Source of the DNA: Deltaproteobacteria bacterium | Lineage (GTDB): Bacteria > Desulfobacterota > Binatia > UTPRO1 | Assembly (NCBI GenBank): GCA_029262315.1 | Contig: JAJCZP010000265.1 | Location: 33,758-97,757, forward strand | Length of the DNA: 64,000 nucleotides | Direction: 5' to 3' | Part shown: piece by piece, positions 1 to 64,000 of the stretch | How positions within the stretch are numbered: the first letter of the stretch is position 1 | Layout: each line of letters starts with the position of its first letter | Translations under genes and position numbers: made by a program | Notes under the pieces: model-generated | Database searches by the model: none | Seen by the model: only the letters and a program-made list of their open reading frames with translations | What the model was told of the DNA's origin: nothing

Positions 1-1
1 A

Positions 2-733
2 CTACTGCTTGCCGCCCGCGTCACGTGGGCCGGGCGACCAGCGGCCCTCGGCGCCAATGGTACGCTCGATGTGCCGCTCGGCCTCAGCGAGTTCACGCGA
101 CCAATCACGGCTCCGGCGCGGCGCGGATTTGAACTCGTTGTACAGCGGTCGCGCTAGCTCGCGTCGACTGATGCCCTCTGGCGCGACCATGATATCGACC
201 TGCGCACCTGCAAGGTCGAATCCGCTGTGGATGATGTCGTCAGCTTCCATGCCATAGGCGCCGAGCGTCTGCTTGAGCGCGCCGGCGTTCGTGCCGAAGC
301 GGCGTGCTACCTCGTGAATGTTTTGGATGCGGTACGTGTCGGTGTCGGTGATGCCGAGGTGATACGCGCAAAAGAGATCAAAGGGATCGATCGTGGCGGT
401 GCTGGCGCCGCGGGGCGGGGCTGGGCGAGAAGGGGATTGCCGCGCGTGCTCCTCGCGTGGCGGCCGTGGCCGTCGGCTCCGCGGGGGGCCGCCACGTTGC
501 TGTCCCCGTGAATAGCGGCTTGGACTGGTGTCCTCCGTTTGGAGTGAGTGCCGCCGTCGGTCCTCCTGGCGGTGTCCGTATTGGCCTGATCCGCCCGGGC
601 CCGCGTAGGGCCGCCGGGGCGCTGTTGGGGCCTCGTTCCCGCGGGTGCCGACCCCACTCTGGCCCGGGTGGGCCGTCGTCCCGTCGCCTGCGCCCTGAGA
701 TGAGGGGCCGCGTGCCTTCCGTCGCCGGGTCAT
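2..733 (-). CDS. hypothetical protein; long basic/disordered N-terminus and a conserved-looking C-terminal domain
   Basis: ORF track (2..835); internal ATG at 733 (MTRRRKARG...) avoids overlap with plsC; C-terminal part DPFDLFCAYHLGITDTDTYRIQNIHEVARRFGTNAGALKQTLGAYGM looks structured/HTH-like. Confidence 0.6.
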   Translation of the reverse strand: MTRRRKARGPSSQGAGDGTTAHPGQSGVGTRGNEAPTAPRRPYAGPGGSGQYGHRQEDRRRHSLQTEDTSPSRYSRGQQRGGPPRSRRPRPPREEHARQSPSRPAPPRGASTATIDPFDLFCAYHLGITDTDTYRIQNIHEVARRFGTNAGALKQTLGAYGMEADDIIHSGFDLAGAQVDIMVAPEGISRRELARPLYNEFKSAPRRSRDWSRELAEAERHIERTIGAEGRWSPGPRDAGGKQ

Positions 734-773
734 GCCCCCTCTATGCCGTATCGCTGGGGGTAGGTCGAGGTGC

Positions 774-1559
774 TTAGCTGGCTTTGCGCAGGGCAGTCGG
801 GGGATGGTCGCGATCCATTCCTCGCATCGCGGCAAGATTGTGATCGATATGCGCGCGCAGATCGATGATCATCTGCTCGCGGTCTTCGCCTGCCGAGCGG
901 CCAATCGGGGCATCGATCCGGACGAGCACACGGATCCCAAAGGGGATCGGGAGGAAGTTCCACCGCATCAGCTTCCAGGAATTCTCGATCGTCACCGCGA
1001 CGATCGGCGTTGCGGGTGCCGCGGCCATCAGCGTCATGGTCCCGCGAGGCTTGAACACGCGGAGCAGGCCGGAGCGTGCGCGGGTGCCTTCGGGGAAGAT
1101 GACGGCGGACACGCCTTTGCGCTCGACGCGGTGTCCGAGCGCCGCAATGGACGCTTCCGCCTGCGCGCCGTCCGCGCGGTCGATCAGGGCATTCCCGCCA
1201 TGTCTCAGGTTGTACGCGACACTGGGAATCCCTCGTGCGAGTTCCCGCTTGGACACGAACTTGGGGAAGTTGGTGAAGAACAGGTGCCCGAGGATGATGA
1301 TGTCGAACAGGCTCTGGTGGTTGGCGACAATCAGGTAGGGCGTATGCGCGGTTACCTCGGGCGCTCGATCGACCTCAACCCGGGTGCCAACGAGGCGGAA
1401 GGCGGCGGCGAGGGTCGAGCACATGACGGCGACCGCGTAGTCGTGCGGCCGTTCACCGAAGCGCTTGGCAACACGCTGGATGACCTCGAAGGCGAGCAAG
1501 GTCATTGCGAAGACCGGCGCGAACACCAGCGTCGTGCCCCAATCGAGGACTCGCTGCAT
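774..1559 (-). CDS. plsC: 1-acyl-sn-glycerol-3-phosphate acyltransferase (PlsC family)
   Basis: NHQSLFD (NHx4D) and FPEGTRARSG motifs. Confidence 0.9.
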   Translation of the reverse strand: MQRVLDWGTTLVFAPVFAMTLLAFEVIQRVAKRFGERPHDYAVAVMCSTLAAAFRLVGTRVEVDRAPEVTAHTPYLIVANHQSLFDIIILGHLFFTNFPKFVSKRELARGIPSVAYNLRHGGNALIDRADGAQAEASIAALGHRVERKGVSAVIFPEGTRARSGLLRVFKPRGTMTLMAAAPATPIVAVTIENSWKLMRWNFLPIPFGIRVLVRIDAPIGRSAGEDREQMIIDLRAHIDHNLAAMRGMDRDHPPTALRKAS

Positions 1560-1619
1560 CGTCAGTACCTACGGTGCAGCAAGGTCGTGGTGGAAGCAAG
1601 CGCGGAGGAAGATTGTACG

Positions 1620-1649
1620 TTGACATGTTCGGACGTCGTTTCCTAAAGT
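1620..1649 (+). promoter_or_regulatory. candidate sigma70-type promoter TTGACA-N18-TAAAGT
   Basis: TTGACA at 1620-1625, TAAAGT at 1644-1649, 9 nt before GTG 1659. Confidence 0.45.
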
Positions 1650-1658
1650 GCAGCGTTC

Positions 1659-1949
1659 GTGGGGCAGATCATGCTCGGTTTTGTGGTTCGTCAATGTGCG
1701 ATCGCGCTCGGTCGTGCGCCGTCGCCGGCCGATTTCATGGAATGGGCCAACCATCAGGGCCCGCGCAGTCGCCCGCACTGCCTGTTCGGTCGCGCGCTGA
1801 CGATCGACGAGGCGCGGGTCATCTTGCGTCATCCCGGGCGTCCAGTGACCGTGCGTGAAGAAGGGCCGCAGCCGCTGTTTGCCCTTGGCGTCCTCAAAGA
1901 GAGCGACGGTCGCCTCCGTATCGCCGACGATCGCGATGCGAGCGAGTAG
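1659..1949 (+). CDS. hypothetical protein
   Basis: ORF fills the gap between plsC and the esterase; GTG start. Confidence 0.55.
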   Translation: MGQIMLGFVVRQCAIALGRAPSPADFMEWANHQGPRSRPHCLFGRALTIDEARVILRHPGRPVTVREEGPQPLFALGVLKESDGRLRIADDRDASE

Positions 1950-1962
1950 CTGGGGCCGCCTC

Positions 1963-2622
1963 CTACGCTGCCGCCTCGAGCAGCTCTTGGAGCCATCGGG
2001 AGAGGTCGCCGAAGCTCTTGGCGTTGATCTCGTGACCCATCTCGTATTCCTGGTACGTGACGGGGATGCCAAGTGCGCGCAGCGATGTCGCTGATTGCTG
2101 TGCCCGTGCGACGGCGATGATTTCGTCCCCTGTGCCATGCTGGACCAGTGTCGGCAGGGCGCTGTGGGCATCCGTTGCGGAGATGTCGCTGGCGAGTGCG
2201 GGCGGCAGCCACGAGCTCAGGGCCACGAGGCCGGCGAATCGCGTCGGATCGTCGAGTGCTAGTCGGTAGGCCAGGACTCCCCCCTGGCTGAAGCCAAGCA
2301 CGGCGAGCTTCCGTTCGTCGATGGGGTAGCGCGCGCAGGCGGCATCGATGAACGATCGGACCTCGTTCGTCGCTTGCTTGACGGTCTCCCCGGTTGCGGC
2401 TTGTCCGGCGCCGGTGAGCGGAAACCACCCGTATCCGGCGGCCCCGCCACCCAACGGTACGGTGAGTCGGCCCTGCGGGCATATGACCTGCACCCGGCCA
2501 CCCATGAGCAGAGGTGCTAGGCCGAGTAGATCCATCGCGCTCGCACCCCAGCCGTGCAGTGCGATGATCGTGGGGTGCGGGCCGTCGCCGCTCGGTTCGT
2601 AGTGGGCGTGGATCACGTGCAC
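1963..2622 (-). CDS. phospholipase/carboxylesterase family alpha/beta hydrolase
   Basis: IIALHGWGAS and GFSQGG nucleophile elbow; start could also be ATG at 2688. Confidence 0.8.
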   Translation of the reverse strand: MHVIHAHYEPSGDGPHPTIIALHGWGASAMDLLGLAPLLMGGRVQVICPQGRLTVPLGGGAAGYGWFPLTGAGQAATGETVKQATNEVRSFIDAACARYPIDERKLAVLGFSQGGVLAYRLALDDPTRFAGLVALSSWLPPALASDISATDAHSALPTLVQHGTGDEIIAVARAQQSATSLRALGIPVTYQEYEMGHEINAKSFGDLSRWLQELLEAAA

Positions 2623-2702
2623 AGTTGGGCTCCTCCCAGGCTCGTTTGCCGTCTGTAGGGCCTCTGCTACCCTTTCCCGATGCGTCACTGCAAGGCGGGT
2701 CC

Positions 2703-3392
2703 GTGAAGCTCCTTTTGTTCGACCTCGACGGGACCGTGTTGCGTGCGACGCACGGCACGCCGCCGTTTGGCAGGGCCATGCGGGAGATTTTCGGCGTCGA
2801 GCTCGAAGCAGGCACCGTGCGCTTCGATGGCAAGACCGATCCCGCCATCATCGAGGAGATCCTGGCCCGCAGCGGCGCGGAAATGCGCTTGGATGAGACG
2901 ACCCTGCGCCGGTTCGAGGACCGGCTCGCCACCTATCTCGAGGAAGCCCTCACGGCGGGAGAGACGACGGTCGCGCCCACGCGCGGGGTCCTTCCCGTGC
3001 TCGAGACGCTCGCCGGACGTCGGGAGTTCGCTCTCGCCGTGCTCACCGGCAATCTCGAACGCACCGCCCGGTTGAAGCTCCGTGCCGCCGGTCTTGCCGA
3101 GTTCTTCGCGACGGGAGCCTATGGGAGTGACCGGACCGTGCGTGCCGAACTTCCCGACGTCGCGCGTGACCGCTACCGGTCGGCGACCGGAGAGGACGTG
3201 CCGCGCGAGCGGTGCATCATTGTCGGCGATACGCCGCTCGATCACGCGGCGGCGGCCGCCAACGGCATTCCGTGTATGCTCGTCGCGACTGGCCGAACAG
3301 CCTACGACGAACTGGTGACGCTGGCGCCGGACGCCACGTTTCGCGACTGGACCGACGGCGCGGCGATCGCCCGGACCCTCGAGGCCCTATGA
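2703..3392 (+). CDS. HAD-superfamily hydrolase (phosphoglycolate phosphatase-like)
   Basis: LLFDLDGTVL, GDTPLDHAAAAANG motifs; GTG start at 2703. Confidence 0.85.
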   Translation: MKLLLFDLDGTVLRATHGTPPFGRAMREIFGVELEAGTVRFDGKTDPAIIEEILARSGAEMRLDETTLRRFEDRLATYLEEALTAGETTVAPTRGVLPVLETLAGRREFALAVLTGNLERTARLKLRAAGLAEFFATGAYGSDRTVRAELPDVARDRYRSATGEDVPRERCIIVGDTPLDHAAAAANGIPCMLVATGRTAYDELVTLAPDATFRDWTDGAAIARTLEAL

Positions 3393-3886
3393 GTGCAGTT
3401 CCGCGTGACTATCGGGTGTACGTCGCCAAGGACTACCTCAAGTTCTCGGCGGCGCATTTCATCGCCTACAAGGGGTTCCGCGAGCCCCTGCATGGCCACA
3501 ACTACCATGTGTCGGTGTCCATCTCCGGGACCGTTGGCACCGACGGCTACGTTCTCGACTTCGGCATCGTGAAGGATATCACGCGCCGCATTTGCGCGGA
3601 GCTGGACGAGCGTGTCCTGATCCCGACGCAGAGCGATTGTCTGGACGTCGTCGAGGAGGGCCCGAGCGTCGTGCTCACCTACGAGGATGGAGCGCGCTTC
3701 GTGTTCCCGGCCGTCGATACGGTGATGCTGCCGATCATGCACGCGTCCGCGGAAGAGCTCGCGGCATACGTCCTCGAGCGGCTGCAGGCGGCGCTGCGCG
3801 AGCACGAGGTGCGAGGCCTCACCGAGATCGAAGTCGGTGTCGGTGAAGCGCCCGGTCAAGCAGCATACTGCCGGCAGAGGTTGTAG
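3389..3886 (+). CDS. 6-pyruvoyl-tetrahydropterin synthase/QueD family protein, with ExxHGH (PTPS-III-like) motif
   Basis: FSAAHF and EPLHGHNY motifs; ATGA overlap with upstream HAD gene. Confidence 0.85.
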   Translation: MSAVPRDYRVYVAKDYLKFSAAHFIAYKGFREPLHGHNYHVSVSISGTVGTDGYVLDFGIVKDITRRICAELDERVLIPTQSDCLDVVEEGPSVVLTYEDGARFVFPAVDTVMLPIMHASAEELAAYVLERLQAALREHEVRGLTEIEVGVGEAPGQAAYCRQRL

Positions 3887-3891
3887 ATCGT

Positions 3892-4194
3892 ATGGGACGC
3901 GTGGCGCGACGCGCGTGTGCGTTGTTGCTCGTGCTCGGCGCGGCGTGCGCACCGGCGCTTCCCGATCCCGAGTCCCCAGGTGCGGAACTCTATCGGACGC
4001 GCTGTGGGGGATGTCATCGGCTGTACGCTCCGGCGACTCTCACAGCGGCGATGTGGGAGATGCAGCTCGAGCGCATGGATCGCGAGATGGCGCGTCGGGG
4101 GGTGCGACCACTCGACACGGCCGAGCGGGACACGGTGCTTCGCTACTTGCAGGCGCATGGCTCGGACGCTGCACCGCCGGAGGGAGATTCATGA
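3892..4194 (+). CDS. small putative lipoprotein with a single c-type heme motif
   Basis: lipobox-like LGAACAP, one CGGCH (CxxCH). Confidence 0.7.
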   Translation: MGRVARRACALLLVLGAACAPALPDPESPGAELYRTRCGGCHRLYAPATLTAAMWEMQLERMDREMARRGVRPLDTAERDTVLRYLQAHGSDAAPPEGDS

Positions 4195-5696
4195 AGCTGG
4201 CATTCGATGCACGAGCACTTCATCGGGTTCGAGCTGATTTGACGGCCATCGTCGTGTCGCGCGAGGGCCTGCGGAAGCTCCGCGCGGAGCGACTCGTGGG
4301 TGCCGCCATCGCGCGTGAGCTTACACGCCGCCGTTTCAAGGGCGCGGTCGGCAGTGCCACGCTGATTGCCGCCGGCGCGCACGGTGCCACGCGCCATCTT
4401 GCCATCGTCGGCGTCGGTCCGGCTGCGAAGGTCGGGCGCGACGAGCTTCGTCGCGCGGGCGTCGAGATCCTCGCACGCGCCCGTGAGGTGCGTGCGCGAC
4501 AGGTTGTCGTCGGCGTACGGGGGCCGGCGACCGCGCTTCCGGCTGACGGACCCGAAGCCGTGGGCCTCTTGGCGGAAGGGGCGCTCCTCGCGGGGTATCG
4601 GTTCGGTGGGTATCGGCGGGGCAGGCGCCCGACAGCCATTGCCCGTCTGACGTTCGCAGAGCAGCAGACCGAGGGTGCACGGGCGCTCCGACGTGCGCTG
4701 CGAGCCGCCGAGGCGATGGCAAAAGCGACCCACCGCTCGCGGGATTGGATCAACGAGCCGGCGGCGGTGCTGACTCCCGCTGCGTGGGCGACCGATGTCA
4801 CCAAGGTGGCGCGTGCGGCCGGGCTCGAAGTCAAAGTCGACGGGCCCGCGGCCATATCCACGCTCGGCATGGGGGCATTGCTCGGGGTGGCACGCGGAAG
4901 CGCGGAGCCGCCGCGCTTCATCCGTCTCGCGTACCGTCCACGCGGGCGCCGGGCCGAGCGACGCGTCGCTCTGGTTGGGAAGGGCATCACGTTCGACAGC
5001 GGTGGGCTGTCACTGAAGGCGGCCGGCGGCATGGTGCACATGAAGCGTGACATGGCCGGTGGTGCGGCGGTGCTCGGTGCGATGTTGGCGATCGCCAAGC
5101 TTCGACCGGCCGTTGAAGTGCTTGCCTATGTCCCCGCGAGCGAGAATCTTCCCGGGGGTTCGGCGATGAAGCCCGGCGATATCCTGCGGACGGCGGCGGG
5201 AACGACGATCGAGGTGCTGAATACGGACGCGGAGGGTCGTCTCGTGTTGGCGGACGCGCTGACGATCGCTCTTCGGGACGCGCCTGACACGATCGTCGAC
5301 ATCGCCACGCTGACGGGCGCGGTGCGCAGCGCGCTCGGAACCCGGATGGCCGGTGTCATGGGCACGGATGCTTCCCTCGTGCGACAGCTCATACGCGCGG
5401 GTGAGGAGACGGGGGAACGACTCTGGGAGCTTCCCCTCGTCGAGGCGTATCGGTCGCACCTCGATAGCCCGGTGGCGGATATCGCGAACGTGGGGTCGAC
5501 CCCGTATGGCGGTGCGATTCACGCAGGGCTTTTCCTGCGCGAGTTCATCGGCGACGTGCCGTGGGCCCATATCGATGTCGCGGGCGTTGCCTTTACCGAC
5601 CGGAGTTTTCCTGGTGTTCCGCGCGGCGGCGTCGGTTTCGGCGTGCGACTGCTGGCGCGGTGGGTGTGCGGGCTCGCCGCACAGAACGGCGACTGA
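4191..5696 (+). CDS. pepA: leucyl aminopeptidase (M17)
   Basis: NTDAEGRLVLADAL signature; ATG at 4191. Confidence 0.95.
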   Translation: MKLAFDARALHRVRADLTAIVVSREGLRKLRAERLVGAAIARELTRRRFKGAVGSATLIAAGAHGATRHLAIVGVGPAAKVGRDELRRAGVEILARAREVRARQVVVGVRGPATALPADGPEAVGLLAEGALLAGYRFGGYRRGRRPTAIARLTFAEQQTEGARALRRALRAAEAMAKATHRSRDWINEPAAVLTPAAWATDVTKVARAAGLEVKVDGPAAISTLGMGALLGVARGSAEPPRFIRLAYRPRGRRAERRVALVGKGITFDSGGLSLKAAGGMVHMKRDMAGGAAVLGAMLAIAKLRPAVEVLAYVPASENLPGGSAMKPGDILRTAAGTTIEVLNTDAEGRLVLADALTIALRDAPDTIVDIATLTGAVRSALGTRMAGVMGTDASLVRQLIRAGEETGERLWELPLVEAYRSHLDSPVADIANVGSTPYGGAIHAGLFLREFIGDVPWAHIDVAGVAFTDRSFPGVPRGGVGFGVRLLARWVCGLAAQNGD

Positions 5697-5702
5697 GGGT
5701 TT

Positions 5703-7124
5703 TTAGCGTGCGGCGGGGTTCGTTCTGAGCGAGCTTCGGAATCGCTCGATGACCTGTTGCATCGACGTGCGGATCCCTTCGTGCCGGTGTGCGATGTTCA
5801 CGCCTTCGCCGGGATCCTTCGTGAGCGCGTAGAGTTCGACGCGCTCCGGCGTGTCGAGCTTCGCGGGCGGGACGAGCCCAAGCGGCATGGGGGGACGCCC
5901 GGCTGTGACGTGTACCAGCTTCCATCCCGCCCACCGCATGGCGACCGGACGATTCTCACGGGCGCCGATCGCGAACACGGGACGTGTTGGAGCATCGTTG
6001 TCCGTCAGGAGATGCGTGGCGAAGCTCGTACCGTCGGGAGGGAGCACCAGGCTCGCGAGCCCGAGCAATTCTGTCAGCGTCGGGACGAGATCGACGCTGC
6101 TGACCTGGCGTCGTACGACGCGCCCTGCGGGGAGCACTCCCGGCCACGCGAGCACGAGCGGGACGTGCAGCGTCGAGTCGTACAGGAACCAGCCGTGCTG
6201 AAACAACTCTCGGTGTTCGGTGAGGCTCTCCCCATGGTCGGCGGTCAGAATAGTCAGAGTCTCGTCGGCGCTACTCGTTCGGGCGATCGCCTCTTGCAGG
6301 CGACCGACTTGGGCATCGGTGTACCGGATCTCGCCGTCGTAGCGACGTATGAAGTCGGACGGTCGGGTCGAGCCGTCGATCCGCTGATACTTCGGAAGGA
6401 CGCCGAGCCCGAAGTCGCTGGGACCGATGATGAGGGGCGCGTTGCGGCCGAACATGTAGGGGGGGTACTCGTAGCTCGCGCTCCAGGACTCGTCAGCGGA
6501 GGTGTAGGGTCCGTGCGGCGCGACGAAATGCACCCACAGAAACCACGGGTGCGCCGCATTGCCATCGAGCCACGCGATCGCTGCGTCCGCGCCGTCGGCG
6601 TCCAAAGCGGTTCGCGCGGAGCCTTCGCCAAAGGTCTCGAAGTGATCGAAGCCGCGACCGAACCCGCGCGCGGTCGAGAGGAGGTCGGTGCCGACGAAGC
6701 CCGCGGTGCGGTATCCGGCCGCGCCCAGCCGCTCGGCGAGTGTCGCAACGTTGGCGGGAAGTGACCCGCCGTCGAAGAGCACCTTGCTGCGATACTGATA
6801 TAGCCCGGTCAGCAGTGAGGCGATCGCGGGTGCGGTGTCGGGTGCGGTCGTGATCGCCTCGGTGATCCGAACCCCCCGCGCGGCGAGGCGGTCGATCGCG
6901 GGGCTGGTGGCTACGGGAAACCCGTACGCGCCCAGATGGTCGGGGCGCAGCGAGTCGACGGTGATCAGTAGCACGTTCGGCAACGCTCCGTGTGCCGTCC
7001 GCAGCGGGAACGTGGGGGTGGAGTGGCATCCGGGTGTCAGTGCCTGCGCAACGAGGGACACCACCAGCAGGGCGCCGGTACAGGCGCTGTGTCGCACGGA
7101 CGGGACAGCGGCGCGTGTGTTCAC
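5703..7124 (-). CDS. sulfatase/alkaline-phosphatase-fold protein, lacks CxPxR
   Basis: NVLLITVDSLRPDHLGAYG ... TAPAIASLLTG; GTG at 7124 in GTGA overlap with pepP stop. Confidence 0.8.
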   Translation of the reverse strand: MNTRAAVPSVRHSACTGALLVVSLVAQALTPGCHSTPTFPLRTAHGALPNVLLITVDSLRPDHLGAYGFPVATSPAIDRLAARGVRITEAITTAPDTAPAIASLLTGLYQYRSKVLFDGGSLPANVATLAERLGAAGYRTAGFVGTDLLSTARGFGRGFDHFETFGEGSARTALDADGADAAIAWLDGNAAHPWFLWVHFVAPHGPYTSADESWSASYEYPPYMFGRNAPLIIGPSDFGLGVLPKYQRIDGSTRPSDFIRRYDGEIRYTDAQVGRLQEAIARTSSADETLTILTADHGESLTEHRELFQHGWFLYDSTLHVPLVLAWPGVLPAGRVVRRQVSSVDLVPTLTELLGLASLVLPPDGTSFATHLLTDNDAPTRPVFAIGARENRPVAMRWAGWKLVHVTAGRPPMPLGLVPPAKLDTPERVELYALTKDPGEGVNIAHRHEGIRTSMQQVIERFRSSLRTNPAAR

Positions 7125-8431
7125 GGGGCGTTCCGAATGGCCTCGATGTCGTCGATGCTGGTCGGGATGTCGGCCGTCAGCACTCGGGCGCCGTCGTCGG
7201 TGACGAGTACGTCGTCCTCGATCCGGATACCGATCCCGCGCCACCCTGCGTCGACGCTCTCGTCGTCCGCGGGGACGTACAATCCAGGCTCGATCGTCAG
7301 CACCATCCCCGGTGCCAACGGGCGGGAGCCGTCGCCGACGTGGTAGACGCCGACATCGTGCACGTCCATACCGAGCCAGTGGCTGGTTCGGTGCATGAAG
7401 AACCGTCGATAGGTCCCCTGCTCGAGCGCTTCGTCGTGCGATCCCTTGAGTAGGCCAAGGGTGATGAGACCGTCGACGAGATTCTCGACCGCGCGCTGGT
7501 GCGGCTCATCGAACGAGGCGCCGGGTCGGACCGCGGCGATCGCCGCCTCCTGGGCGCGGAGCACGACCTCGTAGAGCGCGCGTTGGCGCTCGCTGAAACG
7601 GCGACCGACGGGGTACGTCCGGGTGATGTCGGCGCAGTACCCATCGACTTCGGCGCCGGCGTCGAGGAGGAGGAGGTCGCCCTCCTGCATCCGCCGCGCG
7701 TTGTCCACGTAGTGCAGGATGGTCGCGTTCGCTCCGGAGGCGACGATCGAGGGATAGGCTGGCCCCGTGGCGCCGCGCCGTCGGAACTCGTAGTCGACGA
7801 GGGCTTGGATCTCATACTCGAACGAGTCCGCGCGTGTCTCGCGCATCGCTCGCCGATGCGCTTCGCAAGAGATGGTGGCGGCACGCTGCATCGCGTCGAT
7901 CTCTTCCGGGCCCTTGAACAGCCGCATCTCGTGCAGGAGCGCGCCAGGGTCGAGGATGCCGCGCGGGCCGGCGCCGGTGCGCGCGCGGTTGTCGCGGGCC
8001 CGGCCGTAGAGATCGAGGATCCGTTGGTTGAACGCCGTGTCTCGTCCTGGCGCAAAGTACAGTACGGGAGCGTGCTCGATGAGCTTCGGGAGGCGCTCCG
8101 CGAGTTCCTCCGCGGGATGGGCCGCGTCCGCCCCATAAACCGAGGTGGCACCTTCGACGCCGGCACGAACGCCTGTCCAGACTTCCCGTTCACGATCACG
8201 CGGGCGGACGAATAGCGTAAACGGATGTGGACTGCCCGGTGCCAGCACGCAGGTCGTTTCCGGCTCCGGGAAGCCCGTGAGGTAGAGGAGATCGTTGTCC
8301 TGTCGGTAGGGATACTCGACGTCGTGGGACCGGACGGCGGTCGGCGCGGCCCGGAAGATGGCGACTCCGCCGTCCATCTGGCGCATGAACTCGCGTCGGC
8401 GCGCCGCATGGAGCTGGCGATCGTGCGTCAC
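7121..8431 (-). CDS. pepP: Xaa-Pro aminopeptidase (M24)
   Basis: LLLLDAGAEVDGYCADITRTYPV, HxxxHWLGMDVHD, EPGLYVP; start GTG 8431 likely, ORF opens at 8479. Confidence 0.9.
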   Translation of the reverse strand: MTHDRQLHAARRREFMRQMDGGVAIFRAAPTAVRSHDVEYPYRQDNDLLYLTGFPEPETTCVLAPGSPHPFTLFVRPRDREREVWTGVRAGVEGATSVYGADAAHPAEELAERLPKLIEHAPVLYFAPGRDTAFNQRILDLYGRARDNRARTGAGPRGILDPGALLHEMRLFKGPEEIDAMQRAATISCEAHRRAMRETRADSFEYEIQALVDYEFRRRGATGPAYPSIVASGANATILHYVDNARRMQEGDLLLLDAGAEVDGYCADITRTYPVGRRFSERQRALYEVVLRAQEAAIAAVRPGASFDEPHQRAVENLVDGLITLGLLKGSHDEALEQGTYRRFFMHRTSHWLGMDVHDVGVYHVGDGSRPLAPGMVLTIEPGLYVPADDESVDAGWRGIGIRIEDDVLVTDDGARVLTADIPTSIDDIEAIRNAP

Positions 8432-8524
8432 ACTGGGTGTTTTAGCATGGGGCCGCGAGCCGTCGATAGCGTGCTTCAATTGCGGTGCCGGGTACGACTA
8501 TGATGGGGGAGGAGGAATCACGCG

Positions 8525-8812
8525 ATGGGAACCGATGCTCATCTTCTGGTCAAGATTGGCGTGGCGGCGTCGATCGCGCTTGCTACGGCGTCGACCAGCT
8601 GGGCGCTGGATTGTGCTCGTGTGCAGCAACTGACCGACGGCGGCATGCGTCCGGCCGAGGTCGCGCGCGAGCTCGGGATCACGACCCCGGATGTGCAGGC
8701 ATGTCTCGCTGGCGTCGTCGAGGTGCCCAAGCCCGGGGCGCCTCGGCCGCAACGCGTGCCGTTCAACATCCCCGGCAGCGCCGATGAGCTCCGCCGGCCA
8801 CCCAATACGTGA
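8525..8812 (+). CDS. hypothetical secreted protein with an HTH-like segment
   Basis: signal peptide-like N-terminus (IGVAASIALATASTSWA), SD GGAGGA upstream; MRPAEVARELGITTPDVQACL. Confidence 0.55.
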   Translation: MGTDAHLLVKIGVAASIALATASTSWALDCARVQQLTDGGMRPAEVARELGITTPDVQACLAGVVEVPKPGAPRPQRVPFNIPGSADELRRPPNT

Positions 8813-8875
8813 GACGTCTCGAGTGCAATCGTGACGAGGAGTAGCGTGGGTTGGTTCCCGACGGGACGATGACAG

Positions 8876-9238
8876 ATGGCACACGAGTTTGAATCCCCCC
8901 CGGCGCTCGAGATGCTGCTGACGCGGCTCGGCGAGATGAAGATGGTCCTCGGTCCGGCCGCAGCGGGGCGACTCGAACTGGTCCGGAGCGAGCTGACACG
9001 GGCACTCGCCCTCCGGGCCGACGGAGATCCGACGGGTGCGAGTGCGGCGATTGGGCGTGCGATGGCTGAGCTCGCCGCGCTTGCCGATGGTCTCGATCCG
9101 GCCGAGGGGGCGCTCATGCGCGCCGCGGTCGAGGTGTTCGGGACGGCATTGGCGCGTGGTGCGGCGCACGAGATGGAGCAGACGGCGGACGTGATGCGGG
9201 AGCGCTCCGGCGCTCGCAAGGTCGAGAAGAAGTCGTGA
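8876..9238 (+). CDS. hypothetical protein, alpha-helical
   Basis: ORF, overlapping stop/start with next gene. Confidence 0.6.
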   Translation: MAHEFESPPALEMLLTRLGEMKMVLGPAAAGRLELVRSELTRALALRADGDPTGASAAIGRAMAELAALADGLDPAEGALMRAAVEVFGTALARGAAHEMEQTADVMRERSGARKVEKKS

Positions 9239-9819
9239 CCAGGCCCGCCGACGTGGCGGACGCGAGCACAGCCCTCCGGGGGGTGTTGATGGCCGTTCGC
9301 GTCAAAGGTCGGGCCGAGGTGCCGATCATCGCCGAAGCCGTTGGTGCGGCGGCGACCGAGGTGCGAACGCTGCTCGACCAAGCGGCGGTACGTGACGAAG
9401 TGCGCTGCCTCGATGACCAGCGTCGCTGGGCGCTCACCGACCAGGGGCGCGTGAGGCTTGTCGCGTTGAACGCGTACGCTGGCCTGGACTTGGCGCAGCT
9501 CGGCGCAACGTACGATCAGTTTCTGACGCACGACGCGGCACTCAAGGGCGCCATTGCTGCATGGCAGGAGGAACGCTCTCCGGTCCGGTTGGGTGCTGTG
9601 CGCGCGGCCGCGGCCGCCGCCTCCCCCGTGATCCGGCAACTCGCCGAGATCGATCGACGGTATGCGGTGTACGCTCGCCGATTCGACCAGACGTGTGCCC
9701 GGGTCGGCGCTGGAGATGTGAGAGCGGTCGCGAGGCCCGGAGCCGACTCGGTTCATCAGGTGTGGTTCGAGTTGCACGAGGACTTGTTGGTGATGCTCGA
9801 GCGTACGAGATGCGCGTGA
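9235..9819 (+). CDS. hypothetical protein, possible winged-helix N-terminus
   Basis: GTGA overlap with upstream gene; RRWALTDQGRVRL resembles a MarR-like wing. Confidence 0.55.
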   Translation: MTRPADVADASTALRGVLMAVRVKGRAEVPIIAEAVGAAATEVRTLLDQAAVRDEVRCLDDQRRWALTDQGRVRLVALNAYAGLDLAQLGATYDQFLTHDAALKGAIAAWQEERSPVRLGAVRAAAAAASPVIRQLAEIDRRYAVYARRFDQTCARVGAGDVRAVARPGADSVHQVWFELHEDLLVMLERTRCA

Positions 9820-10523
9820 CGATTCCGGAGACGTGGCGCCTCGGTGCGCTGCTCCTTGATTTCGATCACACCCTCGCTGATCTCGGCCGCTGGGTTGATT
9901 GGCAGGCCGCGCGCGACGGCATTCAGGCCCTGTACGCCGAACTCGGTCTCGATGTCATGGAGATCCTGCGCGCACGTCGGGGGCACTCGCCGATGGCGGT
10001 GTTGGACGCGGCGTTGCACGCGCGCGTCTCGTCGGACGTCGCGGACGCCGTGAAGACCAAGGCGTACGCGATTCTCGAATCGGTCGAATGTGAGGGCGCC
10101 GAGCGCACGGCACTGTTGCCAGGGGCGGCTACCACGCTGCAGATGGCGACGGCCGCGGGCGTGCGCGTCGGCATCGTCACCGCCAACGCCGAGAGCGCGG
10201 CGCGCCACGTGCTTGCCCGTTGCGATCTCGAGCGGCACGTCGGTGTCGTCGTCGGACGGACGACCGCGCTGCCGCTCAAACCCGCGCCCGACATGTTCCT
10301 GCACGCCGCGGAGCGCCTCGGCGTCTCTCCCTCGGAGACGATCGCGGTCGGTGACAGTCCGGGGGACGCGGAGGGCGCGGTCGCGGCTGGGATGTTGGCC
10401 GTGGGCGTGCTCGGGGGCGAAGCGGGGGAAGGGCGTCTCTTCGACGCCGGCGCGTCCTGGGTGCTGCAGGATCTCACGGCGTTGCCCCTTCTCCTGGCGT
10501 TCTGGGCGGAAGGGGCCGAATAG
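9810..10523 (+). CDS. HAD-superfamily hydrolase
   Basis: LLLDFDHTLADLG, GDSPGDAEGAVAAGM; ATG 9810. Confidence 0.85.
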   Translation: MRVTIPETWRLGALLLDFDHTLADLGRWVDWQAARDGIQALYAELGLDVMEILRARRGHSPMAVLDAALHARVSSDVADAVKTKAYAILESVECEGAERTALLPGAATTLQMATAAGVRVGIVTANAESAARHVLARCDLERHVGVVVGRTTALPLKPAPDMFLHAAERLGVSPSETIAVGDSPGDAEGAVAAGMLAVGVLGGEAGEGRLFDAGASWVLQDLTALPLLLAFWAEGAE

Positions 10524-10674
10524 GTCGTGGCTGACGCGGCGGAGCAGGCCCATTGTCGTGTCTCGATACGCGGCGACAGGAGGGGGCTTCCCCAGTCCCT
10601 TGGGGCGATCTATCTGATTGAGAAATAGTGCTTTGACTTGCCCCATGGCGCTATGACACGCTCAAAAGTTGCCG

Positions 10675-11712
10675 ATGAAGTTGGTTATCCAAATCCCTTG
10701 TCTGGACGAGGAGGAGACCCTTGCCGAGACGATCGGGGGTCTGCCACGCCACATCGATGGCATCGAGGAGATCGACATCATCGTCATCGACGATGGCAGT
10801 ACCGATCGAACGGCGCAGGTAGCCGAAGAAGCTGGGGCTCAGGTCATTCGCTTTCCCAACCACCAGGGCCTCGCGCGCGCGTTCGTGGCCGGTCTCGATC
10901 ATGCGTTACAACTCGGGGCGGACATCATCGTGAACACGGATGCCGACAATCAGTATAGCGGTGACGACATTCCTGCCTTGGTTGCGCCGATCGTCCGTGG
11001 TGACGCCGACATGGTGATCGGCGATCGCGATACGGCGCGTCTGCGCCACTTCAGTCCCGGGAAGCGTATCTTGCAGCGCCTCGGGAGTTGGACCGTGCGG
11101 CAGTTGTCGGGCACCAGCGTGCCAGACGCCACGAGCGGGTTTCGCGCGCTCAGTCGAGCAGCGGCGCTCAAAATGAATGTGTTGTCCGACTTTACCTACA
11201 CGCTCGAGACGATCATTCAGGCTGGCAAGAAGCAGCTGGCGATCGCCCACGTGCCGGTGAGTGCAAATCCTACGCCGCGTCCCTCGCGACTCTTTTCCGG
11301 CCCGTCGCACTACATTCGCCGCTCGGCGAGTACGCTGATTCGCATCTACGCTTTGTACGAGCCGTTCAAAGTGTTCACGTTACTCGGCCTCGCGTTCATT
11401 CTGGTTGCGAGTGGGATCGGCGTTCGCTTCCTGTACTACTACGTGACGACCGGTGGTTCCGGGCACGTGCAGTCGTTGATTCTTGCCGGTGCGCTCTCGG
11501 TGATCGGTTTTCTGACCGCCATGAGCGGCTTGCTCGCCGATCTCATCGGGCGCAACCGACAGCTCTCGGAAGAGATTCTGTTGCGAGTCCGACGTCTCGA
11601 ACTTGGTACGGAGGCTGGAGTGGAGCAGCCGGGGGCTCCCGCGCCGTCGGGGGCTCGCCGCGAGCGCGAGGCGACACGCCGACAGCGACGGGCGAGCCGC
11701 CTCGCACAGTGA
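10675..11712 (+). CDS. GT2 glycosyltransferase with C-terminal TM helices (polyprenyl-P-sugar synthase-like)
   Basis: IPCLDEEETL, VIDDGSTD, NTDADNQY; two C-terminal hydrophobic segments. Confidence 0.9.
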   Translation: MKLVIQIPCLDEEETLAETIGGLPRHIDGIEEIDIIVIDDGSTDRTAQVAEEAGAQVIRFPNHQGLARAFVAGLDHALQLGADIIVNTDADNQYSGDDIPALVAPIVRGDADMVIGDRDTARLRHFSPGKRILQRLGSWTVRQLSGTSVPDATSGFRALSRAAALKMNVLSDFTYTLETIIQAGKKQLAIAHVPVSANPTPRPSRLFSGPSHYIRRSASTLIRIYALYEPFKVFTLLGLAFILVASGIGVRFLYYYVTTGGSGHVQSLILAGALSVIGFLTAMSGLLADLIGRNRQLSEEILLRVRRLELGTEAGVEQPGAPAPSGARREREATRRQRRASRLAQ

Positions 11713-11713
11713 G

Positions 11714-12901
11714 ATGATCCGTGCCTGCCTGTTCGGCGCCTACAACGCAGCGCACCCCGCGACGCGGTCGTTGACCGCCGCGCTCGTTGCAGCCGGTTGC
11801 GAGGTTCGGGAGTGTCACGAGCCATTGTGGGAGCGCACTCGCGACAAAATGGCCGGGTATTTCGGTGCGCGGAGTTTGGTGCGTCATGCCCTCGCGTATC
11901 TCCGTGTGGCCGTCCGGTTGACGCGTGCGTGGCGCCGCGACCCGAGTGCCGAGATTGTGATCATTGGGTTCAACGGGCAGCTCGATGTTTTGCTGGCACG
12001 AATGGTTGCCGGCCGGCGCGCCCGGCTCGTGTTCGCGCCGCTGGTGACGCTCACCGAGACGCTGGTCGATGATCGCAAGGTGTATCGCCGTGGAGGTTTG
12101 CGGGCGGGGCTCTCCCGATGGCTCGACCGTCGCACCCTTGAGGCGGCGGATTTGGTTCTCCTCGACACAGAGACGCATCGACAGTACGTCCGCGACCGCA
12201 TAACGGCGCGGGCACGGACGGCGACGCTCTATCTCGGTGCCCACAGGAGCTTCCGCCCTGAGACGCCTCGGATACGTGCGGCAGGGGATGCTCTCCGGGT
12301 TCTGTTTTACGGCCAATATGTACCGCTTCATGGTGCCCACGTGATCGTTGAGGCGGCGGCTCTGGCCGGTCCGGACGCTGGCATCGAGTTCACCATGATC
12401 GGGACAGGACCAGATCGGCAGGCGGCGCAGGAGCTCGCCGAGCGGCGGGGATGTCCACACGTGCGGTTCGAAGATTGGCTGCCATTCGAAGAACTGCCGG
12501 CCAGGCTCCGCGAATGTGACGTGGCGCTCGGGATCTTCGGACTGACGCCGAAGGCGCGGATGGTAGTGCCGACCAAGGTCTATCAAGCGGCCGCGACGGG
12601 TCGCGCAATCATTACAGGGGATACTCCTGCTGTCCGCGAGGTCTTCACGCCGGATCAGGACATCTTGTTGGTGTCACGTGGTGATCCCGGGGCCCTCGTG
12701 GCAGCACTCCGGCGGCTGCGTGATTCCCCTGACCTCGGTCCGCGCCTCGGCCGGAACGCCGGACGATTGCTCGCCGAGCATCTCGATCCCCGTGCGCAAG
12801 GCGCGCGGGTCCGCGCCCTGCTGGGGGAGGCGTTTCCCGATCTGGCGGATCGTATGCATGTGAAAACTACAGCGCATGACTCAGAGCCTGCGTCCGCCTA
12901 A
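11714..12901 (+). CDS. GT4-type glycosyltransferase
   Basis: GT-B-like C-terminal half (VLFYGQYVPLHG..., KVYQAAATGRAIITGDTPAVREVF). Confidence 0.8.
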   Translation: MIRACLFGAYNAAHPATRSLTAALVAAGCEVRECHEPLWERTRDKMAGYFGARSLVRHALAYLRVAVRLTRAWRRDPSAEIVIIGFNGQLDVLLARMVAGRRARLVFAPLVTLTETLVDDRKVYRRGGLRAGLSRWLDRRTLEAADLVLLDTETHRQYVRDRITARARTATLYLGAHRSFRPETPRIRAAGDALRVLFYGQYVPLHGAHVIVEAAALAGPDAGIEFTMIGTGPDRQAAQELAERRGCPHVRFEDWLPFEELPARLRECDVALGIFGLTPKARMVVPTKVYQAAATGRAIITGDTPAVREVFTPDQDILLVSRGDPGALVAALRRLRDSPDLGPRLGRNAGRLLAEHLDPRAQGARVRALLGEAFPDLADRMHVKTTAHDSEPASA

Positions 12902-13838
12902 GCTCATGGAGCGCGGTTCGCGGATAGGGATCGTGATTCCGACATGGAATCGCGGTTTGAGCGCGGCGCGATGCGTGCGAGCATTGGCGCCCGCGTTCTC
13001 TCGCAACTGCTTCGTAGTCGTTGTCGACAGTGCCTCGCGCGCGGCGGAGCGTGCGACCATGGAAGCGGCGCTGAAGGACGCGGGTCTTTCGTCGTCCGTG
13101 GTGACGATTCTCGCGTTGCCGGAAAACCGTGGCTTCGCCGGTGCCGTGAACGCAGGCGTGGCGGCTGCGTTCGCCCGAGCGGCAGACGCCGTGCTCGTCC
13201 TGAATGACGATGCCGTCCTCGACGCGCCGTCGATCGAGACCCTGGGTGCTGCTGCCGTGTCCGGCGTCGGCATCGTGGCGCCTCGGGTCGTGGATGATGG
13301 GAGTGGACAGGAAGTTTCGCGGGGGGAACGTGTCTGCGTGCCGTTGCTCTGTCTCCCGCGTACGTGGCTTCGGGTGCGCCGCTCTGACACGACGCCGTAC
13401 AGTGTGAGCGGAGTCCTCGGAGTGGCGTTCCTCGTTACGCGCCCGTGTTTCGACGCGGTGGGGCCGCTCGCCGAGTCGTTCTTTGCGTACTATGAAGAGG
13501 TCGACTACTGCCTGCGTGTTCGTGCCGCGGGGTTTCGGATCGTCGTGGCACCTCAGGCGACCGTACGGCACGACGGATTTCGCGGTTTCGCCGGGGGATT
13601 TACTCCGCTCGCGGCGTACCTGAAGGCCCGTAACCTCCCGCTGCTCGTCCGCCGACATGGCGGCGTGCTTGCGTGGATCGTCTTCGTGCCCATGTATCTT
13701 GCGCTCCTGGCCAGTAGCGCAGTCACGTACGCTGGTCGTGGGAGACGCCGGATTCTCTCGGCGTTGTTGCGAGGGTTTGTTGACGCCGCGTGCGCCCGTA
13801 GCGGGCCGCCGCCCGCGGCGCTGAGCGGGCCTGCATGA
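12876..13838 (+). CDS. GT2 glycosyltransferase (rhamnosyltransferase-like)
   Basis: IVIPTWNR, NRGFAGAVNAG, LNDDAV, FFAYYEEVDYCLR. Confidence 0.88.
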   Translation: MTQSLRPPKLMERGSRIGIVIPTWNRGLSAARCVRALAPAFSRNCFVVVVDSASRAAERATMEAALKDAGLSSSVVTILALPENRGFAGAVNAGVAAAFARAADAVLVLNDDAVLDAPSIETLGAAAVSGVGIVAPRVVDDGSGQEVSRGERVCVPLLCLPRTWLRVRRSDTTPYSVSGVLGVAFLVTRPCFDAVGPLAESFFAYYEEVDYCLRVRAAGFRIVVAPQATVRHDGFRGFAGGFTPLAAYLKARNLPLLVRRHGGVLAWIVFVPMYLALLASSAVTYAGRGRRRILSALLRGFVDAACARSGPPPAALSGPA

Positions 13839-14938
13839 GTGTACGTATCGCGATTGGCGCGATCGTGCGCACGCTGGGTGGCCCGGCCACATACGGGCGT
13901 GAACTCGTGGCGGCACTTACGGCCCGGCAGCCGGCAGGGATCGAGTACGTCGTCCTGACGGATGGTCCCGAGGCGTTCGATGGCACCGGGGCCGAAGTGT
14001 GCCATGTGCCGCTCGGGAACGCGTATGCTCAGGTCGTGTGGGATCACGCGCTCGTGCCAGCGGCGGTCCGGCGTATGCGTGCCGACCTCTATCACGGTAC
14101 CAAGAATACGCTTCCGCTCATGCTCCCGTGTCCCTCTGTCGTGACCATCCACGACCTTGCGGTCTACGAGCATCCGAAAACCTTTGCCGCATTGCAACGA
14201 TGGCATTTGCGAACACACCTACCGTTCGCGGCCCGCAGGGCGCGCGCCATCGTTACGGTCTCCGAGCACGCAGGGCGGGATCTGCGCGCGCGCTTTCCCG
14301 ACGTTGCAGACAAGGTACGTGTGGTACCGAACGGCGTCGGCAGAGGCTTCCGTCGGGTCCAGGACGCACACCAACTCGCGACGTTCCGCTCGCGGCATGG
14401 CCTCGGCTCCGGTCCGCTCGTGGCATATCTCGGTACGCTCCAGCCGCGTAAGAACGTCGAACTTCTCGCGGCAGCCTTCGGACGATTGGCGGCGGTCGTG
14501 CCCGAGGCGGAACTCGTGCTCGCGGGCCGCATCCGGCCTGGCTACAAGCCCTCGCTTCCCTCCGAGCGGGTGCGGTTGATCGGTCCGCTCCCCGACGATG
14601 AACTTGCGTCTTTCTACAGCAGTGCGTCGGTGTTGGTGAGCCCTTCGCTGTACGAGGGCTTCGGACTCACCCTGCTCGAGGCGATGGCCTGTGGATGCCC
14701 CGTCATCGCACTCCGCCGGAGCGCGGTTCCCGAGGTCGTCGGAGACGCGGCAGCTCTCCTCGACGAGGCACGCGAGGACGAACTTGCGGCTCTGCTGCGG
14801 CGGGTCCTCACCGAGCCTGGCTTCGCGGATGGTCTCCGTGCGCGAGGGGTGGAGCGTGCGGGGCAGTATTCATGGGAACGTGCGGCTGAAGCCGTGGAGA
14901 GCGTGTATCGAGAGGCGATCGCCTCCTTCCCCTCGTGA
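13835..14938 (+). CDS. GT4 glycosyltransferase
   Basis: YEGFGLTLLEAMACGCPVI, YLGTLQPRKN. Confidence 0.92.
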   Translation: MSVRIAIGAIVRTLGGPATYGRELVAALTARQPAGIEYVVLTDGPEAFDGTGAEVCHVPLGNAYAQVVWDHALVPAAVRRMRADLYHGTKNTLPLMLPCPSVVTIHDLAVYEHPKTFAALQRWHLRTHLPFAARRARAIVTVSEHAGRDLRARFPDVADKVRVVPNGVGRGFRRVQDAHQLATFRSRHGLGSGPLVAYLGTLQPRKNVELLAAAFGRLAAVVPEAELVLAGRIRPGYKPSLPSERVRLIGPLPDDELASFYSSASVLVSPSLYEGFGLTLLEAMACGCPVIALRRSAVPEVVGDAAALLDEAREDELAALLRRVLTEPGFADGLRARGVERAGQYSWERAAEAVESVYREAIASFPS

Positions 14939-14955
14939 TTCGACGACGGAGAGAT

Positions 14956-14977
14956 CCAGCGTAGATTGCGACGCTGG
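14956..14977. repeat. stem-loop CCAGCGT-N8-ACGCTGG in convergent intergenic region
   Basis: 7-bp perfect inverted repeat just after the GT4 stop. Confidence 0.5.
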
Positions 14978-15022
14978 TTCCGGTGTGGCGGGCACGGGCC
15001 GAGCGTACGTGCGCCGTGGCAT

Positions 15023-15044
15023 CGCGTCCCGGCGCCGGGACGCG
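15023..15044. repeat. perfect 22-bp palindrome CGCGTCCCGGCGCCGGGACGCG
   Basis: exact self-complementarity between convergent genes. Confidence 0.9.
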
Positions 15045-15081
15045 AATTCTGGTAGTCGATGGGGAGCGAAGGGTGCTCGCG

Positions 15082-17745
15082 TCACGCATAAGCGGGATCG
15101 CGTTTGTCAGGGTCGAGGTCGAGGCTGACGATTGCATCTTGTACCTGCTCTCGCGAGAGGTCGCCCCGGGCGGCCAATTCCGAGAGAGCCGCGACGCAGA
15201 TGGAAGTCGCATCGACTTCGAAAAAGCGTCGCAATGCCTGGCGTGTATCGCTTCGGCCGAAGCCGTCAGTGCCGAGCGACCGTATGCCAGCCGGGACGAA
15301 CGGCGCGATCTGATCGGGGACGATCTTCATGTAGTCGCTGGCCGCAACGATGGGCCAGGGCTCGGACGCGAGCGCACGGGCGATATACGGGACGCGTGGT
15401 GGGTCGAGGGGATGCAGCATGTTGTGGCGCGTGGCGGCGAGGCCGTCTCGCCGGAGCTGAGTGTAGCTGGTGACACTCCAGACGTTCGCGCTCACGCCAC
15501 GCTCGGCGAGGAGATCGCTCGCGGCGAGAGCTTCATGTAAGATCGCGCCGCTTCCGAAGAGATGCAGCCGGGGAGTGTCGGTCGATGCGTCGACGTGTCG
15601 TACTTTGTACAGTCCGTGGAGGATGCCTTCCTCCGCACCCTCGGGCATTGCCGGTTGGTTCCAGGCTTCGTTCATCACGGTCAGGTAGTAGAACGTGTCC
15701 TCACGTTCGATGTACATACGGCGGATGCCGTCGGCGATGATGACGGCGATCTCGTACGCGTACGCCGGATCGTACGCGCGGAGCGATGGAACCACGCTCG
15801 CCAGCACGTGGCTGTGGCCGTCCTGATGCTGCAATCCCTCGCCGGCTAGCGTGGTCCGGCCCGCGGTCGCTCCGATCAGGAATCCCTTTCCGCGCGCGTC
15901 GGCATGCTGCCAGATGAGATCACCCACCCGTTGGAAGCCGAACATCGAGTAGAAGATGAAGAATGGAATCGTGTTGATTCCATGGGCCGCGTACGCCGTG
16001 CCGGCGGCGGTGAACGATGCCAGCGCGCCGGCTTCGGTAATGCCCTCTTCGAGGAGCTGGCCGTCGGCGACCTCGCGATAGTAGGCGACGATGTCGGAAT
16101 CGACCGGCTCGTAGCGTTGCCCCAGCTGCGAGTAGATCCCGAACTTTCGGAAGAGCGAGTCCATGCCGAAGGTCCGGGCCTCGTCGGGGACGATCGGTAC
16201 AATCAGGCGCCCGATCTTGGGATCGCTCATCAGGTGTCGCAGCATGCTGACGAATACCTGCGTCGTCGCGACGTCGCGACCGTTGCCTTGGCGGAACTCC
16301 GCGAGGATTGCCGCGGGGTCCGAATCGAGCGGTGCGGAGCGGACGATCCGGCTCGGAACGTATCCGCCACGCGCGGTGACACGCTCGCGCAGATAGCGCA
16401 TCTCCTCGCTGTCGTCTGGCGGGCGGTAAAAGGGCATTCCGGGGAGAGCCTCGTCATCGATCGGAATGCCGAGCCGATCGCGGAACGCGCGGAGCTCAGT
16501 CTCGCCCAGCTTCTTCGCTTGGTGCGAGATATTGCGGCCCTCGGCTGCGGCGCCGAGGCCGTAGCCTTTGATCGTCTTGGCTAGAATCACGGTAGGCGCG
16601 TCGCGATGGGCTACGGCGGCGGCGTACGCCGCGTACACCTTTTCGACGTCGTGGCCCCCCCGTCGAAGCGCGCGGAGCTTGGCATCGGTCAGATCGGCGA
16701 CGAGCGCGGCGAGTCGAGGATCGGTACCGAAGAAGTCCCGCCGAATGTATTCGCCGGACTCGACGCAGTATTTTTGATACTGCCCGTCGACGACCGAGTT
16801 CATGCGCTCCACGAGGATGCCCTCGGAGTCGCGTGCGAGCAGCGGATCCCAGTCGTCGCCCCAGATCACTTTGATCACGTTCCAGCCGGCGCCGCGAAAC
16901 GCACCTTCGAGTTCCTGAATGATCTTGCCGTTCCCGCGGACGGGGCCGTCGAGTCGCTGGAGATTGCAGTTGACCACCCAGATCAAGTTGTCGAGTTTCT
17001 CGCGCGACGCCAGGGTGATCGCTCCCAGGCTCTCGGGTTCGTCCATTTCGCCATCGCCGAGGAAGGCCCATACGTGTCCTTCGGTCCCATCGATGAGGCC
17101 GCGGGCGCGCGCGTAGCGGTTGAAGCGTGCCTGATAGATCGAGCAGATCGGGGCTAAGCCCATCGACACCGTGGGCCACTCCCAGAACTCAGGCATGAGC
17201 CATGGGTGAGGATATGAGGAAAGCCCGCCTTCCGAGGCGAGTTCGCGGCGGAAATTGTCTAGTTGCGGCAGGCCGAGGCGGCCCTCGAGAAACGCGCGAG
17301 CATAGATGCCAGGAGCGGCATGGCCTTGAAAGTAGATGAAATCGCCGGATGCCTCCGGTGTGTGTGCCCGAAAGAAATGGTGGAAGCCGACTTCGAGGAG
17401 TGTCGCCAACGAGGCATACGTCGAAATGTGCCCGCCGATTCCCCCCGAGTGGTCGTTGGCTCGTATCACCATGGCGGCGGCGTTCCAGCGTACGAGATTC
17501 TTGATGCGGCGCTCGATCGCCCGATCACCCGGGTAGGCGGGTTGCTGCTCCACCGGGATGGTGTTCACGTACGGCGTGTTGGCGGTGAACGGCGCGATGA
17601 CTCCGCGCCGATAGCCGTACTCCAGAAGTCGCGAGATCACGTAGCGGGCACGCTCCCCGCCACCCTCGTCGATCACAGCGTCGAGGGACTCGATCCAGCC
17701 GGCCGCCTCGGCGCGGTCGGCATCACGGGGAACGCGCACATCCAT
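15082..17745 (-). CDS. aceE: pyruvate dehydrogenase E1 component, homodimeric type
   Basis: 887 aa with AceE-type N-terminus, GDGEMDEPE TPP motif, YSMFGFQRVGDLIWQ. Confidence 0.95.
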   Translation of the reverse strand: MDVRVPRDADRAEAAGWIESLDAVIDEGGGERARYVISRLLEYGYRRGVIAPFTANTPYVNTIPVEQQPAYPGDRAIERRIKNLVRWNAAAMVIRANDHSGGIGGHISTYASLATLLEVGFHHFFRAHTPEASGDFIYFQGHAAPGIYARAFLEGRLGLPQLDNFRRELASEGGLSSYPHPWLMPEFWEWPTVSMGLAPICSIYQARFNRYARARGLIDGTEGHVWAFLGDGEMDEPESLGAITLASREKLDNLIWVVNCNLQRLDGPVRGNGKIIQELEGAFRGAGWNVIKVIWGDDWDPLLARDSEGILVERMNSVVDGQYQKYCVESGEYIRRDFFGTDPRLAALVADLTDAKLRALRRGGHDVEKVYAAYAAAVAHRDAPTVILAKTIKGYGLGAAAEGRNISHQAKKLGETELRAFRDRLGIPIDDEALPGMPFYRPPDDSEEMRYLRERVTARGGYVPSRIVRSAPLDSDPAAILAEFRQGNGRDVATTQVFVSMLRHLMSDPKIGRLIVPIVPDEARTFGMDSLFRKFGIYSQLGQRYEPVDSDIVAYYREVADGQLLEEGITEAGALASFTAAGTAYAAHGINTIPFFIFYSMFGFQRVGDLIWQHADARGKGFLIGATAGRTTLAGEGLQHQDGHSHVLASVVPSLRAYDPAYAYEIAVIIADGIRRMYIEREDTFYYLTVMNEAWNQPAMPEGAEEGILHGLYKVRHVDASTDTPRLHLFGSGAILHEALAASDLLAERGVSANVWSVTSYTQLRRDGLAATRHNMLHPLDPPRVPYIARALASEPWPIVAASDYMKIVPDQIAPFVPAGIRSLGTDGFGRSDTRQALRRFFEVDATSICVAALSELAARGDLSREQVQDAIVSLDLDPDKRDPAYA

Positions 17746-18031
17746 GTCCGATTGAAGATACCACGGCGTGCGGTCTTTGCGATCTGCATCGCCTGTACGG
17801 CCGTGCGGATGCGCTATGGTCCGCTATGGTGCCGACAGCCGCGCCCGGCGTGAAGGCGCTTGCCGGTCCGGAGGCATCCTCGTATTCTTCTGGGGCTCCG
17901 TGGTAGGTGCCGCGCAGGATGTGCCGTGTTCGGTGCGCGCGTTTAGATGCTGACGGGCTCCGGGGGTAGTGAGGTAGAGTGGGGGAGCCGGCCCAGGCCG
18001 AGACACGGCTGTCCGAGACCCAAACATTACC

Positions 18032-20209
18032 GTGATGAAGGAATACGAACGCGCGATGCTGCTTCGGCGAGGTGTCGAAGTGTTGGTTGCCGCCGGGGTG
18101 TTCATCCTCGGGCTGACGCTCTGTCGTCGCGCCATCATCCTCTCAGACGAAGGGTATCTGCTCATGCAGGCCCTCGACATGGCGCAGGGGAAGGTCCTGT
18201 ACCGCGACATGGACTCCTTTGTTGCTCCGGGAGCCTGGTTCGTGCTTGCGGCGCTCTTCCGCATGGTCGAGCCGACCGTGATCGCCACCCGCATGGTCGC
18301 GCTGGTCGCCTACCTCGGGATGGTGTGGACGTGCTTCCGCATCGCGGACCGACTTGCCGGGCGATGGTCCGCATGTGCGACGGCCGTCGCACTCGGAGTC
18401 TGCACCGTGTGGGCGTTCCCGGCTTGGACCTTCTCGTTCTACTCTCCGTACTCGGTGCTGTGCGCGCTCGTCGCTCTCGAGCGCATCCTGGCGTGGCAGG
18501 TGTCGGACCGCTCCCGCGATCTCGTCTGGGCCGGCGTCTTTCTTGGCTTTGCGATCGTGTGCAAACAGAACTACGGCGTGTTTGCGGCGGTGGGGTGCGC
18601 TGCCGCGGTTCTCGCCTCGCTTGGAGCGCGAGGCACGTTCGGTCGCGTGCTTCCTTCCGCCTTGCGATTGGGGGGCGGTGTGATCGCGGCGGTCGTCCCG
18701 GTGGTGGGGTACTTCCTCTACCACGGCGCGGCGGGGCATGCGTTCGACGCGCTCGTCATGCACCCCTTCCGGGGCTTTCTCGTGGCGCATCGCATTCCGT
18801 ATCTCGGGCTGAGCGAGCTCATCGACCCGCAGCTCATCGCCGGAGCCGGGCGGTTCACCTACGGCGCCTATCCGATGCTCAAGACCGGCCTCCATCTGCG
18901 ATGGGCCGCGGGCAGCATCCAGTTCGTCGAGCAGTTGCATGTCGTGCTGTACTGGGTGCCGGTGCTGGTGTTCGCGTTGGCGAGCGTCCTGGTGGCGCGT
19001 TCGCTTTCTCGTCGTTCCCTGGACGTTGGGCTCGCGAGCGTGCTGGCAGTTGCCGGACTGGTGTTCCTCGGGGTGTTTCCCCGTGCGGATTTCAACCACC
19101 TGATGAACGTGTACCAGCCCGTCGTTCTCCTTGGTGTGATCGTGACACAGCGGGTGACGCGGCTCTCAGAGGGGCGGGTCTGGCGCGCCTGCAGCATCGG
19201 CTTCGCGTGTATCCTCTTCGCGCCCTACGCGCTGCTCGCGACCTCGTGGTATGTGAGTCTTCTCACCGGTTTGCAGCAGCCGCTCGCCGCCCCGCGGGGC
19301 GGGGTGCTGATCGATCCGTGGGAGGCCGGCATGATCGACTTCGAGGTCGAGACCATGCGTGCGCGTACCCGTCCCGATGAGCCGGTGTTGACTGTTCCCG
19401 GTCTCGCGATGCTCAACTTCCTGGCGGAACGTCCCATGCCCAGTCGCTACTACAACCTGTACGAGGTCCATATCGCGCATGATCGCGGTACCAGCGCCGT
19501 CGCGGAGTCCGAGCGCCGGGGGAGCCGGCTTGCCGTCGTCGACTACAACAATTTCTTTTCCGATCCGGTGGGGCTGAGCGAGTACGCTCCCGTGTTGGCG
19601 GGTCATCTCCGTCGAGATTTCTCCCCGCTATTGTCGGTTGCCGTGGACAAACACCTTTTCCTCGAGCGGCGCGCCACTTCCCTTCCCAATCGCAAGCTCG
19701 TGAGCGGTCTCGAGGACTGCGACGCCCTCACCGATGCGGAGTTCGGAGACCGTGTCATCCGCCACCACCTCTTCTTCGATGCGCTGTATCATTTTCTGGA
19801 GAACGGGGCCGAAGGGGAGCGTCAGGTGAGTGAGACCGAGTGTCGCATTCATATCCCTGCCGGCGCTCAGCTGCGAGTGCGGGTCGGCTACCGTCAGCCG
19901 CTTGGTGTTGGGGATGACGCTCGGCTTCTCGCGGAGATGTGGGCACGGATCGGCGAGGATGGCGAGGGCGAGCGCCTGCTCGAGGCGGAGGTCCCGCTTG
20001 CGGCGCAGGTGGGTTGGGGCTCGCCGGCGCCGGCCGAGTACGAGGTCGACGTGGCGCATCTCGCGGGTCGGGACGTTACGCTCATTCTGCGCACGGTCTT
20101 CGATGGCGAGATCGAGATGAACGCGCTCGAGCTGTGGGGCTTTGCCATGGTGTGGCAGGATCTGCAGATAGAGCACGGACGCGTCAGTGCGCGTGAAGAC
20201 GGGGCATGA
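18032..20209 (+). CDS. polytopic GT-C-like membrane protein (DEG/PRxDFxHL family) with soluble C-terminal domain
   Basis: SDEGYLLMQALDMAQGKVLYRDMDSFVAPG, CKQNYGVFA, FPRADFNHL; multiple TM segments. Confidence 0.85.
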   Translation: MMKEYERAMLLRRGVEVLVAAGVFILGLTLCRRAIILSDEGYLLMQALDMAQGKVLYRDMDSFVAPGAWFVLAALFRMVEPTVIATRMVALVAYLGMVWTCFRIADRLAGRWSACATAVALGVCTVWAFPAWTFSFYSPYSVLCALVALERILAWQVSDRSRDLVWAGVFLGFAIVCKQNYGVFAAVGCAAAVLASLGARGTFGRVLPSALRLGGGVIAAVVPVVGYFLYHGAAGHAFDALVMHPFRGFLVAHRIPYLGLSELIDPQLIAGAGRFTYGAYPMLKTGLHLRWAAGSIQFVEQLHVVLYWVPVLVFALASVLVARSLSRRSLDVGLASVLAVAGLVFLGVFPRADFNHLMNVYQPVVLLGVIVTQRVTRLSEGRVWRACSIGFACILFAPYALLATSWYVSLLTGLQQPLAAPRGGVLIDPWEAGMIDFEVETMRARTRPDEPVLTVPGLAMLNFLAERPMPSRYYNLYEVHIAHDRGTSAVAESERRGSRLAVVDYNNFFSDPVGLSEYAPVLAGHLRRDFSPLLSVAVDKHLFLERRATSLPNRKLVSGLEDCDALTDAEFGDRVIRHHLFFDALYHFLENGAEGERQVSETECRIHIPAGAQLRVRVGYRQPLGVGDDARLLAEMWARIGEDGEGERLLEAEVPLAAQVGWGSPAPAEYEVDVAHLAGRDVTLILRTVFDGEIEMNALELWGFAMVWQDLQIEHGRVSAREDGA

Positions 20210-21216
20210 ACCAAGATCCCCAGCCGCAACTTGCACGCTTCCCAGAGGCCGACGCTCTCAAGGCCGTTGGTATTCTCGCGGTCGTGTTCATTCATTGTAT
20301 GCGGTCCCCGTGGGCGCCCGATGTGCAGAGCGTGGAGATCTGGCTTCTCCATCTGACGGCGTTCGCCGTGCCCGGGTTCGTTGCGGTGTCGGGTTTTCTC
20401 TACGCGACACCCGCCTCCCTGACTGGTGCGATGATGCGGCGACGCCTGCAACGCATTCTTCTTCCGTATCTCGTCGCCTCCGCGGCGGCCCAGATCTACC
20501 GATTCGTGGAGGGCATGCCGTCGGAGAGCGGAAGTCTCGTCGGAGATGTGCTCTTGGGGGCCTCCTTTGGTCCGTACTACTATGTGTTCATCATCGTCAC
20601 GCTCGTGGTTGCTACCCCACTGATCGCGCGCGTCCCGGCGTCATGGCATCCCGCGCTGCTCGTGTTTCTGGTTGCTGGAACGTTCGTGTCACAAGGATTG
20701 ATCGACAACAGCCGCGGCAACGGCTTGAGCGGGCTTTACTATCTCCGGAACCCGCTCCTATTCGGCGGCTACTTCTTTCTCGGTTGGATGGTCCGTGTGC
20801 ATCGGTCGACGCTGATTGCCGCGCTGGCGGACAAGCAGCGGCCGACGGCTGCTCTCCTTGCGTTGACGTCGGTTGCCTGTCTGGCTGTCGTTGCCGCCGG
20901 TCTTCCGCCACGGGCGGTGATGCGCGCGGCCAGTGTCAACGTCTACGTCGTGCTCGCCTTCGTCTTCGTGCTGGCGCAGGCGCGCCGGTCGCTGCCGGGT
21001 TGGGTGCGTTTTCTCAGTGACGGGACGTACGCGATCTATCTATTTCATCTTTTTTTCATGTACTCCGCCAGCAGCTGGTTTCAGCATCCGCCCGGAGGGT
21101 TCGACCCGGCGGCGGTCGTAGGCCGGTTCGCGGTCGGGATCCTGGGTTCTGTTCTTTTCGTGCTCGTCGGTCGCCGCGTTCTCGGGCGCGCCAGTCGTTT
21201 GGTCATAGGTGCATGA
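20206..21216 (+). CDS. acyltransferase 3 family membrane protein
   Basis: ADALKAVGILAVVFIHC, VSGFLYATP, LSDGTYAIYLFHLFF; ATGA overlap. Confidence 0.85.
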   Translation: MNQDPQPQLARFPEADALKAVGILAVVFIHCMRSPWAPDVQSVEIWLLHLTAFAVPGFVAVSGFLYATPASLTGAMMRRRLQRILLPYLVASAAAQIYRFVEGMPSESGSLVGDVLLGASFGPYYYVFIIVTLVVATPLIARVPASWHPALLVFLVAGTFVSQGLIDNSRGNGLSGLYYLRNPLLFGGYFFLGWMVRVHRSTLIAALADKQRPTAALLALTSVACLAVVAAGLPPRAVMRAASVNVYVVLAFVFVLAQARRSLPGWVRFLSDGTYAIYLFHLFFMYSASSWFQHPPGGFDPAAVVGRFAVGILGSVLFVLVGRRVLGRASRLVIGA

Positions 21217-21289
21217 TGCGTGGGTTACGTCGCAATATCGCTTTTCTTCTAGTAGGGTATTCCTCGTGGGGTTTGATCGGAGACGCAGC

Positions 21290-22633
21290 GTGACACGACG
21301 TGGCCGAGTACGCTGGCTGCTCGTTTGTGCCCTTCTGGGCACGTGCGTGGCGATATCGACGGGATGTACGCAGCCCCCAGCTGAGCCGCAGAGTCGGCGC
21401 GCCCTCCTCATCGGAATCGACGGCGCCTCGCTTCGCGTCATCGATCCTCTCATTCGACAAGGACGCTTGCCGAGCCTTGCTGCGATTGCGCAGGCCGGTG
21501 CGTCAGGCCCGCTTCGCTCTCACTATCCTCTCCTCTCTCCCAGGGTGTGGACGTCCATCGCGACCGGCAAGGAGCCGAAGAAGCATGGCATCCTCAACTG
21601 GGTACGTCCGGGTGGGAAGGAGACTCGTGAGCTGATGCAGAGCTCCGATCGTAAAGTGCACGCGCTGTGGAACATCGCCTCCACCCACGGACGCACGGTG
21701 GGGACCGTCAACTGGCTCAATACCTATCCCACCGAGATCGTGGACGGGATCGTGGTCTCGGACGCGGCGATTCCGGGCGAGGTGCGTAATCGCGAGATGT
21801 TCTTCGCCCGGAAGGACGCGGCTGTGGCGGCCGACGCGCCCAAAGAGGGGACGACGTTCCCCGCCGAGTGGCATGAGCGCGTGACGAAGATCCGAAAGGA
21901 GCCCCGGCTGTTTGCGGATTTGCCGAACCCTTTCGAGGGTGATGTGGACTTTCCGAAGTGGGCCTTCCGCGGGCTCCTCTCGACCGCGTTCGCCAACGAC
22001 GATCTGATCGCCCGTCTCGCGCTCGCGGTGGAAGAGGAGATCAAGCCGGACCTGCTCATGGTGTTGATGCCTGGCATCGACAAAATCTCGCATTTTCTTT
22101 GGGGTACGTTGGAGCCGGCAGACAGCTATCCGGATACGCTGCAATTCACCCGTGCGCAGCGTGAGACCAGTCGACAAGCGCTGCTTGCGACCTACATCCA
22201 GGCCGATCGTCTCATCGGAGCGCTCGTGGCGCGGTTCGGACCCGAGGATCTCGTCATGGTCGTCTCCGATCATGGCTTCGAGGCGCGGGTGTTGGCCAAG
22301 GGCCAGACGACTGGCGGTCACGACACCGCGAAGGCGTTGTACGGGGTGATGTTCGCACGCGGCACCGGCATCGCCCCGGGCCAACTCGTGCGTGGTGTCT
22401 CCGTGAACGATGTCACGCCGACGATTCTTGCCTGGTGGAACATGCCGGTCGGTGAGGACATGGACGGCACACCGGCGAACTTTCTCGGTATCGACGATCC
22501 TGCCACGATCGCGACGCATGATACCTCGCCCGTCAAGCGGGTCGCCATCGATCTTCCGGCTGGGGCCGAGGATGCCAAGCTCGATCAGCTTCGCGCACTC
22601 GGCTATCTGCAAGAGGAGCACGAGATCGAGTAG
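21290..22633 (+). CDS. alkaline phosphatase/type I phosphodiesterase-fold protein, putative lipoprotein
   Basis: LLIGIDGASLRVIDPLI, WTSIATGKEPKKHGI, VSDHGF; start uncertain (21209-21290). Confidence 0.82.
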   Translation: MTRRGRVRWLLVCALLGTCVAISTGCTQPPAEPQSRRALLIGIDGASLRVIDPLIRQGRLPSLAAIAQAGASGPLRSHYPLLSPRVWTSIATGKEPKKHGILNWVRPGGKETRELMQSSDRKVHALWNIASTHGRTVGTVNWLNTYPTEIVDGIVVSDAAIPGEVRNREMFFARKDAAVAADAPKEGTTFPAEWHERVTKIRKEPRLFADLPNPFEGDVDFPKWAFRGLLSTAFANDDLIARLALAVEEEIKPDLLMVLMPGIDKISHFLWGTLEPADSYPDTLQFTRAQRETSRQALLATYIQADRLIGALVARFGPEDLVMVVSDHGFEARVLAKGQTTGGHDTAKALYGVMFARGTGIAPGQLVRGVSVNDVTPTILAWWNMPVGEDMDGTPANFLGIDDPATIATHDTSPVKRVAIDLPAGAEDAKLDQLRALGYLQEEHEIE

Positions 22634-22684
22634 CCGTGGGCGGTTCCGGACGCGCTCGGAGGGCGCGGTTGCGATCCCGGGCGG

Positions 22685-24367
22685 CTAGCGTTCCGAACGA
22701 TTCCTGATCAAGCCGTACCAGGGCTGCGCGCCTTCTTGGATCACACTCGCGCGGGTGTAGGTGCTCTCGAGGTAGCCCACGAGTTCCGGGAAGATCTCCT
22801 CGAAGGGTGCGAACTGCGCGTACATCGTCGGCTTGTACACGACGCAGCGGGTGCGCGTGGCTTCGAGGGCCGCGACGATGGCGGGTCCGTCGACATTGCC
22901 CGGAATCGTCAGATCGAAGGGCGTGGGATTGCGGCGGCCGGTGATCACGTACAGGAGCGGCATGTCGGGGGCTACGAAAATCGGTGCGCCTGGCGGCGCG
23001 CACTCTTCGATGAAGGCTGCGGCGCGGCGGTAGCTCGCGGCGACGTCGGGAGCTACCGATACGGAGACTGCGCGCAGGTCGGCAGGGTCGGGATGCCAAC
23101 GACGGATGTCGCCGGAGAGACGCGCGGCGACGAGGATCAGGGCGAGGGCCGCGCCCATCCAGGCAACACGCCAAGACCACGCCGCTACGGCGAAGCGCCT
23201 CAGCAGCGTCCGGTCGATGCGGTCGCTGGCCATGGCGACGATCGGGAGGACCGGGGCCATGATGAACGCGAGGTGCGACCAGATCGCCGAAGGAAAGAGG
23301 CCGAAGAACAGTAGGGTCGCGAAGACCGCGATGGCAAGTGCGGCGTTCCGTGCGCGAGGGGCCTCGCCCCGCAGTCCCCACACGAGGAAGGGGGCGAGCA
23401 GAAGTGCGCCTATGGTCCCTCCGTAGGCGAGACGGATGATCGTGCTCCGGAGGAACGGTGACGGAATCGCTCCGAAGAACGGCTCCGCGCGTACGAGATA
23501 GTTGAAGAGAGTCGGCGGCGTGTACACGAACACGAACCGGCCGTCGTCTGCTGGATGTGCGCCAAAGATCGGCGGTAGCGGGTCGTTGTACGCCACCAGT
23601 TGTGTGTCGCCGATGGTGAGTAGGGTGGCATCGAGGAGGGCGTAGAGTCCGCCCGTCGCAGCGAAGTAGCCGAGAGCGGCGAGGGTGACGGCCGCGCCGC
23701 CGAGGCCGATCGGAAGGAGCCCGCCGACGACCGAGCGTCGGATGCCCGGAGCGTTCCGACGGGTTGCCATGTACGTGACGATGACGGCCAGGAACGCGAG
23801 GCCGCCGAAATTCTGCTTGGTGAGGGCGCAGCAGGCGAGGGCCACCCCGACGCCGAGACCGTCCGTCGTCCGCGCGGACTCCTGATAGCGCACCAGCATA
23901 CCCAGCGTTCCCAGCGCGAAGACCAGGGAGAGTGGCGAATAGTTGAACATGCTCAGGACAGGGAAGCTGAGGATGACCAGGAAGAGGTAGAGCCCCACGG
24001 GGAGGAGAGCCCAGCCCGGCCGCGTGACACGCGCCGTCAATGCAAAGAGGAGCATCGCCGTGGCCGCGTTGACCAGCATCTGCGCCCAGCGTGTGACGAT
24101 CAGGTCGCTTCCCGCGAGCGCCAGCAGCCATGCCGTCACGTAGTACACGCCCGGGAAGATCCCAGTATAGATGTCGCGATACAGGACCTCGCCGTGGTTC
24201 AGGCGCTCGGCGATGTTGAGCAACTGTCCCTCGTCGAGCGGCACGAGGCTACGGTCGTGGATGGCGAGTTGGGCGGCCATTCCCGCGATGCCCACGCCGG
24301 CCAGCGCGAGCCAGCCGGGGCGCGTTTTCGCCGCTGTGTGCCTCACGATCCTCGCCGAGCCTTCCAC
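22685..24367 (-). CDS. polytopic GT-C-like membrane protein (DEG family), no extra C-terminal domain
   Basis: LDEGQLLNIAERLNHGEVLYRDIYTGIFPGVYY, LTKQNFGGLA, LFPSAIWSHL. Confidence 0.85.
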   Translation of the reverse strand: MEGSARIVRHTAAKTRPGWLALAGVGIAGMAAQLAIHDRSLVPLDEGQLLNIAERLNHGEVLYRDIYTGIFPGVYYVTAWLLALAGSDLIVTRWAQMLVNAATAMLLFALTARVTRPGWALLPVGLYLFLVILSFPVLSMFNYSPLSLVFALGTLGMLVRYQESARTTDGLGVGVALACCALTKQNFGGLAFLAVIVTYMATRRNAPGIRRSVVGGLLPIGLGGAAVTLAALGYFAATGGLYALLDATLLTIGDTQLVAYNDPLPPIFGAHPADDGRFVFVYTPPTLFNYLVRAEPFFGAIPSPFLRSTIIRLAYGGTIGALLLAPFLVWGLRGEAPRARNAALAIAVFATLLFFGLFPSAIWSHLAFIMAPVLPIVAMASDRIDRTLLRRFAVAAWSWRVAWMGAALALILVAARLSGDIRRWHPDPADLRAVSVSVAPDVAASYRRAAAFIEECAPPGAPIFVAPDMPLLYVITGRRNPTPFDLTIPGNVDGPAIVAALEATRTRCVVYKPTMYAQFAPFEEIFPELVGYLESTYTRASVIQEGAQPWYGLIRNRSER

Positions 24368-24376
24368 ACGGCAGGC

Positions 24377-24382
24377 ACTATA
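24377..24382 (-). promoter_or_regulatory. -10-like TATAGT 9 nt before GTG start 24367
   Basis: gcCGCTATAGTG on minus strand. Confidence 0.35.
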
Positions 24383-24456
24383 GCGGCGTTGTCGCGGAGC
24401 CGCGATGACCGGTTTCGGCATGTCGCCGCATCGCATACGATCAGATCCGTACGCCC

Positions 24457-25209
24457 ATGGACGCCCACGAATACGACCGACTGGCCGAGTACGAGGAATG
24501 GTATTGGTGGCACCGCGCGCGTCAGACGATCGTGCAGACGCTGCTGCGTCGTCATGCGCCTCCGCACGCGCGTATCCTCGACGTGGGGTGTGGGACCGGC
24601 GCGACGACGCGAAGCCTGACCGAATTCGGCAACGTCGTCGGTCTCGACGTCGGCATGGACGCGCTCCGTTATGCGCAGCGGCGCGGTGTGCCTGTCGCCG
24701 CTTCGGTCGCGGCGCCGCTCGCGGTGCGCTCCGAGGCGGTCGATGTCGTGGTGGCGCTCGACGTCCTCGAGCATCTCCCCGACGATCACGCGGCCGCGGA
24801 GGAAATCTGGAGAGTCCTAACGCCGGGCGGTATCGTGCTGGTCACCGTCCCGGCGTATCAGTTCCTGTGGAGCGGCCACGATGTCGCGCTCGGGCACCAG
24901 CGCCGGTACCGCCGTCGGCAGCTCCGCGAGGTTCTTCGCGCCGGCGGCTTTGAGATCGAGCTGTGCTCGTACGTGATGGCGTCCGTGTTCCCGCCAGCGG
25001 CCGTCGTGCGGTTGGCCGACCGTCTCATGCCGCGTGAACGCGCGATGCAGGAGAGTGGTTACGTGGCGACACCGCCGGTCGTGAACAGCATCATGTCGCA
25101 CGTCGTCGGCTTCGAAGGACGGCTCGTCCAGCATGTGAATCTGCCCTTCGGGTTGAGCGTCGTCGCCGTCGCACGCCGTCCCCGGGGGCCGGCGGGGTCG
25201 TGTGTGTAG
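24457..25209 (+). CDS. class I SAM-dependent methyltransferase
   Basis: ILDVGCGTGATT, VALDVLEHLPDD. Confidence 0.9.
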   Translation: MDAHEYDRLAEYEEWYWWHRARQTIVQTLLRRHAPPHARILDVGCGTGATTRSLTEFGNVVGLDVGMDALRYAQRRGVPVAASVAAPLAVRSEAVDVVVALDVLEHLPDDHAAAEEIWRVLTPGGIVLVTVPAYQFLWSGHDVALGHQRRYRRRQLREVLRAGGFEIELCSYVMASVFPPAAVVRLADRLMPRERAMQESGYVATPPVVNSIMSHVVGFEGRLVQHVNLPFGLSVVAVARRPRGPAGSCV

Positions 25210-25256
25210 ATCGCGCGTGCTGTCTCCCGGCAGCGGCACGCCGGGAATGCCCCGGG

Positions 25257-26024
25257 CTAGCGCCTCAGGTAGCGTCGGTGGATGCGCGCGAGGTCGAGCG
25301 CCGCGCGTACGTAGTCTCGTGGGCCGATCTTCGAGCCCTCGACGTCGCGCCACGCGCGCAGGGGCTGCTCGAAAATGACCGTTTCGGCCGGTGGAAGTCC
25401 ACCGGCACGCCGGGCGTGGATGAGGCGGGCGATGACCTCGACGTCGAAGATCCACCCAGACACGAAGGGTTCCTCGAACAGTGATCGAACCTCCGGGGTG
25501 ATACGGAAGAGTTTGGCACCGCACTGGGTATCGTACACGGAGAGGCCGAGCGTGATGGAGATCACCGTCGCGGACGCACGGCCGAGGTAGTGACGAAGCG
25601 CGCGGCGCTCGATCTTGCGCCCGAGGAGGCGGACCCGCGTGCCGAATATCACCTCGGTGTTGGGCTGCGCGTCGAGGAGGTCGCAGAAGTCCAGAATGAC
25701 GTCGAGGGGCGTTGCCAGGTCGGCATCCCAGTACCCGCAGTATTCGACATCGAGCTCGAAGGCGCGTTGCAGGCCCGTGCGAATGGCCTCCCCCTTGCCC
25801 ACGTTGGTTGGGAGGTCGCAGAGCGAGACGCGGTCGGGCGCGACCTCGCTGAGCGCGTGAAGTCTGGCGAGCGTGTCGTCCGTGCTGCCGTCGTTGACGA
25901 AGATCAGGCGCACGTGCTCAGCCTTGCGGAGGAACGCTGCGAAGGCATCGTGCGAGAGCCGCCGAGCCTCGTTGTGGCAGGGAACGACGACGGCCGCGCG
26001 TCCGATCGGAGGGCCAGGTGACAA
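25257..26024 (-). CDS. GT2 glycosyltransferase (dolichyl-P-glucose synthase-like)
   Basis: VVPCHNEARRL, NDGSTDDTL, NVGKGEAIRTGL, YWDADLATP, YDTQCGAKLF. Confidence 0.9.
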   Translation of the reverse strand: MSPGPPIGRAAVVVPCHNEARRLSHDAFAAFLRKAEHVRLIFVNDGSTDDTLARLHALSEVAPDRVSLCDLPTNVGKGEAIRTGLQRAFELDVEYCGYWDADLATPLDVILDFCDLLDAQPNTEVIFGTRVRLLGRKIERRALRHYLGRASATVISITLGLSVYDTQCGAKLFRITPEVRSLFEEPFVSGWIFDVEVIARLIHARRAGGLPPAETVIFEQPLRAWRDVEGSKIGPRDYVRAALDLARIHRRYLRR

Positions 26025-26235
26025 CAGGGCCTACCAGATCCTGCCGTCGCGGAGCGCGCGGGTGCGCCCAATCCTGGTGCTGGCTCGGATCATTGCTCTC
26101 AGGCCTATGTGAGAGCGGGCAAGGGTGCAAAGGGGCGCGATCCAAGCACCCTCGTCGTGCCCCCGGTGGGGCGGTCGTAGCTCGTTCCCTTGGGGTCTCG
26201 GGGGCTGCGAACGGAGCGGCCCTGCGATCTCTTTA

Positions 26236-26264
26236 TTGACGGCGGGTGCCTGGCGGCACACAAT
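26236..26264 (+). promoter_or_regulatory. candidate sigma70-type promoter TTGACG-N17-CACAAT
   Basis: 5/6 and 4/6 consensus matches at 17-nt spacing. Confidence 0.45.
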
Positions 26265-26298
26265 GGCCCGACCCGGGCCCGACCCGGGCCCGACCCGA
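26265..26298. repeat. short tandem repeat, ~11-bp GGGCCCGACCC units
   Basis: ggcccgaccc-gggcccgaccc-gggcccgaccc, three near-identical units. Confidence 0.85.
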
Positions 26299-26379
26299 TC
26301 CAGGCGACTGCAAGCTGTGAGTAGCATGATGTCGACGAGAGTCGTCTCCGATGGCGTGCATGGCGATAGGCATATCTAG

Positions 26380-28797
26380 ATGACCCCACCCGAGGCAGAG
26401 GACTCCTCAGGCCGCTTCTACGCCCAAATCTTCATCATCAGCTTCGCCGCGTTGCTTCTCGAGATCAGCTATACGCGGCTGATATCGTTCAAGCTCTTTT
26501 ACTACTACACTTATCTCATCATCGGATTCGCGCTCCTCGGGATAGGCTCGGGCGCGATCTTCGTGGCGATTCTGGCCCCGTTGCGCCGGATCGAGCTCCG
26601 GCGGCTCCTGGCTGGCGGGTGCCTGCTCGGTGCCCTCGCGGTGGCGATTGGCTACACCGTCATCGCGATCATGCCGCTGAACGCATTCGAGCTCACGCGG
26701 AGCTTCACCAACATCACTGGGAGCATCGACGAGCTGGCCAAACTCGGTCTGGTCTGTGCGGCGTTGTTCGCCACGTTTCTCACGATCGGTGTCATGATCG
26801 CCGCGCTCTTCAGCGCGAACCCGTCGCTCATCAATCGGCTCTACTTCGCGGATCTGGCAGGGGCCGGACTCGGCTGTGCCGTCGTGGTGCCCCTCCTTGG
26901 CGTGTTCGGACCGCCGTCGTGTATCGCGCTCGCGGGGGCGATTCTTGCCTTGACGGGCGCGCAGCTGGCCGCGGGTCGGCAGACCGGCGTGCTCGTTGCA
27001 TCGCTCGCGACTGCGTTGGCGCTCGGGGTCGCCGTGCCCTATCCGCAGGTTTTGCCCCACCTGGTGACCGACGCCACCAAGACCATCAGGCCGGCGGATA
27101 CCAGCCGCTCGTTTTTCTCCCAGTGGAGTCCCGTCTTCCGCATCGACGTGACCAGGCCGCCGCTCGACAACGACGATGCGATGCGGATCATCCACCACGA
27201 CGGCTTGTGGGGATCGACCCTGCACCGCTTCAACGGGGATCCCGCGAGCCTGACGCGATTCGACACCAACGAGCGGATCTTGCCCTTCCGCACGATCGAT
27301 CCATCGCCGCGGCGCGTGTTGATCATCGGAGCGGCTGGTGGTCACGAGATTCTCGCCTCGCTGTACTTCGGTGCGGAGAAGATTACGGCCGTCGAGTTGA
27401 ACCCGGTCACGGTATCCTTGCTGACGACTGTTTTCCCCGACTATTCGGGGCATCTTCACGAGAACCCGCGCGTTGACATCGTCAACGACGAGGGGCGTGC
27501 GTTCTTGGCGCGAACCCAAGAGCGCTACGATCTCATTTTCTTCGTCGCCCCGGACAGCTACTCCGCGATGAATGCGGCAACAGCCGGGGCGTTCGTACTC
27601 TCGGAGAGCTACCTCTACACGGCGGAGATGATCGCCTCGAGTCTTCAGCACCTGAGCGACGACGGCATCATCTGCATGCAGTTTGGCGAGTACGTCTACG
27701 ATGAGAAGCCCAATCGTACGGCGCGCTACGTGGGGACGGCGCGCGAAGCATTTCGGACACTCGGGATCGACGATTTCGCGCGCCACGTCATGGTGGCCAC
27801 CTCGCCGAGCTTCATGCAGGTGTCGACGATCCTCCTGAAGCGTACCCCGTTCAGCGAGGAGGATGTCGGGCGGTTCATGACCAACGCGGAAGCGCTCGAG
27901 GGTACCATCGCCCGCTACGCATTCGGACGCGAGCTCGACGACGGTTCGGTCAACAAGATCATCACCATGGACGAGGGGGCGCTCGCGGCGTGGCATGCGG
28001 ACCAGCCCTATGACGTCAGTCCCATTACCGACGACGCCCCGTTCTTCTGGCACTTCGCCCGTTTCCGAACCGTCTTGGGGGAGCTGCACAGGCCACTGGC
28101 AATCGATACCGAAGACTCGGTGGGCGAGCGCCTCTTGATCGTCATGGTCGTGATCTCGGTGCTCTTCGCGACGTTTTTTCTGATCTTGCCGTTCGTCGTG
28201 GTGCGTGACGTGTGGTCACGGTTGCCGTTCAAGGGGCGGACCGCGGTGTACTTCGCCGCCCTCGGGGTCGGCTTCATGTTTTTCGAGATCAGCCTGATTC
28301 AGAAGCTGACGCTCTTTCTCGGATATCCGACCTACACGCTGACGGTCACGTTGATGTCCATCCTGGTCTTCACCGGCGTCGGGAGTCTCCTCACCGACTT
28401 GTACGCGGGGCAGCGCAACAAGGCGCTCGCCGGACTCTTCGGCGCGCTGCTCGTGCTGACGGTCTTTTATCAGTTCGGTCTCGGACTGGTGACTGAGCAA
28501 TTCCTGGCCTCGTCGCTGTCGGTGCGCGTGTTGATCACCACAGCGATGCTGGCGCCGCTCGGCCTTTGTCTGGGGGCGTTCATGCCGATTGGCCTCGCGA
28601 CGGTGGCGGGGCTCAGCGACCACTCGGGCGAGTACGTCGCCTGGGGGTGGGCCGTAAACGGATTCTTCTCGGTGATCAGTTCGGTGCTGACGACGATTCT
28701 CTCGATGAGTTTCGGATTCCAGGTCGTGCTCTCGCTCGGGGCGCTCGTCTACGGGGTGGGCATACTCGCCATCCGGTCCGTTCCCAGTCCGGACTAG
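26380..28797 (+). CDS. polytopic membrane protein fused with spermidine-synthase-like/Rossmann methyltransferase domain
   Basis: TM segments at both ends flanking VLIIGAAGGHEILASLYFGAEKITAVELNP and VNDEGRAFL. Confidence 0.85.
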   Translation: MTPPEAEDSSGRFYAQIFIISFAALLLEISYTRLISFKLFYYYTYLIIGFALLGIGSGAIFVAILAPLRRIELRRLLAGGCLLGALAVAIGYTVIAIMPLNAFELTRSFTNITGSIDELAKLGLVCAALFATFLTIGVMIAALFSANPSLINRLYFADLAGAGLGCAVVVPLLGVFGPPSCIALAGAILALTGAQLAAGRQTGVLVASLATALALGVAVPYPQVLPHLVTDATKTIRPADTSRSFFSQWSPVFRIDVTRPPLDNDDAMRIIHHDGLWGSTLHRFNGDPASLTRFDTNERILPFRTIDPSPRRVLIIGAAGGHEILASLYFGAEKITAVELNPVTVSLLTTVFPDYSGHLHENPRVDIVNDEGRAFLARTQERYDLIFFVAPDSYSAMNAATAGAFVLSESYLYTAEMIASSLQHLSDDGIICMQFGEYVYDEKPNRTARYVGTAREAFRTLGIDDFARHVMVATSPSFMQVSTILLKRTPFSEEDVGRFMTNAEALEGTIARYAFGRELDDGSVNKIITMDEGALAAWHADQPYDVSPITDDAPFFWHFARFRTVLGELHRPLAIDTEDSVGERLLIVMVVISVLFATFFLILPFVVVRDVWSRLPFKGRTAVYFAALGVGFMFFEISLIQKLTLFLGYPTYTLTVTLMSILVFTGVGSLLTDLYAGQRNKALAGLFGALLVLTVFYQFGLGLVTEQFLASSLSVRVLITTAMLAPLGLCLGAFMPIGLATVAGLSDHSGEYVAWGWAVNGFFSVISSVLTTILSMSFGFQVVLSLGALVYGVGILAIRSVPSPD

Positions 28798-28805
28798 TCG
28801 TGGCC

Positions 28806-29756
28806 TCAGCTCGGTCGGGCCCAAGTCTCGATCGTGCCGCCGGCGCCGACTAGGGACTCCACCGTGCCGAGTCCTACGCAGAGCGGCATCGCTGCGACAG
28901 CCATCGCCAGGACGAGCGCTTCCGGTCGTCGGGCTTGCGCCGAGCGAAGCTGATCATAGAGCGTCTGCCACCGACCACCGCCCGCGGTGAGCCCGCTTTG
29001 CAGCCAGCCGTACGGGTTCTGTTCGAGTGAGAAGTGCGACGTGCGCTCGACGCGAAATCCAGTGTGGACGAGCGCGCGCTCGAGGGCCGACGGCGTGAAG
29101 TGGAACAAGTGGCGCGGGAGGTCGAGGTGGAACCAGTGCTCTCGCATCAGCCGGGCCTGCCAGCTGGCCAGGTTGGGCACGGCGATGACGAGTGAGCCTT
29201 CTGGGGCGATGATGCGGCGCACCTCGCGCAGGGTGTCGAGCGGTTCGGGCAGATGCTCGAGGACGTGCCGAAGCACGACGATGCGAAAGGACCCTGTGGC
29301 GAACTCGGTCTCGGCCAAGCCGCCCGCGGCCACGTTGACCTCGATGCCATCTGGCAGCCCTTCGTGTACGCGGGGATTGACCTCGGTACCGGTGCACTCG
29401 TATCCAAGCTCGGCCAGTGCGCGCAGCAGCTTGCCGTCTCCGCACCCGATATCGAGCACGCGACCGCCCGGGCCTGCGCGCCTGCTGATCCGTTTGGCCA
29501 GCGTACGAATGAAGGCGCGGCGACCAAACTCGATGAACGGACCGAATTTGCGTCCGTGGTCGGCAGCGTAGTCGCCAACGTAGAGCGCGCGTAGCTCTTC
29601 GGCGGGCGGGAGTGGTGTCGTTTCCCCGAGACCGCAGGTGAGACAGGTCGTGACTTCGTATGGTGCGGGTGTCCGTGTGAAGGGAGCGCGTGTCGAACCG
29701 CCGCAGATGCGGCAGGGAGCGGCCGTATCCGGATCGTGCTCAGTCAGCTCCCCCAT
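28806..29756 (-). CDS. SAM-dependent methyltransferase with N-terminal zinc-ribbon (CxxC-x(n)-CxxC)
   Basis: CRICGG...CLTCG; VLDIGCGDGKLL; VLEHLPEP. Confidence 0.9.
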   Translation of the reverse strand: MGELTEHDPDTAAPCRICGGSTRAPFTRTPAPYEVTTCLTCGLGETTPLPPAEELRALYVGDYAADHGRKFGPFIEFGRRAFIRTLAKRISRRAGPGGRVLDIGCGDGKLLRALAELGYECTGTEVNPRVHEGLPDGIEVNVAAGGLAETEFATGSFRIVVLRHVLEHLPEPLDTLREVRRIIAPEGSLVIAVPNLASWQARLMREHWFHLDLPRHLFHFTPSALERALVHTGFRVERTSHFSLEQNPYGWLQSGLTAGGGRWQTLYDQLRSAQARRPEALVLAMAVAAMPLCVGLGTVESLVGAGGTIETWARPS

Positions 29757-29765
29757 GGAGAGAGA

Positions 29766-29771
29766 ACGATA
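29766..29771 (-). promoter_or_regulatory. -10-like TATCGT 9 nt before ATG start 29756
   Basis: gtgcTATCGTtctctctccATG on minus strand. Confidence 0.3.
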
Positions 29772-29933
29772 GCACGCGTATGGCGCGCCCGATACGCCGT
29801 TTGAAACCGGAACGCGGGTGGCTGTCAGAACTGGAAGTAGATGAGCTCCGCGCCAACGCCGCCGCGCGCCATGTCCCTCGTTGACGAAGTCTCGTGAGGA
29901 AAATCGCGGTGCGGATGCGTGGCGACGACATGG

Positions 29934-31421
29934 CTACTCGAGGTACCCGAGAGCCTCCAGGCGAGCGCGTCGTTTCGGTGTCAGAACGAACCGACCCTTG
30001 ACGTTGTGCGTGGGGCTCGTGCGCGCGTGGGCACGGCGTGTCCGGATGGCTGCGCTCAGAGCGTCGGCGCGCGCGGGAGAGTGTCGCGCCGCGTCGCGGC
30101 GTTCTTCGGGATCCTCGGTGAGATCGTAGAGCGAGGCACTGCCTTCCAGGTCGACAATCAGTTTCGAGGAGTCGGCGATGACAGCGGACGTGTGGATTCC
30201 CCAGCTGACCGCCAGATCCGCGAAAAAGGGTGGGCGCGGCGGCGGGTCGTACACGAGTTCGTGAAGCGACTGGGAGCGGAGATGCGGCGGGGCGGGCACG
30301 CCGGTGAGATCTGCCAGCAGGGGCCAGACGTCGAGAAGTGACGCTGGGACCTCGACGGTTGCGTTTCCTGGAACGCCGGCTCCGCTGATGATCAGTGGCA
30401 CATGGACGAGTTCTTCGAAAAGAGTGCGCGAGTGCTGAAGCCCGCCGTGCTCACCGAACTCCTCCCCATGATCGGAGGTGACGATGATGACCGTCGGGCC
30501 GATCTTTCTGGCCATGGTCTCGAGCAGCACCCGTCCGATCTGCAGATCGGTGAACGCGATTTCGGCATCGTACAGGGCGACGAGCGTCTCGAGCTCGGGT
30601 GCAGTCGTCCCGCTCACATCGCGCATGTGACGGTAGACGAATTGCTTCTGGCTCGGGCCTCTGAGCGGCTCGTCCGCGGGCACGCCGAAACGCTCGGCGA
30701 AGGCTGATGGGGGATAGTAGCCCGCATGAGGATCGAAATAGTGCAGGTAGGCAAGGAACGGCCGATCGGTCGAGCGTTCGGCGAGCCACGCGATCGCCGT
30801 TTCGGTCACACGCTGCGCGGTCGCGACCTCGACGAGCGTTAGCATCGACGCATCGCCCCAATGCACGTCGCCAGGGGTATTGCGGGAGACGTGCTTCCCG
30901 TGCAGCACGTCGAACCGATCGAATCCTTGCGCGAACCCCATCTCCGGTGTGACGAAGGCCGGATTTGCGGAGAACGCCACCGTCTCGTAGCCGGCGTTCT
31001 GGAACGCTTCCGGCATGGTCTCCTGCGCGTCGGGAAGGAAGGAGTTGTGATGCTCGAGTCCATGTTCGATCGGCGAAAGCCCGGTCAAGAGCGAGGCAAC
31101 GCTCGCCCCAGTCCACGAGCTGGGCGCGCGTGCGCTGACGAACCGTGTCCCGGCCCGCGCCAGGCCATCGAGATAGGGCGACGTGTCGCGCTCGTACCCG
31201 TAGCTTCCGAGATGGTCGGCGCGCAGGGTGTCGACGACGATGAGCAGGACGTTGGGGGGGGTGGCCGGGCGCGGCGGCAGGCTCCGATCCCGCTGATCGC
31301 CGGCTCCCGCGAGGGCACCACCAACGAGCGCGGCGGCGAGGACACCGAGGAAGGTGCGACCTGGCATGAGTACCGTTACTTTGCAGGCGGGCGGAAAGAG
31401 CGTCAAGTGGCTGAAAAACAT
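29934..31421 (-). CDS. sulfatase/alkaline-phosphatase-fold protein, lacks CxPxR
   Basis: NVLLIVVDTLRADHLGSYGYERDTSP ... SSWTGASVASLLTG; VTSDHGEEFGEHGG. Confidence 0.85.
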   Translation of the reverse strand: MFFSHLTLFPPACKVTVLMPGRTFLGVLAAALVGGALAGAGDQRDRSLPPRPATPPNVLLIVVDTLRADHLGSYGYERDTSPYLDGLARAGTRFVSARAPSSWTGASVASLLTGLSPIEHGLEHHNSFLPDAQETMPEAFQNAGYETVAFSANPAFVTPEMGFAQGFDRFDVLHGKHVSRNTPGDVHWGDASMLTLVEVATAQRVTETAIAWLAERSTDRPFLAYLHYFDPHAGYYPPSAFAERFGVPADEPLRGPSQKQFVYRHMRDVSGTTAPELETLVALYDAEIAFTDLQIGRVLLETMARKIGPTVIIVTSDHGEEFGEHGGLQHSRTLFEELVHVPLIISGAGVPGNATVEVPASLLDVWPLLADLTGVPAPPHLRSQSLHELVYDPPPRPPFFADLAVSWGIHTSAVIADSSKLIVDLEGSASLYDLTEDPEERRDAARHSPARADALSAAIRTRRAHARTSPTHNVKGRFVLTPKRRARLEALGYLE

Positions 31422-31468
31422 GCTCTTGCATTCATCCTCAAGCTCGGCTGAACTGGTGGATCAACCCT

Positions 31469-32185
31469 ATGGCCTGCAAGATCGTCGTCATTCCGACGTA
31501 CAATGAGCGTGAGAACGTCACGCGTCTGATTCCCGAGGTGCTCGCGCAGGACGACGAGATCACGATCCTCGTCGTCGACGACAGCTCGCCCGATGGGACG
31601 GGGCAGGCTGTCGAGCAGCTCGCGGCGGAGACGTCGAGGGTTCAACTGCTCACACGGCCCGGGCGGGGTGGCATCGGCCCCGCGTACAAGGCGGGCTTTC
31701 AGCGTGCGATGGAGCTTGGTGCCGATCTCATCGTGCAGATGGATGCGGATTTCTCACATCCGTATACATCGTTGCCTGAGTTTTTCCGCGCGACCGAAGA
31801 CGCGGATCTGGTTCTGGGCTCGCGCTATACCAACGGCATTACGGTGGTGAATTGGCCGATCGAGCGCCTGCTGCTCAGCTACTTCGGCAATACCTACGTC
31901 CGCGCCATTACCCGCCTGCCGGTGCGTGACACCACTGGAGGCTTCAAGTGTTGGCGGCGTGAGGCGCTCGCAGCCATCGACATCGGGGCCGTCCGCTCCA
32001 ACGGGTACGCTTTCCAGATCGAGACGACCTATCGCCTGTGGCGTAAGGGCCTTCGCATTCGCGAGATTCCGATCATCTTCATGGATCGTACCGTTGGCGA
32101 TTCGAAAATGTCGAAGCGGATCAGCCTCGAGGCGCTGTGGATGGTGTGGTGGCTCAAGGTTCAGACGCTGCGCGGTCAGCTGTGA
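31469..32185 (+). CDS. GT2 dolichyl-phosphate mannosyltransferase-like (DPM1-type)
   Basis: IPTYNERENV, VVDDSSPDGTG, QMDADFSHP, DTTGGFKCWRREAL. Confidence 0.93.
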   Translation: MACKIVVIPTYNERENVTRLIPEVLAQDDEITILVVDDSSPDGTGQAVEQLAAETSRVQLLTRPGRGGIGPAYKAGFQRAMELGADLIVQMDADFSHPYTSLPEFFRATEDADLVLGSRYTNGITVVNWPIERLLLSYFGNTYVRAITRLPVRDTTGGFKCWRREALAAIDIGAVRSNGYAFQIETTYRLWRKGLRIREIPIIFMDRTVGDSKMSKRISLEALWMVWWLKVQTLRGQL

Positions 32186-33315
32186 GCCGGCCGCATCTCT
32201 TCGTCCTGAATGAGCGTGACCCCGAGAACCCGCGTGCCGGCGGCGCCGAGGTGCATCTCTTCGAGATTCTCGAGCGCCTGAGCGCGCGGGGATTTCCCGT
32301 GACCATGTTCTGCGCGGGGTTTCCTGGCGCCGCTCCGCGTACGGATATTCGCGGCGTCGAGGTGCACCGGGTCGGCAACCGCTATTCGTACTATGTGCGA
32401 GGGCCCGCCGCTTTTCGGCGTCTGGCGCGTGCTGTCGGCGGCCCGGCGTTGCTGATCGAGACTCTGAACAAGCTGCCGTTCTACGGCCCGCTCTATTCGC
32501 CGATTCCCGAGTTGGCGATCGTGCACCACTTGTTCGGCACGACGGCTTTTCGGCAGGTGTCGTTTCCGATCGCGGCGGTGACGTATCTTGCCGAGCTCGG
32601 CATTCCCAGGGTGTACCGCGATGTGCCCATGATTGCGATTTCACCGAGTACACGCGACGATCTTGCCCACCGGGGTGTGCCGCCGACGCAGGTGACGATC
32701 AGCCCGTGTGGGATCGACCATGACGTCTATCGTCCCGGAAGCACCGAGCCGGGGCCGATGATCTTGGCCCTCGGCCGGATCGAGCACTACAAAGGCTTCG
32801 AGCTGGTGGTGGCCGTGATGCCTCGTATCCTGGCGGCCGTCCCCGACGCGAGACTCGTCATCGCCGGTCGCGGAGACGCGGTGGCGGCACTCGAGCGTCA
32901 GGTGGCGGCGCTCGGTCTCGGCGACCATGTGGAGTTCGCTGGCTTCGTCGACGACGACCGCAAGGTCGAGCTCTATCAGTCGGCGCGTGTGTTCGTGAAT
33001 CCTTCAGAGAAAGAAGGCTGGGGGCTCACCGTTGTCGAGGCGAACTCCTGTGGGGTTCCGGTCGTGGCGAGCGACTCGCCCGGCCTCCGCGACGCGGTTC
33101 AGCACGAACGCAGTGGCCTGCTCTATCCGCATGGTGACGCGGCGGCATGCGGAGATGCGATTCTTCGCGTGCTGCACGATCCGGAGACATGGCGGCGGTT
33201 GCGCGACGGTGGACTCGAGTGGTCGGCGACGTTCAGCTGGGATACGGCCGCGGATCAGACCGAGGCGGTGATCGAAGACGTGCTCGCGCGTGACGGCACG
33301 GTGCGCGGTGGATGA
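32182..33315 (+). CDS. GT4 glycosyltransferase
   Basis: GGAEVHLFEILERL, SEKEGWGLTVVEANSCGVPVVASDSPGL; GTGA overlap. Confidence 0.92.
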   Translation: MSRPHLFVLNERDPENPRAGGAEVHLFEILERLSARGFPVTMFCAGFPGAAPRTDIRGVEVHRVGNRYSYYVRGPAAFRRLARAVGGPALLIETLNKLPFYGPLYSPIPELAIVHHLFGTTAFRQVSFPIAAVTYLAELGIPRVYRDVPMIAISPSTRDDLAHRGVPPTQVTISPCGIDHDVYRPGSTEPGPMILALGRIEHYKGFELVVAVMPRILAAVPDARLVIAGRGDAVAALERQVAALGLGDHVEFAGFVDDDRKVELYQSARVFVNPSEKEGWGLTVVEANSCGVPVVASDSPGLRDAVQHERSGLLYPHGDAAACGDAILRVLHDPETWRRLRDGGLEWSATFSWDTAADQTEAVIEDVLARDGTVRGG

Positions 33316-36304
33316 TCGTAGATCTCCGCTGGGCTGGCTGGCGATCTTCGCACTGAGTTTCGGGTACTACGCCCTGTTCGTCCGCTACGGCTGGAACGAG
33401 GCTGACGAGGGCGTGCTCCTGGCGCAGTACTACAGAACGTACGCCGGCGAGATGCCGGTGCGTGACTTCCACATCGGGTACACACCGGGCGGCTACTATT
33501 TTAACGCCGCCCTGTTTCACTGGTTTGGTCCCACGGTGCTCTCGTTGCGTTGGTCGCTGGCGGTGTGCCACTCCCTTGCCGCCGCGTGCCTGTTCGTGAT
33601 CGGCCGGCGCGTGATGCCCGTCGCCTTCGCCTGTCTTCCGCCGCTGACCTACTGCGCGATCATGCCGTTCTTCCCGGGCGAGTTCGCGTTGTTCAATGTC
33701 CCGTATCCCCTCTGGTACGGGGTGCTCTTCATGGTGGCGGGGTTGTGGGTGTTGCTCCGTTTCATCGATGCGGGAGGGATGGGCTGGGTCGTCGCGGGGG
33801 GTTTGCTGACGGGTGTCTGCTTCAGCTTCAAACCGAACGTCGGCCTCTTCCAACTGGCGATGAACGGCCTGATCTTTCTGGTCGTGCTCGAGCCGCCGAC
33901 GGGGGGCGTCGCTACCCGCCGTGATGCGGTCGCGTGGTGGGTGCTGCTACTCGGTATCGTGTCGGGTTTGATGATCGTATTCGCCTCCCAGGCGACCGCT
34001 CGTGACGTTGCGATCTTTCTGCTGCCGATCTTCGGCGTGGTGACGATCCTCGCTGGGCATCGTCTAGGCGTCGGATCGACTTCCAGCCCCGTGCATCGAC
34101 TGCTGCCCTGCGCGCTCGTGTTTGGAGCCGCGATGTTGGTGCCGATCCTGCCGTGGGCGCTCTACTTCTTGTCGGTGCTCGGACCAGAGTGGTTCGCACG
34201 CGCGCTCTTGTTCATCGGTAGCGGTTTCGAGCGTTTCTACTACATCGAGTTTCATCGGCCCGGTTCATGGGACGCGGCGCTCATCGTCGCGACACTCGGA
34301 CTAGGAGCGCTCGGGCGGTCGGTACGGAGCGGGAACATACCGCCATCGCTGGTGGTCGGAGCGGCCGCCTTTGCTGGAGCCGGCGTCCTCCTAGCGTTGG
34401 GTCGCGCGCCGATGCCCGAAGGATTGCATGCCGCGGTGGTTTCCCGCGTCGAGGACCTGAGCTTCACCGCGAGTCTCATCGTGCATTGGCTCGCGCTGGC
34501 GGCCTGCGTGCCGCTGTTGTGGTCGACCGAGCGAAGCCGACCCACGTTGATCAAGCTGGCGATTCTGCTCGGTGCGCTCGTCATGTACCTCAAGCTCTAC
34601 CCGCGGAGTGACTTTTCGCACCTCGTGGTGGCGGTGCCGCTTACCTTGGTGCTGGGCGCATGGTTGGCGTCCCGGTTTACTCGGTGGCTTCCGCGCGCGG
34701 TCGGGCTGCGTCGGCTGGCCGAGGTGACGATCATCGCCGGCGTGCTTGGGTTCATCGGGCTTCGCATCGCGCCGAACCTTGCGGCAGTTGCGATGTGGGA
34801 CGGCGGTCCGAGATGGCGTCCGCATGCCAGCGTGGACCTGGAGCGCGCGCCGCTTACGCTGGAGATCGGCCGTGAACCCCGAGTGCGGGCGCTCCACGAT
34901 ACCGTCGAGTTCGTGCGGGCGAACTCGACGCCGGGAGAGCATTTATTCACGTTCCCTGCGATCGAGGCGCTGTGCTTCCTCAGTGATCGAACGAACGCGA
35001 CACGTCATGGCTACTTCTTCACCGGATGGCCGGGGCACGAGGTCGAGGCCGAGGTGGTGTCGGCATTGGCCGCGAACCCGCCGCGCCTCATGGTCACCCT
35101 GCAACGCCATCAGCTCTTCTTCCTCAACGCACCGGCCTACTATTTCTCGCTCCGCGCATTCGTGCGCGAGCACTATCGCGAGGTGGCGCGGTTCGGTGTG
35201 TACTCGGTGCTCGCGCATCGTGGGGTGTCGGAGGCGAGTCTGATCTCGCCCCGGCTGTACCGACCCCGAGGCGCCGCATCGCTGGCTGCTCGCTATGGGA
35301 GTCGACTCCGCGAACCATCGACCCGCCTCGCCGCCGCGACCGCGCTCGCGGCCGAGCGCCTGGAGTTCGCGTGGGAGCCCGCGGTCGCGTTGCTGCGAGA
35401 CGACGATGTGGCGGTACGCGAGGCCGCGATCGTCGCGCTCGCGAGCGTGACCGATCCAGCGATCGCGGGCCCCTTCAGCGAGGCACTTCTGGACGGACAG
35501 GTGCCGGAGCGCCTTCGGCTTGCTGTGTTGCGCCGTGTCCTTGCTGTCGGCGATGCCGAGGTTGCGGGAGCGGTGATCGAGTTGCTCAGCGCTGCGCCGA
35601 CGATGCGCGAATACGCGACCGTGCTGCTTACTCTCGAGACGATTGGGCTGAAGTTCGCGATGCGGGACTACTGGTTCGGAGAGACCCGCCGTCTCGAGAT
35701 TCCGCCGGGGCCATTGCATGACATCGCCATTTGGGAGACCCGCCTGCTGAATCCCGGGGAGGAGCAGGCGGTACGGACGTTCCTGACGCGCGTGCTGTCC
35801 CGAATCGATCCCGGCGCGCTCGCGCCGATCCTGTGCCGTTTGCTGGAGGCACACGTGCCGGTGGCGCTCCGTGTGGCAGCTGCCGAGGGGTTGCTCCGTC
35901 TGCCGTTGCCCAGCCGGCCCTGTGATCCATTGGATGCGTTGCTCGACGTCGTAGAGGTCGAGCCCGTGTTTGCGCCCTCGCTCGTCGTGCAGCGCTACGC
36001 CGAGGACGCGGTATCGGTTGGTCCGCGTCTGCAGCGGGCACTCGCGGAGGATGGTGTCGGCGCCGCGTTGTTTTGGGCGGCTGGTGCCACCAACGACACT
36101 CGTTTTCGCGACGTGTTCGTCCAGGGTCTCGTCGATCCACGCCAGGAGATTCGGCTTGCGGCACTGCGCGGGCTCGACCGTGTGGCCGACGCCTCCGTGG
36201 CCGGCGCGCTGCGAGCCGTGGCGGCGACCGACGTCGATTACGAAGTGCGGGCGACCGCGGCGCACGTGCTCGCGACGCTCGGTCGGCGGGCCGCGAGCGA
36301 ATGA
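33308..36304 (+). CDS. polytopic GT-C-like membrane protein (DEG/PRxDFxHL family) with C-terminal HEAT repeats
   Basis: ADEGVLLAQYYRTYAGEMPVRDFHIGYTPGGYYFNAALF, FKPNVGLF, LYPRSDFSHL; HEAT-like helices from about 35260; GTG start 33308. Confidence 0.87.
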   Translation: MDDRRSPLGWLAIFALSFGYYALFVRYGWNEADEGVLLAQYYRTYAGEMPVRDFHIGYTPGGYYFNAALFHWFGPTVLSLRWSLAVCHSLAAACLFVIGRRVMPVAFACLPPLTYCAIMPFFPGEFALFNVPYPLWYGVLFMVAGLWVLLRFIDAGGMGWVVAGGLLTGVCFSFKPNVGLFQLAMNGLIFLVVLEPPTGGVATRRDAVAWWVLLLGIVSGLMIVFASQATARDVAIFLLPIFGVVTILAGHRLGVGSTSSPVHRLLPCALVFGAAMLVPILPWALYFLSVLGPEWFARALLFIGSGFERFYYIEFHRPGSWDAALIVATLGLGALGRSVRSGNIPPSLVVGAAAFAGAGVLLALGRAPMPEGLHAAVVSRVEDLSFTASLIVHWLALAACVPLLWSTERSRPTLIKLAILLGALVMYLKLYPRSDFSHLVVAVPLTLVLGAWLASRFTRWLPRAVGLRRLAEVTIIAGVLGFIGLRIAPNLAAVAMWDGGPRWRPHASVDLERAPLTLEIGREPRVRALHDTVEFVRANSTPGEHLFTFPAIEALCFLSDRTNATRHGYFFTGWPGHEVEAEVVSALAANPPRLMVTLQRHQLFFLNAPAYYFSLRAFVREHYREVARFGVYSVLAHRGVSEASLISPRLYRPRGAASLAARYGSRLREPSTRLAAATALAAERLEFAWEPAVALLRDDDVAVREAAIVALASVTDPAIAGPFSEALLDGQVPERLRLAVLRRVLAVGDAEVAGAVIELLSAAPTMREYATVLLTLETIGLKFAMRDYWFGETRRLEIPPGPLHDIAIWETRLLNPGEEQAVRTFLTRVLSRIDPGALAPILCRLLEAHVPVALRVAAAEGLLRLPLPSRPCDPLDALLDVVEVEPVFAPSLVVQRYAEDAVSVGPRLQRALAEDGVGAALFWAAGATNDTRFRDVFVQGLVDPRQEIRLAALRGLDRVADASVAGALRAVAATDVDYEVRATAAHVLATLGRRAASE

Positions 36305-36353
36305 CTTCGCGTCTTTCCGGAATGCGTGGGGCGCGCTACAACGAGGCGGTCAA

Positions 36354-37154
36354 GTGAGTTCGCCTTCCTCCGAACACGACGTCACGTTCAGTGGCGAGCG
36401 CCCCGGGCGGGGTGATGGGTTCGCCTATGACGAGGCGCGCCATCTGTCGGCGTACCTGTACGCGAGTCAACGTGCGGCGGGGCTCGATGTCCTCGACGCG
36501 GGATGCGGCGAGGGCTTTGGTACCGAGATGCTCGCTGGGAGCGCGCGCCGCGTGCTGGGGATCGACTACTCCGACGGAGCGATCGCCTCTGCGCAGCGAG
36601 CGTACCAGATCCCGAATCTCGAGTTTCGCCAACTCGACGTCTACGATCTCGCGGGGCTGAATCTCCAGTTCGATGTCGTCACCAATTTTCAGGTGATCGA
36701 GCACCTGCCGGACCCTCCGCGATTTCTGGCCGCCATCCGCGCCGCATTGAAGCCCGACGGTGTCCTGATCCTCACTACCCCGAATCGATTGACGTCGACG
36801 TCCGAGAATCCGTACCACCTTCGCGAGTATACCGCCGAGGAGCTCGAGACCGTGCTGCGGCCGATCTTCGGACGCGTCGATCTGTACGGCATGATGGGCA
36901 ACGAGAAGGTGCAGGAATTCGAGCGTGAGAGAGCGCGCCAGGTGCAACGGCTGCTTCGCCTCGATCCGCTCGGGCTCCGTCACCGGTTGCCGGCGGGCCT
37001 GGTGCGGTTCGCCTTCGGGCGGCTCTCGGTGTTGGTGCGTCGGCGGGTCGCCGGGTCGGCAGCCGAGACCCAGACGATCGTTCCGTCCGACTTTTCGGTG
37101 ACGGAAGCGCGTCGGGACGACGCGCTCGATCTCGTCGCCCTGTGTCGTCCCTGA
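36354..37154 (+). CDS. class I SAM-dependent methyltransferase
   Basis: VLDAGCGEGFGTEML, FQVIEHLPDP; GTG start. Confidence 0.9.
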   Translation: MSSPSSEHDVTFSGERPGRGDGFAYDEARHLSAYLYASQRAAGLDVLDAGCGEGFGTEMLAGSARRVLGIDYSDGAIASAQRAYQIPNLEFRQLDVYDLAGLNLQFDVVTNFQVIEHLPDPPRFLAAIRAALKPDGVLILTTPNRLTSTSENPYHLREYTAEELETVLRPIFGRVDLYGMMGNEKVQEFERERARQVQRLLRLDPLGLRHRLPAGLVRFAFGRLSVLVRRRVAGSAAETQTIVPSDFSVTEARRDDALDLVALCRP

Positions 37155-37167
37155 GGGCTCCGGGCGC

Positions 37168-38043
37168 CTAAGCGGTGGCGTCCGCGTCCATCTGTCGCCG
37201 GACGATGGCGAGGCCCTCTCGTACACTCGCGAGGCGGGTCGTCAGCATGGCCTGAGTCGAGCGGTTGTCGACACCGCCCTTGAGCGGGCGCTGGGCGTGT
37301 TGTCGGAGTTGCTCCGACGTGCGCGGTTCGAGGAAGCCGGGATCGAAGCCGAGCAGCTCCGCGGCGGTCTCGGCGAACGCGATGCGCGAGAGATAGTCCG
37401 GGCCGACGGGATGCACCGCGCCGGTATGGGTCGAGTACGCCAACTCTCGTACGGCCTCCGCGAGACTCGAGACGAACGTCGGTGTGCCCCATTGGTCGGC
37501 CGGGACCTGCATGGGCTCTCCCCGTCGGGCGCGGCCGATCAATCCCATGATGAAGTTCTTGCCCGTCGGGTGATACCCGTACACACCGCAAATTCTGACG
37601 ATCAGATGGTTGTCGAGCAGGTCGCGGACCGCTTGCTCGGCCTCGAGCTTGTGTCGCCCATACGTCTGGATCGGCTTTGGCACCGCATCCGGTGCGTACG
37701 GTCCGGCCGTACCGTCGAACAGGTAATCGGTTGAGAAGTACACGAACCGTGCGCCGATACGCCGTGCCGCACGGGCGACGTTGGCGGTGCCGACGACGTT
37801 GACGGCGTACGACTCGTCGGGCTCGGTCTCGCATCGCTCCACGTTGGGTTGCGCCGCCGGATGCACGATGAGTGTCGGTTGCACGCGGTCGACCAGTGCT
37901 TCGACAGCGTCCGGGTCTGTGATGTCCAGTTGCTGCAGTCCGTCGGTGGCCGTCCGGTGGTAGGTCCCGACGGCGGCGCGTCCGAACGCGTTCATGAGCT
38001 CGCCCCCGACGAATCCCGAGGCCCCTATGATCAGGACGCTCAT
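37168..38043 (-). CDS. SDR-family NAD(P)-dependent reductase, RmlD-like
   Basis: LIIGASGFVGGEL, YFSTDYLFDG, YGRHKLEAE. Confidence 0.88.
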   Translation of the reverse strand: MSVLIIGASGFVGGELMNAFGRAAVGTYHRTATDGLQQLDITDPDAVEALVDRVQPTLIVHPAAQPNVERCETEPDESYAVNVVGTANVARAARRIGARFVYFSTDYLFDGTAGPYAPDAVPKPIQTYGRHKLEAEQAVRDLLDNHLIVRICGVYGYHPTGKNFIMGLIGRARRGEPMQVPADQWGTPTFVSSLAEAVRELAYSTHTGAVHPVGPDYLSRIAFAETAAELLGFDPGFLEPRTSEQLRQHAQRPLKGGVDNRSTQAMLTTRLASVREGLAIVRRQMDADATA

Positions 38044-38088
38044 TCCCCCAGACCTGTAAGCTGCTGTTTTTGATGCATTTTCAGCGAT

Positions 38089-38117
38089 CTTATCCGATGC
38101 CCAACGACGGATGTCAA
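38089..38117 (-). promoter_or_regulatory. candidate sigma70-type promoter TTGACA-N17-GATAAG
   Basis: minus strand; 6/6 and 4/6 matches, 17-nt spacer, about 45 nt upstream of ATG 38043. Confidence 0.5.
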
Positions 38118-38170
38118 CAGTACCGAGCGGGGGACCGCAGGTCGGCTTCGTGGTATGCACGGCAGCGCCC

Positions 38171-38947
38171 ATGCTGTTCGGAAAGAAGATCGCCGTGGTC
38201 ATGCCGGCGCACAATGCGGAGCGCACATTGGAGCAGACGTATGCCGAGGTGCCGCTCGAGTACGTCGACGAGGTCATCCTCGTCGACGATGGGAGCGCGG
38301 ACGGGACGGCCGAGCTGGCGCGCTCTCTCGACATCACGACCATCGTCCATCCGCAGAATCGTGGCTACGGTGGCAACCAGAAGACGTGCTACCGCGAAGC
38401 TCTGCGCTGCGGTGCCGACGTCGTCGTCATGCTGCACCCCGACTATCAGTACACTCCGAAGCTCCTGGTCGCGATGGCCTCTCTCGTCGCGGTGGGTCAG
38501 TACGATCTCGTGCTCGGATCGCGTGTCCTCTCGGAAGGCGCGCTGAAGGGCGGCATGCCGCGCTACAAGTACGTTGCGAATCGCCTGCTGACCCTGTTCC
38601 AGAATCTGCTGCTCGGGAAGAAGCTCTCGGAGTACCACACGGGGTACCGGGCCTTCTCACGGAAGCTTCTGTTGACGTTGCCCCTCAACGAGAATTCCGA
38701 CGACTTCGTATTCGACAACCAGATGCTGGCGCAGGCCGCCTTCTTCGACTTCAGCATGGGCGAGGTCTCGTGTCCGACGAAGTACTTCGAGGAAGCGTCG
38801 TCGATCAATTTTCGCCGGAGTGTCGTCTATGGCCTCGGCGTGCTCGCCACGTCGGTTGCCTACCGGCTGCACAAGCTCGGGTTCGCGCGGAGTCCCATCT
38901 TCGAGGCCAACGGTGCCAAGCTTTCGCTCGACGATCCACAGGCCTGA
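38171..38947 (+). CDS. GT2 glycosyltransferase
   Basis: [45 protein letters not shown]. Confidence 0.93.
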
Positions 38948-38959
38948 CGCCGGCCGCCG

Positions 38960-39880
38960 CTACTCGAGGCCGAGCTCGCGCAGAGGTATTGGACGGCCGA
39001 GCAGCCCGTCCCGCCATCCCCGCAGCTTCATGTAGATGCCTTCCTGCTCTCCACGCAGTCGACGGCGGGCGAACTGAAAGGGCAGGGTGCTCAGGATGGC
39101 GCTCGCCATCAGCGCCCAGTGCCACGGGCGCCCATGTTGGCGGGCGTAGAGGACGCTATTGCGTGCGCTCAAGTACTTGCGGAAGCCGCCGTAGTGCTCG
39201 GCTCCGCCGGAGCTCCCATGGACGGCGTGGCGCACTTCAGCCGCACCAGTGTACCAGATCTCCCAGCCGGCGCGCGTTGCGCGCGCGGCCCACTCGACAT
39301 CCTCGTGATAGGCGAAGTAGTTGTGATCGAAGGGGCCGATCTCGCGGAGGGCTGCGGCGCGGAAGAGGATGGAGCAGCCGGGAATCCAGGGCACGCGCCG
39401 CTCCTCATCGAAGCGACCAGCGGCGGATTCTCCTTGGCCCACGATCGCGATCAAGCTCTGTAGCCAGGTGACGCGTCCCCAGGTCATCCAGACGGTTCTC
39501 GGATCATCGGCACGGACGATTTTACCGCCAATCGCGGCAGCGCGGGGGTGTCGCGCCGCGGTGTCGACGAGTGCGGTCAGCGACGTCGGGGCCACGATCG
39601 TATCGTTGTTCAGCACCCAGACGTAGTCCGCCTGAGCCGCAAGCGCGTGCGCGATGCCGACATTGTTGCCCCCTGCGTAGCCGAGGTTCCGGTCGTTCTC
39701 GAGGACGGTGACTGTCGGATGTCGTTCAGCGATGGATGCGCGCGGCGAGACCCGCGAGCCGTTGTCGACGACGACGGCCGTCACCCGCGGATGGGTGAGT
39801 CGCGCCATGCTGTCGAGGCAGGCGAGTGTGTCGTCCAGGCCGTTCCAGTTCAGGACGATTGCGAGGACGTTCGGGGTCAC
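38960..39880 (-). CDS. GT2 glycosyltransferase (rhamnosyltransferase-like)
   Basis: NLGYAGGNNVGIAHAL, VLNNDT, FAYHEDVEWAARATRAG; GTG start. Confidence 0.92.
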   Translation of the reverse strand: MTPNVLAIVLNWNGLDDTLACLDSMARLTHPRVTAVVVDNGSRVSPRASIAERHPTVTVLENDRNLGYAGGNNVGIAHALAAQADYVWVLNNDTIVAPTSLTALVDTAARHPRAAAIGGKIVRADDPRTVWMTWGRVTWLQSLIAIVGQGESAAGRFDEERRVPWIPGCSILFRAAALREIGPFDHNYFAYHEDVEWAARATRAGWEIWYTGAAEVRHAVHGSSGGAEHYGGFRKYLSARNSVLYARQHGRPWHWALMASAILSTLPFQFARRRLRGEQEGIYMKLRGWRDGLLGRPIPLRELGLE

Positions 39881-39971
39881 ACGCGATCATCGTGAACTCC
39901 CGGCAGGGCGTCAACCACTCCCGCACGGGTCTTTTCATCCCGGCGTACCTGGGCGAGAATACACGGCTGTC

Positions 39972-42935
39972 GTGGGTACGCGAGAATCTGCGGGCCTCGC
40001 CGGCCGTGCCTTGCCGGTCGCCGTGCTCACGGGCGTGCTGGCCTTTGTCTATCTGCGACTCTTTCGCGCCTACGGACTAAACGTCGAGGACGAGGGCACC
40101 CTGCTGTATCAGGTCGTGCGGACCGCGCGTGGGGAGTTGCCGTACGTCGATTTCGCGACCGGATATACCCCGGGGTTCTTCGCGTTGAACGCCTGGCTGT
40201 GGCGGGTCGCCGGCGACCTTGGGACGTACCGCGCGATCTTGACGGCAGTGCACGCCGCGACGGCCGCTGGTCTCGCCTTTCTCGTGGCGCGCCTGGCGCG
40301 GCCGTCGCTCGCGCTCGTGCTCCCCTGGCTGTACTTGAGCTTCATCCCAGTATTCCCCGGGCAATTCTGCGCGTTCAACGTCCCGTACCCGGCGTGGTTC
40401 GCCTCGCTCGGATGGTTGGCGACCGCGCTCTGCATGCTCGCTTTTCTCCAGCGCCGGGATCGACGTTGGCTCGTGTGTGCCGGGATCGCGGCGGCGTTGA
40501 CGCTGGCGATGAAGCCCAACGCCGGTGTGTTCGCGATAGCGGCGGCCGTGTCGGTGTTGTTGCTGATTCGCGACCCGGATCGCTCGGGCGGCGTGGGATC
40601 AGCCGTTCTCTGGATGGTTCTCTGGCTGGGCATCCTCGGTGGCGTGTGGGGAGTGTTCGGGTTTACGCGGGTGCCCATCGAGCTGGTGGTGTTTCTGCTG
40701 CCGGTGCTCGCGGCAATGATGGCGTTGGTCACGATGTCGCGCGTGCGACGGGGCGATTTGCTCGGCGATGTCGCGCGCGTTCTGGTCCCGTGCGGCGTGC
40801 TCTCGCTTCCATGGATGGTGTTCTTTCTGGCGCGCCTCGGTGTCGATGGATTCATGCGCGAGGTGCTGTTGCTCGGCTCCAACGCTGCGGCGCTCTACTA
40901 CATCAGCTATCCGGGGTTCGAGATGTGGGCCATGGCCCTCACGGTCGTGACCGTGAGCTTCGCGGTCGGAGGATGGTTCGTCGCACAGCGACGACTCCGC
41001 CCGCAGCCGGTACTGGGGCTCATTGCGGTCTCTCTCGGGCTCGTCGCCATCACCGTGCCGTGGCTCGGCCTGCTGCCCGAAGGGATCGTGTGGTCGATCG
41101 TGTCGCAGTTACAGGCCACCGGGTTCGCCTTGACCCTGGCCGCGCACGTGGCGGGTGTCGTGTGGCTATGGTTCCGGGGGCGGCGTCCCCAGAATGCCGC
41201 GCCCGCCGCCGTGTTGCTCTTCGGCCTCTTCATGCACCTCCAACTCTACCCACGCACGGACTTCATGCATCTCCTGATGGCAGCGCCGCTCAGTCTGGTC
41301 TTTGCCGGGTATCTTCTGGAGCGGGTGTACGACTCGTGGGAACGGGGGTGTGCCGAGGCCGGCGCCCCACGCCTCGGTCGGCTGGTGAGCGCCACTACCA
41401 CGCTGGCGTTGGTCGGTACGGTAGCGCTCGTCGCGACGCCGGCACGGTGGGCGATATCATCGTCCGAGCATTTCGTGTTGCCGTTCGCCGCGTTTCCGAC
41501 CGGTCTGGAGGAGGCCGGCGCGGCTGACCTCCGAGGGCTTGGCGCCGCCGCTACCGATCTCGCGCGACTGGTGCCACCTGGGGGAGCGAGCGTGGGCTTT
41601 CCGGCCGCGGCGGCGGTGCTGCTGCTGAGCGATACCATCAATCCGCTGCCGCACGACTACTTCTATCCCGGGCGTCCCGACCACCGGGAGGAGGCGGAGA
41701 TGCTGGATCGTCTGGTCGCCGATCCCCCGCTCGCGTTGGTCGCCATGAACAGTGGGTTTACCTATTTCGAGGCCGCGCCCGCGTATTATTTTCTGCTCCG
41801 GCGGTTCGTGCGCGATCACTACGCGCTGGCTGCCCGGCACGGTCGCTACGACGTGCTCGCGCGTCATGGGGTTTTGCCGGCGGGACCGGATGCAGCCTCT
41901 CCGTACGCCGAGCTCCCGGCGCTCGGCGTACGAGTGCCGGGGCCGCTCGCCGAATCGGCCGAGGCGCTGGTGCCTGCCGCGACGAGTCGTGATGCGACGC
42001 TTAGACGAGCGGCGGTGACGATGATGCTCGACACGCTCGGGGGCGATACCGATCCGGGACTGGAGCACTACGTCCGTCCGGACGATCTCGATCGCCGCCA
42101 GCGGATCTTGCTGCTTCGCGCGATGCGGGATCTGCGCGACTATCGGGCGGCGTCGTATCTTTTCGCAGAGAGCGCGGCCGATGATCCGCGTGTCGTCAGG
42201 GAGGCGCTTGGTGCGATGCACGTCACACGGGCGCAGATGATCGCTCGGCGACATCTCTGGAGCGGACCGTCCGACGCCATCGTGCTTCCTGACCGGGAGG
42301 GCTTGCGCGCGGGGGTGCGGCTGGTCCTCGCTGATGCAGATGCCGCGCCTCGCGCGGTGGCCTTTGCGGCCGAGCTTGCGTTGGAGCTTCGCGATGCGGG
42401 TAGCGTGCCCGCGCTCCGCGATCGGTGGCGTGCGGCAACCCAGCTCGCGGCGGCGGTGCAGTCCGACCGTGTGGAGCCGCCTACCGGTCCAGAGACCGTG
42501 GCGTCGGTCGCGGCGGCACTGACCGAGCTGGCGCCGATGGGCATCGCGTGCGAGCTGGTCCCGCTGTTGGCGCGCCCGCAGTCCGCCATTTTGGAGGTCG
42601 TACCGACATTGCTCGTCCATCTGGCAGAAAGCGAAGGCGCCCTCGGGCTCGAGGCTCGAGAATGCGTGCGACGAGCCCTCGCCGTTCCTGGTCCGACTCG
42701 GGCAGAGGTGATCTGGGTCGCGGCGGCGTTCGGTGGCGCGGACTTCCGGGCGGAGATCACGTCCGCGCTCGCGGCAACCGACATCCCAACCAGGCGCGCC
42801 GCGGCTTGGGCGCTCGGCGACGCGGAGCATTTGCCCGAAACGCGTCGGCTGCTGAAGCGCATGGCGACCGAAGATCCAGACCCCATCGCCCGCCGTCTGG
42901 CGAGCGAGGCCGCGCGCAAGCACTACTTGGAGTAG
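39972..42935 (+). CDS. polytopic GT-C-like membrane protein (DEG/PRxDFxHL family) with C-terminal HEAT repeats
   Basis: EDEGTLLYQVVRTARGELPYVDFATGYTPGFFALNAWLW, MKPNAGVFA, LYPRTDFMHL; HEAT-like C-terminus from about 41941; GTG start inferred. Confidence 0.86.
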   Translation: MGTRESAGLAGRALPVAVLTGVLAFVYLRLFRAYGLNVEDEGTLLYQVVRTARGELPYVDFATGYTPGFFALNAWLWRVAGDLGTYRAILTAVHAATAAGLAFLVARLARPSLALVLPWLYLSFIPVFPGQFCAFNVPYPAWFASLGWLATALCMLAFLQRRDRRWLVCAGIAAALTLAMKPNAGVFAIAAAVSVLLLIRDPDRSGGVGSAVLWMVLWLGILGGVWGVFGFTRVPIELVVFLLPVLAAMMALVTMSRVRRGDLLGDVARVLVPCGVLSLPWMVFFLARLGVDGFMREVLLLGSNAAALYYISYPGFEMWAMALTVVTVSFAVGGWFVAQRRLRPQPVLGLIAVSLGLVAITVPWLGLLPEGIVWSIVSQLQATGFALTLAAHVAGVVWLWFRGRRPQNAAPAAVLLFGLFMHLQLYPRTDFMHLLMAAPLSLVFAGYLLERVYDSWERGCAEAGAPRLGRLVSATTTLALVGTVALVATPARWAISSSEHFVLPFAAFPTGLEEAGAADLRGLGAAATDLARLVPPGGASVGFPAAAAVLLLSDTINPLPHDYFYPGRPDHREEAEMLDRLVADPPLALVAMNSGFTYFEAAPAYYFLLRRFVRDHYALAARHGRYDVLARHGVLPAGPDAASPYAELPALGVRVPGPLAESAEALVPAATSRDATLRRAAVTMMLDTLGGDTDPGLEHYVRPDDLDRRQRILLLRAMRDLRDYRAASYLFAESAADDPRVVREALGAMHVTRAQMIARRHLWSGPSDAIVLPDREGLRAGVRLVLADADAAPRAVAFAAELALELRDAGSVPALRDRWRAATQLAAAVQSDRVEPPTGPETVASVAAALTELAPMGIACELVPLLARPQSAILEVVPTLLVHLAESEGALGLEARECVRRALAVPGPTRAEVIWVAAAFGGADFRAEITSALAATDIPTRRAAAWALGDAEHLPETRRLLKRMATEDPDPIARRLASEAARKHYLE

Positions 42936-43001
42936 GTCGCGCCCGCCGACATCATGGCCCGCAGCGGGAAGTTTTCCGTACGACCGCGGCGCGCGCGCGG
43001 G

Positions 43002-44669
43002 CTATGGCCGTCGTTCGAGGACGAAGACGTGACCTGTTCCCGGGGGAAGCCAGCGTCGGTAGGGCAAGCGTTGGCGGACGGCATAGCCGCCAAGTGGCCG
43101 GAAGCTCAAGAGAAATTCGTCGTCGGCCACCCACCACCAGCTGCGCACAGACTGGGGTTGGCCAGGTCGGGCAGCGTTGTTGGTTGGTCCGGCGTAGCCC
43201 GAAGGCGCGAAGCGCCACGCGTTGTACTCGAAGCCCCCATCGATTGATGTCGCGGGGACTCCGCTGGCTTCGAGCGCGGCCAGACCGTCGAAGCGCGCAC
43301 GGTTCCACGCCATGTAGTCGTGGGTTCCGGCAACGGCGTACCAGGCGAGGACGGCGGCCAGGGCGAGCGAGATCGGACGGATCGTCGGCAGTGGGCGCAG
43401 TGTGAGGAGAGTCGCGACCGCGAACGGGAGCACGATCAAGAGATAGCGATCGAAGTAGTAGCGTGTGTGCACCAAGGTGCCGGCGAACAGCATGCCCGTG
43501 GCAAGCACGGTGAACCCGACAGCCGGATCACGAAGCCGTCGGAACCCGGTGCAGTATGTGGAGACGCCACGGCCGACGGCGACGACCGCGAGGCCGGTTA
43601 GTGGAATCGACAGTGCGAGCCCGAGTCGCCGGACCGGGACCAGGGCGAGGACTTGGGTGTCACGGAGCGACAGCGCACCGAGCCCCACATCGTAGATGAC
43701 GTTGGTCAGATACCACATGAGCGTGCGCTCCCGGACGAAGAGTACGAGTGCGAGGGTGCCCGCCAGCAGGTATCCGCCGCGGAGGAGTCGTGGGTGGTAG
43801 GCGTGGAGGGGGTGGCGGAATCCGATGAGAAGGGGGGCGGTGAAGACGCCGAGATACATCAAGCCGCGGAAGGCGCAGTTGATCAATCCGCTCGCGGTCA
43901 GCCGCCCAGCCTCGTCCAGTTTTTGGAGGACGGCTTCGGGCGGGGGGTGCAGGACCAGCAGCCAGAGGTGAAACGCGATGAATGCCGTTGCCGGAATCGC
44001 CAGCGCGATGGCGGCGGTCCGTAGGCGCTCGCCCCAGGGGCGGTCAGCGACGAGGAGCGCCGCGGTCCCAGCGGCGCCAGCGACGAAGATCCCGTGCTGA
44101 CGGATCAGTAGGGCGGCCGCGGCCAAGAGGCTGCCGGTGAGGACGAGACCGCTCCGCCGCTCCGTCAAGCCGCGCGAGTAGAAGTAGGCCGCCCAGATCG
44201 CCGCCACGGTGGTCGGGACGTCGGTCATGAAGGTGAAGGCCAGGTTTACGTAGAGCGGATTGAGGGCCACCAGCACGACGGCGAGCCCCAGGGCCAGGCC
44301 GCGAACGCCAAGCGTTTGGAGCCAGAGCGCGAAGCCGAGCGCGCCGGTGACCGCCAGCACCAGCGTCGAGGCGCGCAGCAGCTCGAACGAGAAGCCCCCC
44401 ACAGCGCACAGCGCCGCTCCATAGGCGGCTTGCAGGACGACGCTCGCGCCCGTCCACGGGAGCAGTCGGAGCTGTCCCGTGGTGCAGAGCTCTCGGGCCG
44501 CGTAGGCGTAGGACCAGTCGTCGCTCAGCGGAAACTCACCGCTGGGGCCGATCGCCGCGATGACAGCCGCCGCGATCGCGACGATGTATGCCGTGGGGCG
44601 GCTGGCTTCTAGCCAGCCCCCTCCCGTGGCCCGTTTTGAGGCCCGCGCCGCCCCCTCCTGTCCGCTCAC
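43002..44669 (-). CDS. GT-C/ArnT-PMT-like polytopic glycosyltransferase
   Basis: PLSDDWSYAYAARELCTTGQLRLLPWTG; about 10 hydrophobic segments. Confidence 0.8.
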   Translation of the reverse strand: MSGQEGAARASKRATGGGWLEASRPTAYIVAIAAAVIAAIGPSGEFPLSDDWSYAYAARELCTTGQLRLLPWTGASVVLQAAYGAALCAVGGFSFELLRASTLVLAVTGALGFALWLQTLGVRGLALGLAVVLVALNPLYVNLAFTFMTDVPTTVAAIWAAYFYSRGLTERRSGLVLTGSLLAAAALLIRQHGIFVAGAAGTAALLVADRPWGERLRTAAIALAIPATAFIAFHLWLLVLHPPPEAVLQKLDEAGRLTASGLINCAFRGLMYLGVFTAPLLIGFRHPLHAYHPRLLRGGYLLAGTLALVLFVRERTLMWYLTNVIYDVGLGALSLRDTQVLALVPVRRLGLALSIPLTGLAVVAVGRGVSTYCTGFRRLRDPAVGFTVLATGMLFAGTLVHTRYYFDRYLLIVLPFAVATLLTLRPLPTIRPISLALAAVLAWYAVAGTHDYMAWNRARFDGLAALEASGVPATSIDGGFEYNAWRFAPSGYAGPTNNAARPGQPQSVRSWWWVADDEFLLSFRPLGGYAVRQRLPYRRWLPPGTGHVFVLERRP

Positions 44670-44677
44670 GCAGCGAC

Positions 44678-44683
44678 ACTATA
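44678..44683 (-). promoter_or_regulatory. -10-like TATAGT 8 nt before GTG start 44669
   Basis: tgCGCTATAGTG on minus strand. Confidence 0.4.
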
Positions 44684-44741
44684 GCGCACTGAAAACGCAC
44701 CTTTCCATCGTTTCGCATCTGGGTGAGAATCCTCCGACCCC

Positions 44742-45623
44742 ATGCAGGCAAGCACACCGTGTACCCTCTGCCGCGGTCGGGAGTTCCGACAGCTGCACGA
44801 CATGGGCGAACGCCGTGTGCTGCGGTGCGCCGCATGTGGCCTGGTGCGCGCGGACCCCCTCCCGTCGATGGACGAGAAGCAGTTCGTCGAGACACAGGGG
44901 TACACCGACGCCAAAGCGTTTCCCGAGGTCCACGACTTCTTCGCCAACTGTCACCGCGATTTCGTCGATGATCCGGTCATTCGCGGCATGCGGCGTCAGC
45001 TGGTCGATCTGGAGGGTCTGCTCGGAGGTCCGGGTGATCTCCTCGATGTTGGAGCCGGCACCGGCATCTTCATGTACTTGGCGCGCGAGCGTGGATGGAC
45101 CCCGCGTGGTGTCGACATCTGTCCCTTGAGTGCGGAGAAGGCCGCGCGCGAGTTCGACCTCGAGGTCAGTGTCGGTCCGTTCGAGGATCACGACTTTGGT
45201 GGGCAGGTCTTCGATGCGGCAACCATGCTGGACGTGCTCGAGCACGTCCACGATCCGCTCCAGACGTTGCGCCAAGTGCACGGGATGTTGCGCCCCGGCG
45301 GGGCCGTGGCCATCGCCGTTCCGAACCAGCGGTGCTTGCTGACGGTGCTCGTCGACACCTACGCCCGCGTTGGTGGACCTTGGGCGCAAGGGCTGCTGGA
45401 GCGATTGTACGTCCCGCCTCATCTGCACTACTTCACGCCGCCGACGCTTCGTCGCGCGCTCGAGGTCGCCGGCTTTCGTGTGCAGGTGTTGAGCCAGAGT
45501 GGTGTGTATCTCGGGCGCTATCGCATGTCGCATGCGATGCGCGTTCCGCTCGAGACCGTGCTCGCGACGGGTGCCATCGTCGGGATGAACGCGCGTTTGA
45601 ACGTGCTCGCGACCAAGCGGTAG
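44742..45623 (+). CDS. SAM-dependent methyltransferase with N-terminal zinc-ribbon
   Basis: CTLCRG...CAACG; LLDVGAGTGIFMYLARERG; LDVLEHVHDP. Confidence 0.9.
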   Translation: MQASTPCTLCRGREFRQLHDMGERRVLRCAACGLVRADPLPSMDEKQFVETQGYTDAKAFPEVHDFFANCHRDFVDDPVIRGMRRQLVDLEGLLGGPGDLLDVGAGTGIFMYLARERGWTPRGVDICPLSAEKAAREFDLEVSVGPFEDHDFGGQVFDAATMLDVLEHVHDPLQTLRQVHGMLRPGGAVAIAVPNQRCLLTVLVDTYARVGGPWAQGLLERLYVPPHLHYFTPPTLRRALEVAGFRVQVLSQSGVYLGRYRMSHAMRVPLETVLATGAIVGMNARLNVLATKR

Positions 45624-45628
45624 CTGCG

Positions 45629-47122
45629 ATGGCCGGGTCCGACACGCCCTCCATTCCGTCGTCGTCCGCTGGTGGGCCGGCGCGCGGGACGCTGTTCGCG
45701 CTCCTTGCCATGGTCGTCGACAAGGGCGGCGGTGTCGTGGTCCTGCTTTTGATCGCGCGCCTCCTTGGCGCCGACGACTTCGGCCGCTACGCGGCGCTGA
45801 TGTCGCTGCTCGCTTTCTTTCAAATTGCCGCCGAGTTCGGGCAGGAGCCGGTGTTGGTGCGACTTCTTGCCCAGCATCGCGGGGCGGATCCCGAGGCGCG
45901 CGGACTCGTCCAGGGGGCGTTGGCGATGCGCTTCTGGCTTGCGAGCGCGGCCGGTGTGGCGCTCGTGGTCTTGGCGCCGCTAGTGCTCACCGCCGTTGAG
46001 CGCCGGGTGCTGGTGGTGGCGGCGTGCGGCCTCGTGGCGAGTTTTGGGATCGCCCTACGCGCGGTCTTTCGCACGTCTCAGCGCCTGGAGGCTCTGTGTG
46101 TGACCGCGTCGATCCGGATCGGGATCTTCGCGGTGGCTTTCTTGGTCGGGCATCGGCTCGGGCTCGGGTTCTTCGCGGCGGTTGGAGGTTGGGCCTTGGG
46201 ACAACTGGCAGCGTCATCGACCGCGGCGATCCTCCTTCGGGGCTGGGGGCTCGCGCGTCCGCGGTGGGATTCCGGTGTCGTCAGCCGTCTCGGGCGCTCC
46301 GGGTGGGCGTTGGCGCTGAACGCCTTCTTGTTGACGGCGACGCTCCGGGTTGGGCATCTGATCGTGCTCAATCTGGATGGTCCATCGGCCGTCGGCTACT
46401 TGGCGGCCGGCGCGCAGCTGGCCGAGGCGTTCGCGTTGTTGCCCGAAGCGGTCATGCTCGCACTGCTTCCGATTCTTGCGTCGTACGAGGTGGATGCTCC
46501 CGAGGCGCAGCGTGCGCTCAGCGTGCGGACCACCCGTTGGTTCGTCCTGTTGGCCCTGCCGGCTGTTATCTTCGTTTCGATTCCGGCGCCGCATCTCCTG
46601 GCGTTGCTGTACGGGCCCGAGTTCGCCGCCGGAACGCCCGCGCTTCGGATTCTGGCGTGGTTGGCGCTCCTGGCAGCAACGGGAACGGTGTTTACCAACG
46701 TCATGATCGCGCGCGGGCTCGAACGCTCGCTGCTCGGTATCAACGCCGTAGCTTCCGTGCTGACGCTTTCCCTCTCGCTGGTATTGATTCCGCGGTTCGG
46801 GTTTCGGGGCGCCGCGCTGGCGACGTTGGTGGCCAGTGCGACTGCGCAGGCGATTCTGCTCGGGCTGCCCTCCATGCGCCAGGACGTAGCGCTTTGCCTC
46901 CGGCCCCTCGTCGGACCCGTGTTGCTTGCGGGTCTTCTCGTCGCGGTCGGGGTTACGGTCGGCGGTTCGAGTGCGACCGCAACTGTCGTGGCCTTGGCGG
47001 TGTTCGCGGCCCTCGTGCTCCTGACCGGTGTCGTGGATCGGCGCGATTGGGAGGCGATCCAGCAGGCATTTCGTGGGCTTCGCGGCCGTAAGTCCCCTGT
47101 TGACGGCGTGCCGAAACGGTGA
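45629..47122 (+). CDS. oligosaccharide/polysaccharide flippase (Wzx/MOP superfamily)
   Basis: polytopic; LLIARLLGADDFGRYAALMSLLAFF, LLYGPEFAAGTPALRILAW. Confidence 0.88.
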   Translation: MAGSDTPSIPSSSAGGPARGTLFALLAMVVDKGGGVVVLLLIARLLGADDFGRYAALMSLLAFFQIAAEFGQEPVLVRLLAQHRGADPEARGLVQGALAMRFWLASAAGVALVVLAPLVLTAVERRVLVVAACGLVASFGIALRAVFRTSQRLEALCVTASIRIGIFAVAFLVGHRLGLGFFAAVGGWALGQLAASSTAAILLRGWGLARPRWDSGVVSRLGRSGWALALNAFLLTATLRVGHLIVLNLDGPSAVGYLAAGAQLAEAFALLPEAVMLALLPILASYEVDAPEAQRALSVRTTRWFVLLALPAVIFVSIPAPHLLALLYGPEFAAGTPALRILAWLALLAATGTVFTNVMIARGLERSLLGINAVASVLTLSLSLVLIPRFGFRGAALATLVASATAQAILLGLPSMRQDVALCLRPLVGPVLLAGLLVAVGVTVGGSSATATVVALAVFAALVLLTGVVDRRDWEAIQQAFRGLRGRKSPVDGVPKR

Positions 47123-47136
47123 ATACTGGACCATGA

Positions 47137-47562
47137 ATGCGTAAATCGGTGCTCATAGCGATGGTCGCGTGCTGCGTTGGATTCGCGGTCGCCACGATGA
47201 CAGCACACGCGTACACGAAGCTGAGCGCCTGGCGGAGTCATGGCGATAAGTTTCAGCTCGGCTACGTCGTGGGCTACATCGATGCGGTGAAGCTCGCCAA
47301 GTTCAAGGACACTCGCGCCACGATTCCGACGGCCGGGCGTGCCAAGCATCAAGACTGGCTTCGCCGCGTGAACGCGTTCTACGACGATCCCGCCAACGTC
47401 GAGCGGCCGATTCCAGATGCGATGCTCGTGGTGGGGCAGCAACTTCAGGATGAGATCCTGCGGGCGTACAAGGAGCGCCGCGATCGAATTCTCAATGCCG
47501 CAAAAGCCGGCTCGAAGCCTGACGCTGCGGCTGGTTCTGCGCCCGGTTCCGCGCTCGAGTAA
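47137..47562 (+). CDS. hypothetical secreted protein
   Basis: signal peptide-like N-terminus; GYVVGYIDAVKLAK. Confidence 0.6.
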   Translation: MRKSVLIAMVACCVGFAVATMTAHAYTKLSAWRSHGDKFQLGYVVGYIDAVKLAKFKDTRATIPTAGRAKHQDWLRRVNAFYDDPANVERPIPDAMLVVGQQLQDEILRAYKERRDRILNAAKAGSKPDAAAGSAPGSALE

Positions 47563-47580
47563 GTCCCGACGCCTGGCTCC

Positions 47581-49590
47581 GTGGATGGGGTGACGTTGGT
47601 CTCAGGCGCCGTGCTGGTCACGGCGCTGGTGTTGCTGCCAGGGCGAGCTGTAGCGCGTTGTGTCGGTGTACCTAGAGACGGGTTCGCCGACACGCTGGTC
47701 GGCGTGGCCATGGTCTCGATTACCGGGCTGGTGCTGGGATGGCTGCAGCTGTTCTCGATCGCGTTCCTGGCCGGGATTCTGACGAGCGTCTGGATCGGTT
47801 GCACCGTTCTCGGTCATCGGAGATCCGGCGTTCGCGCGGCGGCATCGACGAGTCGAGCCGCACGCGTCGTTGCCGCCAGTATGGCGTTGGCGGCGTTCGC
47901 GTGGTGTTGGCCGCCCTTCGAGACCGTACTGGCGGGCGCGGATTCCAGCATGTACGTGAACGCGGGGATTCACCTCGCGCGTACGGGGTCACTGGCCGTC
48001 GAGAGCGATGCGGTTGCCGTTTTGGGGCCACGGACGAGCCATGGTGTGTTTCCGAGTATTCGCGCCGACGGGCGCGGTCCGTTCGTGCGTCTTCCCGGCG
48101 GTCTGCTGATGTCTGGCGCGGGCGACGCGCGCGCCCTGCCCGCATTCTTTCCGCTTCTCCCGGTTTGGACGGGGATCGCCACGCTCGCGTGGGGGCCGTC
48201 GGGTGCGCCCGCGATCGCTCCGCTCGCCGTGGCGCTGGCGGTGTGGGCTGTCGCACTCTTCGCTGCGGAAGCGTTCGGTGCTCTTGTTGGGGGCGTCGCG
48301 GGGCTGCTCCTGCTTGCGAACTTCTCCTTCTGGTGGTTCGGCCGTTTCCTCATGCCGGAACCGCTCGCCTGCGCCTTCGTCTGGGGGGCGCTGATCCTGC
48401 TTCGTCGCGGCGCGTTTACGACCGCGGGCGTGATCTTCGGTCTCGCCGGTCTGGCGCGGGCCGAGACGATGCTCTTCGTGGTCGCGGCGGTCGGGCTCTG
48501 GCTCGTGTGGGAGCGCCCGACCATCCGCCTCGATCGTCTGCTGCTGGGATTCGTCCCGATGGCCGCGCTCACTGCCTTCAGCTTGCTCGCGCTTCCGAGC
48601 CATCACGCGGCCTATCTGTGGAACGATGTCACGATGCTCGTTACCCGCACAGTGCGCGGCGTGCCGCTCGGGACGGCGTCGCTCGTCGTCGCGGTCCTCG
48701 TAGCAGTGTCGGGGCTGCTCGGCGTCCTGATGGCGCTGCGGACCCGGCGTCCCGGCGCGCGTGCGTTGCAGGTGTCGGGCGTCGTCGGCGTTGCCGCCGC
48801 CACGCTTCTCTACCTGCTGGTAGGCGGCAACAGCGATCCGGTCCGGTCGATTCGTTGGCTTGCCGCGTATTGCTCCTGGCCGCTTCTCGGAATCGCGGTC
48901 GCGGGCGCGACGGTGACCTGGCGTGCTGGCCGTGATCCCGTCGTGCGGTTGGCCCTGCTGCTGAGTGCGCTGGTGGCGCTGATCTTCGTCATCAACCCTC
49001 GGGTCGCGCCGTATCATCCGTGGGCCATTCGCCGCTTTCTGCCCATCGTGATTCCGGGAATGACGATTGCTGCCGCGGCGGCGGTGGGCGTCTTGGCGTC
49101 CGGGAGCCTACGCTTTCGCCGTGCCGCGGCCGGGATGATCGTCGTCGGCTTGGTGTTGCTTGAGGTTCGACCCGTTCAGGCCGTACGGGATCGTTGGTAC
49201 TTCTTCGGTGGGTTTCAGACGGTGGAGACTCTTGCGGAGATGTTGCCGCTCGACGCGTTGGTCATCGTCGACAGTTCGCTCGCGGATTCCCAGGTCCAGG
49301 TGCCGCTATGGCTCACTCACGGTCGTGAGACGGTCATGATGGCGGCGGAGACGCCGAATTGGCATGCGGCACTGTTCGCGTTGGTCGCGAGCGGCCGGCC
49401 CGCATACTGGATCGATGCTCGCTTCGCACCAGCGCCCAACGTGCCGGGCTTGTCGTTCGAGCTGGCGAAGCCCAATCCGGAGATCAGACTATTGCTGCCG
49501 AACTCGGGACTGGGTGGGCCTCCAGCGTTGACGATCGGGCGCCGATACCTGCTGGAGGTCTATCGGGTGACGCGCGCACCCGACTACTAG
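47581..49590 (+). CDS. polytopic GT-C-like membrane protein
   Basis: LAGADSSMYVNAGIHLARTGSL loop, many TM segments. Confidence 0.75.
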   Translation: MDGVTLVSGAVLVTALVLLPGRAVARCVGVPRDGFADTLVGVAMVSITGLVLGWLQLFSIAFLAGILTSVWIGCTVLGHRRSGVRAAASTSRAARVVAASMALAAFAWCWPPFETVLAGADSSMYVNAGIHLARTGSLAVESDAVAVLGPRTSHGVFPSIRADGRGPFVRLPGGLLMSGAGDARALPAFFPLLPVWTGIATLAWGPSGAPAIAPLAVALAVWAVALFAAEAFGALVGGVAGLLLLANFSFWWFGRFLMPEPLACAFVWGALILLRRGAFTTAGVIFGLAGLARAETMLFVVAAVGLWLVWERPTIRLDRLLLGFVPMAALTAFSLLALPSHHAAYLWNDVTMLVTRTVRGVPLGTASLVVAVLVAVSGLLGVLMALRTRRPGARALQVSGVVGVAAATLLYLLVGGNSDPVRSIRWLAAYCSWPLLGIAVAGATVTWRAGRDPVVRLALLLSALVALIFVINPRVAPYHPWAIRRFLPIVIPGMTIAAAAAVGVLASGSLRFRRAAAGMIVVGLVLLEVRPVQAVRDRWYFFGGFQTVETLAEMLPLDALVIVDSSLADSQVQVPLWLTHGRETVMMAAETPNWHAALFALVASGRPAYWIDARFAPAPNVPGLSFELAKPNPEIRLLLPNSGLGGPPALTIGRRYLLEVYRVTRAPDY

Positions 49591-49595
49591 CGGCG

Positions 49596-50138
49596 TCAGG
49601 GGCGCGGCGTCGGCGTCGGTAGACTGTCGATGTCGAGTTGGCGGGCGGTTGCCCACTCCTGGCGCGAGAAGACGATGAGCGCGAGCTGGACGTTGGCCTC
49701 GTCCCCGGCGGCATCTGTGCCGGTCACGAACACATCCATACGGCCGGTCTTCTCGAAGATGTGGGTCACGCGGTCGCCCGTGCCTAGTTCCGTGCCGTCG
49801 CCGAAGTTCCAGCTGTACGTGACGGGTGGGGTGCCGCTGAGCGCCGCCGCGCCAAAGTCCACAATCATTGGCGCATAGCCGATGAACTGCGTCGCATCCG
49901 CGTCGATCTCGAAGACATCGGGCTCGGTCGGCTGCATGAAGAACTGGAACCCGTCGACCACGATCGTTGCGTCGTCGTCCCCGATCTCGATACCGGGCGC
50001 TTCGATCCTCAGGGGGCCAGTCTTGGTTGCGGCGGGTGGTTCAGGAGCCGGGGCCGGTTGAGTCGCGGTCTCTTCATTGCGACTGCAGGAGACGACGGCG
50101 ACGAGTGACAGGAGGCAACACCACAGCGACAAACGCAT
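49596..50138 (-). CDS. PKD-domain lipoprotein
   Basis: lipobox LVAVVSC; PPVTYSWNFGDGTELGTGDRVTHIF. Confidence 0.78.
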   Translation of the reverse strand: MRLSLWCCLLSLVAVVSCSRNEETATQPAPAPEPPAATKTGPLRIEAPGIEIGDDDATIVVDGFQFFMQPTEPDVFEIDADATQFIGYAPMIVDFGAAALSGTPPVTYSWNFGDGTELGTGDRVTHIFEKTGRMDVFVTGTDAAGDEANVQLALIVFSRQEWATARQLDIDSLPTPTPRP

Positions 50139-50194
50139 GCGACTGGAATTACACAGGAATGCTAGAAACAGCAAGTACACCTGGACTCTAGAAA

Positions 50195-50236
50195 CGACAA
50201 GGCCACCCGACCCCTGAGGGGTGGGTGGCCTTGTCG
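50195..50236 (-). terminator. strong stem-loop (14 bp + 5 bp, TGA loop) after the secreted-protein gene
   Basis: CGACAAGGCCACCC-G-ACCCC-TGA-GGGGT-GGGTGGCCTTGTCG, then TTTCTAG on the minus strand. Confidence 0.8.
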
Positions 50237-50266
50237 AGATGCAAAGTTGATGCGGTTGGAAGGATC

Positions 50267-50944
50267 TTAGTTCGGGAGATCCTTGAAGAAGACACCGCAG
50301 ACAGCGAAGTTGTTACCGTTCGGGTCGAGGACCTGAATGGAGACAACCTCAAGCGAGGTGCATCCCGGCAGTGGTGCGATGCCGAGACCGGCGATCAGCG
50401 TGTTCGCCGTCGTCGTGAGGGTGGCGTTTCCGTTCGTCATACCGAACGCAAACGGCGCCGGGAAGTCGATGATGGTCATATCGGTTCCCATACCCGGAGA
50501 CGTGACTACCGTGTCTTCGAGCGTGGTGCGCGCCAGGGTCGAGAGCGTGCCGGAGCCACTCGCCAACCCGCCGGTCTTGTCGATGATGCGACGGAGACGC
50601 ATCTTGACCTTGAGGTCGCGGGTGTTCGGGCCGAAGTTCCCCTGGATCTCACGGAACTGCAGTTTGCCGATGGAGCGCTGCTCCCACCACTGCCAGCCAT
50701 TGATCTGGCTACCAGCCTGCGCGTTGAAGGTTTCCGGCGGGGTACAGCCCGGGACGCCACTTGCGGACGTCGTGTTCGGTACGTTACCTGTCGGGTTACC
50801 GCAGGAAACGAATGCTTGGACGAAGTCGCACTTGAAATTCTTCGCCTTCCTCGGATGCTCGAAATCGCATCCCGCCTGGGCCAGATTGGCGGTGATTCCG
50901 AGCGCCACCACGGCCGCTAGAGCGACTAGCAGGTGTCTCTTCAT
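50267..50944 (-). CDS. hypothetical secreted protein
   Basis: signal peptide MKRHLLVALAAVVALGITANLAQA; SD AAGGAGG upstream. Confidence 0.85.
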   Translation of the reverse strand: MKRHLLVALAAVVALGITANLAQAGCDFEHPRKAKNFKCDFVQAFVSCGNPTGNVPNTTSASGVPGCTPPETFNAQAGSQINGWQWWEQRSIGKLQFREIQGNFGPNTRDLKVKMRLRRIIDKTGGLASGSGTLSTLARTTLEDTVVTSPGMGTDMTIIDFPAPFAFGMTNGNATLTTTANTLIAGLGIAPLPGCTSLEVVSIQVLDPNGNNFAVCGVFFKDLPN

Positions 50945-51130
50945 GGTTTGCCCTCCTTCTTGTGGGGGTTGGTTTAGGATGGCGACCACACGCGCAGTGG
51001 CTCGGTCTAGAACGACACATTGATGTTTAGCGCATGAATTCGTCATCACCGGTCTCAGCTCTTGAGCAGTCGTTAGGTCATGAGGATGCGAGGTACGGCA
51101 CCTCAAGTCTCATGCGACAACGCGGAGCCG

Positions 51131-51160
51131 AATATAGGAAGCCGGTCTTCTCTTTGTCAA
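51131..51160 (-). promoter_or_regulatory. sigma70-type promoter TTGACA-N18-TATATT with upstream T tract
   Basis: minus strand cgcgtttttttgTTGACAaagagaagaccggcttccTATATTcgg. Confidence 0.7.
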
Positions 51161-51433
51161 CAAAAAAACGCGCCCGGAAGACTATTATTTTCATGCACTT
51201 ATGCGAGTGAGTGGCAAATTCGCATGGTTTTGATTCAGTGCGCCAAAGAACTGTCTTGCACGTCTGCAAGTCTGACACCCCAGACGCTTGCCCGGCGGAT
51301 GTCAAAACATCTCGCACAGGCGCGAAGCTCGTAAACTACTGAATTGTAAGGGGTATCTCGATGGGCTGGGCTTCTCACAGCGTGGCGGGATGGCGTTGCC
51401 TGAGTGGTACGGATCGTGTACTCAAGGCCCCGC

Positions 51434-52051
51434 ATGCGACACATTCTCATACGGGTCCCCCTCCTGGCTATCGCCATCGCCTGGGTTTTGGCGGCATCCG
51501 TCCAAGCCAATTCCAATTCGACTATCCCGGCGAACACGAGTTCGGGAGAACGGGTTCTCTGGCTGCCTGAGGGCATTCAGCAGATCCAGCGCTCGCTCGC
51601 GGGCGAAATGCGGGATCCGGCCGAGCGTGTGGAACTTGCCCAGATCGTGCACAGCGAGAGCCAGGCACTCAGCATCGATCCTCTCTACGTGCTGGCCATC
51701 ATGAAGGTCGAGAGTGGGTTTCGCGCCGACGTCGTGAGCTCACGTGGCGCGATTGGGCTTCTGCAGGTACGGCCGATCGCGGCGCGAAGCGTGATGCGTG
51801 CCGAGAGCAGCCGAGACGAGCCGGTCCAAGCCGTGCGCCTCAGCGATCCGCAGACCAACGTCGCCTACGGGCTGCGTTACCTCCAGCAGTTGGAAGAACA
51901 GTTCTCCGACCAGGAGACCGCCCTCGCAGCGTACAACATGGGCCCGACACGCGTCCGACAGCGTCTGGCCGCTCGGAAGCCCGTGCCCAAGGGGTATGCT
52001 AAGAAGGTGCTATTGACGTACCGGGCGTTCCAGGCTGGCGCCGAGTCGTAG
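51434..52051 (+). CDS. lytic transglycosylase (SLT domain)
   Basis: AIMKVESGFRADVVSSRGAIGLLQVRP, AAYNMGP. Confidence 0.92.
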   Translation: MRHILIRVPLLAIAIAWVLAASVQANSNSTIPANTSSGERVLWLPEGIQQIQRSLAGEMRDPAERVELAQIVHSESQALSIDPLYVLAIMKVESGFRADVVSSRGAIGLLQVRPIAARSVMRAESSRDEPVQAVRLSDPQTNVAYGLRYLQQLEEQFSDQETALAAYNMGPTRVRQRLAARKPVPKGYAKKVLLTYRAFQAGAES

Positions 52052-52093
52052 CGCACGCCCGGTCGCGATCCGAGATCAGAGGAGGTCGCGGCC

Positions 52094-53041
52094 ATGACCA
52101 GAGCAAGGCGCACCAAGGGCTCATCCAAGGCGGCTCCTACCGCCGAGGCGGCTGAGAAGAACGAACCGCTGCAGAGCCCCGCTCCACCTGAGGTCGTGCC
52201 CATGCCGCTTGGCCGGCGCGCCGTATTCATCGACGTCGAGAACACCAGCAGCAAGGCCGAACTCATGGGTGCGCTCGACGCCTTGGCGCTCGGCGAGGAT
52301 GGGCGCCGAGTCGAGATGACCGCGATCGGGAACTGGCGCGTGGTTGGCCAGGATCTCGGCCGCGCACTGGCCGAGCGCGGAGCACAACTCGTGCACAGCG
52401 CTCCGGTATCTAGGGTTTCGGACTGGAGCGATCTCTGGATCGCCGTTTCCGCGGGGATCTGGCTTGGGACGGCACGCCCGGGAGAGGTGCTCGAGGTGGT
52501 GTCGCACGATCGTGCGTTCGACGCCGTCGGCGACGCGGCGGCGCGTCTGGGCGTGACTTTCCGGCGGATCACCTATCGTGCCACGGCCTCGGCACCCGCA
52601 CGGAAGCGCAGTCCGCGGACCGAGAAGCGCTCGTCCTCAGCGAAGCCTCCCGCTGCGCGCCAGCTTCCCTCCGCGGCAGCGGGTGGCGAGCCAGTGGCGG
52701 CATCGGCGGATCAACTCCGGCAAGCGATCGGGGCCCTCATGGGCGGCAAGAGTGATGGTGTTTCGCTGGACATGCTGACCAGGGCGCTCAAGGAGGCCGG
52801 CTTCCAGCGGCCCCCAGGCTCGACTCGCTTGGTCACCCGGCTGCGGCGGCTGAAAGACGTCGAGGTCACGCGTGACGGACGAGTGCGGCTCACCGGAGCG
52901 AGCGTTCCAGCGCCGGCACCCGCCGCCGGGGCTGACGACAGCGCCGGGGAGCCTGCGGAGCCGCGCCGCCGCCGACCGTCACGGCGGCGCGGAGGTCGTC
53001 GACGCGGGCGACGAGGCAAGGGGACGGCCGAGGGCAGTTAG
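52094..53041 (+). CDS. NYN-domain protein with possible OST-HTH/LOTUS-like C-terminal module and basic tail
   Basis: RRAVFIDVENTSS, VSHDRAFD; QLRQAIGALMGGKSDGVSLDMLTRALKEAGF; RRRRPSRRRGGRRRGRRGKG. Confidence 0.72.
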   Translation: MTRARRTKGSSKAAPTAEAAEKNEPLQSPAPPEVVPMPLGRRAVFIDVENTSSKAELMGALDALALGEDGRRVEMTAIGNWRVVGQDLGRALAERGAQLVHSAPVSRVSDWSDLWIAVSAGIWLGTARPGEVLEVVSHDRAFDAVGDAAARLGVTFRRITYRATASAPARKRSPRTEKRSSSAKPPAARQLPSAAAGGEPVAASADQLRQAIGALMGGKSDGVSLDMLTRALKEAGFQRPPGSTRLVTRLRRLKDVEVTRDGRVRLTGASVPAPAPAAGADDSAGEPAEPRRRRPSRRRGGRRRGRRGKGTAEGS

Positions 53042-53066
53042 GCGCTCGGAGTAGTATGGTCGCGGA

Positions 53067-54836
53067 GTGGGGGAGTTGCCTGGCAGCCCGCGCGCTGGTG
53101 AGAAGACGCGCACATTGTGGATCGCCGTCGCGCTTGCTGTGGCGGTTGTCGCGGCCTACCTCCCCGCGCTCGATGGCGAGTTCCTAGGCTGGGACGATAA
53201 CCTCTACGTCACCGAGAATCCTCACATTCGCGACGGACTGTCGGCCGAGACGGTTCGCGCCGTCGTCAGCACCGTACACACCGGCAATTGGATTCCGCTG
53301 ACGTGGTTGTCGCACGCCCTCGACCTCGAGTTGTACGGGCTCGAGCCGCGAGGGCACCATGCGACCGCGCTCGCGCTGCACGTGGCGAACACGATCCTGC
53401 TGTTGCTGATTCTTTGCCAGATGACCGGTGCGATCTGGCAGAGCGCCGTCGTCGCGGCGTTGTTTGGGCTCCATCCCATCCACGTCGAGTCGGTCGCGTG
53501 GGTTTCCGAGCGGAAGGACGTCCTGAGTACGGCATTCTGGCTGCTCGCGACGCTGGCCTACCTACGGTGGGTTCGCCGCCCGTCGGGCGCCCGATGGGGA
53601 GCCGTGGTTGTGGCGTTCGGGTTGGGGTTGCTTGCCAAACCCATGCTGATGACGTTTCCCTGCACCCTGCTTCTCCTCGATTCGTGGCCGCTGCGCCGGT
53701 TGTCGTGGCAGGCTGTCAGGGAAAAGCTGAGCCTCTTCGCGCTGGCGTTGACGATCGGGGGCGTCGCGTTCGTCGCGCAGCGGTCGGCGGGCGCCATGGA
53801 GTTGGCATCGCTGGTGGGTCCAGCCGATCGTGTGGCCAACGCGGTCGTATCGTATGTCCGCTATCTCGGTCTCGCGTTGTGGCCGGTGGGCCTTTCGCCC
53901 TGGTATTCGCATCCCGTGATCGAGGGGCCGCCGCTGGCACCTATGCAGATCGTCGGGGCCGCGGGTTTGCTGGCGGCGCTGAGCGGGCTCGCGATCGCCA
54001 CCCGCCAGCGTTGGCCGTATCTGCTGGTTGGTTGGCTGTGGTACCTGGGAACACTCTTGCCGGTGATCGGGCTGATCCACTTCGGGGCGCACGGGATGGC
54101 GGACCGGTACACCTACGTCCCGATGATCGGCCTCGCCATCGCCGTAGTCTGGGCTGGCGGAGGCGTGGTGGAGTGGGTCGGTGGCGTGATGGGGCGGGTC
54201 GGTGGCGTGGTGGGGTGGGTCGGTGGCGGCGCGCGATCGATCGCCGCGGCGCTCGTCGTTGCGTTGCTCGTCGGACTTGCGGCCGCGACGTGGCGTCAGT
54301 CGCAGGTCTGGCACGATTCGACGACCTTCTGGACCTCGACGATCGAGCGTAACCCGCGTTCGGGCGTCGGACACTACGCGCTGGCCAACATCTATACGCA
54401 GCAGCATCGTGTTCCCGAGGCCATGGCCCACTATCGGCGTGCACTCGAACTCCGCCCGGATCCGTGGAAGTGGCATGTGGAACTGGCCGAGCTGGCGTAC
54501 CGCCACGGTGACCGGGCAACGGCGCAGGCGCACTACGAACTCGCCATCGAGCGCCGGCCGGACGACGCCGTACTGCACGCGGGTCTTGGGAACGTCCTGA
54601 TGCAGGCGCGCCACGATATCGAGGCCCGCCGCCACCTCGAGCGGGCCATCGAGCTCCATCCCGATTTCGCCCAGGCCTACGATCATCTAGGAATAGTGCT
54701 GCAGCGAGCGGGGGAGCGGCGCGAGGCTATCCGTGCCTTCCGCGCCGCGCTTGCGATCGACCCAGGCCTTGCGTCCGCCCGTGCGAATCTGAACATGGTC
54801 CTATCCTCCATGCCCAAAGAAGACCGAGCTGAATGA
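53067..54836 (+). CDS. TMTC-like polytopic protein with C-terminal TPR repeats (GT-C fold)
   Basis: FLGWDDNLYVTENPHI, LFGLHPIHVESVAWVSERKDVLS; about four TPRs at C-terminus. Confidence 0.9.
   Translation: MGELPGSPRAGEKTRTLWIAVALAVAVVAAYLPALDGEFLGWDDNLYVTENPHIRDGLSAETVRAVVSTVHTGNWIPLTWLSHALDLELYGLEPRGHHATALALHVANTILLLLILCQMTGAIWQSAVVAALFGLHPIHVESVAWVSERKDVLSTAFWLLATLAYLRWVRRPSGARWGAVVVAFGLGLLAKPMLMTFPCTLLLLDSWPLRRLSWQAVREKLSLFALALTIGGVAFVAQRSAGAMELASLVGPADRVANAVVSYVRYLGLALWPVGLSPWYSHPVIEGPPLAPMQIVGAAGLLAALSGLAIATRQRWPYLLVGWLWYLGTLLPVIGLIHFGAHGMADRYTYVPMIGLAIAVVWAGGGVVEWVGGVMGRVGGVVGWVGGGARSIAAALVVALLVGLAAATWRQSQVWHDSTTFWTSTIERNPRSGVGHYALANIYTQQHRVPEAMAHYRRALELRPDPWKWHVELAELAYRHGDRATAQAHYELAIERRPDDAVLHAGLGNVLMQARHDIEARRHLERAIELHPDFAQAYDHLGIVLQRAGERREAIRAFRAALAIDPGLASARANLNMVLSSMPKEDRAE
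54162..54224 (+). repeat. in-frame 21-bp tandem repeat, 3 copies, inside the TMTC-like gene
   Basis: ggcgtggtggagtgggtcggt / ggcgtgatggggcgggtcggt / ggcgtggtggggtgggtcggt. Confidence 0.95.
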
Positions 54837-55567
54837 CCAAGACGGTCGCCATCATCCCGGCACGGTACGGATCGTCCCGACTTCCTGGGAAGCCTCTCGA
54901 GCAGATTGGTGGCCGCCCGATGATTCAGCGTGTGTACGAACAGACTCTGGCGGCGGAAGGGATCGGGCGGGTGCTCGTGGCGACGGATGATGCCCGCATC
55001 GCGGCCGCGGTGCGCGCCTTTGGGGGCGAGCTGGCCATCACTGGGGAGCACGCGACCGGCACGGATCGGCTGGCGGAGGTCGCGGGGACGTTGGACGCCG
55101 AGATCGTCGTCAACGTGCAGGGCGACCTGCCACTGATCGAGCCGGCCACCATCGCCCGCTGCGTGCGGCCACTCCACGACGATCCGAAGGCCGGGATGGC
55201 GAGTCCGATGACGCCCATTCGTGACCACACCGAGTTCGAGAATCCTCACGTCGTCAAGGTCGTGGTCGACGGCGAGGGCTGTGCCCTCTACTTTTCCAGA
55301 AGCCCGGTGCCCTATTGGCGAGGCGGAATGCCCGCCGGCGTGGTCGGCCGGCGCCATATCGGCATCTACGCCTATCGCCGGCCCCTGTTGCTGGAGCTCG
55401 CGCGGGCGCCGCGATCGGCTCTCGAGCAGGCCGAAGAGCTGGAACAGCTGCGCGCACTGGAGCGGGGAGTGCGCATTCGCATGATCGAAGTTGACAGTGC
55501 GCCTCCGGAGGTGGATACACCGGAAGACCTCGCGCGGGTGCGGCGCATAGTGGAGGGATCCGGATGA
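54833..55567 (+). CDS. kdsB: 3-deoxy-manno-octulosonate cytidylyltransferase
   Basis: IIPARYGSSRLPGKPLEQIGGRPMIQRVYEQ. Confidence 0.95.
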   Translation: MTKTVAIIPARYGSSRLPGKPLEQIGGRPMIQRVYEQTLAAEGIGRVLVATDDARIAAAVRAFGGELAITGEHATGTDRLAEVAGTLDAEIVVNVQGDLPLIEPATIARCVRPLHDDPKAGMASPMTPIRDHTEFENPHVVKVVVDGEGCALYFSRSPVPYWRGGMPAGVVGRRHIGIYAYRRPLLLELARAPRSALEQAEELEQLRALERGVRIRMIEVDSAPPEVDTPEDLARVRRIVEGSG

Positions 55568-55614
55568 GCATGAGGAATTCACATCCCCGTACGAGCCGTC
55601 TCGGCAACCCCTGA

Positions 55615-57273
<1,659 letters not shown>

Positions 57274-57276
57274 CAG

Positions 57277-58113
57277 GTGGCGGATCAGCACGCAGTTCAG
57301 GTTGGCCCTGTTACATTCTCGGCCTCGGCTCCGTTGGCTTTGATTGCCGGCCCGTGTGTCATCGAGAGCCGAGACTCCACGTTGCGCCATGCCGAGCGGC
57401 TACGCGATCTCACGCGCCAGCTCGGCGTACCGTTCGTGTTCAAGTCGTCGTTCGACAAGGCCAACCGGACCTCGGGCGCGAGTTTTCGCGGTCTGGGGAT
57501 GGACGCCGGACTGGCGATCCTGGACGAGGTGCGGCGCGAGCTCGGCGTGCCCGTGCTCACCGACATCCATGAGACGGCCCAGGTGCCGGCGGTCGCCGCA
57601 TCCGTCGACGTCCTGCAGACCCCGGCATTTCTCTGTCGCCAGACAGATTTTCTGGCGGCGGTCGTTGCGAGTGGGAAGCCGGTCAACGTGAAGAAAGGGC
57701 AGTTCTTGTCTCCGGTCGAGATGGAGCATGTGATTGCCAAAGCGACCTCGGGTGACAATCAACAGATTCTCGTCACCGAGCGCGGTACGAGTTTCGGCTA
57801 TCAAAATCTGGTGGTCGACATGCGCTCGCTCGCGATCCTGCGCGGCTTCGGCTATCCGGTCGTCTTCGATGCGACCCACAGCGTGCAGCTTCCCGGTGGT
57901 GCCGGGGGCGCTTCGAGTGGGCAGCGCGAGTTCGTTCCGACACTAGCGCGTGCCGCGGTGGCCGCGGGCGTTGCCGGCGTCTTCATGGAAGTGCACGAGG
58001 ATCCGGATCGCGCGCTCAGCGACGGTCCGAATTCGGTGCGGCTGGACGCGTTGCCGGCTCTTCTCGCGCAGCTCGTCGCGCTCGATCGGATCGTGAAGCA
58101 ATGGGACGTGTGA
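57277..58113 (+). CDS. kdsA: 3-deoxy-8-phosphooctulonate synthase
   Basis: [34 protein letters not shown]. Confidence 0.96.
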
Positions 58114-59090
58114 AGCAGGCGGGCGCACCCGCGCAGAGTCTCGGGCACGCACGTCGTGTGCTGGCGATCGAGTCGGCGGCGATCGATGCCGTATCCAATC
58201 GTCTCGACGAGGCATTCGTCCAGGCGGTCGACCTCATGGCCGCCTCCCAAGGGAAGATCGTCGTGACGGGCATGGGGAAGTCCGGACACATCTGTCGGAA
58301 GATCGCCGCGACGCTCGCGAGTACTGGAACCCCCTCGTTCTTTCTGCACTCGGCGGAAGCACTGCACGGGGATCTCGGGATGCTTGCCCGTCAGGACCTG
58401 GTACTGGCGATTTCGAATAGCGGTGAGACCCGCGAGGTCATCGACCTCCTGCCGGCGACCAAACGCCTCGGCGTGCCGCTGGTCGTGTTGACAGGAGACC
58501 CCGGCTCCACGCTTGGACGTGCCGCCGACGTGGTCCTCGACGTGAGCGTCGCCGAGGAGGCGTGTCCGATGGGCCTGGCGCCGACTGCGAGTACGACCGT
58601 CACCCTCGCGCTTGGTGATGCGCTGGCCGTTGTGCTTCTCCAGCAGCGCGGTTTTCGCTCTGAAGATTTCGCGACGCTGCATCCTGCGGGTGCGCTCGGA
58701 CGGAAGCTCCTTCGGGTCGCGGATCTCATGCACGTTGGTGCCGCGGTGCCGACGGTCGCGCTCGACGCCCCCATGCGCGACGTGTTGTCGGCGATTGGCT
58801 CCAAGGGATTGGGCACTACGTGTGTCGTTGATGCTGGTGGGGCACTTGCCGGTGTTGTGACCGATGGCGATGTGCGGCGGGCGCTCGCGGATGCGGAGGA
58901 TACTCTTGCGCGGACGGCGGCGAGTGTGATGAACGCCGCGCCGAAGACCATACCGGGGGACGCGTTGGCGGCGACCGCCGTCGCCCTCATGGAGCGGCAC
59001 GCGATCACGTCCCTGGTCATCGTCGACGATGCCAAGCGCCCCCTTGGCCTCATTCACCTTCACGACCTGCTGCGGGCGGGGGTCGTCTAG
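58101..59090 (+). CDS. kdsD: arabinose-5-phosphate isomerase (SIS + CBS)
   Basis: [39 protein letters not shown]. Confidence 0.95.
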
Positions 59091-59226
59091 GCGGGTGTCG
59101 CTGGGTCTCGATCTCGCGTCGTGGGTCGGCGGAATGGGTCTGGTGTCAGTCCCGTCGTTGGAAGGTGGGACGCCTCCAGCAAGGCCATGACTTTACTATG
59201 TGGATGCTGGATGGTACTCTTTTTGC

Positions 59227-59862
59227 ATGCCGCGTGTCTCCCGCCCATTCTTCAACCGCCGAAGGGTGCGAACCGGGCTCGGGATCGTTCTCCTGCTGTC
59301 GGTTGGGGGGATCGGCGTACAGCTGATCCGGAGCCAGTGGGCCCAGTACCTCCGCAAGCTGAGTACGGGAGACATCATCGAACTCCTGCCCGAGGTCGCC
59401 CAGCGTATTCAGAATTTCCGCCGGGTGAAGATGGAGGGGGATCGGATGGCTTGGGAGGTGGCCGCGCGCGAGGCGCGCTACTTCGAGGAAGAGGACGCGA
59501 TCGTCGTGACCGATCCGAAGGTGAGCTTCTACCTGGAGGAGGGGGACGGTGCCATTTCAGTCTCCGGGGCCACCGGAAGGATCGTGCTGAATGGTCGTGA
59601 AATGGATCGCGCTGAGCTGGAAGGCGGCATCGAGGTGCGATTTCGTGACTATCTGGTCCAAACTGAGCTTGCGGTCTACGACCGCGAGCTTGGCACCGTG
59701 GTTTCGCCGCAAGAGGTATCCGTCACGAGTGAGGGATTGACGCTTACCGGTGGTGCCATGACGGTCGAGATGGATGCGCAAAAGATGCGGATCGACGGGG
59801 CGGTCGAGACGGTGTTTCGCGATTCCGGAAAGAAGGAGGGGGCCGATGCGGGGTCGATGTGA
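59227..59862 (+). CDS. lptC: LPS export periplasmic protein LptC
   Basis: single N-terminal TM, LptC-like beta-jellyroll repeats, position before lptA. Confidence 0.85.
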   Translation: MPRVSRPFFNRRRVRTGLGIVLLLSVGGIGVQLIRSQWAQYLRKLSTGDIIELLPEVAQRIQNFRRVKMEGDRMAWEVAAREARYFEEEDAIVVTDPKVSFYLEEGDGAISVSGATGRIVLNGREMDRAELEGGIEVRFRDYLVQTELAVYDRELGTVVSPQEVSVTSEGLTLTGGAMTVEMDAQKMRIDGAVETVFRDSGKKEGADAGSM

Positions 59863-60550
59863 CGCGCTCCTGATTGCACTCGCCATGCTCGGCCTGGTCG
59901 TACCCGCGGTGTGGGCCGAGGAGGACGCTTCCGATTCCCCCTTTGGCGCGTTGTCGGCACGGTCGCAAGACGGTCCGATCACGATCAAGTCGGATTCTCT
60001 CGAGCTCGACTATCGAGCGGCGACATTGACGTATCTAGGGAACGTCCATGTGACCCAGGGCGACATGGTGCTCACGAGCGACCGGTTGGCGATCGCGTTT
60101 CACCAGGGCGTGCTCGACGGAGGCGTCCCCGCGTCGGAGGAGCAGGAACCAAGTGGTCGCGCCCGTGACCGTATTCGGGAGATCGTCGCCGATGGCCACG
60201 TCCGCATCGAGCAGGAGCAGCGGGTCGCGACTGGCAAGCGCGCCGTGTTCGATCACGGCAAGCAGACCATCGTGCTGAGCGACAACGCGGTGCTCGAGGA
60301 AGGACCAAATCAGGTAAGTGGCGAGCGGATCGTCGTGTATCTGAACGAGCAGCGGAGCGTCATCGAGAGCGGCGCGAAGGCCCGGGTCCAGGCCGTATTG
60401 TACCCGGAGACGGTCGACGAGGAGGCCATCGCCGAGGCCGAGAAGCCGCCGGCACCGGATGTTCAGGCCGAGGCCGAGGTCGAGGGACCCGACGCCCTGG
60501 CTGCCACTGGAGAGCGCCCGACCCTCGATACGGGAGACGTCCCGCGATGA
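59846..60550 (+). CDS. lptA: LPS transport periplasmic protein LptA (OstA-like)
   Basis: [38 protein letters not shown]. Confidence 0.9.
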
Positions 60551-61281
60551 CGAAGCCGGTCGCTCTGTTGACGGCGGAGGGAATCGACAAGTCGTTCGGT
60601 GGGCGCAAGGTGCTTGGTGGAGTCTCGATCCGCGTTGCGGGTGGAGAGGTCGTCGGGCTGCTCGGCCCGAACGGTGCCGGCAAGACGACCACCTTTTACA
60701 GCATCGTCGGTCTGGTCCGACCCGACGCTGGGAAGGTCCAGCTCGACGGTCGAGATCTCACCGATCTGCCGATGTATCAGCGTGCCCGGGCGGGCATTAG
60801 CTACCTGCCTCAAGAGGCTTCGGTGTTTCGCAAGCTGACCGTGCAAGACAACATCATGGCAATACTGGAGACCTTGCCGATTTCTGCCGAAGAACGTCAG
60901 GTGCGCCTCTGGAAACTACTCGAAGAGCTCAGCATCGCTCATCTGGCGAAGACCAAGGCATATGCTTTGTCAGGTGGCGAGCGTCGGCGTCTCGAGATCA
61001 CCCGGGCCCTCGTCATCTCGCCAACCTTCATGCTTCTGGATGAGCCCTTCGCTGGCATCGATCCCATCGCGGTGCTCGATATTCAGACCATCGTTCGGCA
61101 GTTGCGCGATCGTGGGATCGGCGTGTTGATCACCGACCACAACGTTCGCGAGACCCTGGGCATCTGCGACCGAGCCTACATTCTGAACGAGGGTGCGATT
61201 CTCGAAGAGGGTGTTCCGACGCACCTCGCGGCGAGCCAACAGGCACGCGAACTCTATCTCGGGGAGCGCTTCAGCCTCTAA
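60547..61281 (+). CDS. lptB: LPS export ABC transporter ATPase
   Basis: [40 protein letters not shown]. Confidence 0.97.
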
Positions 61282-61283
61282 CC

Positions 61284-62765
61284 ATGGCACTCGAAACCAA
61301 ACTCTACCAGAAGCTGACGCAGCAGTTGGTCATGACGCCGCAGCTGCGCATGGCCATCAAGATTCTCCAGGTCGGTCGGATGGAGCTCGAGGCGTTGATC
61401 GTCGACGAGATGGCACAGAATCCCGTGCTCGAGGAGTCCGCGGAGAGCGTCGAAGAGCCCAAGCTCGAAACCGAGGTGCCGACCGTCGATGGACAAGATG
61501 GCCCTGCGGCTTCCAGTGAGGAATGGCAGCCATCCGCCGACGCCGCGCCCGAGGTCTCCAAAGCCGACGAACTCGGCGAAATTGACTGGAAGGACTACGT
61601 CGAGAACTACGGCAATGATTTCCACTCTGCGCCGTCGGGAAGTCGTATCGACCGCGACGACGACAAACGTCCAGGGCTCGAGAACGCGCTCGTCGACAAC
61701 AACTCCCTGACCGAGCACCTCATGTGGCAGCTACGGCTGGCCGATGTGAGCGATGCCGATCGCATGTTGGGGGCAATGCTGATCGCCAGTCTCGACGGCG
61801 ACGGTTACCTACGGCTACCCCTCGAAGAGCTCGCGTTCATGGGCGCCGTCGAGCTCGTCGACGTCGAGCGCGTACTGCATCACGTGCAGACCTACGATCC
61901 CCCCGGCGTCGCCTCGCAATCGTTGGCCGAATGCCTCCTGACCCAGCTCCGGCAGCGCGGCCTCGCCGACACGCTGGCCGCGACCCTGATCCGGGATCAC
62001 CTGCCGGCGCTCGAGGGGAGACGATTCGACAAGCTGTCGCGGGAGTTGAAGGTTTCGATGCCTGAAATCGCCGAGGCGCAGCGGGTCATCGGATCTTTGG
62101 AGCCGAAACCCGGCCGCGACTACGGCGACGGGGACATTCGTTACATCACGCCCGATGTGTACATTCACAAGGTCGCCGACGAGCTGGTCATCACGCTGAA
62201 TGACGAAGGGCTCCCGCGTCTGCGGATCAGCCAATTCTATCGTCAGGTCCTCGGGCGCGGAGAGGCGACGGAGGCCAAAGGCTACATTCAGGACAAGGTG
62301 CGGGCCGCCGCATGGCTCATCAAGAGCATCCATCAGCGCCAGCGGACGCTCTACATGGTCGCGCAGTCCATCATCAAGTTTCAGCGCGAGTTCTTCGACC
62401 ATGGCGTTTCGCATCTCCGCCCTCTGGTCCTCAAGGATGTGGCCAACGACATTGGCATGCACGAGTCGACCGTGAGTCGTGCGACCGCCAACAAGTACGC
62501 GCACACGCCGCAGGGTATCTTCGAGCTCAAGTATTTCTTTACCTCGAGCTTGCGGAGTACGGATGGTGAGGACGTCTCCGCGGAGAGCGTTCGCAAGAAG
62601 ATTCGCGAGATCATCGGGGCCGAGGATCCGAAGAGTCCCTTCAGCGATCAGTCGATCGCCGAGCATCTGGCGAAGGACCACATTGATATTGCCCGCCGAA
62701 CCGTTGCAAAGTATCGAGAGTTGATGGGCATTCTGCCCTCGTCCAAACGCAAACAATTCTGCTGA
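61284..62765 (+). CDS. rpoN: RNA polymerase sigma-54 factor
   Basis: Q-rich N-terminus and RpoN box ARRTVAKYRE. Confidence 0.97.
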   Translation: MALETKLYQKLTQQLVMTPQLRMAIKILQVGRMELEALIVDEMAQNPVLEESAESVEEPKLETEVPTVDGQDGPAASSEEWQPSADAAPEVSKADELGEIDWKDYVENYGNDFHSAPSGSRIDRDDDKRPGLENALVDNNSLTEHLMWQLRLADVSDADRMLGAMLIASLDGDGYLRLPLEELAFMGAVELVDVERVLHHVQTYDPPGVASQSLAECLLTQLRQRGLADTLAATLIRDHLPALEGRRFDKLSRELKVSMPEIAEAQRVIGSLEPKPGRDYGDGDIRYITPDVYIHKVADELVITLNDEGLPRLRISQFYRQVLGRGEATEAKGYIQDKVRAAAWLIKSIHQRQRTLYMVAQSIIKFQREFFDHGVSHLRPLVLKDVANDIGMHESTVSRATANKYAHTPQGIFELKYFFTSSLRSTDGEDVSAESVRKKIREIIGAEDPKSPFSDQSIAEHLAKDHIDIARRTVAKYRELMGILPSSKRKQFC

Positions 62766-62800
62766 GCACGCCGTCCGCACGGTCGGCGATGGGGGGCGTC

Positions 62801-63397
62801 ATGCCGATTACCGTGACCTTCCGCCACATCGAGGCGACCGCCGCGTTGCGCCGCCATGCCGAGAAGCGAGTGCGGCACGTCGCGAAGTACGTCCATCAAT
62901 TGATGGACGCCCATGTGACGTTGTCCGTGCTCAAGCGGCGGCACATCGCGGAGATCGTCCTCACGGCCGATCGGAAGACGCTCAAAGCGAAGGAGGTCAC
63001 CGACGACCTCTACTCTGCGATCGATCTCGCGACCGACAAGCTGGCACAGCAGGCCCGTCGCAATACCGGGAAGCTCAAGAGTCACAAGGTCGGGGTAGGG
63101 AAGCGCGCCTCACGTCCGACCTCTCCCGAGGCCGAAGAGGCCGCGCCAGTGCCCACCGGCGGGAGCTTCCGCATGGACGTCATCCGCGCCGAGTCCTTCA
63201 ACCGCCGCAAGGGTCCGGACGTCATCCGCTCGAAACGCCTCCCGGTGAAGCCGATGTCGATCGAAGAGGCGGTCATGCAGATGGATCTGATGAGCAGCGA
63301 GTTCCTCGTCTTCCGGAACGCCGCCAACGGAGGGGTTGCTGTCGTTTGCCGGCGGAAGGATGGGCACTACGGGCTCATCGAGCCCGAGGAGGCTTGA
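62801..63397 (+). CDS. hpf: ribosome hibernation-promoting factor (long form)
   Basis: HPF/RaiA N-domain and C-terminal PMSIEEAVMQMDLMSSEFLVFRNA. Confidence 0.92.
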   Translation: MPITVTFRHIEATAALRRHAEKRVRHVAKYVHQLMDAHVTLSVLKRRHIAEIVLTADRKTLKAKEVTDDLYSAIDLATDKLAQQARRNTGKLKSHKVGVGKRASRPTSPEAEEAAPVPTGGSFRMDVIRAESFNRRKGPDVIRSKRLPVKPMSIEEAVMQMDLMSSEFLVFRNAANGGVAVVCRRKDGHYGLIEPEEA

Positions 63398-63457
63398 CCC
63401 TGCGCCCCGCGACTTTTGCTCACCGTCCCTTGCTGCGCTATACCTGAGCCGCTGCCG

Positions 63458-63919
63458 ATGAAGATCCTCGACATCTTGGTATCCGAGGCCATCGTTCCGG
63501 AGATGCGTGCGACATCGAAGGACGAAGCGCTCGACGAGCTAGCGTCCGCAGTGGTCGGGCTCCGTCCCGACATCGACCGCGCGCGGCTCGTCGATGTGCT
63601 GCGCGATCGTGAAGAACTCGGGAGCACGGCCATCGGAGAGGGGATCGCCATCCCTCATGGCAAGCTCTCCGGCGTGCAGGAGGTGCTAGCCGCGTTCGGT
63701 CGCAGCCCGAGCGGTATCGACTTCGATTCTCTCGACGGCGGGCCGACCCACTTGTTCTTTCTCTTGGTCGCGCCCGAGGACTCGGCGGGATTGCACCTCA
63801 AGGCGCTCGCCCGAGTCTCGCGGCTGTTGAAGGACGCTGAATTTCGTCAACGGTTGCTCGCGGGGACTTCCCGCGATGAGTTGTACGCCGCCATCAAATC
63901 CGAAGACGAAAAATACTAG
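63458..63919 (+). CDS. ptsN: PTS EIIA (nitrogen-type) protein
   Basis: LGSTAIGEGIAIPHGKL active-site His motif. Confidence 0.92.
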   Translation: MKILDILVSEAIVPEMRATSKDEALDELASAVVGLRPDIDRARLVDVLRDREELGSTAIGEGIAIPHGKLSGVQEVLAAFGRSPSGIDFDSLDGGPTHLFFLLVAPEDSAGLHLKALARVSRLLKDAEFRQRLLAGTSRDELYAAIKSEDEKY

Positions 63920-64000
63920 GCGCTCGGCGGCGGCAGCGGGGGGGGGGGGCGGCGGACGCGGGCTCCGCGGCACGACCAAAACGGGGATGGGGGGGGGGGC

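Follow-up and report, generated by a model that had tools for sequence, protein, structure and literature searches.

Strong monocistronic genes for envelope proteins, such as those for S-layer proteins, ompA and lpp, carry long leaders. The locus described here shares with them a dedicated strong sigma70 promoter, a long 5' untranslated region, a strong Shine-Dalgarno sequence, a signal peptide and a strong terminator, but its secreted product has no sequence or fold relationship to theirs and no S-layer or porin domain, and its abundance is presumed. The product of a constant neighbour resembles GT-C glycosyltransferases (PMT_2/ArnT-like enzymes and the LA_3751 family) in its multi-pass layout, in the residues D121 and S122 of an early loop and in remote sequence matches, all of which lie below the curated cut-offs. 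The mature secreted protein is, in its predicted model, all-beta apart from one short helix, as in carbohydrate-binding modules and other beta-sandwich domains; however, its best Foldseek match has an E-value of 5.4e-3, TM-scores by query length are at most 0.28 among the PDB matches listed, and Pfam gives no match.

We analysed this locus within a stretch of 64,000 nucleotides (the window), comparing it with 148 genomes of its class (Binatia/Binatota), with a phylum-level sample of 297 genomes and, at closer range, with five genomes of its own family (f1). The carriers form a group of uncultured bacteria from soil and groundwater. The source assembly (genome G000) consists of 298 contigs, spans 5.9 Mb and is 99.96% complete; UTPRO1 is one among seven orders of Binatota (PMC8262859). 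A scan of genome contigs with the secreted protein as the single query gave no match, and a second scan gave four named relatives. The closest relatives among named records are MAGs labelled 'Polyangiaceae bacterium UTPRO1', which NCBI places in Myxococcota, and 'Deltaproteobacteria bacterium'. The features of the locus are collected in Table 1.

Table 1. Features of the secreted-protein locus and its neighbours, in positions of the window.
Feature	Positions	Strand	Basis
Conserved element TCGCATAAGTGCATGA 5' of promoter	51191..51206	-	also 5' of the orthologous gene in five same-family genomes
Sigma70-type promoter TTGACA-N18-TATATT	51131..51160	-	11/12 consensus
5' leader, ~180 nt	50945..51124	-	sequence; relatives 135-285 nt
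RBS-proximal block GCCATCCTAAACCAACCC...AAGGAGGGCAAACC, includes Shine-Dalgarno	50945..50983	-	six-genome identity
225-aa protein, Sec signal peptide (AQA↓GC), beta-rich mature domain	50267..50944	-	ORF, alignment, model
Intrinsic-terminator hairpin, 14+5 bp, one bulge	50195..50236	-	-38.7 kcal/mol, z = -8.9
PKD-domain lipoprotein, lipobox VVSC	49596..50138	-	Pfam PKD_4 5.6e-10; synteny
Multi-pass GT-C-like membrane glycosyltransferase (predicted), constant neighbour	47581..49590	+	remote matches; adjacency
Lytic transglycosylase (SLT) gene, divergent local neighbour	51404..52051	+	Pfam SLT 4.6e-22

A preliminary description of this DNA had proposed a near-consensus dedicated sigma70-type promoter, a long leader with a strong Shine-Dalgarno sequence and a strong terminator around a gene for a secreted protein of no recognised family, and each of these features is borne out. 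The -35 hexamer TTGACA (51160-51155, minus strand) follows directly on a T7 tract and stands 18 nt from the -10 hexamer TATATT (51136-51131), a spacing within the 16-18 bp of sigma70-type promoters, with 11 of the 12 hexamer positions at consensus; the promoter suggests a transcription start near 51124. In a scan of 10 kb, the site at the secreted-protein gene was the better of 2 promoter-like sites, against 1.0 ± 1.0 in shuffled sequence, and in the whole 5.9-Mb genome the exact pattern TTGACA-N18-TATA occurs at 4 sites, compared with 1 for the reversed control pattern. Defining the core copy as each genome's copy adjoining the glycosyltransferase gene, we found this pattern 171-320 nt 5' of the ATG in 18/18 core copies, one copy per genome and always with the same N18 spacing; these are the genomes in which the promoter region is present, the core copy of G054 sitting at a contig end. 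The tree set contains 25 further family members, none of which has a promoter score of at least 10/12. Across genera the locus keeps its promoter, its leader with a constrained RBS-proximal block, its strong Shine-Dalgarno sequence and its terminator; across families, too, a promoter of this type, a leader and a terminator are kept.

The TCGCATAAGTGCATGA element lies 30 nt or more 5' of the -35 hexamer. Allowing at most one mismatch, we found a single site in the source genome and 0-2 sites per relative, the G001 copy having diverged and G002 and G005 each having a single additional one-mismatch site.

At the other end of the unit, the terminator has a short U tract at the source locus (UUUCU), while those of relatives end in UUUUUUU (L015) or a U-rich stretch (L017); equivalent hairpins 3' of the stop codon in the relatives that were folded have z-scores of -3.7 to -5.7. 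The unit had also been called stand-alone. This holds in part: a co-directional PKD lipoprotein gene (ATG ~50138) begins ~60 nt past the terminator and is kept in relatives, standing directly 3' of the terminator in 4 of the 5 same-family genomes, with the fifth locus ending at a contig edge. By eye, the lipoprotein gene has no clear promoter or Shine-Dalgarno sequence, and for this reason it may depend on read-through.

The secreted protein is read from an ATG at 50944 to a stop codon at 50269-50267 on the minus strand. Inspection of its N-terminus, MKRHLLVALAAVVALGITANLAQA followed by GC, reveals a signal peptide with a basic n-region, a hydrophobic core and an AxA site for signal peptidase I, and no lipobox; the cleavage layout AxA↓(Q/G)C recurs in many relatives. 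In an alignment of 42 sequences, cysteines C26, C48, C67 and C195 (precursor numbering) are invariant or nearly so, and an AlphaFold model built from this alignment has a pLDDT of 86.4 and a pTM of 0.82. Searches of Pfam and NCBIfam gave no match to the protein, nor did Pfam reveal an SLH or other known S-layer domain; sequence and profile searches of the PDB gave nothing significant, and Foldseek comparison with the PDB and BFVD gave no solved or viral structure at E≤1e-3. Judged by these searches, the 225-aa protein is the founder of an undescribed family. Within the class, 29 of the 148 genomes contain a match at E≤1e-5, of which 19 are strong (E<1e-30) and fall in just five families (f1, f4, f10, f14 and f16), and in the phylum sample all matches are confined to this class.

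The distribution of the GT-C-like partner is the same, strong homologues of the two proteins being found in exactly the same 19/148 class genomes. Because these genomes are related, and hence not statistically independent, co-occurrence alone is weak evidence; gene order, as compared between families, is better. The two genes adjoin in 18/18 genomes in which both share a contig (in G003 both are at contig ends, and this genome was left out). In f1 the secreted-protein gene is followed by the PKD lipoprotein gene and then by the convergent GT-C-like gene, while in f4, f10, f14 and f16 a GT-C-like homologue stands directly 3' of the secreted-protein gene, in tandem. Thus the adjacency outlived a rearrangement, and its survival through a change of orientation is, at the level of gene order, better evidence than co-occurrence. 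Outside the five core families, we observed remote homologues of both proteins adjoining in G012 (C12:95726-98243) and G118 (C219:6270-8797).

The assignment of the partner combines its multi-pass layout, seen by inspection, with a conserved D121, a nearly invariant S122 and three remote matches below curated cut-offs: to PMT_2 (2/13 members, 3.1e-4 at best), to a putative glycosyltransferase of the LA_3751 family (6/13 members, 4.5e-6 at best) and to the AZOBR surface-glycopolymer family. A sequence search for a solved relative found none. In families other than f1, runs of glycosyltransferase genes lie upstream of the unit in divergent orientation, and within the window CMP-KDO synthetase-like and flippase-like genes lie near it. 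The GT-C-like neighbour and the bordering glycosyltransferase runs together link the unit to cell-surface glycan synthesis. On the other side of the promoter, homologues of the SLT gene are present in G001 and G003. Further along, the product of 53067-54836 (+) joins a membrane N-terminus of GT-C-like type, with a weak match to PMT_2, to TPR repeats, and homologues of this protein (family F4) are found again close to the unit in other families. It is followed by an LPS-core precursor cluster adjoining the unit (54833-59090, +), with a CMP-KDO synthetase-like gene, a CTP synthase gene and two more genes, which, judged by position, resemble kdsA (57277-58113) and kdsD (58101-59090).

These observations are best explained, in our judgement with moderate confidence, if the locus is a self-contained and conserved module that expresses an exported, beta-rich protein with disulfides, one that belongs to the cell envelope or extracellular matrix and acts together with surface glycans. 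Export, promoter, terminator and the glycosyltransferase linkage follow from the sequence and its comparison among genomes; abundance, glycosylation, disulfides and location we infer. The near-consensus promoter would drive constitutive or high-level production, and the protein would be exported with no lipid anchor and would contain disulfides. It could then serve as an acceptor glycosylated by the GT-C-like enzyme, or as a structural or binding partner of a glycan that this enzyme helps to build. The terminator would insulate the unit, so that far more secreted protein would be made than GT-C-like enzyme or PKD lipoprotein.

A rather unlikely alternative is that the protein is a periplasmic or secreted carbohydrate-binding or glycan-export accessory protein made in modest amounts, with a constitutive housekeeping promoter and a leader that only stabilises the mRNA. 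Its position beside glycosyltransferase clusters would suit such a role, as would a faint structural similarity, short of significance, to carbohydrate-binding modules of the beta-sandwich type, but against CBM29 the query-length TM-scores are 0.11-0.13. The mid-range codon usage of the gene (CAI 0.646) would also agree with modest production. The ribosomal-protein genes of the source genome barely differ from its other genes, so codon adaptation is uninformative on expression there and we dropped it as a proxy. Against the alternative, TTGACA-N18-TATA, very rare in the genome, is kept specifically at this terminator-insulated gene. High expression of the secreted protein appears plausible, though codon usage lends it no support.

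The leader deserves separate consideration. The Shine-Dalgarno sequence AAGGAGGG (50958-50951, minus strand) lies within a block of constrained sequence: the 39 nt that lead up to the ATG show 74-94% identity across the six f1 genomes, compared with 42-72% at the gene's own 4-fold degenerate sites. The core of this block occurs at one site per genome, always at the secreted-protein locus. Since the block and the TCGCATAAGTGCATGA element are unique or nearly so in each genome, they are cis-elements of the secreted-protein gene and not regulon sites, and for the block the idea of a regulon was rejected. The suggestion that the gene might be leader-regulated may draw on the constrained RBS-proximal block, but a structured or riboswitch leader is unsupported: folding energies are no better than those of shuffled sequences (z -1.6 to +1.6), the consensus structure shows almost no covariation (covariation term +0.97), and an Rfam search of the leader gave no match at E≤1.

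It is nevertheless conceivable, though we consider it improbable, that the leader is a cis-regulator in which GCC-N-UCC of the block pairs with the Shine-Dalgarno segment GGA-G-GG(C/U) and gates translation on a signal, an arrangement compatible with the expression module favoured above. The block is conserved above neutral expectation and is paired with the Shine-Dalgarno region both in the consensus fold and in the local fold of the source locus. Yet the minimum-energy folds of most relatives do not use this pairing, a C-rich stretch 5' of a Shine-Dalgarno sequence pairs readily by chance, and, besides the shuffle-like folding and the empty Rfam search, the leaders of other families are unrelated to that of f1. 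That the block is instead the end of a short upstream frame (..AIPNQPDEGG*), translationally coupled to the main gene, is very improbable: although a stop codon adjoins or overlaps the ATG in 4/6 genomes, there is none in the source locus or G003, the N-terminal portions vary by frame, the candidate GTG starts have no Shine-Dalgarno sequence, and the block-to-ATG spacing (39, 38, 35, 35, 35 and 36 nt) shifts the frame between genomes, so that the conservation of the block is not that of a peptide, and an upstream ORF or N-terminal extension was rejected. We also dropped CsrA-type double GGA sites, sought by eye, because the source locus has no upstream GGA. In the nearly identical f10 leaders of L014, L015 and L059, two mutually exclusive folds are possible: one joins CUGGAA at the 5' end to UUCCAG, adjacent to the Shine-Dalgarno sequence, and the other joins UUUCC to GGAAA, covering it.

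What is new here is the protein family, the expression unit itself being of a known kind; the GT-C-like partner gene, the family of paralogues and the conserved gene order go beyond the preliminary description. Little has been described of the surface biology of uncultured Binatota, and a phylum-wide genome study makes no mention of 'S-layer', 'outer membrane' or words starting with 'secret' (PMC8262859). An exported family found clade-wide with one core copy per genome offers a specific candidate for a major protein of the envelope, and the secreted protein and its GT-C-like neighbour would form a testable enzyme-substrate pair. The promoter and leader could be used as an expression cassette in Binatota. 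The boldest reading, which we regard as distinctly speculative, is that an undescribed fold serves this Binatia clade as a main, glycosylated envelope or matrix protein, with its own dedicated GT-C transferase and with translation under the control of a new RBS-proximal leader element.

The core copy is not the only member of the family in the source genome, which contains five close paralogues, 42-87% identical, and two remote ones. The five extra copies (C131:2043-2711, C205:20460-21119, C40:94264-94914 and C221:66456-67882) have neither the promoter nor the leader, and the nearest, on C131, aligns with the source locus over the coding region only (690 nt, 85%). In the tree the core copies are not united as one clade, and the extra copies mostly group with copies from their own genome and generally have longer branches. 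On this placement the unit looks like an ancestral gene of which repeated duplications were made without the promoter. Separate expansions of the family are seen in several genomes (G040, G054, G110 and G112).
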